Shown piece after piece: positions 1 to 64,000 of a stretch of DNA of 64,000 bases. The stretch covers positions 673,896 to 737,895 of the forward strand of contig NZ_JAHKRR010000002.1 of assembly GCF_018863395.1 (NCBI RefSeq), in the 5' to 3' direction. The stretch's first letter is position 1. Each line of letters begins with the position of its first letter. The stretch comes from Sinomicrobium weinanense (GTDB lineage Bacteria; Bacteroidota; Bacteroidia; Flavobacteriales; Flavobacteriaceae). The notes beneath the pieces are model-generated. The model worked only from the letters and a program-made list of their open reading frames with translations, was not told the DNA's origin and made no database searches. A program made the translations under genes and the position numbers.

Positions 1-1960
1 CACCGTTTAAACCGGCAAACGGGAAGATCAGGTCCTGCCATACTCCACCGGCAATACCGACCGTAGCATTAAGCTCGGCATAATTATCAGCGTCGGCATC
101 TATGGAAAATTCAGGGTTGGCTATCTCACATAATAAGCACAATCCGTCTTTATCCCATTCCTGGCTGGTGGCATGGAACGGACTTACAGGATCGGGGAAT
201 TCTCCTCCGGGTACATCCTGTGCACGGTCCAGTTCATAAACATACAGGCCCTCAAAAGCACTGGCCAATCCCGCATCCAATGATACTTCGATCCGGTTGA
301 ACGGTACGTTCACCGGATAGATCAACTCGTAAATATCTTCACTACCCGGGAACAATGACAACTGGATCAGTTCCGGGTCTAAAACCAACTCACTGTTGGC
401 ATCATTATCATTATAGGTACGTATCCGTATATTTTGTGATAACAATGAAGCGTCTATTATACCGCCTTCCTGTTTCTGCAATAATACTCTTACACCGTCA
501 CCTTCTTTGGAAACAGTAGGATACAGCGCAGTGATACTGGCATAACCATCTACGATCGCAAGATTTGCACGCAGATGTGCAAACGTAGCGTCGTTGCCGT
601 CAAAAGCGAGTGCTGCATCGTTTACAAAATTCGCGGTACTACCAATAGTTCCTGTACCTGTTAATACATCTACGGGATGGTTCACATCCACAGAACCGGT
701 AGCGGGCTGGTAAAAATACGCTTCATATATATTAAGGTCAGTTGCAAAGCTGTCGAGCGATAATTTCGTAATCTGAACCCCGTCATAAGGCACTCCAGGA
801 TCGAATACGATCTCATATTCATTAGCTCCGTTCAGTGCGGATATAAGATTTATTAACGGAACAGTTTCTCCGACGAGCTTTCCATTACTCACGGCCTGAA
901 TACCCACAAATCCAAGAGCCTCCAACAGTCCGGGAGGCGTTCCTATCTTTACGTGAAGTTTATCCCCAAGTTGTGGTTTTACCGCACAATTCTCAAAACT
1001 CAAGCGTTGATAAAACGCTCCTACTTTCAGGATAGAGAATGTAGAGTATGTAGATGGATCACCATCTGCGGCAAGCTCCGGATTCTGAACCCCACCTATT
1101 ACAAAATTATCCTGACTACAAGCATATACCCGTTCCCTCGGATCGGTATCTGCGATGGGAGGCCTCGGCACCCCCACCATGATCGGGTAACGTTCCGGCT
1201 GGGTAAGCCCGCTTCTTGTAATTTCTATAAAATAGGAAGCATTGGCCGTAAGGGCCGGAGTAGTATAACTGTTTCCGCTGGCAATAGCCGTTCCGCCACT
1301 GGCATCGGCAAACCATTCAATACTATCTCCGGGGCTTACCGGAGATAATCCAATGGTTGTAGAATTGCCGTATTCCGCAGTGGCTCCGGTAACTCCCGGC
1401 ATGCCATACTTTATTTTCGCTCCGTAGACCCTTACATCTGCACCAATGGCAGCAAGGGCCTGGAATTTCACCCGAACCCTGTCAAAGGCGGCTTCCGCCG
1501 GAAAACTCACCATATAGCGGTCCGTGGTCCCCGGCAGCAGATATACACTTGCCAGGTTAGACAGGTTAACCCCGTCACCGTTGGCCGTTGCCCCGTTAAA
1601 ACTTTCCAGGGTAACTCCCCCTAGCAAGTCCAGTTCAAACAAACCACTTCCTGAGCCGATCACCACCTGAACGCTGTCTCCGGCGACCCCTTGAAACGGG
1701 AACGCCAGATCCTGCCATACGGAACCGCCAACGGTATTGGCCTGTAGTTGCGTATAAGTATTAGGATCGGAATCTACCGCATTCTCAGGGTTGGTCACCG
1801 AACAAAGCAGACAAGCAATGTCTTTGTCCGAATCCTGACTATCAGCATGGAAAGGACTTTGTTGCGCAAATCCCAGGGTAGATTTTAACACTAACAAAGA
1901 GAAGGCCAGAAAAAAGAACGGTAAGTTAGCCTTACTCTTCAGAGTAATTTTCTTGTTCAT
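1..1960 (-). CDS. Secreted adhesin-like protein with Ig-like domain and repeats, 5' part (3' end beyond left edge)
   Basis: An open minus-strand frame runs from an ATG at 1960 to the left edge without a stop, about 653 codons. The N-terminus is a signal peptide: basic residues, then a long hydrophobic stretch ending LGFAQ. A repeat follows the signal peptide (PFHADSQDSDKDIACLLC..., NPENAVDSDPNTY) and recurs near 60-180 (PFHATSQEWDKDGLCLLC..., NPEFSIDADADNY). A third, diverged copy near 1040-1130 reads NPELAADGDPSTY. Between copies 1 and 3, around 1210-1350, lies an Ig-like domain of the Ig_7 type (PGDSIEWFADASGGT...YTTPAL). Such architecture is typical of cell-surface or type IX-secreted proteins of Flavobacteriia, but the C-terminal sorting domain would lie outside the window, so export by that route is inference. 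The CLLC motif is recurrent and its role is unknown. No enzyme domain is visible. Confidence 0.88.
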   Translation of the reverse strand, partial: MNKKITLKSKANLPFFFLAFSLLVLKSTLGFAQQSPFHADSQDSDKDIACLLCSVTNPENAVDSDPNTYTQLQANTVGGSVWQDLAFPFQGVAGDSVQVVIGSGSGLFELDLLGGVTLESFNGATANGDGVNLSNLASVYLLPGTTDRYMVSFPAEAAFDRVRVKFQALAAIGADVRVYGAKIKYGMPGVTGATAEYGNSTTIGLSPVSPGDSIEWFADASGGTAIASGNSYTTPALTANASYFIEITRSGLTQPERYPIMVGVPRPPIADTDPRERVYACSQDNFVIGGVQNPELAADGDPSTYSTFSILKVGAFYQRLSFENCAVKPQLGDKLHVKIGTPPGLLEALGFVGIQAVSNGKLVGETVPLINLISALNGANEYEIVFDPGVPYDGVQITKLSLDSFATDLNIYEAYFYQPATGSVDVNHPVDVLTGTGTIGSTANFVNDAALAFDGNDATFAHLRANLAIVDGYASITALYPTVSKEGDGVRVLLQKQEGGIIDASLLSQNIRIRTYNDNDANSELVLDPELIQLSLFPGSEDIYELIYPVNVPFNRIEVSLDAGLASAFEGLYVYELDRAQDVPGGEFPDPVSPFHATSQEWDKDGLCLLCEIANPEFSIDADADNYAELNATVGIAGGVWQDLIFPFAGLNG

Positions 1961-2706
1961 AAGACAGGGTTTCAAGTTATACTTATATATCTTTCTCTAT
2001 TCGAGAATATCAGATCATTCAAACAATAATTTTTCTTCTGTTGTCTTCGTATCTCCGGTTTTTTTCCGGAATGTGGCACTGCATACACATTCTTCCTTCG
2101 GGACAAAGCACAACACATATACCAAGTGTTCCCGATCTCCTCGCGACCGGCACCGTGGTTTATCATTATATTCGTAATAAACTGGAATATTTTTCGCAAA
2201 TAAGAAATTGAAAAAGACAGGGTGAGACTCCTGGCTATCAATTTGCGAAAATTTGATTCGTTAACTATCCAAAAGCAATAGTCACAGAAGTAGTTTTTTC
2301 CCATAGTTTCTTTTTAGTTTCAATTATCTCTCGTAAAAGCAGGGGGGCAATGTTTCTGAAAAATATACTTTTGGTTGTCGGGTACTTCTTGTAATTCTCT
2401 TCTTACTAAACATTTACATAGCAGGAAATCGATTTTTTAATCGCTTTTACCGATTATTTTCTTTGATTTTCGCAATATGGAGTACTTTAGTATTCCATAA
2501 CACAATATTTTCAGGCAAAAGCAGTTAATATAGAGTACATAAGGATTTTTAACCAACCCGACAGTATTGCCCTATATAGTAACTGACAACACCTCACCGC
2601 CGTAACCAACTACATCAACCAACCTGATATTTATTTTTTATAAACCCGCTCATTGAGAAGCACAGCATGCATCATTCTCAACATGAGCACAAAACTTTAT
2701 AAATAA
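1961..2706. other. Long divergent intergenic region
   Basis: 746 bases lie between the divergent adhesin-like gene and the S24-type repressor. The region is AT-rich. It must hold the promoters of both genes; no TAnnTTTG box stands out clearly. Reading frames of 74 and 110 codons at its left end have odd composition and no family resemblance, so they are not called. The only clear structure is the dyad at 2648-2688. Confidence 0.6.
2648..2688. promoter_or_regulatory. Operator-like inverted repeat before the repressor gene
   Basis: The arms GCTCATTGAGAA and TTCTCAACATGAGC are complementary apart from a two-base bulge, and they flank a GCATGC-containing centre. The dyad ends 18 bases before the ATG at 2707. 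Position and symmetry fit an autoregulatory operator or a leader hairpin; neither is proven. Confidence 0.45.
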
Positions 2707-3420
2707 ATGTTAAACATATCCAAATATAGAGAACATTACGCGAATACACAAGAAAAAAAATCTCTTAACGCGACTTTTGTTCTCGAAAAGCTAAAAAAAT
2801 ATTTACAGGTAAAGACCAATATCGAACTTGCAAGTATCCTGCAGGTTAAACCTAACACTATATCGACATGGAAAAAAAGAAACAGCCTTGACTATGAACT
2901 TATCGTCACGGTATGTGAAAAGTTCGATATAGACCTGAACGATCTTTTCTTTGATAGCTATAATGGCAATGATATGGAAGAGATAGACAGGGATAGAAAT
3001 ATACATTTAGTTACCAGAGAGTTACAGTATCAATATGTAAACCACTTGGGGGAAGAATCATTTCTGAACGACGTACCGAAGTACCATTTTCCTTTTATAA
3101 ACAACGACAACATGAGAGCGTTCCAGGTCACAGGAAACATGATGTACCCTACCCTGGAGGACAACGCCATCGTTATCGGAAAGCACCTCCGCTCACCCCA
3201 GGAGATCACAAACAACAAAAATTATGTGATCGTAAGCAAATTGCGAGGCATCTTTATTAACAGGGTGCGAACATCATATAATTCCCCGGATGAACTCCTG
3301 CTTGTCAATGACAATAAAATGATCCCTCAGGAAATTAAAATACATACAGATGAAATTGCCGAGATCTGGGAAGTCAGGGCCAAACTCAGCTATTCTTTTA
3401 TAGAAGAACCTGTGGCTTAG
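2707..3420 (+). CDS. HTH transcriptional regulator with degenerate S24/LexA-like C-terminal domain
   Basis: 237 residues. Residues about 22-85 resemble the phage CI-type helix-turn-helix: NIELASILQVKPNTISTWKKR, then a conserved LIVTVCEKFDIDLNDLF. Residues about 125-225 resemble the S24 peptidase fold of LexA/CI (FQVTGNMMYPTL, NNKNYVIVSKLRG). In active S24 proteins the catalytic Ser lies in a G-x-S-M-x-P context; here the matching segment is GNMMYP (143-148) with Met145 in place of Ser. The region where the catalytic Lys is expected reads FINRVR, with no Lys. The protein is therefore probably a non-cleaving regulator. It stands alone, divergent from the adhesin-like gene, with a dyad just upstream. 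Its target and signal cannot be read from the sequence. Confidence 0.85.
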   Translation: MLNISKYREHYANTQEKKSLNATFVLEKLKKYLQVKTNIELASILQVKPNTISTWKKRNSLDYELIVTVCEKFDIDLNDLFFDSYNGNDMEEIDRDRNIHLVTRELQYQYVNHLGEESFLNDVPKYHFPFINNDNMRAFQVTGNMMYPTLEDNAIVIGKHLRSPQEITNNKNYVIVSKLRGIFINRVRTSYNSPDELLLVNDNKMIPQEIKIHTDEIAEIWEVRAKLSYSFIEEPVA

Positions 3421-3920
3421 ACAACTATACCTGTATATTCTTCCCAAGTGAGGCTTGTGGAAATTTTCCAGAGAAAAAAACAAAATAAAGTATAGTTATG
3501 AATAACATGAAACGTCATAAATTTATTTTATGTTTTAAAAATTCAAGCGTCATTTAAAGCAGATTTAAGCGCATTTTGCGAAATGCACAACCGGAAGTGT
3601 CACACGCAAAAAAACGTTCATCCTGCTTCGAATTAATCCCGAATTTGTCGAACCCGTTCTTACCGGCCCTCATTTAGTTCAGAAAGATATTCCCGAGAGA
3701 ATTTCAAACATAACTAAACATTATAAAGCACATGGAAATTATAATTTTTTATTATTAACCCATAAAAACCGGCTTCAAGATACAGCGCCATACACGATTT
3801 CTTTTTAATACATACCCAACCCCCTCCCCTAATCTTTTCCTGTTCTTAGACCTACTTATTTTCCTTTTTCGGTCAAACAAAAATTTTTATACGGCCAGTC
3901 GTATTTCTTTTGTCTTTCCA
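3421..3920. other. Intergenic, no gene seen
   Basis: About 500 AT-rich bases lie between the repressor and cdaA. A small palindrome TGGAAATTTTCCA lies near 3461-3473. No open frame or RNA gene is recognisable. Confidence 0.5.
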
Positions 3921-3955
3921 TTTTGCCCTTTCGCATATTTTTTTGCTAATTTTAC
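3921..3955 (+). promoter_or_regulatory. Likely cdaA promoter
   Basis: TTTTG at 3921-3925 and TAATTTTA at 3947-3954 resemble the Bacteroidota -33 TTTG and -7 TAnnTTTG elements, though the 21-base spacing is slightly long. A transcript starting near 3960 would exclude the upstream TTG codon at 3910 and supports the start at 3973. Confidence 0.5.
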
Positions 3956-3972
3956 ACAAAAGCGAAAATGCC

Positions 3973-4758
3973 TTGAAGATATTTGATTTTCTCAATTTCA
4001 CAATTATAGATATTATAGATATTGTACTGCTTGCCTTTTTGTTATATTACGTATACAAACTGGTAAAAGGGACTGTCGCCGTAAATATCTTTATCGGTTT
4101 TGGCATTATCTATCTTATCTGGCGAGTCACAGAAGTGCTCCAGATGCATATGATAAGCAGTATCTTCGGCAGTTTTATGAGTGTCGGTTTCTTTGCGCTG
4201 ATCGTACTCTTTCAGCAGGAGATCCGAAAATTCCTGCTTACCATAGGCTCTACCAATCTGGCCAACCGGAAAAACCTGAAAAAATATTTCCGGTTCTTCA
4301 AGAACGATGGCTTTGATATCCAGACCAATGTAGATGCCCTGGTTGCTGCCTGCGAAAAACTGGGAAGCACCAAAACAGGAGCCCTGCTGGTCATTCAACG
4401 CAATACCCCGCTCGATTTTGTTAAGAATACAGGAGACAGTATGTCCATAAAAATCACTATCCCCATTATAGAAAGTATCTTTTACAAAAACAGTCCTCTG
4501 CACGACGGGGCGGTGGTCATAGAAGGCAACTACATCGTTGCCACCAGGGTGGTCCTCCCCGTATCTAACGAGAGGAGCATTCCGCTGAGATTTGGCCTTC
4601 GCCATCGTGCCGCCATAGGCATTACCGACAAAACGGATGCCCTGGTCCTCGTGGTCAGTGAAGAAACCGGGCAGATATCCTACATCAAAGACGGCCGCTT
4701 CTCTCTCTTCAGCGATACTGCTGAACTCATCGCCCACATCAAAGAAGATCTGAGCTAA
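3973..4758 (+). CDS. cdaA: Diadenylate cyclase (CdaA/YbbP type)
   Basis: Membrane-anchored enzyme making cyclic di-AMP from two ATP. From a TTG at 3973 the protein is 261 residues and begins LKIFDFLNFTIIDIIDIVLLAFLL, the usual first membrane helix. Two more hydrophobic helices follow (VAVNIFIGFGIIYLIW, SVGFFALIVLF), then the cytosolic DAC domain with its signature DGA (HDGAVVIEG) and RHR (LRHRAAIG) motifs, both intact. The frame is open further upstream to a TTG at 3910, but that codon lies upstream of the predicted transcription start and would add an atypical tail. The gene is monocistronic or weakly linked to truA across the octamer array. Confidence 0.93.
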   Translation: MKIFDFLNFTIIDIIDIVLLAFLLYYVYKLVKGTVAVNIFIGFGIIYLIWRVTEVLQMHMISSIFGSFMSVGFFALIVLFQQEIRKFLLTIGSTNLANRKNLKKYFRFFKNDGFDIQTNVDALVAACEKLGSTKTGALLVIQRNTPLDFVKNTGDSMSIKITIPIIESIFYKNSPLHDGAVVIEGNYIVATRVVLPVSNERSIPLRFGLRHRAAIGITDKTDALVLVVSEETGQISYIKDGRFSLFSDTAELIAHIKEDLS

Positions 4759-4770
4759 CCAACAATACTT

Positions 4771-4936
4771 CTCACCCTCTCACCCTCTCACCTTCTCACC
4801 CTCTCACCCTCTCACCCTCTCACCTTCTCACCTTCTCACCTTCTCACCTTCTCACCTTCTCACCTTCTCACCTTCTCACCTTCTCACCTTCTCACCTTCT
4901 CACCTTCTCACCTTCTCACCTTCTCACCTTCTCACC
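4771..4936. repeat. Tandem octamer array, about 21 copies of CTCACC(T/C)T
   Basis: 166 bases of perfect 8-base periodicity. Copies 1, 2, 4, 5 and 6 are CTCACCCT; copy 3 and all copies from the seventh on are CTCACCTT, ending in a partial CTCACC. Variants cluster on the left and the right part is homogeneous, as expected when slippage expands one side. It starts 12 bases after the cdaA stop and ends 18 bases before the -7 element of truA, so copy number may affect transcription between the two genes. There are no spacers, so it is not a CRISPR array. Confidence 0.98.
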
Positions 4937-4954
4937 ATAAATCCAGGAACTTCT

Positions 4955-4962
4955 TATCTTTG
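4955..4962 (+). promoter_or_regulatory. -7 element of truA promoter
   Basis: TATCTTTG matches TAnnTTTG exactly, 23 bases before the TTG start of truA. The -33 position falls at the end of the octamer array and has no TTTG. Confidence 0.6.
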
Positions 4963-4985
4963 TACTTTTCAAAAGCATATTCCCT

Positions 4986-5771
4986 TTGCGATATTTTATA
5001 GAATTGTCATACCACGGAAAGAACTATCACGGCTGGCAAAAACAACCCAATGCCCCGTCGGTCCAGGAAACCATAGAAAAAGGGATGTCTCTGTTACTGA
5101 GAGAACCAGTTACCATTACCGGGGCCGGAAGAACCGATACAGGAGTACATGCCAGGCAGATGTTTGCCCATTTCAACACCGAGGTGAAGCTGAATGCGGA
5201 AGACCTGACCTACAAACTGAATTCACTCCTGGCCAGGGATATTGCCATAAGCCGTATCTTCCCGGTGCAGGATGACGCACATGCGCGTTTCGATGCCGTA
5301 TCACGGACTTATGAATATTGGATCGTTCAAAAGAAAGACCCGTTCATGAACGATTTTGCATATAACCTCCACTACCCTATCGATATCGACAAAATGAACA
5401 GGGCAGCAGAAGCATTATTTGAACATTCTGATTTCCAGTGTTTTTCAAAATCAAAAACAGATGTTAAGACTTATCTCTGTAAAATAGAGCACGCCCGGTG
5501 GGAATTTGTTAAAGGCAAACTGGTCTTTACCATTACAGCAGACAGGTTTCTCCGCAACATGGTCCGTGCTATCGTGGGGACGCTCCTCGATGTGGGCCTG
5601 GGGAAAATGCCGGAAGAAAACGTTAAAAAAATCATAGAAAGCAAAAATAGGAGTAAAGCGGGTGTGTCAGTTCCGGCACATGGATTATATTTAACAAAAA
5701 TTACATACCCCTATATCCGGGATCACGAACCGACTCCACCCCTAACCATAAAAAATAATGAGCACAAATAA
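4986..5771 (+). CDS. truA: tRNA pseudouridine(38-40) synthase TruA
   Basis: Makes pseudouridine at positions 38-40 of the tRNA anticodon arm. 261 residues, normal for the family. It starts MRYFIELSYHGKNYHGWQ, so the TTG at 4986 is the start; no ATG precedes the conserved N-terminus. The catalytic Asp is in GAGRTDTGVHA, and the second family block is visible (ADRFLRNMVRAIVGTLLDVG). Its last codons overlap the following ABC exporter by 14 bases, which indicates translational coupling. Confidence 0.96.
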   Translation: MRYFIELSYHGKNYHGWQKQPNAPSVQETIEKGMSLLLREPVTITGAGRTDTGVHARQMFAHFNTEVKLNAEDLTYKLNSLLARDIAISRIFPVQDDAHARFDAVSRTYEYWIVQKKDPFMNDFAYNLHYPIDIDKMNRAAEALFEHSDFQCFSKSKTDVKTYLCKIEHARWEFVKGKLVFTITADRFLRNMVRAIVGTLLDVGLGKMPEENVKKIIESKNRSKAGVSVPAHGLYLTKITYPYIRDHEPTPPLTIKNNEHK

Positions 5772-7527
5772 AGGAACTGCTTTTGACTTTGGCCTGTTTA
5801 AAAGGCTCATGAAACACGCGCGTCCGTACAGGCTTACATTTTACAGTGTGGCCCTGACTGCTGTACTGGTATCCCTGTTTTCTGTAGCCAGGCCTTACCT
5901 GCTCAAGATCACCGTTGACGATTATATCCAGCATAAAGACTATGAGGGCATGCTATTCTATATCGCCCTTATGCTCATAATGCTCATTTGTGGCGTTATA
6001 AGCCAGCTCTCTTTTATCTATTATGCCAACTGGCTGGGCCAATCTGTTATCAAGGACATCCGCATAAAGCTTTTCAGGCATATGCTGGGGTTTAAGATGA
6101 AGTATTACGACAATTCTTCTATTGGCATCCTGGTAACCAGGGCCGTAAATGATATGCAGCGTATCGGGGAAATATTCAGTCAGGGACTCTTTATGATCGT
6201 AAGCGACCTGCTGCAAATGTTCGTCGTGGCAGGGGTGATGTTGTTTACCAGCTGGAAACTCTCCCTGATCGTATTTGCCATACTCCCCCTGATCCTTTAC
6301 GCCACCCGCCTGTTCCAGAAAGCCATGAAAGTGGCCTTTACCGAAGTAAGGGCACAGGTCGCCAACCTCAATTCCTTCGTACAGGAACGGATCTCCGGAA
6401 TGAAGATCGTACAACTCTATACCAGGGAGAAGATCGAATATGAAAAATTCGGGGAGATCAACGAAAAACACAAAACAGCCTGGCTCAAGACCGTCTGGTA
6501 TAACTCCATATTCTTTCCGGTAGCAGAACTCGCTTCTTCCATCACCATCGGACTTGTGGTCTGGTATGGCGGATTGCGGACCATTGCAGGAGACGATATA
6601 GAACTGGGAAGCGTTTTTATGTTTATCGAAATGTCCCAGATGTTATTCCGCCCGCTACGACAGATCGCCGATAAATTCAACACCCTGCAAATGGGAATGG
6701 TAGCTGCCAACCGGGTGTTCGGCATACTGGACACCGAAAGCTCCATAGAAGACAAAGGAACTGTCATGGCCAACAACCTCCGGGGTGATATCCATTTCAA
6801 AGATGTACATTTCGGTTATCTTAAAGACGAAGAAGTACTGCACGGTATCTCTTTTGATGTAAAATCTGGACAGACCATTGCTATTGTTGGCGCCACAGGA
6901 GCGGGAAAATCTACCATTATTAACCTTCTCAACCGTTTCTACGAGATCAATTCCGGGGAAATAAAAATAGATCAGGTGAACATCAATGATTATACCCTTG
7001 CTTCATTACGAGGCCGTATTGCAGTGGTATTACAGGACGTATTCCTCTTTGCCGATACTATATTTCACAACATCAACCTTAAAAATCCCGAAATTACAGA
7101 AGAACAGGTACACGAAGCCGCAAAGGGGATCGGTATTCACGATTTTATCATGAGCCTGCCCGGCGGGTATAACTACAATGTCAAGGAAAGAGGCACCATG
7201 CTGTCCAGCGGCCAGCGCCAACTCATAGCCTTCCTTCGCGCTTACGTGAGCAACCCGGATATTCTGGTCCTGGATGAAGCCACGTCTTCCGTAGACTCGC
7301 ACTCAGAACAACTCATACAGACCGCCACCGAAAAGATCACTGAAGGCCGGACTTCTATTGTCATTGCACACCGCCTGGCCACCATTAAAAAAGCCGATAA
7401 AATACTGGTAATGGACGCCGGGGAAGTGGTCGAATCCGGTACGCACCGTGAACTCCTTCAAAAAGAGGGAGGATATTACAAAAACCTCTACGAGGTGCAA
7501 TTCATGGCGGAAGAAGAAACGATTTAA
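5758..7527 (+). CDS. ABC exporter, membrane and ATPase domains fused (MsbA/MdlB type)
   Basis: 589 residues. The first ~320 residues form the six-helix exporter domain; the rest is the nucleotide-binding domain with Walker A GATGAGKST, Q-loop LQDVFLF, a signature segment reading LSSGQRQL instead of the canonical LSGGQ, Walker B ILVLDEATSSVD and H-loop AHRLAT. A half-transporter that should work as a homodimer in the inner membrane. The substrate is unknown; lipids, peptides and drugs are all moved by this family. The ATG at 5758 lies inside the end of truA. Confidence 0.93.
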   Translation: MSTNKGTAFDFGLFKRLMKHARPYRLTFYSVALTAVLVSLFSVARPYLLKITVDDYIQHKDYEGMLFYIALMLIMLICGVISQLSFIYYANWLGQSVIKDIRIKLFRHMLGFKMKYYDNSSIGILVTRAVNDMQRIGEIFSQGLFMIVSDLLQMFVVAGVMLFTSWKLSLIVFAILPLILYATRLFQKAMKVAFTEVRAQVANLNSFVQERISGMKIVQLYTREKIEYEKFGEINEKHKTAWLKTVWYNSIFFPVAELASSITIGLVVWYGGLRTIAGDDIELGSVFMFIEMSQMLFRPLRQIADKFNTLQMGMVAANRVFGILDTESSIEDKGTVMANNLRGDIHFKDVHFGYLKDEEVLHGISFDVKSGQTIAIVGATGAGKSTIINLLNRFYEINSGEIKIDQVNINDYTLASLRGRIAVVLQDVFLFADTIFHNINLKNPEITEEQVHEAAKGIGIHDFIMSLPGGYNYNVKERGTMLSSGQRQLIAFLRAYVSNPDILVLDEATSSVDSHSEQLIQTATEKITEGRTSIVIAHRLATIKKADKILVMDAGEVVESGTHRELLQKEGGYYKNLYEVQFMAEEETI

Positions 7528-7528
7528 A

Positions 7529-7575
7529 GTACGAAGTTAGAAGTAGGGAGTGGGAAGTATGAAGTTAGAAGTTTA
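7529..7575. repeat. Short-word quasi-tandem repeat
   Basis: Variants of the word GAAGTTAGAAGT/GGAAGTATGAAGTT repeat imperfectly in the gap between the exporter and the phosphoesterase. One of many such spacers in the window (see findings). Confidence 0.6.
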
Positions 7576-7585
7576 AACACCCGAA

Positions 7586-8080
7586 ATGACAAAAATCTTA
7601 CTGTTATCCGACACACACAGTCATATAGATAATGCCATTCTCAAATACGCCAAACAGGCAGATGAGATCTGGCATGCCGGGGATATCGGTGACCTTTCCG
7701 TGACGGACAACCTGAAAAACATAGCCCCGCTCAGGGCGGTTTACGGCAATATAGACAATGCAGAGGCCCGGAAGGAATTCCCGGAACACAACCGTTTTCT
7801 ATGTGAGGATGTCGACGTATGGATAACCCACATAGGCGGATACCCGGGGAGATACGACAAAAGGGTACGGGAAGATATCCGGAAAAATCCACCCAAACTC
7901 TTTATCTGTGGGCACTCGCACATACTGAAGGCCATGTACGACAAAAAACTGAATTTATTACACATGAATCCCGGCGCCGCGGGAAAATACGGATTTCACC
8001 AGGTACGCACCATGCTCCGCTTCGCCATAGACAAAGACCAGATCAAAGACCTGGAAATTGTGGAATTGGGGAAGAGGTAG
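7586..8080 (+). CDS. YfcE/MJ0936-type metallophosphoesterase
   Basis: 164 residues with the calcineurin-like metal motifs in order: D-x-H (LSDTHSH, residues 8-10), GD (WHAGDIGD), GN (VYGNID), and H/GH-x-H (THIGGYPG, CGHSHI). A small soluble phosphodiesterase that in the family uses two divalent metals. The natural substrate is not known from sequence. It follows the ABC exporter by 58 bases on the same strand, so it may be co-transcribed. Confidence 0.92.
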   Translation: MTKILLLSDTHSHIDNAILKYAKQADEIWHAGDIGDLSVTDNLKNIAPLRAVYGNIDNAEARKEFPEHNRFLCEDVDVWITHIGGYPGRYDKRVREDIRKNPPKLFICGHSHILKAMYDKKLNLLHMNPGAAGKYGFHQVRTMLRFAIDKDQIKDLEIVELGKR

Positions 8081-8168
8081 CTGACAGGGGGGAGACAAGG
8101 ATGACGGGGAGACAAGGATGACGGGGAGACAAGGATGACGGGGAGACAAGGTGACGGGGTGAAGAGGT
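8081..8168. repeat. 17-bp tandem repeat, about five copies
   Basis: The unit ATGACGGGGAGACAAGG occurs perfectly at 8101-8117, 8118-8134 and 8135-8151, with degenerate copies on either side (CTGACAGGGGGGAGACAAGG before, TGACGGGGTGAAGAGG after). It begins immediately after the phosphoesterase stop codon. Confidence 0.95.
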
Positions 8169-8391
8169 GACATAGTTAAAGACAAAAAAAGACAAAAAGG
8201 GGATTCTTCGCTTCGCTCAGAATCACACTCTTCATTTTGATGATCGTATATCCAATCCGGTTGCCGAGTTCTTCAACAGAGTCCGTCCTAAACTTGACGA
8301 GGGGTACTTCATAAAATCTGCGTATCCGTGCCCCCAAAAACCCCGACACACCCCCCAAAAAAACCAAGGGTTCCCGAACGAAGCGAGGAAC
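8169..8391. other. Intergenic, no gene seen
   Basis: Contains a fragment resembling a dispersed hairpin repeat (GGATTCTTCGCTTCGCTCAG near 8201-8220). Short open frames here have unlikely composition and are not called. Confidence 0.4.
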
Positions 8392-8422
8392 AAAAAAACC
8401 CGCCTGCAAAGCAAACGGGTCT
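8392..8422 (-). terminator. Rho-independent terminator of the DUF4293 gene
   Basis: Read on the minus strand, ACCCGTTTGC pairs with GCAGGCGGGT (two mismatches), followed by seven T. It lies 31 bases past the stop of the DUF4293 gene. Confidence 0.8.
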
Positions 8423-8452
8423 TAACGCACTAATACTACTAAGATTTCAGGT

Positions 8453-8863
8453 TTATCGCAACCGGTCTACAGATTTTACGAGATCTTCATCCTTTTTGAT
8501 GGCCTTATTGGCCAAAACTAAAAAAACGATAGAAACTACAGGAAGGAACATCCCAACACCCTTCTCAGAAATGTTACTTTCTCCGGATAAATTTAGCGAC
8601 CGATACGCAAATACTCCTAGTAAAATTAAGTTTAATATCATATTCAATCTGTTTAGCACAAATTGATTTTTTCTATTCTTAAATGCAAAAACAGATACCA
8701 GAGCCACTATTGCCGATGCAATGAGCAGCAATATCACCCATAATTCCGATACGGCATATACAGCATTCCCTTCTGCATCTTTCCACAAAGATAATACAAA
8801 AGGTAGTGCCCCACCAACCAAAACCACAATAATAAGATATATACTCTGTATTCTTTGTAACAT
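8453..8863 (-). CDS. DUF4293 family membrane protein
   Basis: 136 residues beginning MLQRIQSIYLIIVVLV, the characteristic start of this Bacteroidota-specific family. Four hydrophobic segments are visible (about 8-25, 40-62, 75-92, 102-122), with basic loops between, so an inner-membrane protein. No function is known. A clear -7 box precedes it and a terminator follows, so it is a single-gene unit divergent from rho. Confidence 0.88.
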   Translation of the reverse strand: MLQRIQSIYLIIVVLVGGALPFVLSLWKDAEGNAVYAVSELWVILLLIASAIVALVSVFAFKNRKNQFVLNRLNMILNLILLGVFAYRSLNLSGESNISEKGVGMFLPVVSIVFLVLANKAIKKDEDLVKSVDRLR

Positions 8864-8883
8864 CTTCGCGCCAGAAATATGGG

Positions 8884-8891
8884 CAAAAATA
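8884..8891 (-). promoter_or_regulatory. -7 element of the DUF4293 promoter
   Basis: TATTTTTG on the minus strand, an exact TAnnTTTG match, 20 bases upstream of the ATG at 8863. Confidence 0.6.
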
Positions 8892-9080
8892 AGAGTTCTT
8901 TTTAGAAAATACGACCGGTTTATAAAAATAAATTTGTAATATTGCGGTATCTATTCGTAACCAACTCAAAACAAGGTTCGTTTGACTTCGATTTTTTTCA
9001 CTTTGATGCTCATCCCAAAACCCACAAACCGGACTTAACAGAGCACTTCAAAAGAATTAATTAACTTATTTAACATTTCA

Positions 9081-10796
9081 ATGTTCGACATTTCAGATTT
9101 AAAAGGAAAGAAATTAACTGAATTACAGGAAATTGCGAAGAATTTAAGTATCCCAAAATTCAGGACACTTAAAAAGATGGATCTCATATACCAGATCCTG
9201 GATGTACAGGCCGCAAACCCAAAAACTGTAACTGATCAGAAAACTTCCTCATCTTCTGCAGGCAGCGAAGAGACCGCGCCCAAAGAAAGAAAAACACGCA
9301 GAATCCGAATAAAAAAGGATCCCTCAGATACCTCTCCGGCCAAAAAGGCCACACAAGACAAAGCGGAAAACATGGAAAAACCCGTTCCGCAAATGTCCCA
9401 GAAAAATACACCCCAGAAAAACACAGTCCAGCCTGCTCCAAGAAAACAGAAGGACGAAAAGCAAAAACCAGAGGAAACAGACAACATCCCCTCAAAAGAA
9501 AAGAAAAAAGAATACACTCCTAAAGGACAACAACACCAGAAAAAAGGGAATAACGGCAGTCACCAACCCCATAACAAGGAGAGTTTCGACAAGGAAAAAA
9601 AGAGCCGTTACAAAGACCCCGCCGATAAGGACAATTTTGATAAGGAAAAGAAGAACCGTTACAAGGACCCCGATTTCGAGTTTGACGGTATCGTGGAAAG
9701 TGAAGGTGTCCTGGACATCATGCAGGACGGATACGGATTTCTCCGTTCTTCCGACTACAATTACCTCTCTTCTCCTGACGATATTTACGTTTCGCAGTCC
9801 CAGATAAGGCTGTTCGGTTTAAAGACCGGCGACACTGTGCTTGGCTCCGTACGCCCCCCGAAAGAAGGTGAGAAATATTTTCCGCTTATCCGGGTCACTA
9901 AGATCAACGGGCTCGCTCCCCAGGTAGTAAGGGACCGCGTGTCTTTTGAACACCTGACCCCGCTTTTCCCAGAAGAAAAATTTAAACTTGCAGAAAGACA
10001 GAGTACGGTTTCTACCCGTATCGTAGATCTTTTCTCTCCCATAGGGAAAGGACAAAGGGGAATGATCGTTTCCCAGCCCAAAACGGGTAAGACCATGCTG
10101 TTAAAAGACATTGCCAACGCCATTGCCGCCAACCATCCGGAAGTATACCTGCTGGTACTGCTCATCGACGAGCGCCCGGAAGAGGTGACCGACATGCAGC
10201 GAAGCGTACACGGCGAAGTTGTCGCATCTACTTTCGACGAGCCTGCAGACCGGCACGTAAAGGTAGCCAACATTGTCCTGGAAAAAGCAAAACGGCTTGT
10301 AGAATGCGGTCACGATGTAGTGATACTGCTCGACTCCATTACCCGTCTGGCCAGGGCATACAACACCGTACAACCTGCCAGCGGAAAAGTGCTGAGTGGT
10401 GGTGTGGATGCCAATGCACTGCACAAACCCAAGCGTTTCTTCGGAGCTGCGCGTAATATTGAAGGCGGAGGCTCCCTTTCTATCATAGCCACTGCACTTA
10501 CTGAAACAGGGTCCAAAATGGACGAAGTGATCTTCGAAGAGTTCAAAGGAACCGGTAACATGGAACTCCAACTCGACAGGCGTATCGCCAACCGAAGGAT
10601 CTTCCCGGCCATAGACCTTATTTCTTCCAGCACAAGGAGAGACGATCTCCTGCTCGACGAAAACACCATACAGCGTATGTGGATCATGCGAAAATACCTC
10701 GCTGACATGAACCCGGTAGAAGCCATGGAATTCATGGACAGCCGTATCAAAAAGACAGTGAACAACGAAGAATTCCTGATGACCATGAATCAGTAA
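9081..10796 (+). CDS. rho: Transcription termination factor Rho, with long disordered insert
   Basis: RNA-dependent hexameric ATPase that ends transcripts. 571 residues, much longer than the roughly 420 of E. coli Rho. Residues 1-45 are the Rho_N helical domain ([19 protein letters not shown]). Residues ~50-200 are a low-complexity insert rich in Lys, Gln, Pro and Asp, ending in a duplicated FDKEKK(S/N)RYKDP motif. After ~205 comes the RNA-binding cold-shock-like domain ([30 protein letters not shown]), then the ATPase with Walker A QPKTGKT and Walker [16 protein letters not shown]. Long basic Rho inserts are known in other high-GC and Bacteroidota lineages. The gene ends before a strong hairpin terminator. 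Confidence 0.97.
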
Positions 10797-10861
10797 CAGA
10801 CCTGATAGTGCTGTGCCGTTGCTTTTTAGCGGCACATGGTCTTATATTCAGATAAAATCTC

Positions 10862-10907
10862 AAAATCCCAAAGGGCAAAAACGATGTTTTTGCCCTTTGG
10901 GATTTTT
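10862..10907 (+). terminator. Strong rho-independent terminator after rho
   Basis: Near-perfect stem of 20 or more base pairs (AAATCCCAAAGGGCAAAAAC with its complement) and a short GATG loop, ending in a T run. A-runs on the left side make it potentially bidirectional. A second small stem (TGTGCCG/CGGCACA, about 10812-10835) lies just before it. Confidence 0.9.
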
Positions 10908-10949
10908 AAATTCCGGTATCTTTATACCCGTAAAAAAAATTCACTTCCC

Positions 10950-11507
10950 ATGATAGAATACGACCTGGCCCGGTCTGAAACAGACCTTAGAGGTATCCTT
11001 GAACTTCAAAAAAAAAATTCCCCCGGTGCCATTTCCCCTGAAGAAGCGGCAAGCCAGGGGTTCGTAACCGTACGTCACGATCTCGACATACTGGGCCGGA
11101 TGAACCGGGAAGCCCCGAGTATCATAGCCAAGGATAAGGACAAGGTGATCGGATACTGCCTTGCCATGACCCGAAATTTTAAAAAAGACATCCCTGTGCT
11201 CATCCCCATGTTCAATACCATAGACAAACTATCCTTTAAGAACGAGCCTCTCCTGGACGCAAATTACATCGTTTCCGGCCAGGTATGCATAGACAAGGCT
11301 TACCGGGGAAAAGGTATTTTAGACGGGCTCTACAACCACTACCGGGAAGCCTATAAGGACATCTATAAATATATAATAACCGAAATAGTCACCACAAACC
11401 AAAGATCTGTAAAAGCACATCTAAGAGTCGGTTTTGAACACCTGCACAGTTATATCGCCCCCGACAACACCGACTGGGATATTGTGATCTGGGACTGGAA
11501 CTCCTGA
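10950..11507 (+). CDS. GNAT-family N-acetyltransferase
   Basis: 185 residues from the ATG at 10950. The frame extends upstream to 10836 but crosses the rho terminator, so the longer form is rejected; a TATCTTTA box near 10917-10924 supports the later start. The acetyl-CoA binding motif is VCIDKAYRGKGILDGLYNHY (R/Q-x-x-G-x-G/A type), followed by the typical VTTNQRSVKAHLRVGFEHL block. The substrate is unknown. Single-gene unit. Confidence 0.85.
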   Translation: MIEYDLARSETDLRGILELQKKNSPGAISPEEAASQGFVTVRHDLDILGRMNREAPSIIAKDKDKVIGYCLAMTRNFKKDIPVLIPMFNTIDKLSFKNEPLLDANYIVSGQVCIDKAYRGKGILDGLYNHYREAYKDIYKYIITEIVTTNQRSVKAHLRVGFEHLHSYIAPDNTDWDIVIWDWNS

Positions 11508-11754
11508 CACTTACATATTGTAGATTATAGATTATAGGTTGCAGGTTTCGGGTTATATTCTATAAAAGCAGACTCATTTGGCCATCTTTTGGCCGGGACA
11601 AGCCATGGCCGTCAAAACACGATCATTTCACATCATGCCCCTCCTAATTTTCACAACGTCTAAACCCACACATTTTGCAACTCCAAAACTTTTTAAGAAG
11701 ATTGAACCAAGGAAACGTTACCCAGGTAACTGAGATTCGCTCTATAAACAAAAA
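11508..11754. other. Intergenic, no gene seen
   Basis: The left end (11516-11557) holds a short-word repeat (TAGATTATAGATTATAGG). A 14-base palindrome GTTACCCAGGTAAC lies at 11717-11730. No open frame or known RNA. Confidence 0.5.
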
Positions 11755-11783
11755 AAAGGCTGTCTTTTCCGGACAGCCTTTTT
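11755..11783 (-). terminator. Terminator of rpsT
   Basis: Minus-strand stem AAAGGCTGTC/GACAGCCTTT with a short CGGAAAA-type loop and flanking T run, 21 bases after the rpsT stop. Confidence 0.9.
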
Positions 11784-11804
11784 ACTAACTATATTATGAT
11801 TTCT

Positions 11805-12059
11805 TTAAGCCAAAGAAGCGATATGCTTTGCCAGTTTAGACTTCAGGTTAGCCGCTTTGTTATTGTGAATAACATTTTTCTTGGCCAACTTGTCGATCAT
11901 AGACACTACCGAAGGATACAGTGCTTCAGCCTCTTTCTTGTTCTCAGTACCGCGCAGTTTTTTGATAGCGTTACGCGTAGTCTTGTGCTGGTACCTGTTT
12001 CTGAGCCGTACTGCTTCGTTCCTTCTGATTCTTTTTAATGCCGACTTATGATTTGCCAT
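11805..12059 (-). CDS. rpsT: 30S ribosomal protein S20
   Basis: 84 residues, [21 protein letters not shown] at the N-terminus, with the high Lys/Arg/Ala content and all-helical composition of S20, which binds 16S rRNA in the 30S subunit. The leader between tRNA-Glu (12185) and the ATG contains two consecutive small hairpins (GGATGT/ACATCC and ATACC/GGTAT, 12103-12132), possibly processing or autoregulation sites. It probably shares a transcript with the upstream tRNA-Glu genes and ends at the terminator at 11755. Confidence 0.97.
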
Positions 12060-12184
12060 GTTTTGTTTCCTTAACTATTAAATCCAAAAAATAAATAATT
12101 AAAATACCTTTTACGGTATGGATGTTTACATCCTTGTTCTCTGATCAAAGACTTACAGGCCTGACCTGCTTGTCTTTTACGTTG

Positions 12185-12256
12185 TAGTCCGTAGGGGAAT
12201 CGAACCCCTGTTACCAGGATGAAAACCTGGCGTCCTAACCCCTAGACGAACGGACC
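12185..12256 (-). tRNA. tRNA-Glu (anticodon TTC)
   Basis: 72 bases: acceptor GGTCCGT/ACGGACT, anticodon stem CCAGG/CCTGG with loop TTTTCAT (anticodon TTC), T-arm AGGGG-TTCGATT-CCCCT. CCA is not encoded. It differs from the copy at 12365 mainly in the acceptor stem. Confidence 0.97.
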
Positions 12257-12280
12257 GGATCTATATGCAATGAATGACGA

Positions 12281-12312
12281 TAAAATTACGCTTTTTCGTT
12301 ATTCATTCCAAA
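12281..12312 (-). promoter_or_regulatory. Possible second promoter between the tRNA-Glu genes
   Basis: Minus strand TTTG, 20 bases, TAATTTTA, close to the Bacteroidota consensus and 25 bases upstream of the second tRNA-Glu. Confidence 0.4.
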
Positions 12313-12364
12313 TTTTCAGTGAGCTTCAAAACCTGCAAATCTAAATTGCAGATCCTGTATTTCG

Positions 12365-12436
12365 TAGCCCGTAGGGGATTCGAACCCCTGTTACCAGGAT
12401 GAAAACCTGGCGTCCTAACCCCTAGACGAACGGGCC
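12365..12436 (-). tRNA. tRNA-Glu (anticodon TTC), second copy
   Basis: 72 bases: acceptor GGCCCGT/ACGGGCT, the same D- and anticodon arms as its neighbour (anticodon TTC), T-arm AGGGG-TTCGAAT-CCCCT. CCA is not encoded. It lies 108 bases upstream of the other copy. Confidence 0.97.
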
Positions 12437-12460
12437 ATTATTTATCTCAAAATGCGGATG

Positions 12461-12490
12461 CAAAAATACAACTATTTTTATACGGTGCAA
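12461..12490 (-). promoter_or_regulatory. Promoter of the tRNA-Glu/rpsT unit
   Basis: Minus strand TTG, exactly 19 bases, TATTTTTG: the textbook Bacteroidota sigma-A arrangement, 25 bases before the mature tRNA. Confidence 0.7.
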
Positions 12491-12576
12491 TACCTAAGCA
12501 ATTTTTTTTGGCCTAATTTTAAAAAAATTCCTTTTTGGGCTTTTTCCGGCCCCCTGAAAAAGTTTAAACACCTCCA

Positions 12577-13123
12577 TTACAAAAATAATATCCCTGCAAT
12601 ACCGGAAAACACGATCAGGAAAACCGGGTTGATCTTTTTAACCTTGTATTGAATGAAACCGGCAACGATCCCTACCACAATGACTTTCCACCGGATAGAA
12701 GTAAAGTTATCCCCAAAAAACGTTTTTTCTGCAATCTGCAGGCCTGCAAACAAAATAAGGGCTATGGTTACGGGTTTAAGCCCTTTAAAGACCGCTTTCT
12801 TTACAGGATGGTCCCTGGCTTTCATAAGAAAGTTCGAGAGTACAAGCATAATAATGACGGAAGGGGCCGCCAAAGCCCCGGTTGCCAGAATACCTCCCGG
12901 CACTCCTGCCACACTGTTTCCCACATAAGTTGCAGAATTCATGGCAATGGCTCCCGGGGTCATCTGGGCCAGCGATAGTACATCCATAAACCGTTCGCCG
13001 GTCATCCAGCCGTGCTTTTCAAATTCCACAATAAACAAGGGCACCATGGCCAGCCCCCCCGCCAAAACTAAACAAGCCAATTTTAAAAAACACCCACACC
13101 AACAACAACAGATCTTTGATCAT
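12577..13123 (-). pseudogene. Chromate transporter half (CHR domain), frameshifted at a G7 tract
   Basis: The gene begins at ATG 13123 (MIKDLLLLVWVFFKIGLFSFGGG) and should continue LAMVPLFIVEFEKHGWM..., but the two parts are in different frames. The break falls on seven consecutive G of the coding strand (13054-13060); with six G the frame joins exactly as the family's FGGGLAMVP motif and gives 181 residues. The first half alone stops being chromate-transporter-like right after the tract; the second half alone (from a TTG at 13080) lacks the first membrane helix. Options are slippage-based phase variation, a young pseudogene, or an assembly error. Its partner half lies 13 bases upstream and is intact. 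Confidence 0.88.
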
Positions 13124-13136
13124 GAGCAATTGAATT

Positions 13137-13718
13137 TTATAATTTAAAAAGGGACATTTTCCATATTAAAAAGCCCAGGGCAGCACCTGCCACGATGATC
13201 AAAACAGGATGAACACCGCAGAACAGGCTGAGCAAAGCCAACAAGAAAAATATAATAGATACACTCCCCTTCATCCCGGACCTGATCAGTTTATACACAG
13301 ACCTGCATATCATGGCCACCAGGCACGCCCGTATTCCCGTAAAAGCTTTTTGAACGATCTCACTTTCAAAATGGTCGCCTACCAGGTAATACAAAAGGGT
13401 AATAATCAGCAAAGAGGGAGTGACAACCCCCAACGAGGCAACAATACCGCCCCAGGCCTTTCCTTGGGTATTTCCGATATGTGTCGCCGCATTAATGGCA
13501 ATAGTTCCCGGGGTCATCTGTGAAAAAGAGATGATATCCAGTAAATCGTCATTGGTGATCCATTTCTTTTTATCGATAAGCTCCCGTTCGAGCAGAGGGA
13601 TCATCGCATATCCTCCCCCGAACATAAAAAAGCCTATTTTTAAAAAGGAAGTGAACAGCTCAACATAGAGCTCCCGGGAAACCTTTTGACGCTTTGCCGT
13701 ATTAATTCGACGATACAT
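13137..13718 (-). CDS. Chromate transporter half (short-chain CHR protein)
   Basis: 193 residues, one CHR domain with the FGGGYAMIPLLERELI and SQMTPGTIAINAATHIG motifs and about six hydrophobic segments. Short-chain CHR proteins usually act in pairs encoded side by side, here with 12577-13123. It lies directly downstream of the RND efflux genes, so it is likely part of a metal or oxyanion resistance unit; chromate export is inferred from the family only. Confidence 0.92.
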   Translation of the reverse strand: MYRRINTAKRQKVSRELYVELFTSFLKIGFFMFGGGYAMIPLLERELIDKKKWITNDDLLDIISFSQMTPGTIAINAATHIGNTQGKAWGGIVASLGVVTPSLLIITLLYYLVGDHFESEIVQKAFTGIRACLVAMICRSVYKLIRSGMKGSVSIIFFLLALLSLFCGVHPVLIIVAGAALGFLIWKMSLFKL

Positions 13719-13742
13719 TGACCCTGTATTATATCACTCTTT

Positions 13743-16700
13743 TTATAACTCTGTAATTTCCTCTCCCTGCTCCCTGCTCCCCGGTTTTTCCCTGTACGCA
13801 AAATAGAACACCTGCGGCAACACCGTAATGGAAAGGATCATACAAACAATCAGTCCGCCTACGATCATGATGGCCAGCGGTTTCTGTATTTCGGAGCCCA
13901 TCCCCGTGGAAAGAGCCGCAGGCAACAGCCCCAGCGACCCCATCAGGGCGATCATCAATACCGGCCTGATACGGCTGTATACGGCCTGGGATATCGCCTC
14001 TTTCAACGGAATATGCCTTCTTATCCGCTGCCTGATGTTTCCTATGAGGACTATGCCGTCAATCGTTGCTACTCCGAAGAGGATGATAAACCCTATTCCC
14101 GCCGAGATCCCGAAGGTTGTACCCGTAACCAGCAGGGACAGGTACCCGCCTATAAATGCAAAGGGTACAACCGTAAACGAGACCAGCGTATCTTTCAGGT
14201 TCCCCTCGAAATTCATCCAGAGCAGGAACATGATAAGCAAAAGACAGACCGGAACGATCATATACAACTGCCTGGTGGCCCTTTCTTTGGACTCGAACTC
14301 CCCGGCCCATTCGGTTTTTATATGCCCGGGAAATTTTACGTTTTCTCCCACCACTTTTTCGGCCTCTGCAACGGTGCTTCCGAGGTCCCTGTCCTCAATA
14401 CTGAACCCTACACCGATATAACGACTGCTCCCTTCCCTGTAAATAAAGGCAGGCCCGGTGTGGAAGTCTATGGTAGCGATCTCCTTCAGGGGGACCCGCT
14501 TTCCGTCTTTGGTCGGGATCAGGATCTCACCGATCTTTTCGTCCGTATCCCGGTAATCCCTGGCAAAACGCAAACGGACATCAAACATTCGTTCATCCTC
14601 GTAAAAGGTGGTTGCGGCCTGTCCGCCTATGGCCATAGCGATCACAGCCTGGGCATCGGAAATATCCACGGCATACCGGGACAATTTATGGTCGTGCAGC
14701 TGTATTCGCAGTTCGGGCAGCCCAATGTTCCTGTAAACATTGAGATCTTTTATACCTCTTACATTTTTTAAGGACGAGGCCACCTGGTCTGCGTAGTCTT
14801 CCAGCTCAAAAAGATCGTCCCCGAATATTTTTACCACCAGCGAGCTTTTGACCCCGGCCACATATTCCTCTACATTGTCCTGTATGGGCTGACTGAACCC
14901 GAACACGATCCCCGAATACGATTGAAGGGTTTGCCGCAACTCGTCTATGAGCTCTTCTTTATCAATGTTCCGCTTCCACTCTTTTTCCGGGAACAGTTCA
15001 ATGTGAAATTCAATATTGAAAAATCCTGTTGGGTCTGTACCATCATTGGGCCTTCCGGTCTGGGTCAGCACAAACTTCACCTCGTCGAATTTCCTGATCT
15101 TGTCTTTCATCTCCTTCGTCAGCCGGACAGACTCTTCCAGGTTGATGCTGTTGGGCAGGGTGGCCCGTACATATACAGCTCCTTCATTGAGTTTGGGCAA
15201 AAATTCCGAACCGTGGTTATAGAAACCTGCAATACATGCCAACAATAACACGCAAAAAGAGGCAATGGTCGCTTTTTTATACTTTGCCGTCCATAAATAC
15301 AGGTTGAACAGGCCGTTTCTGAAAGATCTTGTTACCACATTGTTCTTTTCCCTGATATTTTTGGTCAGGAGCACTTTACACATGGCCGGCACGTAGGTAA
15401 GGCTTAAGATCAGCGAACCGAGCAAAGCAAATCCCAGGGTATAGGCCAGGGGTGAGAACATTTTTCCCTCCACTTTCTGGAATGAAAAGATGGGCAGCAG
15501 TGCCACGATCAGGATAAACAGGGCAAAGAATATATAGGAAGCCACATTTTTGGCGCTGTTTTTAATAATACCCAGCTTCGACATCTTGTTAAAGCGCTCC
15601 ATCCCCACCTGGCCGGCTTTTTGCTCAAGGCCGACAAAGACCCTTTCGGCAATGACCAGGGCCCCTTCCAGCAGCAGGCCGAAATCGAGCGCCCCCATGG
15701 AAATGAGATTGGCAGGCATTCCGATAATGCGCAACATGGTTATGGCAAACAGGAATGCGAGCGGGATCACCGAGGCCACAATAAGGGTCATCCGCCAGTT
15801 ATACAGAAAGATAAAGACGATCAGGGAGACCAGAATAATCCCTTCCACCAGGTTTTTGGTCACGGTATGGACCGTAACATCCACCAGCTCTGTTCTGTCT
15901 ATGAACGGCTCTATTTTTACATCGCCGGGCAATATCCTCTCGTTGAGCTCTTTTATTTTTTCCTTGAGGCTGGTGATCACCCCGCCCGGGTTTTCTCCGC
16001 GGAGCATGATCACGATTCCCTGTACAAGGTCGTCATCGTCCTGCAATCCTACCTGTCCCAGGCGTGGCTTGGCCGATATTTTCACTTCTGCTACATGCTT
16101 TACCATGACCGGGGTAGAGCCCTTTACCTCGATCAGTATATTTTCTATGTCCCGGACGCTTTCCAGCAGGCCTACTCCCCTCACCACGTAGGCCTGGTCT
16201 CCCTGCTCAATAATATCTCCGCCTACATTGATATTGCTTTTGGAAACGGCTTCATACACATCCAGGGGAGAAAGGCCGTAATTGCTGAGTTCCGTAGGGT
16301 GTATCTGTATTTCGTATATCTTTTCCTCACCGCCAAAACTCACGATATCCGCCACACCGGGAACAGCGACCAGTTCGCGTTCTATCACCCAATCGTGAAT
16401 GGCGGTAATATCCTTGATCGGCCTGTCGCTTTTTACCACATAGCGGAAGATCTCCCCCGTTGCCCCGGAAGGCGGTTCTATTTCCGCCTCGGCCCCATCC
16501 GGAAGCTCTACGGACCGAAGGCGGTTAGAGGCGTATTGCTGTGCAAAAAAATCATCGGCACTGTCGTCGAAAATAACCGTTACCACAGAGAGCCCGAAAA
16601 GGGAAATGGAACGCACCTTTGTTTTCTTGGGTATGGTGTTCATCTCTTTCATCACCGGCAGGGTGACGAATTTCTCTACTTCTTCTGCACTACGGCCGGG

Positions 16701-16868
16701 CCACTGTGTTATAATACGGGCCCTTGTATTTGTAACATCGGGAAAAGCCTCAATAGGCGTGTGTATATAGCTTACAATACCCGCCACCAGGAGCAGGGCC
16801 GTGAGAAAAAAGACGATCACGGAATTCTTTAATGAAAATGCTACTATGCTTTGAACGAATTTGGTCAT
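13743..16868 (-). CDS. Heavy-metal efflux RND pump (CzcA/CusA family)
   Basis: 1041 residues, normal for the family: inner-membrane proton-driven pump with twelve helices and two large periplasmic loops, exporting metal ions through the partner channel. N-terminal VQSIVAFSLKNSVIVFFLTALLLVAG and TNTRARIITQWPGRSAEEVEKFVTLPVM are typical. The helix-4 motif reads DFGLLLEGALVIAER (395-409). In CzcA the motif is DFG-x3-DGA-x3-VEN, so the middle Asp is Glu401 here and VEN is AER. That makes the metal class (Zn/Co/Ni versus Cu/Ag) uncertain. First gene after the membrane-fusion protein; the chromate-transporter halves follow. Confidence 0.93.
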   Translation of the reverse strand: MTKFVQSIVAFSLKNSVIVFFLTALLLVAGIVSYIHTPIEAFPDVTNTRARIITQWPGRSAEEVEKFVTLPVMKEMNTIPKKTKVRSISLFGLSVVTVIFDDSADDFFAQQYASNRLRSVELPDGAEAEIEPPSGATGEIFRYVVKSDRPIKDITAIHDWVIERELVAVPGVADIVSFGGEEKIYEIQIHPTELSNYGLSPLDVYEAVSKSNINVGGDIIEQGDQAYVVRGVGLLESVRDIENILIEVKGSTPVMVKHVAEVKISAKPRLGQVGLQDDDDLVQGIVIMLRGENPGGVITSLKEKIKELNERILPGDVKIEPFIDRTELVDVTVHTVTKNLVEGIILVSLIVFIFLYNWRMTLIVASVIPLAFLFAITMLRIIGMPANLISMGALDFGLLLEGALVIAERVFVGLEQKAGQVGMERFNKMSKLGIIKNSAKNVASYIFFALFILIVALLPIFSFQKVEGKMFSPLAYTLGFALLGSLILSLTYVPAMCKVLLTKNIREKNNVVTRSFRNGLFNLYLWTAKYKKATIASFCVLLLACIAGFYNHGSEFLPKLNEGAVYVRATLPNSINLEESVRLTKEMKDKIRKFDEVKFVLTQTGRPNDGTDPTGFFNIEFHIELFPEKEWKRNIDKEELIDELRQTLQSYSGIVFGFSQPIQDNVEEYVAGVKSSLVVKIFGDDLFELEDYADQVASSLKNVRGIKDLNVYRNIGLPELRIQLHDHKLSRYAVDISDAQAVIAMAIGGQAATTFYEDERMFDVRLRFARDYRDTDEKIGEILIPTKDGKRVPLKEIATIDFHTGPAFIYREGSSRYIGVGFSIEDRDLGSTVAEAEKVVGENVKFPGHIKTEWAGEFESKERATRQLYMIVPVCLLLIMFLLWMNFEGNLKDTLVSFTVVPFAFIGGYLSLLVTGTTFGISAGIGFIILFGVATIDGIVLIGNIRQRIRRHIPLKEAISQAVYSRIRPVLMIALMGSLGLLPAALSTGMGSEIQKPLAIMIVGGLIVCMILSITVLPQVFYFAYREKPGSREQGEEITEL

Positions 16869-16980
16869 CTTTCGTAGTATTGTTGATTAGGCGATAAGAC
16901 TGTTAGCGGAACCGGATCGTGCTGAACAGGGCAAAGACAGGCTTATCCCGCCTTCTGCAAACCACGGCACTGTATTTCTT

Positions 16981-18132
16981 TTAACTTCCCGATCCCTTGA
17001 GTTGTTCGTAGATAAGCAAGAGGTTTTTGACGACCACCTGTTCATTCTCTTCCAGCCCTCCGGAGGTATAGGCATTATGATTGTGCTTACCGAGCACTTC
17101 GATCTCCCGGACTTCCAGGTCACAATCGCCCCTGTACACTACGGCAAAATACCTGTTGTCATCAAAGATCAGCGCCCGGGTGGAAATGGTCACTGCCTGT
17201 GTTCCCCGGTCTTTCTTTGCTTTGATATCGGCGGACATTCCGGGCTTCAGTTTGTGGTCTTTGTTGGGAATGACCACCCTGGCTTTAAGCACCCGTTCCT
17301 CACTGTCGAACACCTGTGATATGTAGGTTATGGTCCCGCTGAATACCTCATCGGGATAGGAAAGGGTCTTTATATCCACTTCCTGTCCGGTATGCAGTTT
17401 GGTAACATTCCCTGCATAAATATTCAGCAACACCCATACTTCGCTCAGGTCGGCTACCGTAAATAGCGGTCCGCCATCTGCTGATATTCTCATCCCCGTA
17501 GCCACATTCTTCTCTGTAATGACCCCTGAAACCGGGGATTTCACCAAAAAACTGCCATTTTCCGAACTGCTGCCATACAAACCCAGGGTGGCCATTACAT
17601 TTTCCAGGGCCGCCTGTTTTGTTTTCAATTCGCTTTCGGCGACCAGGAGGTCTTTTTGCGAGGCAATACCGTCTTCGTACATGGATCTTACAGATCGCAA
17701 CTCCCGCTCGGCCACGGCAATCCCGGATTCCAGGCTTTTGCGTTCCGATTTCAGGTTGTTCAATTCCGAGCTTTGCACTTCGGCCAGTACCTGCCCCCTG
17801 TTCACCTCATCTCCCAAAGAAAAGTGAGTCCCGGATATCACTCCGTCCACCAGGCTTGAAAAAGGCACCACTTTATCGGGATTGCTTTCCACGATCCCCG
17901 TAAGTGTAATACCTTCTTCCACCGGCCGGATACGGGCCGTTTCCAATTGTATTTTCTCCCGGAAAGCTGTGTCCAGGCAATATCCGGAACTGTTTCCCGT
18001 ACCAGTTGTTTCCCGGCTCTCATGACAGGCAGAGAACACTAATAGCATGGATGACATGGCAACCGTGGAAAAAAAGGCCAGAAAATTCCTTTTCCCATCA
18101 GCAGGTGTGTTATTGCGGTATATCCGTTTCAT
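16981..18132 (-). CDS. RND efflux membrane-fusion (periplasmic adaptor) lipoprotein
   Basis: 383 residues from the ATG at 18132; nine more codons upstream are open but lie before the basic N-terminus MKRIYR. Signal peptide with lipobox LVFSAC, lipidated Cys36. Lipoyl half-domains flank a coiled-coil hairpin (SELNNLKSERKSLESGIAVAERELRSV...ESELKTKQAALENV), then SFLVKSPVSGVITEKNVATG, a beta-barrel (LSEVWVLLNIYAGNVTKLHTGQEV) and a membrane-proximal domain. Links the RND pump to the outer-membrane channel. No His-rich metal-chaperone tail is present. 82 bases separate it from the channel gene. Confidence 0.92.
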   Translation of the reverse strand: MKRIYRNNTPADGKRNFLAFFSTVAMSSMLLVFSACHESRETTGTGNSSGYCLDTAFREKIQLETARIRPVEEGITLTGIVESNPDKVVPFSSLVDGVISGTHFSLGDEVNRGQVLAEVQSSELNNLKSERKSLESGIAVAERELRSVRSMYEDGIASQKDLLVAESELKTKQAALENVMATLGLYGSSSENGSFLVKSPVSGVITEKNVATGMRISADGGPLFTVADLSEVWVLLNIYAGNVTKLHTGQEVDIKTLSYPDEVFSGTITYISQVFDSEERVLKARVVIPNKDHKLKPGMSADIKAKKDRGTQAVTISTRALIFDDNRYFAVVYRGDCDLEVREIEVLGKHNHNAYTSGGLEENEQVVVKNLLLIYEQLKGSGS

Positions 18133-18144
18133 ATATCTGTTTTT

Positions 18145-18200
18145 TGGCTGAAGGACCATCGGCCGTTACCGGTCATCGGTCACCAGTCACCGGCCCTCCC
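18145..18200. repeat. Short-word quasi-tandem repeat
   Basis: GGCCGTTACCGGTCATCGG and TCACCAGTCACCGG words between the channel and adaptor genes; same style as the other spacer repeats. Confidence 0.5.
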
Positions 18201-18214
18201 CTTAGTTTTATGTG

Positions 18215-19528
18215 TTATTCCCTTATTTGTGTTATATCCTTTCCTATCTCGTATTGGAGCTCTTCCAGTTTACCGTTTACCGTTTTTACCGACTCAAGCA
18301 TAATATTGCGATTGTGGAGGTAGGTTTCGAGAAAATCCAGGTATTCCAGCATACTGATGTTCCGCTCCCGGAAATTCCGGGTATAACTGTCGAGTAGTTT
18401 TCCCAGTTCATTGCCGTAATCCGTGTCAATACTTTCCATAAAGGACAGGGCGGTCATCAGGTCGCGGTAGGCGAGCATCACATCGGCCTCCACCTCCAGC
18501 TCCTTTTGTTCGTACTGTAACCTGGCGCGCTCCTGCCCGATCCGGGCGGCCTTGATATTACCCTGGTTGCGATCAAAGACAGGCAGATCTACGGCAAGGC
18601 CAAACCCTATAAAATCGAGCATAAAATTCCCTCCCCGGTCATATCCCGCCTTAAAGGTGACATCGGGGACCTTCATTGCTTTTTCATAATTGTATGATCT
18701 GTCGGAGTAGGTTTTTTCCAGTTGTGCCAGTTTTAGCCCGGGATGGTTGTCCATGGCCGCTTCCAGAAGGTGATCCGGGAACAATCCCCTGATCTTTTCC
18801 TGCCCGGGGATAAAATCGTCTTCTTTCAGTACCAAAACCGTATCGGCCGGCAGCCTCATCAGCACTTTCAGTTCTTTCTGCACGGCATTGGCCTCTCTGG
18901 CAATACGGTTCAGCTCCCCGGATATTTCCAACTCCAAGGCTTTGAGCCGTATGTATTCGCCTTTACCCGTATTGCCCTGTTCCACCTGCTTTTGATAAGC
19001 CTGCACCAGTTGCCGTACGGAAGAGGCTTCCTGTTCATAGATTCTTTTATATTGCTGTAAATACTGAAGTTCAGTGAGGTCGTTCCTGAATTCCCGCTTC
19101 AGGTTTCGCAGCAGCTCCTCCAGGTATTGCCCCGCCATATCCACGGACACCTGTTCCAGGGCCATTAGTTTTTTCCGCTTCCCTGCGGTTTGCACCAGTT
19201 GTTCGAGTTCTACACTGATCTGCTGGTTCTTCCAGCTGTTTCCGGAAAGCGGAGGCAATCCATCTCCGAAATAGTTCAGGTTATTGGTCCCTTTCCCGGT
19301 GGTCCACAGGTTTACTTCGTCTATGGAAAGTTCGGGATTGGGCCACAATCCGGCCTGCAGGAGCCTGGCTTCGGCCTCGTCTATCTTTAGCCGCTGTGCC
19401 AGTAATTGCAGGTTGTTCTCCAACAGTATGGCCTCGCACTGCTTCCGGTTCAGTACCAGGGTATCCTGCGCCCCGGCTCTGAAAAGCCCTATGCACAGTA
19501 CGGTTAAAACGTGTATTAAGCACCTCAT
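18215..19528 (-). CDS. TolC-family outer-membrane efflux channel (CzcC/CusC type)
   Basis: 437 residues with a signal peptide (LIHVLTVLCIGLFRAGAQ). Two repeats of the outer-membrane efflux domain, each with a long coiled-coil region (ENNLQLLAQRLKIDEAEARLLQAGLWPNPELSI; HPGLKLAQLEKTYSDRSYNYEKAM), and the conserved LPVFDRNQGNIKAARIGQERA block. Third component of the tripartite efflux system with the adaptor and pump downstream. Confidence 0.93.
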   Translation of the reverse strand: MRCLIHVLTVLCIGLFRAGAQDTLVLNRKQCEAILLENNLQLLAQRLKIDEAEARLLQAGLWPNPELSIDEVNLWTTGKGTNNLNYFGDGLPPLSGNSWKNQQISVELEQLVQTAGKRKKLMALEQVSVDMAGQYLEELLRNLKREFRNDLTELQYLQQYKRIYEQEASSVRQLVQAYQKQVEQGNTGKGEYIRLKALELEISGELNRIAREANAVQKELKVLMRLPADTVLVLKEDDFIPGQEKIRGLFPDHLLEAAMDNHPGLKLAQLEKTYSDRSYNYEKAMKVPDVTFKAGYDRGGNFMLDFIGFGLAVDLPVFDRNQGNIKAARIGQERARLQYEQKELEVEADVMLAYRDLMTALSFMESIDTDYGNELGKLLDSYTRNFRERNISMLEYLDFLETYLHNRNIMLESVKTVNGKLEELQYEIGKDITQIRE

Positions 19529-19632
19529 TAAGCCTTTTGTTTTTTGAGGTGTAAAGAACCTTAGAACGAGCTTAAAAAAGGCTTAAAACGGATAAAATTT
19601 AGCTTAAAGAGAGATGCTCATAGTGTTATGCA

Positions 19633-20997
19633 TCACGCTAAAGGAAATGTCGCGGTAAAGATATTGGTATCCCCGTTTCCGGAAGTATAAGTTATAGTTC
19701 CTTTGTGAAGTATCATTATTTTATAGATAAACACCAGCCCCAGGCCGAAACCGGGTTTTCCCCTGCTGTTATCACCCCGGAAGAAAGGCTGAAAGAGATA
19801 TTGTTGTTCTTCCTCGGTTATGGTCTCCCCTTTATTGACTATCTCTACTTTCAGTTCACGGGCATAAGCAGCTATACCTATGTCCGTGCGGTTATCACTG
19901 CTGTAATGGATACTGTTAAGCATCAGGTTGGCAAAAGCAGACCTCAGGAGTTTTTCGTTCGCGGATACGGTGATCCTGCTTTCATCCTCTGGGATCCCGG
20001 TATATGCTATGGAAAATTTGTGAAGTGGGTACAGGGCCTTTAATTCGTCCGCCAGGTCAAAGATCAATTCATCGATACGGATATCTGACCGGCTTATCCT
20101 GTCGCCGGATTCGGTTTTTGCAATTTCCAGCAGTACGTTGATGATCTCTCCGAGGCTTCTGGTATCTTCTTTTTGTCGCTCAATCAGCATCCGGATCGCT
20201 TCGGGGTCTGTTTCCTTTTCCAGCTTTTCAAAATTGGATACCAACACAGCGATCGGGGTTTTCAATTCGTGTGAAATGTGGTGGATGGCGTTTTTCTGAA
20301 AGGCAAAGGCTTCCTGAATGCGCCGGATGAGCTGGTTAAAATGCCTGGTGAGCAATACGATCTCTTGTTCATTCCCGGACACTGTAATGGGCGAGCCTTC
20401 CTCTTCAGGATCGTAACGGGTGATCTTTCCGGTGATCTCGGTAATGGGTCGGGAAATACGCCCGGAAAGGTAATAGGACAAAAGCACCAGCACCAGGGAA
20501 ATAAGCACAAAGATCAGTATAAGGGTATTCCGTAGAAAACGGAGTTTGGAATAGCCCACAGCGTCATAGGCCTTACTGATACCGTAGTAGGATTTCATGC
20601 CCGATTCAAAATATATCCCTACCACATCATAATCCCCGTCTTTGGTTTCTATCCACCGGGTATTGGGAGAAAGTTCATTCAATATTTCCTCTGCATAGGG
20701 CACAGGAGTATCGTCCAGGCTGGTGTAGATCCTTTGTTTGTAGTTGTTGTAAATAAGCAGCTTTTCATCGTACATGGAATCTATGGTCTTCCGGTCGTAG
20801 GACAAGAGTATTTCGTTGTCCACTTTCTGTACTTCTGCCAGGTACTGAAGGGTAACGGTGATCTTCTCTTTCTGGCTTTGCTGGAATTCCTCTTCCCGGT
20901 ACTGGTAAAAAAGGGTGTAGATAAGGAACAGGGACAGTCCCAGGAGTGGAATTACTGCCGTAGTGAAATAGACCAGTATTTTTTTCCGGATGGTCAA
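19633..20997 (-). CDS. Sensor histidine kinase (heavy-metal two-component type)
   Basis: 454 residues: helix 1 (~9-30), a periplasmic sensor of ~125 residues, helix 2 (~157-176), HAMP, HisKA with phospho-acceptor His243 in HHISHELKTPIAVL, and an HATPase domain (LMLNSIHYSS, GFGLGLVFIYKIM). Divides the metal signal with the response regulator encoded 6 bases upstream. Probably controls the efflux genes immediately downstream; the ligand is inferred from context only. Confidence 0.93.
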   Translation of the reverse strand: MTIRKKILVYFTTAVIPLLGLSLFLIYTLFYQYREEEFQQSQKEKITVTLQYLAEVQKVDNEILLSYDRKTIDSMYDEKLLIYNNYKQRIYTSLDDTPVPYAEEILNELSPNTRWIETKDGDYDVVGIYFESGMKSYYGISKAYDAVGYSKLRFLRNTLILIFVLISLVLVLLSYYLSGRISRPITEITGKITRYDPEEEGSPITVSGNEQEIVLLTRHFNQLIRRIQEAFAFQKNAIHHISHELKTPIAVLVSNFEKLEKETDPEAIRMLIERQKEDTRSLGEIINVLLEIAKTESGDRISRSDIRIDELIFDLADELKALYPLHKFSIAYTGIPEDESRITVSANEKLLRSAFANLMLNSIHYSSDNRTDIGIAAYARELKVEIVNKGETITEEEQQYLFQPFFRGDNSRGKPGFGLGLVFIYKIMILHKGTITYTSGNGDTNIFTATFPLA

Positions 20998-21003
20998 GGG
21001 CTG

Positions 21004-21690
21004 TCAATCTTCAAAATAATAACCATATCCCACCTTTGTCTTGATGGAGTCCTTTCCGAAGGGCTTATCTACCTTGTTCCTGAGGAAGTTTATATACACT
21101 TCTATGGTATTGGTATTACCGTCGAACGAATTTCCCCATATTTCCTTTACAAGTTCTTTTTTAGACACCACTTCTCCACCGGACCCGACGAGTTTTGCCA
21201 GTACCTGGTATTCCCTCGGGGTGAGGCTGATCTCCCTGCCCTGCCGGGTTACTCTTTTTCGTCCCGGGTGGATTGTGATATCCCCGGCAGACACTACTTC
21301 TTTACGGCCCCGGGCCTTCTTGTCGTTTTCTCCCCTTTTTATCAGTGCATTGATCCTCAGGAGCAATTCGCGCATGTAAAAAGGCTTGGTGAGATAGTCG
21401 TCTGCTCCCCTGTCGAAGCCTTTGACCTTGTCTTCGAGCTCTCCGAAGGCCGTAAGCATCAACACCGGGGTCACGGTATTGTATTCCCTGAAGTTTTTAC
21501 AGACTTCATAACCATTCTGCCCGGGAAGGTTGATATCCAGCACTACGCAGTCGAACTGTTTTTTCCGGAGTATCCTTTCGGCCAGCGTTCCGTCAAAGAC
21601 AGTGTCTACTTCCATGCCTTCCGAGCTTATGGCTTCTTTTATATTGTTGTTCAGGGCCGGGTCGTCTTCTATGAGCAATATCTTTTTCAA
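21004..21690 (-). CDS. OmpR-family response regulator
   Basis: 228 residues: receiver with phospho-acceptor Asp52 (VLDINLPGQNG) and Lys in TKPFYM, then a winged-helix DNA-binding domain (LTPREYQVLAKLVGSGGEVVSKKELVKEIWG, VYINFLRNKVDKP). It starts at a TTG (21690); no in-frame ATG gives a conserved N-terminus. First gene of the metal-efflux block. A TAnnTTTG-like TACTTTTG at 21688-21695 overlaps the start codon and is probably coincidental unless the start is misplaced. Confidence 0.94.
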   Translation of the reverse strand: MKKILLIEDDPALNNNIKEAISSEGMEVDTVFDGTLAERILRKKQFDCVVLDINLPGQNGYEVCKNFREYNTVTPVLMLTAFGELEDKVKGFDRGADDYLTKPFYMRELLLRINALIKRGENDKKARGRKEVVSAGDITIHPGRKRVTRQGREISLTPREYQVLAKLVGSGGEVVSKKELVKEIWGNSFDGNTNTIEVYINFLRNKVDKPFGKDSIKTKVGYGYYFED

Positions 21691-22088
21691 AAGTACTTTT
21701 TTGATTTGCGGGGCAAACCCCTCTGCTAAAATATGAAATGTAACGGGAGTAGCCTGTATTATTCAAAGCAAACACATCATCATTGAGAAACTGTTTAAGG
21801 TTTGTTACCGGTTTGCCAGTTTTCCGGTTGTTGATCAGTTCGGAGTTGGTTAGTCCGGGAGTTAAAACGGAAAACCTTCCCTACAAGGCTCTAAGACTCC
21901 AGACCCCCAAAACTTAGCACCGAATATCTTCAATCTTTATCAATCACAACAAGCCACTCACCTGTTCTCTTTGCCTCCCCGTCTTCTCCCCGTCTCCTCG
22001 TCACTCTATCACCAATCTTCGGTCACCCGTCATCTGTCTCCCTGCAATATGATACGTTTGCCAAGCTGTATGAATAAGCTGAAAAAAA
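21691..22088. other. Intergenic with short-word repeat
   Basis: About 400 bases. The right part (~21960-22050) is a quasi-repetitive C/T-rich stretch of words such as CCCCGTCTTCTCCCCGTCTC and GGTCACCCGTCATC. The left part must hold the promoter for the metal-efflux block. No gene is seen. Confidence 0.5.
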
Positions 22089-22769
22089 CTATTCCAGAAA
22101 ATGTTTGCTATACTGCATAACCCTGAAATCTATTGTGGTAAAACCCGGGTTTTTCCGCTTCATTTCCTTGTAAAGGGGAATACTGCCCACGGCCCTGTTG
22201 GCGGAGCCGGACGGTGCCGTCAGTGAAACGGTTTTAATGCTTCTGGGGGGCTTGCCGTTTGCAGCGTGTGGCAATGTAAACCGGTGTATACGCGGCACCT
22301 CATCGGAGAGCACTTCCAGTTTCATGTCGTGCATTTTGAGATGCCTCCTGAAAAAATATTCGGGCCCATTCTTACTGTTGCCCCCGGTAAACAGCAGTGT
22401 TTTTACCGTAGGATGCTTTTGCAGATACCCGAGGACATCCCTGTACTTTACGTTTTGCATTCCCAGGTCGGAAGCATCGATCTTCTGGCGTTCACAGCTT
22501 TCCACGATATCGCAGATACCGATCTTGTGCATCCTTAAAAACGCTTTGCGCTGCTCTACGGCCTCGGGGGTGGTCTCGAACTTCAGGTCAAGCCCGAAGA
22601 TCTTATCGAGAACGGGCCAGAGTTGCCCGTCAATACTGCCGTAACAGAAATTTACATCGCCTTTCTTTAATTCGCCCATAGAGAACCTCGGCGGAGGCAA
22701 TGTACCCACAATGAGCCTGGTGGCTCCTTCGAGAATAAATGGCGGGAACGGATGGTTGTGGATGAACAT
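22089..22769 (-). CDS. Uracil-DNA glycosylase superfamily protein
   Basis: 226 residues. The N-terminus has a UDG-fold signature: LIVGTLPPPRF, then NFCYGSIDGQLWPVLDKIFGL, matching the G-x-x-P and N/FW-type blocks of Mug-like mismatch glycosylases; KTLLFTGGNSKNGP is the middle strand and VSLTAPSGSANRAVG resembles the H/S-P-S loop (motif 2). Probable role in base-excision repair of deaminated bases; exact substrate unknown. Stands alone. Confidence 0.72.
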   Translation of the reverse strand: MFIHNHPFPPFILEGATRLIVGTLPPPRFSMGELKKGDVNFCYGSIDGQLWPVLDKIFGLDLKFETTPEAVEQRKAFLRMHKIGICDIVESCERQKIDASDLGMQNVKYRDVLGYLQKHPTVKTLLFTGGNSKNGPEYFFRRHLKMHDMKLEVLSDEVPRIHRFTLPHAANGKPPRSIKTVSLTAPSGSANRAVGSIPLYKEMKRKNPGFTTIDFRVMQYSKHFLE

Positions 22770-22865
22770 CTGATGTTTTTTTGACTTACGACGTTTGATT
22801 ATTCCTGATGCGTTAAAATTTTCAGTTGTTGGAATAATTCTGTATTATTTTAACAAAAATAAAAA

Positions 22866-23064
22866 GCTCCCTTACTTCGACTTCGCTCAGCACAGGCCTT
22901 CAGATGAAGAAGGGTGTCCCGTTTTGCGGGACGGGGAGTTTACCCCGGTCCAGGCCTTGGGAGTTATCCCCGAACATTTATGTTTATCCTATGCTTTGGG
23001 CTTTCTAACCCTCCGCTCCCGATCAGAGATCGGGACCACCTCCCTTCGTCACAAGGGAGGAGCC
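22866..23064. mobile_element. MITE-like dispersed repeat, copy A
   Basis: About 199 bases bounded by GCTCCCTT and AAGGGAGGAGC. Copy B is at 35842-36017; 43 bases (23004-23046 and 35958-36000) are identical and contain the small palindrome CCCGATCAGAGATCGGG. No coding capacity. Confidence 0.8.
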
Positions 23065-23137
23065 AGGTCAGGCTATCAGGGTCAAATGGAAAAAGTCATT
23101 GTCATAAGTCCTATATCTTACAGTCTTACGTCTTTTT

Positions 23138-23899
23138 TTATCTTACAAAAACCAGTTCGTTCTTCTTCACCGAATGTTTTTCGCTAAAACTGTATCCCTC
23201 GTAGTCAAAACCTTTGAGGTCTTCCACGGTTTTCGCTCCGGTATCTAGGATATAACGCACCATAAGCCCCCTGGCCTTTTTGGCGAAGAAACTGATCATC
23301 TTTAGCTGGTCGTTCTTCCAGTCTTTGAACTGCGGGGTGATCACCGGGGTTTTCAACGCTTTGGCGTCTACCGCTTTGAAATATTCGTTACTGGCCAGGT
23401 TAATAAAAAGTTCGCCTTCTTCGAGTTCCTCATTCAGGGTTTGGGTCAAGGTCTTTTTCCAGAATTCATACAGGTTTTTCTTCACCCCTACCTTGAGGGA
23501 AGTCCCCATTTCCAGGCGATAGGGCTGTACGAGGTCCAACGGCCTCAACACCCCGTATAGTCCGGACAGGATACGCAGGGAGTCCTGCAACTTATCCAGT
23601 TTTTCTTCCGGTATTGTGTAAGCATCCAGGCCTTCGTAAACATCCCCGTTAAAGGCATACATGGCCGGACGGGCATTACCGGGAGAAAAAGGCAGGTTCC
23701 AGTCCTGGTTGCGTTGCCAGTTGAGCTGGGCCAGGTTATCGGAAATCCCCATCAACCTGGAAAGGCTTCGCGGAGATTTCTTTTTCAGTATTTTATTCAG
23801 TCGTTCGGCCTGTTTTAAAAACAGGGGATCGGAGTATTTTTTGGTCGGCAAGGCAGATTCATAATCCAGGGATTTTGCCGGTGATATAACGATCTTCAT
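23138..23899 (-). CDS. yaaA: Peroxide stress protein YaaA (DUF328)
   Basis: 253 residues, the usual length. Begins [15 protein letters not shown]; carries [40 protein letters not shown] and [12 protein letters not shown], all hallmarks of the family. In E. coli the protein lowers free iron and protects DNA during peroxide stress. Single gene. Confidence 0.95.
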
Positions 23900-23914
23900 A
23901 GTGTTGTTTTTTGT

Positions 23915-23985
23915 TTCAGGTTACAGGTTTCAAGTTGCAAGTTTGGATAAAATTAACCTGTAACTTACAACCTGCAATCACTTTT
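23915..23985. repeat. Short-word repeat with hairpin potential
   Basis: GGTTACAGGTTTCAAGTTGC faces TAACCTGTAACTTACAACCT, forming an imperfect stem between yaaA and the NtrC-like gene; may serve as a terminator for the latter. Confidence 0.5.
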
Positions 23986-25149
23986 TTACTTACTGGCAAA
24001 GAGTTCGACATCGCTTTTGCTGATCTCCTGGCCTCCGAGGATCATCAGTCGTTCTACTACGTTTCGGAGTTCACGGATGTTTCCGGTCCAGTCGTACTCC
24101 TGTAGTTGCTTTATGGCATCGTCGGAAAACTGCTTTTGTGTCATCCCCTGTTCCGTGGCCACTTTATTTGCAAAATGGTTTACGAGCAGCGGAATATCTT
24201 CTCTCCGGTCGTTCAGGGTCGGGACTTCTACAATAATTACGGCGAGCCTGTGATAGAGGTCTTCCCGGAATTTCCCTTTTTCTATTTCTTCCTTCAGATC
24301 CTTGTTGGTAGCGGCTATGACACGGACATCGACCTTAATGTCTTTATCGCTCCCCACCCGGGATATTTTGTTTTCCTGCAGGGCACGCAACACCTTGGCC
24401 TGGGCGGAAAGGCTCATATCTCCTATTTCATCCAGGAAAATGGTCCCTTTGTCGGCGGCTTCGAATTTCCCGGCCCGGTCCTTTACAGCAGAGGTAAAAG
24501 CCCCTTTTACATGGCCAAAAAGTTCGCTTTCTATGAGTTCGGAAGGAATGGCCGCACAGTTCACCTCTACCATAGGCGCTTTGGAACGCTCACTTTTCTC
24601 GTGAAGCCAGTGGGCCACCAGTTCCTTCCCTGTACCATTGGACCCCGTAATAAGGACCCGGGCATCGGTAGGCGCCACTTTTTCGATCATGTCCTTTATA
24701 TTGGAGATCGCCTTGCTTTCTCCGATCATTTCATAATTTTTACTGACTTTCTTTTTGAGCTGTTTATTTTCCCTGACCAGCTCTTTTTTATCCAGTGCAT
24801 TCCGCACCGTGTTGAGCAGGCGGTTCAGGTCCGGCGGTTTGGATATATAATCATAAGCGCCGAGTTTCATGGTATGCACAGCCGTATCCAGGTCGCCATG
24901 TCCGGAAATCATTACAAAAGGGATATCAGGCTTTATCTTCCCGGCCGCTTCCAGTACTTCCACACCGTCCATTTTCGGCATCTTTATATCGCAGAGCACG
25001 AGGTCGTAGTCTTCTTTCTTCAGCTTTTCCATTCCCGAGAGGCCGTCTTCCGCTTCCTCTGTCTTATATTCCTTATTCTCCTCCGTCAGTATCTTAACCA
25101 GCACTCTCCGGATGGCTACTTCATCTTCTATAACTAAAATCTTTGGCAT
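23986..25149 (-). CDS. NtrC-type sigma-54-interacting response regulator without DNA-binding domain
   Basis: 387 residues from the ATG at 25149 (MPKILVIEDEVAIRRVL); the frame is open 28 codons further up but through a hairpin spacer. Receiver with Asp54 (LCDIKMPKMDG) and Lys in SKPPDL; AAA+ domain from ~143 with Walker A GSNGTGKE (169-176), a sigma-54 contact loop reading GAFTSA (216-221) where GAFTGA is standard, Walker B GTIFLDEIGDM and the R-finger region. It ends at ISKSDVELFASK, right after the AAA+ domain, so the C-terminal Fis-type HTH is missing. Such forms could act from solution or through partners. No cognate kinase is adjacent. Confidence 0.92.
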   Translation of the reverse strand: MPKILVIEDEVAIRRVLVKILTEENKEYKTEEAEDGLSGMEKLKKEDYDLVLCDIKMPKMDGVEVLEAAGKIKPDIPFVMISGHGDLDTAVHTMKLGAYDYISKPPDLNRLLNTVRNALDKKELVRENKQLKKKVSKNYEMIGESKAISNIKDMIEKVAPTDARVLITGSNGTGKELVAHWLHEKSERSKAPMVEVNCAAIPSELIESELFGHVKGAFTSAVKDRAGKFEAADKGTIFLDEIGDMSLSAQAKVLRALQENKISRVGSDKDIKVDVRVIAATNKDLKEEIEKGKFREDLYHRLAVIIVEVPTLNDRREDIPLLVNHFANKVATEQGMTQKQFSDDAIKQLQEYDWTGNIRELRNVVERLMILGGQEISKSDVELFASK

Positions 25150-25153
25150 TGTG

Positions 25154-25241
25154 TGTTTTTGGTTTTTAGTTTTGGAGTTGGGGAGTTGATGAGTAGTACA
25201 TTCCTCAAAAACTAAAAAACTCCCCAACTCCAAAACTCATT
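25154..25241. repeat. Short-word inverted repeat
   Basis: TTTTTAGTTTTGGAGTTGGG faces ACTCCCCAACTCCAAAACTC around a short centre, between mscS and the NtrC-like gene (both minus). Long imperfect stem; same style as the spacer at 42400-42492. Confidence 0.7.
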
Positions 25242-25266
25242 TAACATTATCCGATTGGCACATTTG

Positions 25267-26112
25267 TCAATCCTGTGGAATAATATGTACATCCCTTTGC
25301 GGGAACGGTATGGATATATTGTTTTCCCTGAACTTCTTGTCTATTTCAAAACGCAGTTCGCTTTTTATCCGCGGTGAGGTAAACCCGTCGGGCAGGAAAA
25401 AATAGACCCCGAAATCGAGAGAAGAATCCCCGAAATTCTCAAAAAGCACAAAAGGCTCGGGAAATTCCAGCACTCCCGGGTGATGGGAAGCACATTTAAA
25501 CAATAAATCCTTAACCAGTTCGATATCCGACCCGTAGGCTACTCCCACTTTTACATCCTCCCTGACCGTGTTTCCATTCTGTGTCCAGTTAAACAGCGGG
25601 TCGGACATGAATTTATGATTGGGCACAATGAGTACTTTTCCGCCGCGGGTCTCCATACGTGTTGTACGGAGGTGGATGCTGGTTACCCTTCCAACCTTAT
25701 CGTCTACCTCTACAATATCACCTACGTGTAATGATTTGTCGGTAATGATAAGTATTCCCGACATAATATCCTGGAACAGTTGCTGCAGGGCAAAACCGAG
25801 ACCTACGGCCAGTGCGGCGAATGGTGCAAGGAACACCGTGATATTAATTCCTGATGCATCCAGTGTAAATATCACCACCAGTACGTATGCAATATATTTT
25901 ACGAAAAGGAATATGCTCGTGAATTTGTTCTTATCTGTATCTGCCAGTTTCCGGGTGACCAGCCTTCGCACGAGTTTCAGGATAAAATTAGTGACAACAA
26001 TGGCAATAATAACGGCAATGAGCACACCCACCGTTATATCCACCGGACTGCCTTCCGGAGAATATATCTTATATCCGAGAAAATCCTTGATAATTTGTAA
26101 TATTTCTTTCAT
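25267..26112 (-). CDS. Small-conductance mechanosensitive channel (MscS family)
   Basis: 281 residues, near the E. coli MscS length of 286. Helices at ~25-48, 66-86 and 90-113; the pore-lining third helix is FAALAVGLGFALQQLFQDIMSGILI. The beta domain follows (HVGDIVEVDDKVGRVTSIHLRTTRMETRGGKVLIVPNHKFMS) and a C-terminal alpha/beta domain. Releases solutes on hypo-osmotic shock. Confidence 0.94.
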   Translation of the reverse strand: MKEILQIIKDFLGYKIYSPEGSPVDITVGVLIAVIIAIVVTNFILKLVRRLVTRKLADTDKNKFTSIFLFVKYIAYVLVVIFTLDASGINITVFLAPFAALAVGLGFALQQLFQDIMSGILIITDKSLHVGDIVEVDDKVGRVTSIHLRTTRMETRGGKVLIVPNHKFMSDPLFNWTQNGNTVREDVKVGVAYGSDIELVKDLLFKCASHHPGVLEFPEPFVLFENFGDSSLDFGVYFFLPDGFTSPRIKSELRFEIDKKFRENNISIPFPQRDVHIIPQD

Positions 26113-26139
26113 GGTTTAAAAGTTTGGTCAGTTCATTCA

Positions 26140-27480
26140 TTAACTATATTTCAACCATCTGTACATTTCCTTATAACTCGGTTTTTTACCATACATAAGT
26201 ATGCCCACACGGTATATTTTGGCAGCCAGCCATACGATAAACAAGAAGGTGGCTATAAGCAGTACTATGGAGGTTACGAATTGCCATACAGGCACTCCCC
26301 CGGCGCCTATACCTCCCGGCAGGCGCATCAGCATTACAATGGGCGAAGTCAGTGGAAAAAGCGAAAAACCCACTGCGATCGGCCCGTGAGGATTATTGAA
26401 CACCGAGAAAAAACCGACGTAGATAGCCAGCATCAGGGGCAATATCACGGGGAACATAAACTGCTGGGTATCTGTTTCGTTGTCTACCGCAGCGCCAATA
26501 GCGGCGTAAATGGAACTGTATATCAGGTATCCGAGCACAAAATAGATGACAAAGGAGACCAGCAATATTCCCCAGGATATTTTTAGCAGTTCGGCCAGAT
26601 AAAGCTGTGCTTTCTCCTGCATTCCTCCGGATATACCACTCATGGCATCAGCAGCTTCGGGCGGAATACGGGAGCCTCCCAGCTCTCCGACACTGACCCC
26701 GAGAAATCCGGCCAGCAGGAACAGTAATATCGTACCGCAGATGATCCAGATGACAAACTGGGTGATCCCGGCCAGGGAATTGCCAATGATCTTGCCCAGC
26801 ATTAGTTGAAAAGGTTTTACCGAAGATATGATCACCTCGATGATCCTGCTCGTCTTTTCTTCGATGACACTTCGCATCACAAAGGCACCGTAAATGATGA
26901 TAAACATCATGATAAGATAGCCAAAGCCCCCACCTATAAAGGCTTTTATTTCGTTAATGCCCCGCAACTTTTTCTCCCCGGTAAAATTCTCCACACTGAT
27001 CTCATAATTCTTTCCGAGCTCCCCCAGCACCTCATCGGGGACCCCGAAATTCCGGAGTTTTACCTCCCTTACATTGTTGCGTATTACATTTTCTACCGAA
27101 GACAGGGTTCCTAGCCCCGGGGATTCCTTACAGAAAAGCTCTATGCTGTTTGCTACTTTTTCAATATCACCGCCTTTGGGAATATAGAGCAAACCGTAGT
27201 ATGCAGCATGCTGGGCCGAATCTTTTGCGGCTTCTACCGGCATTCCCCGGAAATCCACAAAAGACAGGGAAGTATCGTCCCTGAACTGGTCCTGAAAAAA
27301 ATCACTCTCATTGAGTATGGCCATCACCTTTTTTTCTTCGTTGTTCGCCTTGGTGAGAAAGAATACCAGTGCTGCCATGCCCACAAAGAGCAGGGGGCTC
27401 AGTATGGTCATTACAATAAAAGAGCGGTTGCGCACTTTGGCCAGGTATTCCCTTTTTATGATCAATGGCAGTTTATGCAT
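26140..27480 (-). CDS. ABC transporter permease (NatB/ABC-2 type)
   Basis: 446 residues from the ATG at 27480; a GTG three codons upstream is also possible. N-terminal helix after KREYLAKVRNRSFIVMTILSPLLFVGM, a large extracytoplasmic segment to ~175, then five or six helices (LIMMFIIIYGAFVMRSVIEEKTSRIIEVIISSVKP, the ABC-2 signature). Overlaps the ATPase gene by 8 bases, so the pair forms one exporter; the family moves sodium, drugs or unknown substrates. Confidence 0.92.
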   Translation of the reverse strand: MHKLPLIIKREYLAKVRNRSFIVMTILSPLLFVGMAALVFFLTKANNEEKKVMAILNESDFFQDQFRDDTSLSFVDFRGMPVEAAKDSAQHAAYYGLLYIPKGGDIEKVANSIELFCKESPGLGTLSSVENVIRNNVREVKLRNFGVPDEVLGELGKNYEISVENFTGEKKLRGINEIKAFIGGGFGYLIMMFIIIYGAFVMRSVIEEKTSRIIEVIISSVKPFQLMLGKIIGNSLAGITQFVIWIICGTILLFLLAGFLGVSVGELGGSRIPPEAADAMSGISGGMQEKAQLYLAELLKISWGILLVSFVIYFVLGYLIYSSIYAAIGAAVDNETDTQQFMFPVILPLMLAIYVGFFSVFNNPHGPIAVGFSLFPLTSPIVMLMRLPGGIGAGGVPVWQFVTSIVLLIATFLFIVWLAAKIYRVGILMYGKKPSYKEMYRWLKYS

Positions 27481-28411
27481 GGCTGTCACTATCTTTTACG
27501 GTTTGTATAAAAATATCATTAACGCTGGGGATCACTTCCACAAAATGATTCACGGTAGACCTGGACACCAGGTATTCCAGCAGGTCGTTGGGCGAATACC
27601 CGTTCTGGAGCTGTATCCGCAGCTTCAGTTCATCGGCCAGGGACTTAAAATGGGCCGGCGACACCGTAAACCGTTCCTGCAATTGTTGTTGTAATTCTTC
27701 CTTGCGTTCCGTATCGAGCCCTACTTCAAAGGTATTACTGCGATATTGTCTTTTAATATCCACCAGTTTCCCGTCGAGTATTTTTTTCGATTTGTTGATC
27801 AGCGCTATATCGTCGCAAAGTTCTTCTACCGATTCCATGCGGTGTGTGGAGAAAATAACGGTAGCGCCCTGATCTCTCAGGTGCAGGATCTCGTCTTTTA
27901 TGATATTGGCGTTTATGGGGTCGAACCCGCTAAAGGGTTCGTCAAAAATAAGCAGTTTGGGCTGGTGCAGTACGGTGACGACAAATTGTATCTTCTGGGC
28001 CATCCCTTTGGAGAGTTCCTGGATCTTCTTGTTCCACCAGCCTCCTATCTCCAGCCTGTCGAACCAGTATTTGAGCTTTTCCCTGGCTTCTTTCTTCGAT
28101 AACCCCTTCAACTGCGCCAGGTAGAGGGCCTGTTCTCCTACCTTCATACTTTTGTACAAGCCCCTTTCTTCGGGCAGATAGCCGATCTGAGTAATATGTC
28201 CGGGCTGGAGGGGGGTTCCGTTAAAAGTAACAGTACCCGTATCCGGGTAGGTGATCTGGTTGATAATACGTATAAGCGTGGTCTTTCCCGCACCATTTGG
28301 CCCCAACAGGCCGAAAATATTGCCTTCAGGGACTTTTAAGGAGACATTGTCCAATGCTGTGAACTGTCCGTATTTTTTGGAAACACTGTTTACCTCCAGC
28401 AAATTATTCAT
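27473..28411 (-). CDS. ABC transporter ATP-binding subunit (NatA type)
   Basis: 312 residues from ATG 28411 (MNNLLEVNSVSKKYGQF); upstream codons are open but precede the expected promoter. Walker A GPNGAGKT, Q-loop YLPEERGLYKSM, signature ELSKGMAQKIQ, Walker B LLIFDEPFSGFD, H-loop STHRME. Partner of the overlapping permease. Confidence 0.94.
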   Translation of the reverse strand: MNNLLEVNSVSKKYGQFTALDNVSLKVPEGNIFGLLGPNGAGKTTLIRIINQITYPDTGTVTFNGTPLQPGHITQIGYLPEERGLYKSMKVGEQALYLAQLKGLSKKEAREKLKYWFDRLEIGGWWNKKIQELSKGMAQKIQFVVTVLHQPKLLIFDEPFSGFDPINANIIKDEILHLRDQGATVIFSTHRMESVEELCDDIALINKSKKILDGKLVDIKRQYRSNTFEVGLDTERKEELQQQLQERFTVSPAHFKSLADELKLRIQLQNGYSPNDLLEYLVSRSTVNHFVEVIPSVNDIFIQTVKDSDSHA

Positions 28412-28686
28412 ATCGCAAATATCAATTTTCGCATAGTAGCATCCAAAGATATTGAAATCACTAAAAAAGAGGAGAAAATAGGGGAAATTATTTAGATGCA
28501 AACCAATATGCAGAAAAAAAAGCCCTGGTTTTTATAATGCAAAACCCTCCGCATATCTCCCGGACTCCTTAAAAAACAATAATTTAATGTTCATATACCG
28601 GGAATATCATTTATATTTGCGCCCTTAAAATCAGACTCGGAGTCTCGGAGACTGAAAAACTAAACATAGCAACAAAAGTCAACATC

Positions 28687-30486
28687 ATGTCGGACATCAG
28701 AAATATAGCGATCATAGCCCACGTAGACCACGGTAAGACCACTTTGGTAGACAAGATCATGTACCATTGCCAGTTATTCCGTGAGAACGAGAATACGGGC
28801 GATCTTATCCTGGACAACAACGACCTGGAGCGGGAAAGGGGAATTACCATCACTTCCAAAAACGTTTCGGTGATCTACAAGGGAACCAAGATCAACATTA
28901 TCGACACTCCTGGTCACGCCGACTTCGGCGGTGAAGTAGAACGGGTGCTGAACATGGCCGACGGGGTACTGCTGCTCGTAGACGCTTTTGAAGGCCCCAT
29001 GCCGCAAACGCGTTTTGTATTGCAAAAGGCCATAGACCTGAAGCTGAAACCCTGTGTGGTGATCAACAAGGTCGACAAGGAAAACTGTACCCCGGACGAA
29101 GTCCACGAAAAGGTATTCGACCTGATGTTCGAACTCGGAGCAGAAGAATGGCAGCTCGACTTCCCAACGGTTTACGGTTCGGCCAAGAACAACTGGATGT
29201 CTGAAGACTGGAAAAACGAAACTGACAATATCGAGCCGCTGCTGGACATGGTCATTGAACATATCCCCGCACCGAAAATTTCTGAGGGAACACCTCAAAT
29301 GCTCATCACTTCTCTCGACTTTTCGAGCTTTACCGGGCGTATTGCCATCGGCAGGCTGCAACGGGGAACACTTACCGAAAATTTGCAGGTATCCCTGGTG
29401 AAGCGTGACGGAAGTATCGTAAAATCCAGAATAAAAGAATTGCATACCTTTGAAGGACTGGGCCGGAAAAAAGTATCTGAGGTCCATGCGGGAGACATTT
29501 GTGCGATCGTAGGCCTCGAAGGTTTTGAGATCGGTGACACTATTGCCGATCTGGAAAATCCGGAAGCCCTCGCCTCCATTGCCATAGACGAGCCTACCAT
29601 GAGTATGCTCTTTACCATAAACGACTCTCCTTTCTTTGGCAAAGAAGGAAAATATGTGACTTCGCGCCATATCAAGGAAAGACTGGACAAGGAACTGGAA
29701 AAGAACCTGGCCCTGAGAGTGAAGGAGACGGACAGTGCCGATAAATTCATGGTATTCGGCCGTGGGGTATTGCACCTCTCCGTACTGATAGAGACCATGC
29801 GCCGGGAAGGTTATGAACTCCAGATCGGGCAGCCGCAGGTGATCATCAAAGAAATTGACGGGGTAAAATGTGAGCCTGTTGAAGAACTCACTATTGACCT
29901 CCCGGAAAACCTGTCGGGAAAAGCTGTGGAATTCGTAAGCCTTCGCAAGGGAGAAATGTTGAGTATGGAACCGAAGGGCGAACGTATGATCTGTGTATTC
30001 CACATTCCTTCGAGAGGGATCATCGGGCTGAGAAACCAATTGCTGACGGCTACGGCAGGAGAGGCCATTATGTCGCACCGGTTTGTCGAATATCAGCCGT
30101 ATAAGGGTGATATCCCCGGAAGGAACAACGGCTCGCTCATATCGATGGAAAACGGTAAGGCCATTCCCTACTCTATCGACAAATTACAGGAAAGGGGCAA
30201 GTTCTTTATCGATCCCAACGAGGATATTTACGAAGGACAGGTCATCGGGGAAAATTCCCGAAGCGACGATATGACGGTAAACGTGACCAAGACCAAAAAA
30301 CTCTCCAATGTCCGCTCTTCAGGAGCCGATGAAAAGGCGAAGATCGTCCCGGCCATAAAATTCTCGCTGGAGGAAGCGCTGGAATACATTCAGAAGGACG
30401 AATATGTGGAAGTGACTCCAAAGAGTCTGAGGCTTCGGAAAATCTTCCTCACGGAAAACGACAGGAAGCGAAATAAGATAGCTTAA
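28687..30486 (+). CDS. typA: Ribosome-associated GTPase TypA/BipA
   Basis: 599 residues, family length. G1 [11 protein letters not shown]2 RERGITI, G3 [12 protein letters not shown]4 NKVDKEN; then domains II, III, V and the C-terminal domain typical of BipA ([55 protein letters not shown]). Acts on the 50S subunit in ribosome assembly and stress adaptation. Its transcript probably ends at the stem at 30502-30634. Confidence 0.97.
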
Positions 30487-30501
30487 AATACAAAACAAAA
30501 A

Positions 30502-30634
30502 AAAGGAAATGTCTGAAAAATAAATTTACGTCAACCTGAACTTGTTTCAGGTTCTCATTCCCGGCTGCTCCGAATCGGGATGGGATGCTGAAACAAGTTC
30601 AGCATGACGGATAGGGTTTTCAGACATTTCCTTT
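30502..30634. repeat. Perfect 18-bp stem with a REP hairpin in its loop
   Basis: The outer arms AAAGGAAATGTCTGAAAA (30502-30519) and TTTTCAGACATTTCCTTT (30617-30634) are perfect complements. Inside lies a second inverted repeat, CGTCAACCTGAACTTGTTTC to GAAACAAGTTCAGCATGACG (30529-30609). T-rich sequence follows the outer stem in the minus direction and A-rich in the plus direction. Probably a terminator into which a dispersed repeat has inserted. Confidence 0.85.
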
Positions 30635-30647
30635 CCCCACTTAAAGA

Positions 30648-30887
30648 ATGGAATTTCTGGGTATCTCCATAACAGAATGGATAGGCTACGCCGCTTCACT
30701 TGGGGTGTTGCTCTCCTTTCTTATGCGGGATATTATAAGACTGAGAACGGTCAATTCCATCGGTTGTTTCCTTTTTGTCATTTACGGTTTTATGCTTCCT
30801 TCTATTCCGGTAATTATTACCAATCTTGCCATTTTCGGAGTAAACGTATATTTTATCTTTTTCAGGAACAGGGACAAAAAACAATAA
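30648..30887 (+). CDS. Small inner-membrane protein (YgjV-like)
   Basis: 79 residues with three hydrophobic helices (~9-25, 38-52, 55-72) and a short basic tail. TEWIGYAASLGVLLSFLMRD...NSIGCFLFVIYGFML resembles the YgjV inner-membrane family, which is larger in E. coli. No function can be given. It lies between the typA stem and a convergent epimerase gene. Confidence 0.72.
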   Translation: MEFLGISITEWIGYAASLGVLLSFLMRDIIRLRTVNSIGCFLFVIYGFMLPSIPVIITNLAIFGVNVYFIFFRNRDKKQ

Positions 30888-30910
30888 GGGGAACAGTCAT
30901 GTTTCTCATA

Positions 30911-31825
30911 TCATTCCCTGCCGAGCAGGTTATCCAGTGCCGGGCCCAGGTTGGGATATTTAAACGAAAACCCCATATCTGTCATTTTCCGGGAGCTCAC
31001 CCTCTGCCCGCAGAAAAGCAGGTAGGACATTTTTCCCAGCAGGCATTTCATCACAAAACGGGGTATACGTGGCAGTATGAGCGGTTTTTGAAGTTTCCCG
31101 GCAATTTCGCAGGTCAGCTTTTCATTGGTTACCGGGTTGGGGGCTACACCGTTAAAGATCCCTGAAGTCTGTTTTTCCAGTACAAACAGGAATATCCGTG
31201 CGAGATCGGTAATATGGATCCAGGATTGCCATTGCTTCCCGCTGCCAAAGGCGGCACCGGCAAAATATTTAACGGGTTTGACGATCTGGGGCAACATCCC
31301 TCCTTCTTTCGACAGGACCAGGCCTATACGTACCTTGGCGACCTTAATCCCCAGTTCCTGCATCCGGTCGGCAGCAGCTTCCCATTCCTGGATCACCCTT
31401 CCGGGAAAGGAATCGTCCACCTCTTTTTCTTCTTCACCGTAATAATGGGTCAGGGAATCGGGGTAGATACCAATGGCCGAAGCGGAGATCAGCATTTTTA
31501 CCCTGTGCCCTTCTTCAGATCCCAGGGTATTTTGCAATAATTCGAGCGATCGTACCCTGCTGCCCAGGATACGCTTCCTATGCTTTGCCGTCCACCGTTT
31601 GGCTATCGGTTCTCCCGCAAGGTTGATAATGGCCTCCACATCGTCCAGGCATTCCCGGTCTATTTCCCCCTTTCCGGGATTCCAGTAAAAGCCCCTGCAC
31701 ATATCCATGTTCTCTATTTTGGAACGGTCGGTCGTAAGATAGTTTACCGCTATCCCTTCCCGTGTATATAAACGGACGATCTCACGGCCTATCAATCCTG
31801 TCGCTCCTATAATTAAAACACGCAT
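30911..31825 (-). CDS. TIGR01777-family NAD-dependent epimerase (SDR39U1/YfcH type)
   Basis: 304 residues from the ATG at 31825. Rossmann motif IGATGLIGREIV at the start, INLAGEPIAKRWTAKHRKRILGSRV, SASAIGIYPDS and a C-terminal DUF1731-like block (GKMSYLLFCGQRVSSRKMTDMGFSFKYP). Atypical SDR of unknown substrate, often annotated as a nucleoside-diphosphate sugar epimerase or cell-division inhibitor without proof. Confidence 0.92.
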   Translation of the reverse strand: MRVLIIGATGLIGREIVRLYTREGIAVNYLTTDRSKIENMDMCRGFYWNPGKGEIDRECLDDVEAIINLAGEPIAKRWTAKHRKRILGSRVRSLELLQNTLGSEEGHRVKMLISASAIGIYPDSLTHYYGEEEKEVDDSFPGRVIQEWEAAADRMQELGIKVAKVRIGLVLSKEGGMLPQIVKPVKYFAGAAFGSGKQWQSWIHITDLARIFLFVLEKQTSGIFNGVAPNPVTNEKLTCEIAGKLQKPLILPRIPRFVMKCLLGKMSYLLFCGQRVSSRKMTDMGFSFKYPNLGPALDNLLGRE

Positions 31826-31910
31826 CACATCTTTTTTTCTCTGTTCTATTAAAGATACGGCATATTAAATGGCCCGCATAACAATTTAGAAAAGGTTTAA
31901 CGTCCCTCGA

Positions 31911-31957
31911 CTCCGGTTTACCCTGAGTCCGGTCGAAGGGCTCAGGGTAAACCGGAG
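31911..31957. repeat. REP hairpin overlapping the end of the Dph6-like gene
   Basis: CTCCGGTTTACCCTGAG and CTCAGGGTAAACCGGAG form a perfect 17-bp stem around a 13-base loop. The TGA stop of the gene at 31942 lies inside the right arm. Confidence 0.9.
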
Positions 31958-32670
31958 CCAGGGGAAAGGTCGCAATACCAGAAGGAATTGTCCCAGTTTT
32001 GTTGTTTAGCATCATCCTGCGAAGCATAGTTTTTCAGGACCTTTTCTCCGGTTTCGAACGCTACCGGTTGCCGGAATATCGGGCCGTCATAAACGAAGGT
32101 GTGAAATTCCCCGTTCTCCCCGCAGACATCTACCTGTTCCGGCAGGTCACGGATAAAACACTCATCAACTTCCCGACCGCAAAATTCCTTGCCCAGGAGC
32201 CTTGCATTTACACATACCGTGATGGCCCTGAAACCGAGTCGCAGAAACTCTTCCATGAGCGTCCGGGTATCCTGTTTCCACAGGGGAAAGACGGTTTTTA
32301 TCCCTACCTCAGCAAGTTTGCCCTCCCGGTATTTTTTGAGGTCTTCCAGGAAAATATCGCCAAAAGTAGCATAGCGATACCCTTCTCCGTAGAGTTTTGC
32401 GGTTTCTTCCTTCATCGTCCGGTTGTACGTTTCCATGTCCACCACCGAAGGGAAGTAGACTTTGCGCAATGGCAAACCGATGCTTTCTGCCTGCCGGTCC
32501 AACAGGTTTTCCGGAAGGCCGTGCATGGATACCCGGCCAAAATCCCTGTTGACTGTTGTTACCAGGCTTTCCACATGATAATCGCCCTGCTTCAGCATTT
32601 TGTACAGGGCCAGGGCAGAATCCTTGCCGCTGCTCCAGTTAAAATATGTTCGTTTTCCCGGATTTGTCAT
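31942..32670 (-). CDS. Dph6-related ATP pyrophosphatase (PP-loop, MJ0570 family)
   Basis: 242 residues. PP-loop SSGKDSALALYKML at the start; SLVTTVNRDFGRVSMHG and PLRKVYFPS follow; GFRAITVCVNARLLGKEFCGREVDECFIRDLPEQVDVCGENGEFHTFVYDGPIF is the family's C-terminal block (CGENGEFHT). Eukaryotic Dph6 amidates diphthine; bacteria lack diphthamide, so the bacterial substrate is unknown. The last residues, DLSPGSGLP, and the stop are encoded by a REP hairpin, so the original end was probably different. Confidence 0.9.
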   Translation of the reverse strand: MTNPGKRTYFNWSSGKDSALALYKMLKQGDYHVESLVTTVNRDFGRVSMHGLPENLLDRQAESIGLPLRKVYFPSVVDMETYNRTMKEETAKLYGEGYRYATFGDIFLEDLKKYREGKLAEVGIKTVFPLWKQDTRTLMEEFLRLGFRAITVCVNARLLGKEFCGREVDECFIRDLPEQVDVCGENGEFHTFVYDGPIFRQPVAFETGEKVLKNYASQDDAKQQNWDNSFWYCDLSPGSGLP

Positions 32671-32672
32671 AA

Positions 32673-35819
<3,147 letters not shown>

Positions 35820-35841
35820 AGGTTTTGTTTTATATTTTGGG

Positions 35842-36017
35842 GCTCCCCTCTTCAGATGAAGAGGGGTGGGCCACCTGTGGTGGGTCGGGGAGTTTGACCT
35901 CGCCCAGGTCATGGACCTATTCCCAAAACGTTTGTTTCTTGCCTATGGCCCGGGATATCTAACCCTCCGCTCCCGATCAGAGATCGGGACCACCTCCCTT
36001 TATCAAAAGGGAGGAGC
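35842..36017. mobile_element. MITE-like dispersed repeat, copy B
   Basis: About 176 bases from GGCTCCCCTC to AAAAGGGAGGAGC, homologous to copy A at 22866-23064, between the 3' ends of the beta-galactosidase gene and aroQ. A small stem CCCCTCTTCAGATGAAGAGGGG lies at its left end. Confidence 0.8.
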
Positions 36018-36031
36018 TATGTACTGGCTTC

Positions 36032-36448
36032 TCAACTTATAAAACTCTGTATAGCCAGCACATAACTCTGAAGCCCGAAGCCCAGTATAACTCCTTTGGC
36101 ATTCGGGGAAATATAGGATTGATGACGGAACTCTTCCCGGCCGAAAGTATTGGATATATGTACTTCCACTACGGGTGTGGTAATACCTTTTACAGCATCG
36201 CCTATGCCGATGGAAGTATGGGTGTATGCCCCTGCATTGAGGATAATACCGTCATGGTCAAATCCGGTTTCGTGCAGTTTATCGATGATCTCCCCTTCTA
36301 TGTTAGATTGGTAATATTCCAATTCCATATCCGGAAATCTGGAGCGCAGTTTAAACAAAAAATCTTCAAAGGTTTCGGCTCCGTAGATCTCAGGTTCCCG
36401 CTTTCCGAGGAGGTTCAGGTTGGGGCCGTTGATAATGATCAGCTTCAT
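36032..36448 (-). CDS. aroQ: Type II 3-dehydroquinate dehydratase
   Basis: 138 residues from the ATG at 36448 (MKLIIINGPNLNLLGKREPEIYG); the upstream open codons are spacer repeats. Dehydrates 3-dehydroquinate in the shikimate pathway as a dodecamer. Catalytic Tyr in EPEIYG, Asn and His in ILNAGAYTHTSIGIGD, His in VEVHISN and Arg in FGREEFRHQS are all present. Away from the other aromatic genes in the window. Confidence 0.96.
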   Translation of the reverse strand: MKLIIINGPNLNLLGKREPEIYGAETFEDFLFKLRSRFPDMELEYYQSNIEGEIIDKLHETGFDHDGIILNAGAYTHTSIGIGDAVKGITTPVVEVHISNTFGREEFRHQSYISPNAKGVILGFGLQSYVLAIQSFIS

Positions 36449-36489
36449 AGTTAAAAACTTTCCTGTAAATGTATCTATTTTCGGGGGGA

Positions 36490-36572
36490 TAAAAAAGTTG
36501 TCGGTTGCCAGTTGCCGGTTAAAAAACTGGCAAACCCACAACCGGCAACCGGTAACTGGCAACTGGTAACCC
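36490..36572. repeat. Short-word repeat with hairpin potential
   Basis: Words TTGCCGGTT, TTGCCAGTTG on the left are mirrored by ACCGGCAACCGGTAACTGGC on the right, between proA and aroQ. Confidence 0.7.
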
Positions 36573-36574
36573 GT

Positions 36575-37777
36575 TTACTCCCTAACCTGGCCGTTACCGT
36601 ATACATAGTATTTATTGGTCACAAGCTGTTCTAGCCCCAGGGGGCCCCTGTGGTGGAGCTTGTCTGTACTGATGGCCAGTTCGGCACCTACGCCCATCTG
36701 TCCGCCGTCGGTAAAGCGGGTTGATGCGTTCTGGTATACGGCTGCGCTGTCTACCTGCTCCATAAAGGCCTGTGCAGTAGCTTCGTCTTCCGTAAGGATG
36801 CAGGCGGAATGCCCGCCGGAGTATTTATTGATCCGGTCGATGGCTTCTTCTACATTGCCTGCCGATCCGATCACAGCCTTCAGGGCCAGAAATTCTTCAT
36901 ACCAAACGGATTCATCTTCCACGGGCGATGTATCCGGGAGGATCTTCCTCACATCATCATCGGCCAGCAGTTCCACAGAATTTTGACGCAATTCTTTTTC
37001 CAGTTCCCTGACCTTGTCTTCATAACCCGGGATATTCCTGTCTACCAATATCTTGTCCAGGGCATTACAGGCCGATATTTTATGGGTCTTGGCATTGACG
37101 ATCACCTGAAGTGCCTTATCCCAGTCGGCATCCTTGTTTACATACAGGAAATTATTGCCCCGCCCGCTGACCAGTACGGCACATTGGGCGTGGTCTTTAA
37201 CAAAGCGGATCAGTCTTTCTCCGCCACGGGGTACGATAAGGTCCAGTTTTTCCGGCGGGTTCTTCAGAAATTCCTGGGTTTCCTGGCGGTTCATGTTCAG
37301 TAATTGTATCCAGGCTTCGGGTTCCAGGCCGTTTTCCGTCAGGGCTTTGTGCCAGCACTCTTCGAGTTTTTTATTGCTGTGCCCGGCTTCTTTCCCGCCT
37401 TTGAGCAAGATCTTGTTATTGGCTTTAAAGGCCAGGACAGCTGCTTCTATGGTGACATCCGGACGGGATTCATAAATGATCATTATAGTGCCGAAAGGCG
37501 CTGTTTTATTGAATATTTTCAGCCCGTTTTCCAGTTCCCGGGACGATTTTATCTTGCCTACGGGATCGTCCTGTGAGCGGACTTCCTTTACCGACTGGAT
37601 CATACCGTCTATCTTGGCCTCATTCACCACCAACCTGTCATACATGGCACGGTCAGCACTGTCAAAGGCATCCAGGTCCTTTTTGTTGGCCGCTATAATA
37701 GCTTCGCGCTCTTCGTCCAGGATGCGTTCCATGGATTCGAGCACTTTGTTTTTTATATCTTTTGTCAATAATTTCAT
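36575..37777 (-). CDS. proA: Gamma-glutamyl phosphate reductase
   Basis: 400 residues from ATG 37777 (MKLLTKDIKNKVLESM). Second step of proline synthesis: NADPH reduction of gamma-glutamyl phosphate to glutamate semialdehyde. Motifs NKTAPFGTIMIIYESRPDVTIEAAVLAFKANNKILLKGGKEAGHSN, the catalytic Cys in KISACNALDKILVD and VGAELAISTDKLHHRGPLGLEQL are present. Last gene of proC-proB-proA; 96 bases after proB. Confidence 0.96.
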   Translation of the reverse strand: MKLLTKDIKNKVLESMERILDEEREAIIAANKKDLDAFDSADRAMYDRLVVNEAKIDGMIQSVKEVRSQDDPVGKIKSSRELENGLKIFNKTAPFGTIMIIYESRPDVTIEAAVLAFKANNKILLKGGKEAGHSNKKLEECWHKALTENGLEPEAWIQLLNMNRQETQEFLKNPPEKLDLIVPRGGERLIRFVKDHAQCAVLVSGRGNNFLYVNKDADWDKALQVIVNAKTHKISACNALDKILVDRNIPGYEDKVRELEKELRQNSVELLADDDVRKILPDTSPVEDESVWYEEFLALKAVIGSAGNVEEAIDRINKYSGGHSACILTEDEATAQAFMEQVDSAAVYQNASTRFTDGGQMGVGAELAISTDKLHHRGPLGLEQLVTNKYYVYGNGQVRE

Positions 37778-37779
37778 GT

Positions 37780-37860
37780 GTTTGCTTTTAGATGGGAGAC
37801 CGATGACGGGTGACGGATGAATACACCTGTCTTCCGCCATCAGTCACCTGTCTCATTATT
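37780..37860. repeat. Short-word repeat between proB and proA
   Basis: GATGACGGGTGACGGATGAA faces CTTCCGCCATCAGTCACCTG; same style as other spacer repeats. Confidence 0.55.
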
Positions 37861-37873
37861 AATAAAAATCCAT

Positions 37874-38644
37874 TTATTCAACGATCCGTGTTCCTACGTC
37901 CTTTCCCTCTACGATATCGAGAATAATCCGGTCTTTCTTACCATTGGCAATATAGGTGGGGATGTTCTTGGCCGCCGTATTCTTGGCGATCTTCAGTTTC
38001 GACGCCATTCCTCCCCGGCCGGATGTTTCTCCCTTGTCGGTTTCCTCGATATACTGCTCCACGTTTTGATCTACCTTAACTTCGGGCAGTAATTCGGAAT
38101 CGTCATTGTCCGGGTGACCGGTGTAAAAACCGTCTATATCCGTAAGGATAATGAGCATATCGGCATGGATCAGCTCGGCGATAAGGCTGGCCAGCTCATC
38201 GTTGTCGGAAAACATGGAGTGGGTGACCGAAACGGCGTCGTCCTCATTGGCAATGGGGATCACTCCTTCCGACATCAACCCTTCATAACAGTTGATCATG
38301 TTCTTGCGGTGCTCTCCGGGGTTAAAGTCGCGCTTGGTGGCCAGCACCTGGGCACAGCGCATGCCGTAATCGTGGAAAATGCTGTAATAATAGCGCATCA
38401 TCCGCGGTTGTCCGATGGCCGAATAGACCTGTCTTCGTATGGACTTGTTCTCTATTTCACTTTCGCCCAGGATCTCCAGCCCTGCATTGGCCGAACCGGA
38501 AGAGACCAGCACGGTCATAATATTCTGTTCATACAGTTCTGCGATCTGGTCTACCAGTCTTTTTAAGATAGGCTGTACAATGCGATTGTCTTTATTGATC
38601 ATGACATTGGTCCCTACCTTAACCACTATTCTCTTCTCGTACAT
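37874..38644 (-). CDS. proB: Glutamate 5-kinase, short form without PUA domain
   Basis: 256 residues from ATG 38644 (MYEKRIVVKVGTNV). First step of proline synthesis. Amino-acid kinase fold with VLVSSGSANAGLEIL, NEDDAVS, ILTDIDGFYTGHP and GGMASKLKIAKNTAAKN. The E. coli enzyme (367 residues) has a C-terminal PUA domain; it is absent here, as in many Bacteroidota. One base separates it from proC, so the two are translationally coupled. Confidence 0.95.
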   Translation of the reverse strand: MYEKRIVVKVGTNVMINKDNRIVQPILKRLVDQIAELYEQNIMTVLVSSGSANAGLEILGESEIENKSIRRQVYSAIGQPRMMRYYYSIFHDYGMRCAQVLATKRDFNPGEHRKNMINCYEGLMSEGVIPIANEDDAVSVTHSMFSDNDELASLIAELIHADMLIILTDIDGFYTGHPDNDDSELLPEVKVDQNVEQYIEETDKGETSGRGGMASKLKIAKNTAAKNIPTYIANGKKDRIILDIVEGKDVGTRIVE

Positions 38645-38645
38645 A

Positions 38646-39458
38646 CTACTTGTTGTTTTCTTTACCCAACTGCACTGCCCTCTCGAAGGCAGCATGGGCT
38701 GCGTCCTTAATGAGCTCCTTTACGTTATTCTCTTCCATAGAATCGAGTGCGGCACGGGTGGTGCCTCCTTTAGAGGCCACTCTGTCCATCCATGCGTTGG
38801 GGTCCAGGTCAGAACTGTTAAACAGCTCTACGGCACCCTGGAAGGTCTGGGCCACCATAAGGCGGGCGTCTTTCTGGGAAAATCCCATTTTTACGGCAGC
38901 CTCCATCATGGACTGCATAAAATAGAATATATAAGCGGGACCGGAACCGGAGATCCCGGTAGATTTGTCGATTTCCATTTCACTGGCCAGTTTAATAGAC
39001 CTCCCGGTGGTGTCTATCAGCTTTTCCACCGTGAGGAGTTCCAGCCTGGAAACATACTTGGAAGCCGTAAAGGAAGTAAACCCGTGCCCTACTTTTGCCG
39101 CGAGGTTGGGCATGGCACGCACTACTTTTTTGATGTCCATGGCTTCCTGCATGGTTTTGATGGTAACACCGGCCATGATAGAGATAAAGATCTGTCCGGG
39201 CCTTTTGTGCTCCTTGATCGCTTCGAAAAGTTCATCGCTGTGATAGGGTTTTACTGCGATAAACACAATATCTGCGTTGGGTAAACAATCCTCAATTTTT
39301 TCGTAGACGTCGAACTCATCGTTCTTTTTCAGTGCATCGGTCCTTTCCCGTGCACTGTCTAAAATCATTAAGTCTTTTTTCTTTAATAAGTCTGATTGGG
39401 CCATTCCCTGGGCATACGTTAGCCCCATGTTCCCGGCGCCAATTACTAGAACTTTCAT
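38646..39458 (-). CDS. proC: Pyrroline-5-carboxylate reductase
   Basis: 270 residues. Final step of proline synthesis. Rossmann motif VIGAGNMGLTYAQGM, AVKPYHSDELFEAI, MAGVTIKTMQ, RAMPNLAAKVGHGFT, TGISGSGPAYIFYFMQSM and GGTTRAALD are all family marks. First gene of the proline operon, about 90 bases from a clear -7 box. Confidence 0.96.
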   Translation of the reverse strand: MKVLVIGAGNMGLTYAQGMAQSDLLKKKDLMILDSARERTDALKKNDEFDVYEKIEDCLPNADIVFIAVKPYHSDELFEAIKEHKRPGQIFISIMAGVTIKTMQEAMDIKKVVRAMPNLAAKVGHGFTSFTASKYVSRLELLTVEKLIDTTGRSIKLASEMEIDKSTGISGSGPAYIFYFMQSMMEAAVKMGFSQKDARLMVAQTFQGAVELFNSSDLDPNAWMDRVASKGGTTRAALDSMEENNVKELIKDAAHAAFERAVQLGKENNK

Positions 39459-39544
39459 TTGATAAAGTTTTATAGTTATATAATATGTTCGGCTTTATCC
39501 CCGCAAGGAACGTGCTGGAAATCCGGGAAATCCGGGGGATATGG

Positions 39545-39552
39545 CAAAAATA
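39545..39552 (-). promoter_or_regulatory. -7 element of the proCBA promoter
   Basis: TATTTTTG on the minus strand, with TTG about 21 bases further upstream. The predicted leader is about 80 bases. Confidence 0.6.
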
Positions 39553-39758
39553 GCAATTTTAAAAACACGTAAACAATTGATTACAAATGTATTAATTGTG
39601 CTAGATTAAATATTTAACAATTTTAAAGAAATTTCTGTATTCCGGGAAACGGGTAAAAAAAGCCCGACATATGTGCATAAACCTGAAAAAACGGCAGGCT
39701 GTCAGTCATGTTTTTAACATAACGTTAACATAAAGAAAGGATGTCAGGTTGAGAAGAG

Positions 39759-39781
39759 GGCACTCGTTGCAAACGAGCGCC
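39759..39781. repeat. Dispersed palindrome (GGCACTCGTT...AACGAGCGCC)
   Basis: CTCGTT/AACGAG stem with a 3-base loop, extended by GGC/GCC. The same sequence plus CAGGTG downstream recurs exactly at 40580-40602. Confidence 0.85.
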
Positions 39782-39819
39782 AGGTGTTATATTTATATGT
39801 AGGCCATATTAAATAAAAA

Positions 39820-39843
39820 ACGGGAGTTTTTACGAACTCCCGT
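39820..39843 (-). terminator. Terminator of the first barrel gene
   Basis: ACGGGAGTT/AACTCCCGT stem with T-rich flanks, 27 bases past the stop codon; likely bidirectional. Confidence 0.85.
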
Positions 39844-39869
39844 TTTTGTAAAAATATGATATTCGGTGT

Positions 39870-40454
39870 TTAAAACCTATATCCGAAACCTACCTGGAAA
39901 TTTCTGGTTTTTACATCTATACCAGATATAACCATATTGCCAATATATATTTCATCAATCTCAGATATATCGGTCAACCCCAAACTATACCTGGCATCAA
40001 AAAAGAAGCCTCCGGGCAATTCGTATCCTGCGCCAAAACTCAAACTAAAATTAGTAGTTTTTAATCCGTCTGTCCCTCCATCCGCATCTACTAAAATTCC
40101 AAGTTGTGGCCCGGCCTGTATATTAAAACCTTCTGCTACATAAAACTTAGCCAATACCGGAATATTTATAAAAGAAATATTTCCGTCTTCTTTAGATCCA
40201 TCATACTCTACTTTTGTGCCTTCGCTTGAATATAATACTTCCGGCTGAATATGAAATACTTCCGACACTCCGAAATCTGCAAGTCCACCAATATAAAATC
40301 CTGTCTTGGTATCGTTTGAGCCACTGGAAATATTAGTGTCGAATTTCAAGTTAGAAAAGTTCAACCCCGCCTTTACCCCAAAGGTAACATCCTGAGCGGT
40401 GGCGTTAAACCCAAAACCAAATGCCATAACGGCTACGAGTAAAAATTTTTTCAT
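39870..40454 (-). CDS. Outer-membrane beta-barrel protein (PF13568 porin-like family)
   Basis: 194 residues with signal peptide MKKFLLVAVMAFGFGFNATAQ. Alternating strands with aromatic girdles: VTFGVKAGLNFSNL, KTGFYIGGLADFGVSEVFHIQPEVLYSSEGTK, INIPVLAKFYVAEGFNIQAGPQLG, ending NFQVGFGYRF with the C-terminal Phe typical of barrels. Function unknown. Paralogue of the neighbour at 40747. Confidence 0.92.
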   Translation of the reverse strand: MKKFLLVAVMAFGFGFNATAQDVTFGVKAGLNFSNLKFDTNISSGSNDTKTGFYIGGLADFGVSEVFHIQPEVLYSSEGTKVEYDGSKEDGNISFINIPVLAKFYVAEGFNIQAGPQLGILVDADGGTDGLKTTNFSLSFGAGYELPGGFFFDARYSLGLTDISEIDEIYIGNMVISGIDVKTRNFQVGFGYRF

Positions 40455-40579
40455 ATAACCATATTTTTAAATTAATAGGACTAAGATAACAGATATTTTT
40501 ATTCAGGGGTCAAAAATGAAAAAATCACTCGGCAATTAATATTATCGGGGGCTCGTTAACACTGTACGTAAAGAAGGGA

Positions 40580-40602
40580 GGCACTCGTTGCAAACGAGCG
40601 CC
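40580..40602. repeat. Dispersed palindrome, second identical copy
   Basis: Identical core to 39759-39781, again upstream of and between the barrel genes. Confidence 0.85.
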
Positions 40603-40686
40603 AGGTGAGGATTTATCGAAGTAGAGGAATTTTATATTATTGCGACAAAGTTTAAATCATTTCGATATTCAATGCAATGCAACACA

Positions 40687-40720
40687 AAAAAAGCGAAAGT
40701 CCGTATCACTTTCGCTTTTT
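40687..40720 (-). terminator. Terminator of the second barrel gene
   Basis: AAAAAGCGAAAGT/ACTTTCGCTTTTT stem, 26 bases past the stop. Confidence 0.9.
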
Positions 40721-40746
40721 ATATTCTACTGTATTTATTTCTCTTC

Positions 40747-41247
40747 TTAGAAGAACAGATATCCTACGGATAGCTGGAATACGGAGTTTTTGGCCGATGT
40801 ATTGTCTATGGCATCGGAAAACCCAAAATTATACCTGGCCTGGGCAAAGAGGTTGCCAAATTTATAGCCTACGCCTACGGCTCCGCCCATATCAAAACTC
40901 TTTACATCGTCCCAGTCATCATCCTGTACATTAACACCAAACTGAGGTCCGGCTTCAAGACTAAGGTTAGGTATCACATAATATTTGGCAAGAATCGGAA
41001 CGTTTACATAATCCAGTTTCAGATCATCCAGTCCCTGGGCAGAATATAAAATTTCGGGCTGTATGGCAAACTGGGCAAAGCCTATCTCTGCCAGTAAACC
41101 GATATGATAGCCCGTTCTGGCATCGCCACTGACATCGCTTAAGTCTGCGAAATTCACCCCACCTTTGGCCCCGAAATGAATGGATTGGGCATTACCGTAT
41201 AACGATACTCCAACAATAGCCATAATTACTAAAACAATCTTTTTCAT
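40747..41247 (-). CDS. Outer-membrane beta-barrel protein (PF13568 porin-like family), paralogue
   Basis: 166 residues from the ATG at 41247 (a GTG one codon upstream is also open). Signal peptide MKKIVLVIMAIVGVSLYGNAQ, then IHFGAKGGVNFADLSDVSGDARTGYHIGLLAEIGFAQFAIQPEILYSAQG and the end VFQLSVGYLFF. Same architecture as the 39870 gene, but shorter loops. Confidence 0.92.
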   Translation of the reverse strand: MKKIVLVIMAIVGVSLYGNAQSIHFGAKGGVNFADLSDVSGDARTGYHIGLLAEIGFAQFAIQPEILYSAQGLDDLKLDYVNVPILAKYYVIPNLSLEAGPQFGVNVQDDDWDDVKSFDMGGAVGVGYKFGNLFAQARYNFGFSDAIDNTSAKNSVFQLSVGYLFF

Positions 41248-41429
41248 CACTAAAAGTTTTTGTGTTCTGTAGTGTAAATATACTCATATTTTGCTCGAAA
41301 CCGATAAATGATGTCTTATTTTTATTACATCTGGCTCCGAAAACACTATAAAAATTTGAATCTCACCGGAATATAGACACTGTGTTATAACATAAGCTAT
41401 GAGTGTTTTTTGAAGGGCGCTACGTTCTA

Positions 41430-41459
41430 TTGGCGTTCCCCTTCTATTTTGTATCTTTA
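41430..41459 (+). promoter_or_regulatory. Promoter of the arginase-like gene
   Basis: TTG, 19 bases, TATCTTTA; one mismatch from TAnnTTTG. The ATG is 21 bases downstream. Confidence 0.6.
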
Positions 41460-41479
41460 TATAAAACAGACCCAGCATT

Positions 41480-42391
41480 ATGGCCGTGAACAACAGGATA
41501 AACATCGTTGAATTTCCCACTAATTTAGGATTAAAGGAACCTCAACCGGGTGTGGAACCGGGGGTAAAGAACCTCCCGGCATGGCTGCGCGGAAACGGGT
41601 TTTACCATATGCTGAAACCCAAAAACATCTATACCCTGGAGCCGCCCCCCTATTCCATGCAGATGGACCCGGAAGCGGGAGTGCGGAACAGTGAGGCCGT
41701 TATCCGCTATGCCAAACAGCAGGCCGAACTGATGGACAAGGTATTGCAGGAAGCTCCTTTTCCTGTAATTATCGGCGGAGATTGCAGTATTCTTATAGGT
41801 AATGCCATAGCCCTGAAGAAACGGGGAAATTATGGCCTGTTTTTCCTGGACGGGCATACGGACTTTATGCTTCCGGAACTTTCACAGACCGGAGGTATAG
41901 CCGGTATGGACCTGGCGGTGGTTACCGGGTATGGCCATCCCAAACTGACCGATATTTACGGGCTGAAACCCTATTTCGAAGAGGAAAATATATGGTGTGT
42001 GGGCAACCGGGAATACGACAGGGACTACGTGGCCCCCATCCTGAACTCGAAAATACATTATTACGACCTGGACAGCCTCCACGATACGGGTACGGAACAG
42101 TGTACCAATGATTTTCTGAATATGGTAACGGATAAAAAGCTGGATGGCTTTTTTATACACCTGGACGTGGATGTCCTGGACGATCACATAATGCCGGCAG
42201 TGGACAGTAGAACACCAGACGGGCTTACCTATGCGGAACTCAACCACATCCTGGAAAAGTTATTGCCCCACGAAAAAGCCTGCGGTATGGAGATCACCAT
42301 CCTGGACCCGGACCGCGACCCTACGGCGGAGTATACCCGGGAGTTTATGGCTAATATGCAGAGGAATATCCTGAATTCGAGGAAGAAATGA
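41480..42391 (+). CDS. Arginase/agmatinase-family hydrolase with altered metal site
   Basis: 303 residues of the ureohydrolase fold. Metal motifs: GGDCS (99-103) where the family has GGDHS, DGHTD (124-128) where DAHxD is usual, and HLDVDVLDD (DxD). Cys102 replaces the His that binds one Mn in arginases; Asp124, His126, Asp128 and the later Asp pair are kept. Either a distinct subfamily with a different metal centre or substrate, or a less active arginase. A single gene with its own promoter, convergent with rlmN. Confidence 0.85.
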   Translation: MAVNNRINIVEFPTNLGLKEPQPGVEPGVKNLPAWLRGNGFYHMLKPKNIYTLEPPPYSMQMDPEAGVRNSEAVIRYAKQQAELMDKVLQEAPFPVIIGGDCSILIGNAIALKKRGNYGLFFLDGHTDFMLPELSQTGGIAGMDLAVVTGYGHPKLTDIYGLKPYFEEENIWCVGNREYDRDYVAPILNSKIHYYDLDSLHDTGTEQCTNDFLNMVTDKKLDGFFIHLDVDVLDDHIMPAVDSRTPDGLTYAELNHILEKLLPHEKACGMEITILDPDRDPTAEYTREFMANMQRNILNSRKK

Positions 42392-42399
42392 TATGAGTT

Positions 42400-42492
42400 G
42401 GTTAGTTTTGGAGTCTTGGAGTAAAATAAGTGTTATATTATAACAAAATAATAACTCCGAATTAACCAACTCCCAACTAATCAACTCCAAAA
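42400..42492. repeat. Short-word inverted repeat between convergent genes
   Basis: GTTGGTTAGTTTTGGAGTC on the left, AACTAATCAACTCCAAAACT on the right, and AACTCC words between. Fits a bidirectional terminator for the arginase-like gene and rlmN; same style as 25154-25241. Confidence 0.65.
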
Positions 42493-43533
42493 CTAGGACT
42501 TATTGGCCAACTGCCCGCAGGCGGCATCTATATCTTTTCCGCGGGAACGGCGTATTGTTACGGTAATACCGTTTTTTTCCAGGATATCCCGGTACAGTTC
42601 CAGAGCTCCGGGGTTGGCCTGGGCAAAATGGTCGTCGCCAATGGGGTTGTATTCTATGATGTTTACTTTAGAAGGTGCAAAACGGCAGAAACGGGCCAGG
42701 GCTTCGGCATCTTTCCGTTTGTCGTTGATGCCCTGCCACACCACGTATTCGTAAGTGATCCTGCTTTTGGTTTGTTGATACCAGTATTCCAGGGCTTCCC
42801 TTAAATCTTTTAGCGGAAAATGCTCGTTAAACGGCATAATGGAAGTCCGTACCTCATCTATGGCCGAATGCAGGGAAACGGCCAGCTTAAACTTCACCTG
42901 GTCATCGGCCAGCTTTTTTATCATCTTCGGTACGCCGGATGTGGATACGGTGATCCTCCTGGGCGACATGCCGAGGCCTTCGGGCGAAGTGATCTTGTCG
43001 ATCGCTTTTAGTACGTTATTGTAGTTCATCAGGGGTTCGCCCATCCCCATAAAAACAATATTGCTCAGCGGATGCCCGTAATAAAGGCGGCTTTCGTTGT
43101 CTATGGCTACCACCTGGTCGTAAATCTCATCCGGATTGAGATTGCGCATTCTCTTAAGCCGCGCAGTGGCACAGAACTTACAATCCAGGCTGCACCCTAC
43201 CTGGCTGGACACGCAGGCGGTGGTACGGGTATCGGTCGGTATCAGTACCGATTCTACGATCAGCCCGTCGTGGAGGCGGACGGCATTTTTTATGGTACCG
43301 TCATTGCTGCGCTGCATACGGTCTACCTGAATGTGGTTGATAACAAAATGCTCTTCCAGCATTTGTCGGGTCTCTTTGGAAAGATTGGTCATCCCCTCAA
43401 AGGAATGCGCGCCCTTGCTCCAGAGCCATTCGTAAACCTGGTTGCCGCGGAAGGCCTTGTCTCCACGATCGGCAAAGAAATCACGGAGTTGTTCTTTGGT
43501 CAGTGCCCGTATGTCTTTTTTAGTTACTTGCAT
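42493..43533 (-). CDS. rlmN: 23S rRNA/tRNA m2A methyltransferase RlmN
   Basis: 346 residues from ATG 43533 (MQVTKKDIRALTKEQLRDFF); upstream codons are open but precede the promoter. Radical-SAM enzyme making C2-methyladenosine at 23S A2503 and tRNA A37. Fe-S motif CSLDCKFC; the preceding CVSSQVG, MGMGEPLMNYNNVLKAI, SLHSAIDEVRTSIMPFN and a C-terminal Cys in DAACGQL complete the methyl-carrier Cys pair. Promoter box only 8 bases upstream. Confidence 0.96.
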   Translation of the reverse strand: MQVTKKDIRALTKEQLRDFFADRGDKAFRGNQVYEWLWSKGAHSFEGMTNLSKETRQMLEEHFVINHIQVDRMQRSNDGTIKNAVRLHDGLIVESVLIPTDTRTTACVSSQVGCSLDCKFCATARLKRMRNLNPDEIYDQVVAIDNESRLYYGHPLSNIVFMGMGEPLMNYNNVLKAIDKITSPEGLGMSPRRITVSTSGVPKMIKKLADDQVKFKLAVSLHSAIDEVRTSIMPFNEHFPLKDLREALEYWYQQTKSRITYEYVVWQGINDKRKDAEALARFCRFAPSKVNIIEYNPIGDDHFAQANPGALELYRDILEKNGITVTIRRSRGKDIDAACGQLANKS

Positions 43534-43540
43534 TGCGGTG

Positions 43541-43548
43541 CAAAGGTA
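43541..43548 (-). promoter_or_regulatory. -7 element of the rlmN promoter, nearly at the start codon
   Basis: TACCTTTG, an exact TAnnTTTG match, ends 8 bases before the ATG at 43533. The transcript would start within a few bases of the ATG, so leaderless or near-leaderless translation is likely if the box is used. Confidence 0.55.
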
Positions 43549-43669
43549 AGTATGTTTTTTTGGTTTTAAATACTTTAGACTTCTATCATCTGTAAAATAC
43601 AAATCCCAAATTCCGGGCATTTGCATCGTCCGGAATTCGGGATCTGTGGTTTGTTATACCGGGAAACGC

Positions 43670-44719
43670 TTACAATATAAGCATGGCGTCTCCGTAGGAA
43701 TAAAACTTGTATTTTTCCTTAACAGCCTCTTCGTAGGCCTTTTTGATCAGGTCGTGGCCTGCAAAGGCGGAAACCATCATCAGTAAGGTAGATTTCGGAG
43801 TGTGGAAATTGGTTACCATACAATCTGCTATACTGAAATCATACGGAGGAAAGATAAATTTGTTGGTCCATCCTTCATATGCGTTCAGCAGTCTTTCGGA
43901 AGACACGGAACTTTCCAGGGCACGCATTACGGTGGTTCCTACTGCACAGACCTTCTTTTTATTCTTTTTGGCCTCGTTGACCACCTGGGTAGCGGTTTCC
44001 GGGATAAGCAGTTCTTCACTGTCCATCTTGTGTTTGGAAAGGTCTTCCACTTCTACCGGGTTAAAAGTACCGAGCCCCACGTGCAGGGTTACTTCGGCAA
44101 ATCTGGCCCCTTTTATTTCCAGCCTTTTCAGTAGGTGTTTTGAAAAGTGAAGTCCAGCGGTAGGCGCTGCTACTGCCCCTTCGTACTTGGCATAGATGGT
44201 TTGGTAACGCTCTTCATCCTCGGGCTCTACGCCTCTTTTAATGTATTTGGGCAGCGGTGTTTCCCCGAGTTCCTTGAGCTTTTTCCTGAAATCTTCATAC
44301 GATCCGTCATAGAGGAAACGAAGTGTACGGCCTCTTGAGGTGGTGTTATCAATAACCTCGGCTACCAGGCTTTCGTCATCGCCAAAATAGAGTTTGTTCC
44401 CTATCCTGATTTTCCTTGCAGGGTCTACCAATACATCCCACAGGCGCTGTTCTTCATTGAGCTCACGGAGCAGAAAGACTTCTATCCTGGCACCTGTCTT
44501 TTCCTTGTTACCGTACAAACGGGCCGGGAACACCTTGGTGTTGTTCAATACCATGACATCGCCTTCGCTGAAATAGTCGATAAGGTCTTTGAACATCTTG
44601 TGCTCGATGGTTCCGTCTTTGCGGTTCACTACCATTAACCTGGCTTCGTCCCTGTTTTCAGACGGGTATTCGGCGAGTAATTCTTTAGGTAGATCGAAAT
44701 TAAAATGAGATAACTTCAT
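43670..44719 (-). CDS. queA: S-adenosylmethionine:tRNA ribosyltransferase-isomerase
   Basis: 349 residues, family length. Transfers the ribosyl part of AdoMet to preQ1 in tRNA during queuosine synthesis. [62 protein letters not shown] and [18 protein letters not shown] are signatures. Separate from rlmN by a gap of ~136 bases. Confidence 0.96.
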
Positions 44720-44978
44720 GTGTTTTGTTTTTAGGTCCGAAGTCCGATGCCTGAAGTTTTATCGGGTTAAGATTACCCCCGACCCTTCGGCTTTAGTTTA
44801 TCCTGAGTGCCATTGAAAGGCTCAGGGCAACGCTTCTGACTTTTTACCTGTCTTTTTTACGAAGCTGCAAATATACAACCCTGAAACAGGGGTTGTCAAG
44901 GAAATGGACAAAATATTTGGAATGTGTATGTTTCGGGGGGAGATTCCGGGTAGGTTCTCTTTTAAAGGACCTGTATCT
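44720..44978. promoter_or_regulatory. queA upstream region: hairpin repeat and promoter with dyad in its spacer
   Basis: A diverged REP (TTTATCCTGAGTGCCATTGA ... GGCTCAGGGCA) lies at ~44796-44832. At 44868-44875 (minus) TATATTTG is a good -7 box, and the spacer up to TTG contains the inverted repeat ACAACCC-(8)-GGGTTGT. A regulator binding there could block the promoter. The transcript would reach queA with a ~145-base leader. Confidence 0.45.
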
Positions 44979-45317
44979 TCATACACCGGACAAGGGAATA
45001 TCATTGCCTTTTGCACGCCTGCTTGCAATGTCCGTAAGGTGATAGTGGTTCATTTCTTCTACGGCATCAAGAAAAAAACCGATCTGTTCGAAAACCTTCC
45101 TGAATTGTACAGATTTCCGGAAACCGTTCATATGATCTTCCACGGAACTCCATTCAATTCTAAGGATAAACCTTTCGGGATCTTCTTCGCACTGGGTCAG
45201 TTCGTGCCCCAGGCAAACTTCAGAATTATCCAGCTCTTCAGAAGCCTTTCTGTGCGCTGCAATAAATTTTTCAGCGTCTTCTTTCTCTATTTTATACCTG
45301 ACGTATTGTATGACCAT
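44979..45317 (-). CDS. Antibiotic-biosynthesis-monooxygenase (ABM) domain protein
   Basis: 112 residues, a ferredoxin-like ABM fold: MVIQYVRYKIEKEDAEKFIAAHRKASEELDNS, then LGHELTQCEEDPERFILRIEWSSVEDHMNGFRKSVQF. Such proteins are small dimers, including heme-degrading and quinone-modifying enzymes; the role here is unknown. Single gene. Confidence 0.82.
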   Translation of the reverse strand: MVIQYVRYKIEKEDAEKFIAAHRKASEELDNSEVCLGHELTQCEEDPERFILRIEWSSVEDHMNGFRKSVQFRKVFEQIGFFLDAVEEMNHYHLTDIASRRAKGNDIPLSGV

Positions 45318-45392
45318 AACCTAAATGAAACTCTATATTTCAATATATAAAGATAAATTTTTCGGACATGCAGCTATAACAAAACATTAACA

Positions 45393-46244
45393 TTAACATC
45401 CGGAATATTTACGCACAATACGCTCTACACTTTGCAGGTACCCGCTACCGAACAGGTTGAGGTGTACGAGCAGGTAGTACAGTTGCCAGACATCCAGACG
45501 TTCTTCCCACCCTTCGTTCAGGGCAAAGGTTTCGTTATATGCCCGCATCATGGCCGGGGGAAAGCCCCCGAAAAGGTGCATCATGGCTATATCTGTCTCA
45601 CGATGAGCATAAGCCACAGCCGGATCGATAAGGCAGGGATTGCCGTCTTTACTTACGAGATAATTTCCGCTCCATAGATCGCCATGTACCAGGGCAGGCT
45701 GTTCTTCGGGGATCACGGTTTCCAGGTTTTTGTAAAGGGCTTCCGTATTGAAGCGATACCCCTTATCCTGCGCCATGCTGAACTGGGGTTGTAACCGCTG
45801 GGTTATATAAAACGCTGCGGCATTTGTGCAATGTGCATTATATTGTGGCAGGCTTCCTATGTAGTTGGAGTTTTTAAACCCGAAATAATCTGCCGTATTG
45901 TGGTGCAGGGCTGCGAGTTGTTTCCCGAAGGTCTCCCAAAAACCGGGACCGGGGATTCCCTGCTCCATATATTCGAGGATAAGATAGGCGGTTTTCCCTG
46001 CTTCTCCCTGTGCGATCACCGCCGGAACGTGAATGGCCCCGGTGTTCCCAAGTACTGCCAGGCCCTCGGCCTCTGCCGGGAACATCCCGGGATAACGGGA
46101 GGCACTATTGACTTTAACGACAAACTGCCCGGCAATGGTTTCCAGCAGATATACATCATTGATATCTCCGCCGGAAAGGGGGCTTACTTTCCGGATCTCC
46201 GCCCGGAGGACCTGCTCAAGGCTATGTTTGACGGTTTCTGTCAT
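45393..46244 (-). CDS. Fructosamine kinase/APH-family phosphotransferase
   Basis: 283 residues of the fructosamine-3-kinase family. Begins with SPLSGGDINDVYLLETIAGQFVVKVN (G-loop and Lys), carries HNTADYFGFKNSNYIGSLPQYN, the catalytic loop LVHGDLWSGNYL and metal motif CLIDPAVAYAHRETDIAMMHLFGGFP. In bacteria it phosphorylates glycated protein side chains or ribulosamines, helping remove them. Last gene of the aromatic operon, 98 bases after aroA with a palindrome between. Confidence 0.93.
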   Translation of the reverse strand: MTETVKHSLEQVLRAEIRKVSPLSGGDINDVYLLETIAGQFVVKVNSASRYPGMFPAEAEGLAVLGNTGAIHVPAVIAQGEAGKTAYLILEYMEQGIPGPGFWETFGKQLAALHHNTADYFGFKNSNYIGSLPQYNAHCTNAAAFYITQRLQPQFSMAQDKGYRFNTEALYKNLETVIPEEQPALVHGDLWSGNYLVSKDGNPCLIDPAVAYAHRETDIAMMHLFGGFPPAMMRAYNETFALNEGWEERLDVWQLYYLLVHLNLFGSGYLQSVERIVRKYSGC

Positions 46245-46300
46245 GAGGTGGATATACGTCCTTGTTGGGATACGGTCTGTGCTGAAACGGATGTCTCCAG

Positions 46301-46330
46301 GTGGGGTAGCAATGCATTGCGACCCTACGG
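46301..46330. repeat. Dispersed palindrome (core GCAATGCATTGC)
   Basis: Core GCAATGCATTGC with right arm GACCCTAC; the left arm is damaged (GTGGGGTA). Same family as the copies next to the RAYT gene. Between aroA and the fructosamine-kinase-like gene. Confidence 0.85.
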
Positions 46331-46342
46331 GGATTATTGTTG

Positions 46343-47572
46343 TTATAATGATTCTATCCGGAAATCCAGTTTTTCCATATCCTTCCAGAAATCAGGATAG
46401 GATTTACTCACTACCTCGGCTTCTTCGATGATGATAGGTACTTTCAGCCCCAGCGGAGCAAAGGCCATGGCCATACGGTGGTCGTTATAGGTGGGAATGG
46501 CTATGTTTTTCCGTATGGTTGCCGAAGGTTCCAGAAATAATTCGGCGTCGGTGACCTTTATGGAAGCTCCCAGTTTTGACAATTCCGTTTTCAGGGCTTC
46601 GAGCCTGTCGGTCTCCTTGATCTTCAGGGTGTGGAGGCCCGTTAAATGGCATCCTCTTCCCAACCCGAAACAGGTAACGGCAATGGTCTGGGCAATATCG
46701 GGAGCATTGGACAGGTCGAAACTGATCTTTTCTGAGGGATCGGGGGTGTTTTCTTTTTTGAGGGTGATCGTTTTGGTATCAAAAACAGTTTCCACCCCGA
46801 AACTCCTGTACAATTCCGAGAGGGTACTATCGCCCTGAAGGCTGGATTTCCTGTAAGACGAAAGGGATATTTCTGTCCCCTCTTCGCACAATGCCGCTAT
46901 ACTGTAAAAATAAGAGGCCGAGCTCCAGTCCGATTCCACGGTCAGGGTCACGGGATCTATTTCCTCCAGGGGAGCTACTTTTATGACATGGCCTTCAAAA
47001 GCTGTTTCTACCCCTATTTCGTTCAGCAGGGCCAGGGTCATTTTTATATAGGGCACGGAAGTTATTTTCCCTTCGAGGGTAAGCTCCAGTCCGTTTTTCA
47101 GTCTGGGCGCTACCAGCAGCAGGGCAGAAATATACTGGCTGCTCACATTGGCCTGTAATGACACCTTGTTTTTTTCGAGTCGTTTTCCGCTTATCTTTAG
47201 GGGCGGGTATCCTTCTTCCTGCGTGTATTCGATCTCCGCACCCAGTTGTTCCAGGGCATCGACGAGTATTTTTATGGGTCTTTCCGTCATTCTTTTAGAG
47301 CCGGTAAGGACCACCTCCCGGCCTTCACGGGTAGCAAAAAATGCCGTTAAAAAGCGCATGGCCGTACCGGCATGGTGGATATCAACTACTTCACTGCCGG
47401 AGGTCAATGCATTCTGCATCAACACAGAATCATCAGAGTTAGATAGGTTCTCTATTTTGATCTGCGGATACAGGGCCTGTAACAACAATAAACGGTTAGA
47501 CTCGCTTTTGGAGCCGGTGATGCGGATGTCATTGTTGATCCTGGTTCGGGAATTGGATATTTTGATGTTCAT
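46343..47572 (-). CDS. aroA: 3-phosphoshikimate 1-carboxyvinyltransferase (EPSP synthase)
   Basis: 409 residues from ATG 47572 (MNIKISNSRTRINNDIRITGSKSESNRLLLLQAL). Joins shikimate-3-phosphate and phosphoenolpyruvate. SKSESNR, AGTAMRFLTAFFATREG, LTGSKRMTERPI and LKIKETDRLEALKTEL and YNDHRMAMAFAPL are the substrate-binding blocks. Slightly shorter than the ~427 of E. coli. Confidence 0.95.
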   Translation of the reverse strand: MNIKISNSRTRINNDIRITGSKSESNRLLLLQALYPQIKIENLSNSDDSVLMQNALTSGSEVVDIHHAGTAMRFLTAFFATREGREVVLTGSKRMTERPIKILVDALEQLGAEIEYTQEEGYPPLKISGKRLEKNKVSLQANVSSQYISALLLVAPRLKNGLELTLEGKITSVPYIKMTLALLNEIGVETAFEGHVIKVAPLEEIDPVTLTVESDWSSASYFYSIAALCEEGTEISLSSYRKSSLQGDSTLSELYRSFGVETVFDTKTITLKKENTPDPSEKISFDLSNAPDIAQTIAVTCFGLGRGCHLTGLHTLKIKETDRLEALKTELSKLGASIKVTDAELFLEPSATIRKNIAIPTYNDHRMAMAFAPLGLKVPIIIEEAEVVSKSYPDFWKDMEKLDFRIESL

Positions 47573-47618
47573 TGAACTTTGACTGTCTCGTTTGGGGCTG
47601 TCAAAAAAGTCTACACCC

Positions 47619-47656
47619 GTCACCCTGAATCCCGATGTATCGGGATTCAGGGTGAC
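47619..47656. repeat. Perfect 18-bp hairpin repeat
   Basis: GTCACCCTGAATCCCGAT and ATCGGGATTCAGGGTGAC pair perfectly around two bases. Between the mazG-like gene and aroA. This sequence type is a common Bacteroidota REP. Confidence 0.95.
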
Positions 47657-47698
47657 GCAATAATTACTTCTTAGATAGCCCCTACATTCATTAATTAT

Positions 47699-48025
47699 TT
47701 ATTTTAACTTTTCGTTGTTGTGATGGCGGTCGTGGTCGCGTTTCGCCTTTTTGTCCATCTTTTTGTCAAAGGCCGATTGCAGGTCTATACCGGTCTGGTT
47801 GGCCAGGCAAAGGACTACGAACACCACGTCTGCCAGCTCTTCTCCCAGGTCTTTTTCTTTATCGCTTTCCTTTTCGCTTTGTTCTCCATATCTCCTGGCA
47901 ATGATACGGGCCACTTCGCCTACTTCTTCGGTGAGCTGGGCCATATTGGTCAGTTCGTTAAAGTAACGGACTCCGTGTTCTTTGATCCATGCATCTACTT
48001 CCTGCTGGGCGTTTTTTAGGTTCAT
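47699..48025 (-). CDS. MazG-like nucleotide pyrophosphohydrolase
   Basis: 108 residues: a single MazG fold with EEVGEVARIIARR and GEELADVVFVVLCLANQTGIDL, i.e. the E-x-x-E and E-x-x-D metal motifs. Hydrolyses nucleoside triphosphates to monophosphates; probable house-cleaning role. Within the aromatic operon. Confidence 0.9.
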   Translation of the reverse strand: MNLKNAQQEVDAWIKEHGVRYFNELTNMAQLTEEVGEVARIIARRYGEQSEKESDKEKDLGEELADVVFVVLCLANQTGIDLQSAFDKKMDKKAKRDHDRHHNNEKLK

Positions 48026-48064
48026 AGTTTTCAGATGTTAGATATCAGATATTAGATTAGGTTT

Positions 48065-48517
48065 TTACTGCTTATCCCTGGTATCGATAATAATGGTGAC
48101 CGGGCCGTCGTTGACCAGGGCCACTTTCATGTCGGCACCAAATTCCCCGGTTCCCACTTTTTTGCCGAGGTCCTCTTCTATTTGCTTTACAAAGGCTTCG
48201 TAAAGTGGTACGGATACTTCGGGTTTGGCCGCCCTGATATACGAGGGGCGGTTTCCTTTTTTGGTCGAGGCATGAAGGGTAAACTGGCTTACGACAATAA
48301 TATCGCCGCCGGTGTCGGTGACCGACCTGTTCATCACACCATGCTCATCGTTAAAGATACGGATCTGGGTTATTTTTCGCGATAGCCAGCCTATGTCTTC
48401 TGCAGTATCGGCATCCTCTATACCGAGGAGGACCAGCAATCCCGATCTTATGGATGATCTTATGTTTCCTTCTATGGTTACACTTGCTTCGCTGACACGT
48501 TGTATTACTGCACGCAT
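48065..48517 (-). CDS. dtd: D-aminoacyl-tRNA deacylase
   Basis: 150 residues, family length. Hydrolyses D-amino acids from tRNA. MRAVIQRVSEASVTIEG, the SQFTLHA strand with the catalytic Thr and the cross-subunit GP motif NDGPVTIIIDT are present. 40 bases before the mazG-like gene and downstream of rsgA. Confidence 0.96.
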   Translation of the reverse strand: MRAVIQRVSEASVTIEGNIRSSIRSGLLVLLGIEDADTAEDIGWLSRKITQIRIFNDEHGVMNRSVTDTGGDIIVVSQFTLHASTKKGNRPSYIRAAKPEVSVPLYEAFVKQIEEDLGKKVGTGEFGADMKVALVNDGPVTIIIDTRDKQ

Positions 48518-48542
48518 ATGTTTTATCTACACGATTACACAA

Positions 48543-48568
48543 TAGAGTCACACGGCCGTGTGACTCTA
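48543..48568. repeat. Perfect 26-bp palindrome between rsgA and dtd
   Basis: TAGAGTCACACGG and its complement meet without a loop; followed by CGGGGG. Part of the dispersed palindrome set. Confidence 0.95.
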
Positions 48569-48591
48569 CGGGGGTTCTTTTTCTGAATAAT

Positions 48592-49542
48592 TTATTCTTC
48601 GCCGTAGATATCTGTACGGTAACTTTCTTCTTCGCCTTCCAGGATCTGTAAATAGCTCTTGTACCTGCTCCAGAGGATCTCGCCGTCTTCCAGGGCCTGC
48701 TTTACAGCACAATGGGGTTCGTCTACATGAAGGCAATTGTTAAACCTGCATTCGCTTTTAAGGGCAAAAAACTCGGGAAAATAATCGCCTATTTCCTCTT
48801 TTTCCATATCGATGATCCCAAATCCCTTGATACCGGGAGTATCGATGATCTTTGCGCCAAAATCGAGGTCGAACATCTCTGCAAAGGTGGTGGTATGCTG
48901 CCCCTGCTTGTGCTGCTCAGAAATTTTGGCTGTCCTGAGGTTCAGCTTCGGTGCTATGGCATTGACCAGGGTCGATTTCCCTACCCCGGAATGACCTGAG
49001 AACATGCTTACCTTTCCCTTCATCAACTCCTTTACCTGATCTACATTTTTACCGGTTACCGTAGAAACACCTATACATTCATAACCGATCTGGCGATACA
49101 TGGCTGCAAGGTATTTTACTTCCAGCAGCTCTTCTTCATCGTATTGGTCTGCCTTGCTGAAAACCAGGACGGCCCTGATATCATAAGCCTCGGCCGTAAT
49201 CAGGAAACGGTCTATAAAAGTAGTGAGGGTCAACGGGTTTTTCAGGGTGACCAGCAGAAAGGCCTGGTCGATGTTGGCCGCAATAATATGCTTCTGCTTG
49301 GACAGGTTTACCGACCGCCGGACAATGTAATTCATGCGGTCGTGAATATGGGTGATGACGCCCGTGCCAACACTGTTTTCAGACTCAGACTCAAAATCCA
49401 CCACATCACCCACGGTTACAGGGCTGGTACTTTTTATGCCTTTGATGCGGAATTTTCCTTTTATCCTGCATTCGTAGACCTGCCCTTCGGCAGTTTTTAC
49501 CGTGTACCAACTTCCGGTAGATTTGTAGACTGTTCCTGTCAT
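48592..49542 (-). CDS. rsgA: Ribosome small-subunit GTPase RsgA
   Basis: 316 residues from ATG 49542 (MTGTVYKSTGSWYTVKT). Circularly permuted GTPase acting in 30S maturation: OB domain, then G4 SKAD, G1 GHSGVGKSTLVNAI, G3 DTPGIKGFG, and a Zn knuckle with Cys and His (CRFNNCLHVDEPHCAV). Inside the aromatic operon. Confidence 0.96.
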   Translation of the reverse strand: MTGTVYKSTGSWYTVKTAEGQVYECRIKGKFRIKGIKSTSPVTVGDVVDFESESENSVGTGVITHIHDRMNYIVRRSVNLSKQKHIIAANIDQAFLLVTLKNPLTLTTFIDRFLITAEAYDIRAVLVFSKADQYDEEELLEVKYLAAMYRQIGYECIGVSTVTGKNVDQVKELMKGKVSMFSGHSGVGKSTLVNAIAPKLNLRTAKISEQHKQGQHTTTFAEMFDLDFGAKIIDTPGIKGFGIIDMEKEEIGDYFPEFFALKSECRFNNCLHVDEPHCAVKQALEDGEILWSRYKSYLQILEGEEESYRTDIYGEE

Positions 49543-49580
49543 AGGCTTTTTTCCTGGGAAATTGTCATCTTTTAACACAC

Positions 49581-49648
49581 CTGTCACATCGAGCGCAGTC
49601 GAGATGTCTTCGGTAGAAGAAGCCCCTCGACTACGCTCGGGGTGACAG
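49581..49648. repeat. REP-type inverted repeat between aroG/CM and rsgA
   Basis: CTGTCACATCGAGCGCAGTC faces GACTACGCTCGGGGTGACAG with a CGGTAGAAGAAG-containing centre. A sequence type widespread in Bacteroidota. Confidence 0.85.
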
Positions 49649-49714
49649 TATAGTATTTAATTCTTTACGACAACTTCAAAATATTAATTACGAAAATTTG
49701 TATAGTCTACAAAT

Positions 49715-50797
49715 TTACGCTTTTAATATTTTCTCCTGGTGGTTGATTGATTCCTGGTGAATGGCCTTGAACATTTTCAGGACAAACTCCTCGCTCAACC
49801 CTTTTTCCTGGCCTTCGAGTATCATTCTTCCGAGGATCTCGTTCCAGCGTTTGCTCTGCAATACGGCTACGTTCTTCTGTTTTTTAAGCGCCCCTATCTC
49901 ATCGGATATCTTCATACGCCTGCCAAGGGTTTCAACAAGGCCGTTATCTATGACGTCGATCTGGGCACGGAGGGTTCCCAGCTTGTTGTTGTATTCGGCT
50001 TCGGCATCGGTTTCCTTTCTTATTTTCAGGTCTTGCATGATCTGGATAAGCCTTGAAGGGGTAACCTGCTGTGCGGCATCGCTCCAGGCGTTGTCCGGGT
50101 CGTTGTGGGTTTCGATCATCAATCCGTCGAAATTCAGGTCTAGTGCGGTCTGCGCTACGTCAAAGATCATGTCGCGTTTACCGGTGATGTGAGACGGGTC
50201 GCAGATCAGCGGCAGGTCGGGGAACCTGTTTTGCAGTTCAATGGCCAGTTGCCATTCGGGGATATTCCTGTATTTGCTCTTTTCGTAGGTAGAAAAGCCT
50301 CTGTGGATCACTCCCAGCTTTTTAATATTGGCCGAATGCAGGCGTTCTATTCCTCCGAGCCACAGGGCCAGGTCGGGGTTTACCGGGTTTTTTACCAGTA
50401 CCACCTTGTCTGTTCCGTTGAGGGCATCGGCTATTTCCTGTACGATAAACGGGCTCACGGTAGATCGTGCTCCGATCCAAAGCAGGTCTACGTCGTGCTC
50501 CAGGGCCAGTTTTACGTGGGCAGCGTTGGCCACTTCGGTAGCTGTAAGCATTCCGGTCTCTTCCTTGGCTTTTTGCAGCCATTTCAATCCCAGTGCTCCT
50601 ACACCTTCAAAATTACCGGGGCGTGTACGGGGTTTCCAGATCCCTGCACGCAGATAACTTACATCGCTATCTTTAAGCTCATGCGCTATTTTTAATACCT
50701 GTTCTTCTGTTTCGGCACTGCATGGCCCGGCAATGACCAGAGGGTGGTCCAGTCCCAGATCGTCCAGCCATGTTCTCATCTCTTTCGAATTTTCCAT
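49715..50797 (-). CDS. Fused DAHP synthase (type I beta) and chorismate mutase
   Basis: 360 residues. Residues 1-260 are the DAHP synthase barrel (IAGPCSAETEEQ, YLRAGIWKPRTRPGNFEGVG, ICDPSHITGKRDM, MIETHNDP), committing phosphoenolpyruvate and erythrose-4-phosphate to the aromatic pathway. Residues ~265-360 are an AroQ-type chorismate mutase (LRAQIDVIDNGLVETLGRRMKISDEIGALKKQKNV). The fusion joins the first step with the branch point to Phe and Tyr, and mutase-domain binding often provides feedback control. Part of the operon with pheA and tyrA. Confidence 0.95.
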   Translation of the reverse strand: MENSKEMRTWLDDLGLDHPLVIAGPCSAETEEQVLKIAHELKDSDVSYLRAGIWKPRTRPGNFEGVGALGLKWLQKAKEETGMLTATEVANAAHVKLALEHDVDLLWIGARSTVSPFIVQEIADALNGTDKVVLVKNPVNPDLALWLGGIERLHSANIKKLGVIHRGFSTYEKSKYRNIPEWQLAIELQNRFPDLPLICDPSHITGKRDMIFDVAQTALDLNFDGLMIETHNDPDNAWSDAAQQVTPSRLIQIMQDLKIRKETDAEAEYNNKLGTLRAQIDVIDNGLVETLGRRMKISDEIGALKKQKNVAVLQSKRWNEILGRMILEGQEKGLSEEFVLKMFKAIHQESINHQEKILKA

Positions 50798-50854
50798 GAT
50801 CGTTTTTTAATTTGTAAATCGTCGTTTTTGGTTTTTATTTTTTTGTTATTCCCC

Positions 50855-50888
50855 GGAGGGGAGACGTACGGCCGTACGTCTCTACGGG
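50855..50888. repeat. Palindrome between tyrA and aroG/CM
   Basis: Perfect 22-bp core GAGACGTACGG and its complement (50861-50882), with outer CCCCG/CGGGG. Nearly identical to 51853-51874. Confidence 0.95.
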
Positions 50889-50907
50889 GTATGCATATTC
50901 CGTGAGG

Positions 50908-51771
50908 TCACGGGGTTGGGACGTTAATTCCCTTTAATATTTCTTTTATCCTGTTGGTGTTTTCCATTTCGTTATAGATGGCTTCGAAATCACCTTTTTC
51001 CATCAATTCCCTGAATTGTTGCAAATTGCCGATATACTCATCCAGGGTCTCTATGACATTGGCCTTGTTCTGTTCAAAAATAGGGGCCCACATGGCAGGG
51101 GAACTCTTGGCCAGGCGTACGGTGCTTTCGAAACCACTTCCCGCCATGTCAAAAATATCGCGTTCATTCTTTTCTTTTTCAATAACCGTCTTTCCCAACA
51201 TAAAAGAACTGATGTGTGACAAATGAGACACATAAGCAATATGCCGGTCGTGCGATGCCGGGTCCATGTACCGGATACGCATCCCGATGTCGGCAAACAG
51301 CTTCAGCACTTTTTCCTGTAACTTAAAGGCAGTCTTTTCTACCTCGCATATAATGTTCACCTTGTGTTTGTACAATCCTTTCAGGGCAGCCGACGGGCCG
51401 GAAAACTCCGTCCCGGCAATAGGGTGGGCCGCCAGGAAATTCCTCCGTTTGGGGTGATCGGCCACCGCTTCACAGATCAGGGACTTGGTAGACCCCACAT
51501 CAAATACCACCGCATCGTCACGGACCAGGTCCAGTATTTCGGGAAGCAGTCCCAGGCTTGTGCTCACGGGAATGGCAACAATAACGATATCAGCCTTTTC
51601 AAGGTCTTCCATACCGGCCTTTTTATCGATAAGCCCCAGGTCCAGGGCCTCGTTCAGGTGGTCTTCGTTCGTGTCAATCCCGTGGATCTCCGCATGCCCG
51701 CGTACCGATTTGATATCGAGGGCAAAAGATCCGCCTATCAGTCCGAGGCCTATTACGAATACGTTTGTCAT
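50908..51771 (-). CDS. tyrA: Prephenate dehydrogenase
   Basis: 287 residues. Oxidises prephenate to 4-hydroxyphenylpyruvate on the Tyr branch. Rossmann motif VIGLGLIGGSFA, VGSTKSLICEA, HPIAGTEFSGPSAA and SHLSHISSF with the catalytic His. No ACT domain. In operon with the aminotransferase upstream. Confidence 0.95.
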   Translation of the reverse strand: MTNVFVIGLGLIGGSFALDIKSVRGHAEIHGIDTNEDHLNEALDLGLIDKKAGMEDLEKADIVIVAIPVSTSLGLLPEILDLVRDDAVVFDVGSTKSLICEAVADHPKRRNFLAAHPIAGTEFSGPSAALKGLYKHKVNIICEVEKTAFKLQEKVLKLFADIGMRIRYMDPASHDRHIAYVSHLSHISSFMLGKTVIEKEKNERDIFDMAGSGFESTVRLAKSSPAMWAPIFEQNKANVIETLDEYIGNLQQFRELMEKGDFEAIYNEMENTNRIKEILKGINVPTP

Positions 51772-51852
51772 TTTACTGTTTGTTTATCTGTTGGAGAAAG
51801 GTCAGGCCTTTTTCCTTTGTTGTAACTTTTTATTGCCGTTATTTCTCCAGGG

Positions 51853-51874
51853 GAGACGTACAACCGTACGTCTC
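51853..51874. repeat. Palindrome between the aminotransferase and tyrA
   Basis: GAGACGTAC-AACC-GTACGTCTC: the 50861 palindrome with the central GG changed to AA. Confidence 0.9.
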
Positions 51875-51883
51875 TACATTTAA

Positions 51884-53029
51884 TTATATTCTGTTTATGG
51901 CTTCCTGTATTTTTTCCTTTGGAATGCAAAGGGAAAAACGGATATAGCCTTCGCCGTTTTTCCCGAAAATGGTTCCGGGGGTGATAAAAATGCTTTTATC
52001 ATACAGTATTTTATCGATAAAGGTTTCTGCGGAGGCTACGCTTTCCGGGAGTTTGGCCCAAATAAACATGCCCACTGCGTTTTTATCGTATGTACATCCC
52101 AGTTTTTCTGCCAGACGGTACATCAGTTCCCTTCGTTCTCCATATACATTATTGATGCTCTCGTACCAGTCCTCCGAACATTTCAGGGCGGCTATGGCCC
52201 CTTTCTGAATGCCGTAGAACATACCGCTGTCCATATTGCTCTTTACCTTCAGTATGGCGTTGATGTTCTTTTCATTTCCCAATACCATGCCCACACGCCA
52301 TCCGGCCATGTTGAACGTCTTGCTCAGGGAGTTGAGCTCCAGGGCTACGTCCTTTGCCCCTTCGGCCTGAAGAATACTCGACGGGGTATCGTTCAGCACA
52401 AAGCTATAAGGATTGTCATTGACCAGGAGTATTTTGTTTTTCCGGGCAAAGGCCACCAGTTTTGAATACAGTGCTTTGGTGGCATTGGTCCCGGTAGGCA
52501 TATGCGGATAGTTGAGCCACATGAGCTTTACGCTGCTCAGGTCTTCTTTTTCCAATGCATCGAGGTCGGGCAGCCAGCCGTTGCTTTCTGTCAGGTTGTA
52601 ATACCTGGGGGTTGCCCCTACAAGTTTGGTCACCGAAGTATAGGTCGGATACCCGGGGTCCGGGATCAGTACTTCATCGCCTTCGTTCAGAAAGGCCATG
52701 GAAATATGCATGATCCCTTCTTTAGACCCCATAAGCGGCAGGATCTCCGTATCTCTTTCCAGCGTCACTCCAAACCGCTCCCGGTAAAAACCCTTTATAC
52801 TTTCGCGCAGTTCCGGTAAGCCCTGGTAGCTCTGGTACTGGTGGGCCAGGGTATCTGCCACGGAGTCCTGCAATGCCTTTATGACCTCAGGAGCAGGGTG
52901 CAGGTCGGGGCTTCCGATGCCCATGTTTATGATCGGTTTTCCATCGGAAATAAGCTGCCTTACCTCCCGGAGCTTCCGGGAAAAGTAGTATTCTTCTACC
53001 GTATATAATCGTTTGGCTACCTCTATCAT
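51884..53029 (-). CDS. Class I/II aminotransferase of the aromatic operon
   Basis: 381 residues of the fold-type I PLP family. NMGIGSPDLHPAPEVI, LMGSKEGI, DPGYPTYTS, LNYPHMPTG, VNDNPYSF and the PLP Lys in LNSLSKTFNMAGWRVGM. Position between pheA and tyrA suggests it transaminates phenylpyruvate and 4-hydroxyphenylpyruvate, or prephenate. Its ATG overlaps the pheA stop by four bases. Confidence 0.92.
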   Translation of the reverse strand: MIEVAKRLYTVEEYYFSRKLREVRQLISDGKPIINMGIGSPDLHPAPEVIKALQDSVADTLAHQYQSYQGLPELRESIKGFYRERFGVTLERDTEILPLMGSKEGIMHISMAFLNEGDEVLIPDPGYPTYTSVTKLVGATPRYYNLTESNGWLPDLDALEKEDLSSVKLMWLNYPHMPTGTNATKALYSKLVAFARKNKILLVNDNPYSFVLNDTPSSILQAEGAKDVALELNSLSKTFNMAGWRVGMVLGNEKNINAILKVKSNMDSGMFYGIQKGAIAALKCSEDWYESINNVYGERRELMYRLAEKLGCTYDKNAVGMFIWAKLPESVASAETFIDKILYDKSIFITPGTIFGKNGEGYIRFSLCIPKEKIQEAINRI

Positions 53030-53853
53030 AGTTTTGCGTTTTTGTATTCACCGAGTATCTTAAACTCTTCTGTCATGATCTGCAACAGGGATTTTGCCTT
53101 TTTAAAATCGTCATACCTTTCGAAAGTGACATCCACGAAAAAGGAATATTTCCAGGGGGTTTCAATCACGGGAAGGGATTGTATCTTGGTCATGTTCAAC
53201 CGGCAATCGCTCATTACGTTGAGCACGGTGGCCAGGCTTCCGCGTTTGTGGTCGGTCATGAATTTTACCGACGCCTTGTTGATCTCTCCTTCAGGCAATA
53301 CGGAATTTTGGGTCTGTATGATCACAAAGCGGGTAGAATTGTCTTTTATGGTCTGTATATCATCGGCCAGTATTTCCATACCGAACAGTTCTGCCGCTGT
53401 TTTACTGGCTATGGCCCCTATGCCCTCGAGCTTGTTTTCCCGGATCCTTCGGGCCGTTTCGGCCGTATCGGCATCCTCTACGAGTTTTATATGCGGAAAC
53501 TGCTTAAAAAACCGTTTACACTGCAACAGGGCCATAGGATGTGAGTATACTTCCTTTATATCTTTAATCTCCTGGCCCGGCAAAGCCATCAGGTTATGGT
53601 GAATGTTTACATAGTGTTCTCCTATGATATGCAATTGATTACTGTCTATCAATGCATAATTGGGAATAATGGACCCGGCAATGGAATTTTCTATGGCCAT
53701 AACGGCACTGCCCACTGCTTTGTCCAGGAGACTGTCGACCAGAATATCGAAAGAAAGGCATTCCAGGATATCAACATTATCCCTGAAGTATTCTCTTGCC
53801 ACCTGGTGGTGAAAAGAACCTTTTATTCCCTGTATGGCTACTTTTTCGTTCAT
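53026..53853 (-). CDS. pheA: Prephenate dehydratase with ACT domain
   Basis: 275 residues. Converts prephenate to phenylpyruvate. Catalytic region VAIQGIKGSFHHQVAREYF and NSTRFVIIQT (TRF with catalytic Thr), AIENSIAGSIIPNYALI; C-terminal ACT domain (KRGSLATVLNVMSDCRLNMTKIQSLPVIETPWKYSFFVDV; GAL/ESRP-type site reads KIQSLPV) for Phe feedback. First structural gene of the operon, behind the attenuator at 53901-54035. Confidence 0.95.
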   Translation of the reverse strand: MNEKVAIQGIKGSFHHQVAREYFRDNVDILECLSFDILVDSLLDKAVGSAVMAIENSIAGSIIPNYALIDSNQLHIIGEHYVNIHHNLMALPGQEIKDIKEVYSHPMALLQCKRFFKQFPHIKLVEDADTAETARRIRENKLEGIGAIASKTAAELFGMEILADDIQTIKDNSTRFVIIQTQNSVLPEGEINKASVKFMTDHKRGSLATVLNVMSDCRLNMTKIQSLPVIETPWKYSFFVDVTFERYDDFKKAKSLLQIMTEEFKILGEYKNAKL

Positions 53854-53900
53854 ATTACTGAATTACCTGCATATTTTTAGGGTTACGGCCAGTTCAGGCC

Positions 53901-53928
53901 AAAAAAAAGTCCCGGAAAAACCGGGACT
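53901..53928 (-). terminator. Attenuator terminator before pheA
   Basis: Minus strand: AGTCCCGG, TTTTT, CCGGGACT, then eight T. It lies between the leader ORF and pheA. Its 5' arm GTCCCG can instead pair with CGGGAC at 53966-53971 inside the leader ORF (codons 22-24), which would prevent the terminator from forming. Confidence 0.92.
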
Positions 53929-53957
53929 CGTCATAATATCTTTGTGTTCAAAACAAC

Positions 53958-54035
53958 CTATAACCGTCCCGTTCTCCCTCTAAAAAAGTAAAAGAAGAAA
54001 AAATAGAAGTTCCAGTTATAAGAAGTCTTGATCAT
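53958..54035 (-). CDS. Phe/Tyr-rich leader peptide (attenuator of the pheA operon)
   Basis: 25 codons from ATG 54035 to TAG 53958, too short for ordinary gene calling. Residues 9-18 read NFYFFFFYFF: seven Phe and two Tyr in ten codons, with Tyr6 and Trp8 also present. Placement between a promoter-like element (TTG, 19, TACTTTAG near 54047-54076) and a terminator just before pheA is the arrangement of translational attenuators: a ribosome stalled for lack of charged tRNA-Phe/Tyr on codons 10-18 would leave CGGGAC (codons 22-24) free to pair with the terminator arm; a ribosome reaching the stop covers it. The function is inference from sequence; the composition and geometry are directly visible. 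Confidence 0.88.
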   Translation of the reverse strand: MIKTSYNWNFYFFFFYFFRGRTGRL

Positions 54036-54186
54036 TGTTTACTCCATTTGACGCTGCTAAAGTAATTATAAATTTGAAATAGCCAACACCCGAAAAGGAT
54101 TTTTTTTGAATTTTCTGAAAAAACCACAAAAAATGTCAAATCGGGAATATAATGTGGTTTTAATTAGCATATTAAGATTACCAAAT

Positions 54187-54317
54187 AAAGAAGGAATCTC
54201 CCTCCCCTTCGGGACCTCCCCCCAAAGGGAGGAATTGTTCTATATTATGTGTTTGTTAAGCTGATAATTTTCTCCCCCTTGGGGGGAGATGCCGCAGGCA
54301 GAGGGGACACCTTCTTT
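54187..54317. mobile_element. MITE-like repeat upstream of gldA
   Basis: About 131 bases with ends AAAGAAGG and CCTTCTTT, containing CTCCCTCCCCTTCGGGAC and CTCCCCCTTGGGGGGAGATG stems. A repeat type common in Bacteroidota; no coding capacity. The rest of the ~355-base gap (54036-54390) holds promoters only. Confidence 0.75.
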
Positions 54318-54356
54318 TTAAGACACATTTTGCACTGGCCTTAATTTCCGTTTATG

Positions 54357-54364
54357 TATTTTTG
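54357..54364 (+). promoter_or_regulatory. -7 element of gldA promoter
   Basis: TATTTTTG, exact TAnnTTTG match, 26 bases before the ATG. Confidence 0.55.
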
Positions 54365-54390
54365 AAGACGGAACCAATATTATCGTTGTC

Positions 54391-55308
54391 ATGTCTATAG
54401 AAGTTACCCATATCTCTAAAGCCTACGGAAGTCAGAAGGCCCTTAACGATGTATCCTTTTCCCTGAAAAAGGGCGAGGTTGTCGGGTTTCTCGGTCCCAA
54501 CGGCGCCGGAAAGTCTACCATGATGAAGATACTCACCACTTACATTGCTGCCAATGGCGGACAGGCCCGGGTGAACGGTTTTGACGTGGCCACTCAAAAA
54601 AAGGATGTACAGAAAAGCATAGGTTACCTGCCCGAACACAATCCTTTATATCTCGATATGTACGTAAAGGAATACCTGGGCTTCAGCGCTTCCATTTACG
54701 GATCAGCGGGAAAAAAGACCGGCAAGGAAAGGATCAAAGAGGTCATTGATCTTACGGGGCTCTCCCCTGAAGCACATAAAAAGATAGGGCAGCTTTCCAA
54801 GGGATACCGCCAGCGCACCGGACTGGCTGCGGCCATGCTTCATGACCCGGAAGTGCTTATCCTGGACGAGCCCACCACAGGCCTCGACCCCAACCAACTG
54901 ATAGAAATAAGGAGTTTGATACGCGATATGGGACAGGAAAAGACCGTACTGCTCTCCACACATATCATGCAGGAAGTCGAAGCCATTTGCGACCGTGTTA
55001 TAATCATTAACAAAGGGGAGATAGTGGCCGATAAAAAACTGGCTTCCCTCCGTGAAGGGACAGAACAGATCATCGAAGTGGAATTTGATTATCGCGTGGA
55101 ACCGTTATTGCTGGAAAACCTTCCCCAGGTACAGTCGGTGAACAATATTTATGATTTTGTTTACGAGCTGCGGTTCAATACAACCAAAGACATGCGTCCG
55201 GCCGTGTTCGATTTTGCCCATGACAATGGGTTAAAAACCCTGAAGCTGAACAAGAAGAACAAAAACCTGGAAAGTTTGTTCCGGGAATTGACGGGGAACA
55301 AACCGTAG
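54391..55308 (+). CDS. gldA: Gliding motility ABC transporter ATPase GldA
   Basis: 305 residues. MSIEVTHISKAYGSQKALNDVSFSLKKGEVVGFLGPNGAGKSTMMKILTTY starts the NBD; Q-loop YLPEHNPLYLDMYV, signature QLSKGYRQRTGL, Walker B LILDEPTTGLDPNQ, H-loop STHIMQE; the C-terminal region matches GldA length. Works with GldF/GldG, not in this window, in Flavobacteriia gliding. The TAG stop lies inside a dispersed palindrome (55305-55327). Confidence 0.92.
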   Translation: MSIEVTHISKAYGSQKALNDVSFSLKKGEVVGFLGPNGAGKSTMMKILTTYIAANGGQARVNGFDVATQKKDVQKSIGYLPEHNPLYLDMYVKEYLGFSASIYGSAGKKTGKERIKEVIDLTGLSPEAHKKIGQLSKGYRQRTGLAAAMLHDPEVLILDEPTTGLDPNQLIEIRSLIRDMGQEKTVLLSTHIMQEVEAICDRVIIINKGEIVADKKLASLREGTEQIIEVEFDYRVEPLLLENLPQVQSVNNIYDFVYELRFNTTKDMRPAVFDFAHDNGLKTLKLNKKNKNLESLFRELTGNKP

Positions 55309-55327
55309 GGGCGCAATGCATTGCGCC
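55305..55327. repeat. Dispersed palindrome overlapping the gldA stop codon
   Basis: GTAGGGGCGCAATGC/ATTGCGCC; its first TAG is the gldA stop. It lies 9 bases past the 3' end of the convergent RAYT gene, so it flanks that gene. Confidence 0.92.
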
Positions 55328-55335
55328 TCAACCAT

Positions 55336-55923
55336 TCATAACAAATCGCCTTTTTCCCAATTTCCTGGATTATCCGAAATATATTTTACAATCCGGTCAT
55401 ATTCCTGTTTGTCCCTGATAATACGATCGTAAAACCCCGATTGCCACGCAAAACTCGGGATAATCGGGCGGGCATTTCGGGTCACCCCAATTTTAAACCC
55501 ACGAATAACAGATGCCAGGTTTTTGTATTGCGGCCCGAATTGGTTTTTCGCGGTATTACCATGTGTAGGGATACAATGCATTGTAGTAGGGGCGCAATGC
55601 ATTGCGCCCCTACGGGCCGATTCGTCCCGCATATTATATTGATTTTCCCCGATAACGATAATCCCGTGAAAATGATTGGGCATCACCACAAATTCACCCA
55701 ATTTTAAATTCATATCCAGCCGTAAAACAGGCCCTTTAATCCATTCTTCCTCTACAATTTTGCCAATATCCGACGGTACCATTTTTCTATGATCTATTTT
55801 CCCAAAACAGCACTCCCTGTTTTTGGTACAAATGGTAATAAAATATGCACCTTCTCTGGCATAATCATATCCGGGCAGTCGAATTGAACGCTTGTTGTGT
55901 TTTTCAGGATCGTATTTCATCAT
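55336..55923 (-). CDS. REP-associated tyrosine transposase (RAYT, Y1/HUH family)
   Basis: 195 residues. HUH signature at 81-90 (MPNHFHGIIV, His84 and His86), start motif RSIRLPGYDYAREGAYFITICTKNRECCFG, and the C-terminal block AWQSGFYDRIIRDKQEYDRIVKYISDNPGNW typical of TnpA-REP proteins; Tyr165 is a plausible nucleophile, though I cannot fix it without alignment. Residues ~102-121 (SARRGAMHCAPTTMHCIPTH) are encoded by one full and one half dispersed palindrome inserted in frame. Such enzymes are single-copy domesticated relatives of IS200 transposases that cut REP hairpins. Palindromes of the same family flank the gene and occur elsewhere in the window. Confidence 0.93.
   Translation of the reverse strand: MMKYDPEKHNKRSIRLPGYDYAREGAYFITICTKNRECCFGKIDHRKMVPSDIGKIVEEEWIKGPVLRLDMNLKLGEFVVMPNHFHGIIVIGENQYNMRDESARRGAMHCAPTTMHCIPTHGNTAKNQFGPQYKNLASVIRGFKIGVTRNARPIIPSFAWQSGFYDRIIRDKQEYDRIVKYISDNPGNWEKGDLL
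55565..55613. repeat. Half and full dispersed palindromes inside the RAYT gene
   Basis: 55565-55585 is GTAGGGATACAATGC/ATTGTA (right arm truncated); 55586-55613 is a perfect 28-bp palindrome with arms GTAGGGGCGCAATG. Both are read through in frame by the RAYT gene. Confidence 0.97.
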
Positions 55924-56163
55924 TTTATTTCCTACGGTTTATCAACAATATATAAACCCGGAATATTTGAAAATAAAATATCTCTCAGGTATTTTGCCTA
56001 ATCACAGAATTTACATTCTAATATAGATACACTATCGCTGACAAAAAGTCCCAAAATTTGTCAACAACAAGCAGAAATACTGAGCAAGTGAAGCTACGAT
56101 AACCTCCTCTCTACAACGATAATTTTTGCACTGATTACCCTGTAATCCTTTCGAGAAATCAAG

Positions 56164-56910
56164 CTATTCTTCAAACCGCAATTCTCCCTTGTAATGCTCC
56201 ATCACTTCCACCATCGGAGGACGGTTTACGGAAATGACGTTTCCGGTACTGTATATATCTCCCCTAATAGCTTGTATAGGGTTGACGATAATATCGTTAG
56301 AACTGCGGTGATAAATTTCGACTTCATCGGCCTGAAAACCGGCGGCTTCGATACGGGAATTTCCGGCGGCGAGAAAGAGGTTCATTTTTTTGGTACTTCC
56401 TTCCAAGTAACAGTTGGACAGGTTGTTAAATACCAGCCGGAAACTATTGTTTTCAATGTTCAGGTAAAAATTCCCTACATTTTGATAATCACTCCCGTAA
56501 TTTTCGGAAACGATCCTGATATCCGGATAGGTAAGCACTCCTTCCGAGCGGATATCCAGTTGGGTGGAGCTCCTTATTTCGGTAATGTTTGGCGCAGTTA
56601 CATAGATCGTCGTACCATCGTAGTCCCGGAAAAAATTGCAGGTGGCATCATTGGAAAGGGTCAACTGCCCCTCCAGTACTTCTGCACGAATATCATTGAG
56701 TAGATTTTTTCCGCTTTCTATAACAACGCTGTACTCTTCGGCTTCTTTCAGCACCATTGCTACTCCTTCGTTCACTAAAATACGGGAAAAAACCTCTGTT
56801 TCGACTTTTTTCTGTACGGTACTTCCTGCTGTTTTAAGACAGTCTCCGGCATTTTCGCTGTCGCAGGCAAAAAGAAAAATAACCAGGATGATGTATATGT
56901 TTGTCTTCAT
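56164..56910 (-). CDS. DUF2807 (head GIN) lipoprotein
   Basis: 248 residues. Lipobox FLFAC (Cys16), then a right-handed beta-helix-like domain of the DUF2807 family: repeated short strands with VFSRILVNEGVAMVLKEAE...SVVIESGKNLLNDIRAEV and EVEIYHRSSNDIIVNP. Surface or periplasmic lipoprotein common in Bacteroidota, function unknown. About 240 bases of unrecognised sequence separate it from the RAYT gene. Confidence 0.85.
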   Translation of the reverse strand: MKTNIYIILVIFLFACDSENAGDCLKTAGSTVQKKVETEVFSRILVNEGVAMVLKEAEEYSVVIESGKNLLNDIRAEVLEGQLTLSNDATCNFFRDYDGTTIYVTAPNITEIRSSTQLDIRSEGVLTYPDIRIVSENYGSDYQNVGNFYLNIENNSFRLVFNNLSNCYLEGSTKKMNLFLAAGNSRIEAAGFQADEVEIYHRSSNDIIVNPIQAIRGDIYSTGNVISVNRPPMVEVMEHYKGELRFEE

Positions 56911-57004
56911 TTGTTCGTAATATTCTGGTGAGGCCGCATGCTCCGACTCCGTTCAGCAACCGTAGATCTGTCTTTACATTTTTCTATTATCCGATATCTA
57001 AAAT

Positions 57005-58108
57005 CTAAAATCTGATCCCCACCCCAAATTCTACTGCTTCTGCTTTGGCAGCATGTGTTTTCAGGGTCAATGCCCCGAATAATTTGGGGCTAATATAATA
57101 TTTCAGGCCTATGCGCTGGTAAAAACGCCCTTCGAAATCTACCGGGTAATACAGGTAATACCCCAATTGTGTAACGAGAGACAGTTTGTTTACAAACAGT
57201 TCATGCCCTGCGAAAATCCCGGTCCTTTTGTAATCTTCCCTGCCGGAAATTCCGTCTTCGGGATAGGCTATGCTCTTAAATTTTATATATTCTTTCAGAA
57301 AATTGGAATAGAACACTTCGGTCCCTAACTGTACGGCGCTTTTCCGGCTCAACCGCTTATCGGCATAAAAGGAAAAGATATAAAAGGGATACTGCCCGCT
57401 ATCTACAATATCGCTTTCATTTACTCCGGAACGGAAAACCATATTGTACCTCACAGGTTCCGTAAATTTTTCGCGGGCAGCGGCTCGTATAAATTCCGGT
57501 TGTTCTTCGTCCAGTTGATAATTGACCCCGACATTGAAGGTGATACTGTTGATACTGGTGTTGGGTGCCTTTACGTTGGCATTGGAATAGTGGATCAGGG
57601 AAAATCCGGCCTGCAGGCCCAACCGGTCGAGGATCCGCTCTTTTTTATAGTTGAGCATCAGGTAGGTACTGCTCATGATCTGCGACCCGAAAGCAATGTT
57701 CCGGTAATTTTCTTCTTTGTCGTACGGATCGGTAGTATAGGCCAGTCCCTGCCCCACCCTTAGCATCAGGTTACGGTTAAAGAAATAGAAATTGTAGTGG
57801 GCGTAAAGGCCGTAGTTTTTCCCCAGGTATTCGTTTTTCAGGTTTTGATAACTGAAGGAAAGCCCGTAATCGGGATAGTTGTATAGCTGTTCCCATGCTT
57901 TTTGCCCGAAAGTCTTCCGGCTCCAGCCCAGGATCATCCCTTCCGGATGAGCTGTGATAAGATGTTGTATATCGGTGTTATGAAGCGCTATATTCCCATA
58001 GAAATAACTGGCATCCACATAGGAAAAGTGTTTGTTCCCTTCCCTTTTTTCCTGGCCGGAGACAAACACCTGAAACAAAATAAAAAAGACAGTAAAAACT
58101 TTCTTCAT
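57005..58108 (-). CDS. Acyloxyacyl hydrolase, PagL-like outer-membrane lipid A deacylase
   Basis: 367 residues from ATG 58108 (MKKVFTVFFILFQVFVSG signal peptide); upstream open codons lie before the promoter box. Barrel strands alternate throughout and the protein ends VGIRF. The catalytic-type segment is FSLIHYSNANVKAPNTSINSITF, with His and Ser as in the PagL His-Ser-Glu site. Longer than PagL (~170 residues), so an extended version; lipid A deacylation is inferred from the motif. Confidence 0.78.
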   Translation of the reverse strand: MKKVFTVFFILFQVFVSGQEKREGNKHFSYVDASYFYGNIALHNTDIQHLITAHPEGMILGWSRKTFGQKAWEQLYNYPDYGLSFSYQNLKNEYLGKNYGLYAHYNFYFFNRNLMLRVGQGLAYTTDPYDKEENYRNIAFGSQIMSSTYLMLNYKKERILDRLGLQAGFSLIHYSNANVKAPNTSINSITFNVGVNYQLDEEQPEFIRAAAREKFTEPVRYNMVFRSGVNESDIVDSGQYPFYIFSFYADKRLSRKSAVQLGTEVFYSNFLKEYIKFKSIAYPEDGISGREDYKRTGIFAGHELFVNKLSLVTQLGYYLYYPVDFEGRFYQRIGLKYYISPKLFGALTLKTHAAKAEAVEFGVGIRF

Positions 58109-58124
58109 GCCGTTGAGTTCAGCA

Positions 58125-58132
58125 CAAAAGTA
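58125..58132 (-). promoter_or_regulatory. -7 element of the PagL-like gene
   Basis: TACTTTTG on the minus strand, an exact TAnnTTTG match, 16 bases before the ATG. Confidence 0.55.
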
Positions 58133-58174
58133 TATTTTATTTTCTACATAACGCAGGAGAACCGACCTAAGACT

Positions 58175-58250
58175 ACACGGCATAAGACATAGGACTTCAG
58201 AACACTCTCTTTTATATCTTATGTCTTACGTCTTTTTGTCCTACGTCTTA
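58175..58250. repeat. Short-word quasi-tandem repeat
   Basis: CATAAGACATAGGACTTCAG faces TATCTTATGTCTTACGTCTT and CCTACGTCTTA, between metF (3' side) and the PagL-like gene. Confidence 0.7.
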
Positions 58251-59204
58251 TTAAAACACTTCCGAAGCAATGGCCTTGATGTTGTTTGATTTTCCCATGG
58301 AATAGTAGTGCAGCACGGGGACACCGGCCTCCTTGAGCTCCCTGGACTGTTGTATTCCCCATTCTATACCCACCTGGCGGACTTCCTTGTTGTTCTTACA
58401 TTGCTCCACGGCACGGATAAGTTCTTCGGGAATATCGATCTTAAATACCTGTGGCAACAATTGCAGATGTCTTTTCACTGCTATGGGTTTAATCCCGGGG
58501 ATGATGGGGACATTGATCCCTATTTCCCTTGCTTTTTCTACAAATTCAAAAAATTTACTGTTATCAAAAAACATCTGGGTCACTACATAATCCGCCCCGG
58601 CATTCACTTTTTCCTGGAGCTTCTTCAGGTCGTAATCCAGCGAAGGGGCTTCCAGGTGTTTTTCCGGATATCCGGCCACTCCTATGCAAAAATCAGGATT
58701 GTTGTTGGTCTCTACCACATCGTGCAGGTATTTTCCCCTGGTAACATCCTTTATCTGTTTTACCAGTTGGTCGGCATAGGCATGCCCACCTTTTGTGGGT
58801 TCAAAATAACGCTGGTGTTTCATCGCATCTCCGCGAAGGGCCATGACGTTTTCTATGCCCAGGTAGTGGCAATCTACCAGCATGTATTCGGTTTCTTCTT
58901 TGGTAAATCCGCCACAGAGCACATGGGGTATGGTGTCTACATTAAACTTGTGTTTTATGGACGCACAGATCCCCACTGTTCCGGGACGCATTCTTACGAT
59001 CTTACGGTCCAGCAGGCCTTCCTTTTCTATATAAACATATTCCTCCCTGGAGGTGGTTACATCAATAAACGGCGGATCGAACTCCATTAAAGGGTCTATA
59101 TTGTTGTATAATTCCTGTATGTTCGCTCCTTTTTGCGGGGGAACGATCTCAAACGAAAACAGGGTTTTTCCGTTGGCTCGTTCTATGTGTTCTGTTACCT
59201 TCAC
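58251..59204 (-). CDS. metF: 5,10-methylenetetrahydrofolate reductase
   Basis: 317 residues, GTG start at 59204 (MKVTEHIERANGKTLFSFEIVPP). FAD enzyme making 5-methyltetrahydrofolate, the methyl donor for MetH. TIM barrel with SFEIVPPQKGANI, VTTSREEYV, HVLCGGFTKEETEYML, LALRGD, GYPEKH and FDNSKFFEF. Last gene of the methionine operon. Confidence 0.96.
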   Translation of the reverse strand: MKVTEHIERANGKTLFSFEIVPPQKGANIQELYNNIDPLMEFDPPFIDVTTSREEYVYIEKEGLLDRKIVRMRPGTVGICASIKHKFNVDTIPHVLCGGFTKEETEYMLVDCHYLGIENVMALRGDAMKHQRYFEPTKGGHAYADQLVKQIKDVTRGKYLHDVVETNNNPDFCIGVAGYPEKHLEAPSLDYDLKKLQEKVNAGADYVVTQMFFDNSKFFEFVEKAREIGINVPIIPGIKPIAVKRHLQLLPQVFKIDIPEELIRAVEQCKNNKEVRQVGIEWGIQQSRELKEAGVPVLHYYSMGKSNNIKAIASEVF

Positions 59205-59257
59205 TCGTTTAGTTATTTTTTTGTGGTCACTTTACTTTTTGAGGACACTTACTGTGT

Positions 59258-59277
59258 AGCCGTTGCATGCAACGGCT
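59258..59277. repeat. Palindrome between metH C-part and metF
   Basis: AGCCGTTGCA/TGCAACGGCT, perfect 20 bp, flanked by GT and TTACGGG; family-type outer arms partly kept. Confidence 0.93.
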
Positions 59278-59284
59278 TTACGGG

Positions 59285-62029
59285 TTAATCTGCTATGTTG
59301 GGGCTAAGCCATTTCTGGGCTTCTTCTAGGGGGATTCCCCTTCTTTTGGCATAATCGGCTACCTGGTCGCCCTTGATCTTTCCCAGTCCGAAATACTTGC
59401 TTTCGGGATGTCCGAAATAGTATCCGGAAACGGATGATGCGGGCCACATGGCCAGGCTTTCGGTAAGTGCTACCCCACTATTTTCCTCGGCATTCAGCAG
59501 CTTCCAGATGGTTCTTTTTTCCAGGTGATCCGGACAGGCAGGATAGCCTGGTGCAGGGCGAATGCCTTTATATGATTCCTTTATGAGTTCCTGATTGGTC
59601 AGGGATTCTTTGGCAGCATATCCCCAGAACTCCTTTCGCACTTTTTCGTGCAGGTATTCGGCAAAGGCCTCGGCAAGCCTGTCGGCCAGGGCTTTTACCA
59701 TGATGGAGTTGTAATCGTCAAACTTTTTTTCAAATTCAGCAGCCTTTTCTTCTACCCCAAATCCGGCAGACACACAAAAGGCGCCGACATAATCCCGGAT
59801 ACCTGCGCTTTCGGGAGCTACGAAATCGGCCAGGGCTATATTCGAAACCCTTTTGTTCTTTTTGGACTGCTGCCTCAGGGTGAGGAAGGTATCTATTTGA
59901 TTTCCGTCCTCGTCATAGATAGCGATATCATCGTCATTGACCTGGTTTGCCGGGAACAATCCGTAAACTCCCCTGGCCTTTAACCATTTTTCTCCAATGA
60001 GAACAGCCAGCATTTCCCGGGCATCTTCAAAGAGGGATGTAGCCTGCTCTCCTACTACCTTGTCGGTAAGGATATCCGGATATTTGCCGTGCAGGTCCCA
60101 GGTGCGGAAAAAAGGTGTCCAGTCTATATAATCCAGTAATTCTTCCAGATTGACTTCAATGCTGTGAACTCCCGGTTTTTTGGGCTTCATTGGTTTGTAA
60201 CCGTCCCATTCCAGTTGCAGTTTATTTTCGCGGGCTTTTTCAATAGTAAGGTATTCTTTTACTTTTGACCTGCTCAGGAAACCTTCGCGCAACTTGTCGT
60301 ATTCTTCCCGGACGGACCTGCAATACTCCTTTTTTGTCTTTTCGTTGAGCAGGTTACTGGCTACGGTTACCGCACGCGAGGCATCGTTGACATGTACTAC
60401 CGTCTCCCGGTATGCGGGGGCTATTTTTACGGCTGTATGTGCTCTCGATGTCGTTGCTCCCCCGATGAGTACCGGTATATTAATTTCGAGTTTATCCAGT
60501 TCTTTGGCCAGGTAAACCATTTCGTCCAATGACGGGGTGATTAGTCCGCTGAGGCCTATAATGTCCACATTTTCGTCCATGGCAGTCTGAATGATCTTTT
60601 CGGGCGGTACCATGACACCAAGGTCCAGCACTTCATAATTATTACATCCGAGTACTACACTTACAATATTTTTACCGATATCGTGAACATCGCCTTTGAC
60701 CGTGGCCATAAGTATTTTCCCGACGGCCTTTGTCTCGGTCCCTGCGGGAAGTTTTTTCTTTTCTTCTTCAATGAAAGGCAGAAGATAGGCCACCGCCCTT
60801 TTCATCACCCGGGCGGATTTTACCACCTGGGGCAGGAACATCTTTCCGCTTCCGAAGAGATCGCCTACGACGTTCATTCCGTTCATCAGGTAGGTTTCGA
60901 TGACTTCTATGGGTTTATCTACCTGTTGCCGGGCCTCTTCCACATCGCCTTCTATAAATTCGTCTATTCCTTTTACCAGCGCATGGGTGACCCGTTCCTG
61001 AAGGTTTCCGGAACGCCATTCCTGCAGTTTTTTCTCTGAGGACTTTCCGTTGCCTTTCACTTTTTCAGCATAATCCAGGAGCCGCTCTGTGGCGTCGTCC
61101 CTCCGGTCGAGCAGTACGTCTTCTATATATTCCAGCAGTTCTTTTGGAATTTCATCGTATACCTCCAGCATTTCGGGGTTTACGATCCCCATGTTCATAC
61201 CGTGTTGTATGGCATGGTACAGAAATGCAGCATTCATGGCTTCCCGCACCGCATTATTCCCCCTGAAGGAAAAAGAAACGTTACTCACCCCTCCGCTTAC
61301 ACTGGCATAAGGAAGGTTTTCCCGTATCCATTTGGCGGCCCTGAAAAAGTCTACCGCATTCTTACGGTGTTCCTCCATTCCGGTGCCTACCGGGAAGATA
61401 TTGGGGTCGAATATGATGTCTTCCGGCGCAAACTTTACCTTATCTACCAGAATATCGTAGGAGCGTTTGCATATTTCTATCCTGCGCTCGTAATTATCGG
61501 CCTGGCCTACCTCGTCAAAAGCCATGACAATAACCGCAGCACCGTATCGCCTGATAGTTTTGGCATGACGGATAAAGGTCTCCTCTCCTTCTTTCAGGCT
61601 GATGGAATTTACGATACATTTTCCCTGTACGACCTTGAGCCCGGCCTCGATGATCTCCCATTTGGAACTGTCGATCATGATCGGTACACGGGCGATATCC
61701 GGTTCGGATGCGATCAGGTTGAGAAATGTGGTCATGATGCTCACACCGTCTATCATTCCTTCGTCCATGTTCACATCGATGATCTGGGCGCCGCCTTCTA
61801 CCTGTGCCCGGGCTACTTCCAGGGCTTCGTTATATTTTTCCTCCTTGATGAGGCGCAGGAACCTTCGCGAACCGGTTACGTTGGTACGTTCACCGATGTT
61901 GATAAAATTGCTCTCAGGGGTTATGATCAAAGGTTCAAGACCGGACAGCCTTAACGGCCTAACCGTTCTCCGGGCACCTTCTCCTCCCCCATTTTCAAAC
62001 TGATTTTCTTCTGTTATTTCCTTTTCCAC
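59285..62029 (-). CDS. metH: Methionine synthase, C-terminal part (folate, cobalamin and AdoMet domains)
   Basis: 914 residues from a GTG at 62029. Domains in order: pterin-binding barrel ([28 protein letters not shown]), B12 cap ([66 protein letters not shown]), cobalamin domain with the D-x-H-x-x-G ligand motif GDVHDIGKN, and the AdoMet reactivation domain ([22 protein letters not shown]). The homocysteine domain is encoded separately upstream, so MetH is split into two polypeptides here. Confidence 0.96.
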
Positions 62030-62090
62030 CTCTCTCGACCGATATATTTTATTGGATGTAATGATATTACATTTCCATTATTATGGGTTG

Positions 62091-62180
62091 GGGCGTAAAA
62101 TATTACGCCCTTACTGTTTGATTGGGACGTAAAATATCACGTCCTTACTGTGGTGGGGGCTTAATGCATTACGCCCCTAC
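62091..62180. repeat. Cluster of three related palindromes between the metH parts
   Basis: 62091-62110: GGGCGTAA(AATA)TTACGCCC; 62125-62144: GGACGTAA...CACGTCC; 62153-62180: GTGGGGGCTTAATGC/ATTACGCCCCTAC. The third overlaps the end of the N-part gene, whose TAA stop lies in it. Variants of the same GTAGGGGC(n)GCCCCTAC design as near the RAYT. Confidence 0.92.
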
Positions 62181-63179
62181 GGTTTCTGTGTTTTGTTTTC
62201 GGGGGCTGTACCGGGCCGCTGCTTCTGCTATGAGGCGGATGTGTTCCGGGGTGGTCCCGCAACATCCCCCGATAATGTTTATCAGGTTGTCGTCCAGGTA
62301 TTCCCTGATCAGGGCCTGCATTTCTTCCGGTGTCTGGTCATATTCTCCAAAGGCATTGGGCAGGCCTGCGTTGGGGTGTGCCGAAATATTGAGATCGGTA
62401 TTCTGCCCCAGGCGCTTCAGGTAGGGTTTCAGCTGGTCGGCTCCGAGCGCACAGTTGAAACCTACGCTCAACAGCGGAATATGGGTAATGGATATCAAAA
62501 AGGCCTCTACGGTCTGCCCGGAAAGGGTTCTCCCGGAAGCATCGGTAATAGTGCCGCTAACCATGACAGGGGTATCCAACCCCCGTTCTTCTTTCATTTC
62601 TTCTATGGCAAAAAGTGCAGCCTTGGCATTCAGGGTATCGAAAATGGTCTCTACGAGAAGAATGTCTACCCCGCCATCCACAAGCGCTTCCACCTGTTGT
62701 TTATATGCTGTTTTGAGTTCGTCGAAACTGACAGCTCTGTATCCCGGGTCGTTGACATCGGGCGACATGCTTGCCGTTTTGTTTGTGGGGCCAATGGCTC
62801 CGGCGACAAACCTGGGCTTTTCCGGGTTTTTAGCGGTAAACTCATCAGCCACTTCACGGGCGATCCTGGCCGACTCGTAATTCAGCTCATAAACCAGGTC
62901 TTCCATATAATAATCGGCCATGGCTATTGTAGTGCCCGAAAAAGTATTAGTCTCCACAATATCTGCCCCGACTTCGAAATAACTGGCATGGATCTCTGCA
63001 ATCGCTTTTGGCTGGGTTAATGACAACAGGTCGTTATTCCCTTTCAACGGGTGCGGATAGTCTTTGAAACGCTCTCCCCGGAAGTCTTCTTCCGTAAACT
63101 GGTATCTCTGGAGCATGGTTCCCATGGCCCCGTCCAGCACCAGTATCCTTTTTTGCAGTTCTTCTCTTAACGCACTCAT
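62169..63179 (-). CDS. metH: Methionine synthase, N-terminal homocysteine S-methyltransferase part
   Basis: 336 residues. [41 protein letters not shown]; Zn ligands in VGFNCALGA and [13 protein letters not shown]. Binds homocysteine and takes the methyl from cobalamin on the C-part protein. The last residues TVGA and the stop come from a dispersed palindrome. First gene of the operon, 110 bases downstream of the SAM-I riboswitch. Confidence 0.96.
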
Positions 63180-63288
63180 AAGATGATACGGTTAATGACC
63201 GTCTTAGCTATAAATATCGGGCTTATAACGATCGGTTAAATTATAGAAAGTTATCAGGAAACAGGGGAAAAATACGGGAAGTATTTTT
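63180..63288 (-). promoter_or_regulatory. Expression-platform region of the SAM riboswitch
   Basis: Directly downstream of the aptamer is AAAAATAC/GTATTTTT, a weak stem (63268-63288). Further on, TGATAAC (63250-63256) is the exact complement of the aptamer's GTTATCA (63384-63390), so the P1 strand could pair with it when SAM is absent. No strong terminator is present. Confidence 0.5.
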
Positions 63289-63390
63289 GTCATCTGTCCC
63301 TGCCGATGCAGGGTAGAATTTAGCACCTTCTCCGCAGTGGAGGGTTGCTAAGGCTTCGCCGGGTCTAGTCCCTCTGCCTTTCTTGATAAC
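63289..63390 (-). ncRNA. SAM-I (S-box) riboswitch
   Basis: Minus strand: P1 GTTATC/GATGAC, then AAGAAAGGCAGAGGGAC and the kink-turn GGCGAAGCC, the core TTAGCAACC, the P3 stem CTCC/GGAG followed by AAGGTGCTAAATTC, and a P4 hairpin CCCTGC/GCAGGG. All are canonical S-box parts. It precedes the metH-metH-metF operon, so SAM should lower methionine synthesis. Confidence 0.96.
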
Positions 63391-63399
63391 TTAATTCAA

Positions 63400-63490
63400 T
63401 AAATTTGACTTATGACTTCATGACTTACGACATATGACTTTTTTACATATCTTATGCCTTGCATCTTGTAGTCTTTACGTCTGAGCAATA
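63400..63490. repeat. Short-word quasi-tandem repeat
   Basis: Variants of GACTTATGACTTCATGACTT/TACGACATATGACTT and CTTATGCCTTGCATCTTG; the same style as 58175-58250. Lies between the riboswitch and the reductase gene. The rest of this gap holds no recognisable gene. Confidence 0.65.
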
Positions 63491-63616
63491 AATCAGATTG
63501 CAAAGAAATGTAATACCTTTTTCTTTTGCAAGCGAATTGTTGTTTTTTATTGATAAACAGCCCTCCCCGGATATCCGGCAGGGCTGTTGTGCAATATATG
63601 TTCTAAGCGGATCATC

Positions 63617-63634
63617 GGTGCAATGCATTGCACC
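63617..63634. repeat. Dispersed palindrome 3' of the reductase gene
   Basis: GGTGCAATGCATTGCACC, a perfect 18-bp palindrome followed by CCTAC; 13 bases from the reductase stop. Confidence 0.93.
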
Positions 63635-63646
63635 CCTACGGGTTGT

Positions 63647-64000
<354 letters not shown>

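Follow-up and report, generated by a model that had tools for sequence, protein, structure and literature searches.

The pheA leader of E. coli (pheL) combines a short Phe-rich ORF with mutually exclusive antiterminator and terminator structures, has pheA downstream, and senses phenylalanine. Vitreschak and others reportedly predicted leader-peptide attenuators in Bacteroidetes/Chlorobi in 2004, and to our knowledge the regulation of amino-acid synthesis in Bacteroidota has been little studied. A 2021 study of Flavobacterium psychrophilum reports that pheA is preceded by a structured 5' element that is conserved, occurs in other Flavobacteriaceae genera as well and has no Rfam match, and it speaks of 'strong clues' for leader-peptide attenuation at amino-acid operons (PMC9723704).

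Here we analysed a stretch of 64,000 nucleotides from Sinomicrobium weinanense (the window), in which the leader ahead of pheA is very probably a ribosome-mediated transcription attenuator. An ORF, its control codons, a promoter-like box, a terminator and mutually exclusive pairings can all be read in the DNA, as can their conservation; the attenuator probably senses Phe and Tyr jointly. The initial annotation had called this translational attenuation; the attenuation itself stands, with leader, terminator and antiterminator all conserved, whereas 'translational' gives way to ribosome-mediated transcription attenuation.

The leader and the operon behind it

The elements of the leader, all on the minus strand, are as follows:

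54084..54086, minus strand: TTG, upstream (-33-like) promoter element, 19 nt from the -7-like box
54057..54064, minus strand: TACTTTAG, -7-like box of the form TAnnTTnG, conserved upstream of leaders
53958..54035, minus strand: leader peptide ORF of 25 codons, MIKTSYNWNFYFFFFYFFRGRTGRL, frame kept in orthologues
53982..54008, minus strand: control codons 10-18, nine Phe/Tyr codons in succession, a run unique in the assembly
54013..54022, minus strand: region 1, CUUAUAACUG, codons 5-8; pairs with 53966-53957 in the best fold (10-bp helix), weak over all loci
53966..53971, minus strand: region 2, CGGGAC, 5' strand of the antiterminator, covarying with region 3 over 141 loci
53957..53966, minus strand: CGGUUAUAGG, pairs with region 1 in the best fold; it takes in the final base of region 2 and overlaps the stop codon of the leader
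53922..53927, minus strand: region 3, GUCCCG, common to antiterminator and terminator (pairing and covariation)
53909..53914, minus strand: region 4, CGGGAC, 3' strand of the terminator (pairing)
53907..53929, minus strand: intrinsic terminator hairpin found by sequence scan, with its T run (T8) at 53908-53901

The 25-codon ORF with seven Phe and two Tyr in residues 9-18, as given in the initial annotation, proved exact (54035-53958, minus strand), these ten residues reading NFYFFFFYFF. With nine Phe/Tyr per ten residues the leader exceeds the runner-up, which has six, among the 1017 ATG-initiated ORFs of 8-70 aa that the window contains, nested starts included, and nine consecutive TWY codons occur a single time in the 5.36-Mb assembly (98.5% complete). 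The terminator with T8 that had been placed between the ORF and pheA is present at 53929-53907, with nine stem pairs if a G-T is included and a 5-nt loop. The competing pairing was likewise borne out, as CGGGAC (53971-53966, codons 22-24) complements GTCCCG (53927-53922) in the left arm of the terminator. The leader RNA as a whole folds at -44.8 kcal/mol (z = -4.7 versus dinucleotide shuffles).

Upstream of the ORF, a TAnnTTnG box was found within 70 nt of 98 of the 102 family and named leaders, compared with 15% of shuffles, and when these 98 leaders are aligned on the box TT(T/G)(G/T) is enriched at the offset of the TTG, which in the window begins 22 nt ahead of TACTTTAG. The -7 box of F. 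psychrophilum is given as TAnnTTTG (PMC9723704).

The leader is followed by four genes on the same strand:

53026..53853, minus strand: pheA, prephenate dehydratase, first gene of the operon (Pfam PF00800, 3.9e-57)
51884..53029, minus strand: aminotransferase, class I/II, overlapping pheA by 4 nt (Pfam PF00155)
50908..51771, minus strand: tyrA, prephenate dehydrogenase (NF006307, 392 bits against a cut-off of 295)
49715..50797, minus strand: DAHP synthase / chorismate mutase fusion, aroG-type (Pfam PF00793 and PF01817)

The amino acids that would be sensed are thus the products of the genes downstream (pheA, aminotransferase, tyrA and DAHP synthase), as in an attenuator. The window's PheA shares 86% identity with its counterparts in S. 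oceani and S. pectinilyticum. In 74 loci the downstream DNA extended to 4.8 kb or more; there tblastn at 1e-10 found the order pheA-aminotransferase-tyrA-aroG in 63, the remainder being pheA-aroG (7), pheA-aminotransferase-aroG (3) and pheA alone (1); in operons scored as lacking tyrA the gene may merely have diverged past the 1e-10 cut-off.

Since the nearest gene upstream of the leader (54391-55308) is divergently oriented, the terminator would meet only transcripts bound for pheA, and we see none other that it could serve. A scan of both intercistronic gaps (~110 nt each) returned no minus-strand terminator, so that control of all four genes by the attenuator is likely, although both gaps contain REP-like palindromes. 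These palindromes (GAGACGTACGGNNGTACGTCTC, at 50861-50882 and 51853-51874 of the window) have 31 forward and 32 reverse matches in the genome at up to three mismatches, mostly the same sites on both strands, compared with 0 for a reversed control pattern. A possible source of the palindromes is an ORF at 55336-55923 (minus strand) with a sub-threshold resemblance to REP-associated tyrosine transposases (NF047646: 54 bits where the cut-off is 80, E 1.6e-14). Elsewhere in the window, a SAM riboswitch (RF00162, 82.7 bits) lies at 63287-63392 on the minus strand, and the ORFs downstream of it look, on ORF reading without a family search, like genes for methionine synthase and methylenetetrahydrofolate reductase.

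Conservation of the leader among relatives

Of 100 family genomes searched, 84 gave a PheA match, the genome of the window among them. We called a leader where an ATG-initiated ORF of 10-60 aa contained at least six Phe/Tyr in ten residues and a terminator stood between the ORF and pheA, all within 450 nt. This rule called 79 of the 84 genomes, again counting the window's own, and all 23 named loci, which may overlap with the family set. Calling leaders by Phe/Tyr count alone left five family misses, of which reading by eye and more upstream DNA rescued three, bringing the leader to 82 of 84 genomes. At one of these (L026) the run and the terminator are seen and the ORF start lies beyond the contig edge; at the second (L030) the leader is present and its terminator lies 361 nt ahead of pheA; at the third (L067, seen in the L213 fetch) the leader MNTTVYTYQTWNYFFFSKRNETSYV, with five Phe/Tyr in ten, lies ~650 nt upstream of pheA. 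The two absences are L084 and L091, where no leader was found (over 373 nt upstream at L091); at L084 the rest of the operon is also absent from the stretch examined. The L067/L213 locus carries ~500 nt of extra DNA between attenuator and pheA, in which near-identical repeats of ~100 nt, each with a GC-rich hairpin, were read by eye.

Phe codons are U-rich and can be imitated by low-complexity DNA, and the leader might in principle be U-rich intergenic DNA that reads as Phe/Tyr by chance beside an ordinary terminator. Against this, none of 1760 shuffled upstream regions contained a Phe/Tyr-rich ORF with a terminator, and none of 205 control regions passed the rule (0/29 upstream of ilvD, one of 30 loci having been dropped for too little upstream DNA, and 0/176 inside pheA). 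Together with a conserved frame and pairing, the surplus of synonymous and Phe-Tyr changes and the covariation of the arms described below, this makes a chance origin hardly conceivable.

Beyond the family the leader becomes patchier. In the order, PheA was found in 31 of 60 genomes, and 13 of the 29 newly fetched loci passed the rule (6 of 6 from the same family, 7 of 23 others) while 16 failed; one further order locus (L214) had neither leader ORF nor terminator. In the class, with PheA in 39 of 149 genomes, 12 of 26 newly fetched loci passed and 14 failed, and of nine further loci (L204-L212) four had both parts, two the ORF only and three neither. A phylum-wide search found PheA in 128 of 148 genomes; all 14 new loci passed (7 same-family, 4 same-class, 3 outside the class), a sample biased by being drawn from the best 30 of the 128 genomes. 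Among 20 weak PheA matches outside the class, hand-picked further down the list, none had a leader within the 700 nt searched. In the ten longer (fused) genes checked among these 20, the distance from the match back to the gene start is no more than 276 to 483 nt, which leaves about 220 nt or more of the 700-nt search beyond it. The search of orthologues suggested in the initial annotation therefore finds Phe/Tyr frame, terminator and antiterminator recurring in 82 of the 84 family genomes with pheA and in about half of the more distant order and class loci, so the attenuator reading withstood the test of frame loss in orthologues that the annotation had set.

The pairing itself was examined over the 141 loci that passed the rule, scoring the best helix between the left arm of the terminator and the DNA after the Phe/Tyr run. 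The mean score of this antiterminator helix was 16.5, versus 10.1 (sd 2.2) for shuffles given equal register freedom, of which 3.2% reached the score of their own locus. Replacing an arm by one from a locus with a different core lowered the score from 16.3 to 11.8 in the 102 family and named loci (11% of 5870 swaps reaching the locus's own score) and from 17.2 to 12.0 in the 39 wider loci (15% of 1354). The cores mostly change jointly, GTCCCG occurring with CGGGAC, GTCTCG with CGAGAC or CGAGGC, and GTCCTG with CAGGGC or AGGACT; some loci have a poor helix (L087, score 10; L111, 10.5). Covariation of the arms, as seen in these comparisons, is a requirement of alternative pairing.

The same covariation bears on the output of the switch. 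If the leader sensed Phe/Tyr and its output were something other than intrinsic termination, the stalled ribosome shielding the mRNA or blocking Rho, the seven leaders in which our scan detected no terminator (L120, L130, L155, L160, L163, L205 and L206) would be accounted for. A terminator nevertheless accompanies all 79 family leaders called by the rule, and its arm covaries with region 2, which makes such an output very improbable.

For spacing we left out six of the 141 loci, whose helix scored below 13, and measured the other 135. From the final Phe/Tyr codon in the best ten-residue stretch to the start of region 2 the median distance is 11 nt (IQR 10-14). Measured from the stop codon, the position of region 2 has an IQR of -17 to -9, and in 22 of the 135 the stop codon comes no later than region 2. 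The tight spacing to the codon run and the looser spacing to the stop suggest that selection holds the distance from stalled ribosome to antiterminator more firmly than the end of the ORF.

For the coding signal we compared 124 distinct 10-codon blocks in 168 pairs that were one to five bases apart. Synonymous changes made up 199 of the differences (33%), Phe-Tyr exchanges 161 (27%) and other changes 236 (40%), versus 23%, 4% and 73% expected under a simple transition/transversion weighting. Phe-Tyr exchanges thus take about six times their expected share, an approximate effect size, the pairs being non-independent and the blocks aligned without gaps. Five Sinomicrobium-type leaders differ within the nine-codon run at third positions only. 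These patterns suggest that Phe and Tyr are equivalent in the leader, which would fit an operon that makes both.

A conserved frame and Phe/Tyr content could also mark a small functional aromatic peptide, the terminator being incidental. The residues outside the run vary by clade, however, and track the RNA pairing (RTGLL/GTGLL with CGGGAC, NEALYV with CGAGGC), and the position of the stop codon shifts relative to region 2, so we consider a functional peptide very improbable indeed.

A narrower possibility is that the attenuator senses Phe only, with the Tyr codons tolerated as fillers, since they differ from Phe codons by a single base and maintain a U/A-rich arm. The first gene is pheA, Phe is the more frequent residue (743 versus 498 Tyr over the 141 leaders), and the E. 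coli pheA leader responds to Phe. Yet Phe-Tyr exchange is a transversion and still exceeds its expectation as above, at least two Tyr are present in 140 of 141 leaders, and tyrA was found in 63 of the 74 downstream stretches; we therefore hold sensing of Phe alone to be possible, though rather unlikely. The joint sensing of Phe and Tyr proposed in the initial annotation gains indirect support from the interchange of the two residues and the near-universal Tyr codons. Trp codons, present in 83 of 141 leaders, leave room for a weak response to a third aromatic amino acid. We do not claim Trp as a third signal: Asn and Thr are likewise common in leaders, and the window's 1:2 helix takes up some of the Trp region.

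Predicted folding and the proposed switch

The leader of the window was folded with a masked ribosome footprint of four different sizes, assuming an RNA start at 54050. In the full-length RNA, the antiterminator (2:3) has a probability of 0.87-0.99 with all four footprints when the A site is at codons 10 and 11; it is lost between codons 12 and 15, depending on the footprint, and is 0.00 with the A site at codons 15-26 or with no ribosome. Wherever 2:3 was 0.00 at the positions tested, the terminator (3:4) had a probability of 1.00. The terminator thus prevails from codon 13-15 on, according to footprint, so that the later part of the run could antiterminate only kinetically. In an RNA ending just past region 3, a ribosome stalled at codons 7-16 gives 2:3 in every case and one stalled at codon 20 or later never does; 2:3 also wins without a ribosome (probability 0.99). 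Because 2:3 can form ribosome-free before region 4 is made, the ribosome-free outcome would depend on refolding via the 1:2 helix. In these models, folding with ribosome footprints switches as attenuation demands.

The 1:2 helix itself is part of the best fold in the window (54022-54013 with 53966-53957, 10 bp). Across loci its signal is weak, with 26% of shuffles matching the score of their own locus. For 21 window-type leaders RNAalifold keeps the 3' partner but shifts the register of its pairing to codons 7-10, and the consensus fold of 30 NEALYV-type leaders contained no 1:2-like helix. With a quarter of shuffles equalling it and consensus folds disagreeing on the register, we dropped this helix as a general proof and use it for the window only.

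The proposed switch would operate as follows. Transcription would start just downstream of the TACTTTAG box, and a ribosome would begin the 25-codon leader. With ample charged tRNA-Phe, and probably tRNA-Tyr too, it would reach the stop codon and cover region 2 (CGGGAC); regions 3 and 4 would then pair and the polymerase would terminate ahead of pheA. Should either charged tRNA be scarce, the ribosome would wait in the Phe/Tyr run, covering region 1 and leaving region 2 free to pair with region 3, so that no terminator would form and transcription would run on into pheA and the downstream genes. Without a ribosome, the RNA is predicted to end up in the terminator, by way of the 1:2 helix. In this scheme we infer translation of the leader, stalling and read-through on starvation, as well as control of the four genes and Tyr as a signal alongside Phe.

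Relation to known attenuators

Leaders of the same layout, an ORF rich in the product amino acid followed by a terminator, occur elsewhere in the genome. A His-rich leader (MNPNVLHHHHFFTCTQAR) with a terminator precedes hisG (L178) and a Trp-rich one (MQLILNIAWWWNNLRQKS) with a terminator precedes trpE (L181), while upstream of ilvD at 998680-999633 (L183) two Ile/Val-rich leader ORFs, MKTNFIHIITVIVIVIISP and MQMVHQIVIIIIVIVNSLPG, stand in tandem with a terminator-like hairpin behind each. They differ from the pheA leader in their amino acids and, at ilvD, in being tandem. At the two homoserine dehydrogenase (thrA) loci L179 and L180 the DNA covered ended short of the gene start. Under a loose rule, such a leader occurs at least once in 15 of the 30 ilvD loci examined, and L183, L220 and L244 each carry two whose hairpins are of different types. 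With His, Trp and Ile/Val leaders in one genome, leader-peptide attenuation looks like a habit of the organism.

Vitreschak and others are said to have predicted their leader-peptide candidates in the same phylum as the window. Rfam returned no T-box or other cis-element in the window's leader at cut-off, its 11 relaxed-threshold matches each falling below the family cut-off, and no match at cut-off in four other pheA loci or in the his, trp and ilvD loci. From titles and abstracts we recognised no description of the Phe/Tyr leader itself, in a search that covered few subscription journals. The initial annotation knew of no described example; this needs amending in that a pheA 5' element has been reported in the F. 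psychrophilum study (PMC9723704), and it stands in that no description of the Phe/Tyr leader was recognised. That element shares gene and family with the window, and the study proposes leader-peptide attenuation for amino-acid operons; in its section 19 the pheA element comes with neither a sequence nor a peptide nor a pairing and is not itself stated to be a leader-peptide case (PMC9723704).

The Rfam model of the E. coli leader (RF01859, Phe_leader) aligns over its full length to 53901-54020, on the correct strand and in register. The score, 17.3 bits (E 2), falls far short of the cut-off of 55 and does not support kinship as a sequence family. In contrast to pheL, the window's leader has many Tyr codons and is followed by genes for aminotransferase, tyrA and DAHP synthase as well. 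We see about an even chance that the leaders form an attenuator family throughout the class of the Flavobacteriales, one in which a single leader reads Phe and Tyr interchangeably, so that one RNA monitors the two end products of the operon under its control, the entry enzyme DAHP synthase included; such a family would be old in the class and have no detectable sequence kinship to proteobacterial pheL.

The switch is precise and testable, with defined pairing partners, and is present in 82 of the 84 sampled family genomes with a detected pheA. If Phe and Tyr are indeed sensed together, it would be a compact coupling of two end products to one operon. As a kind of switch it is known, and a pheA 5' element had already been reported in the family; the joint sensing of Phe and Tyr is the part worth testing.
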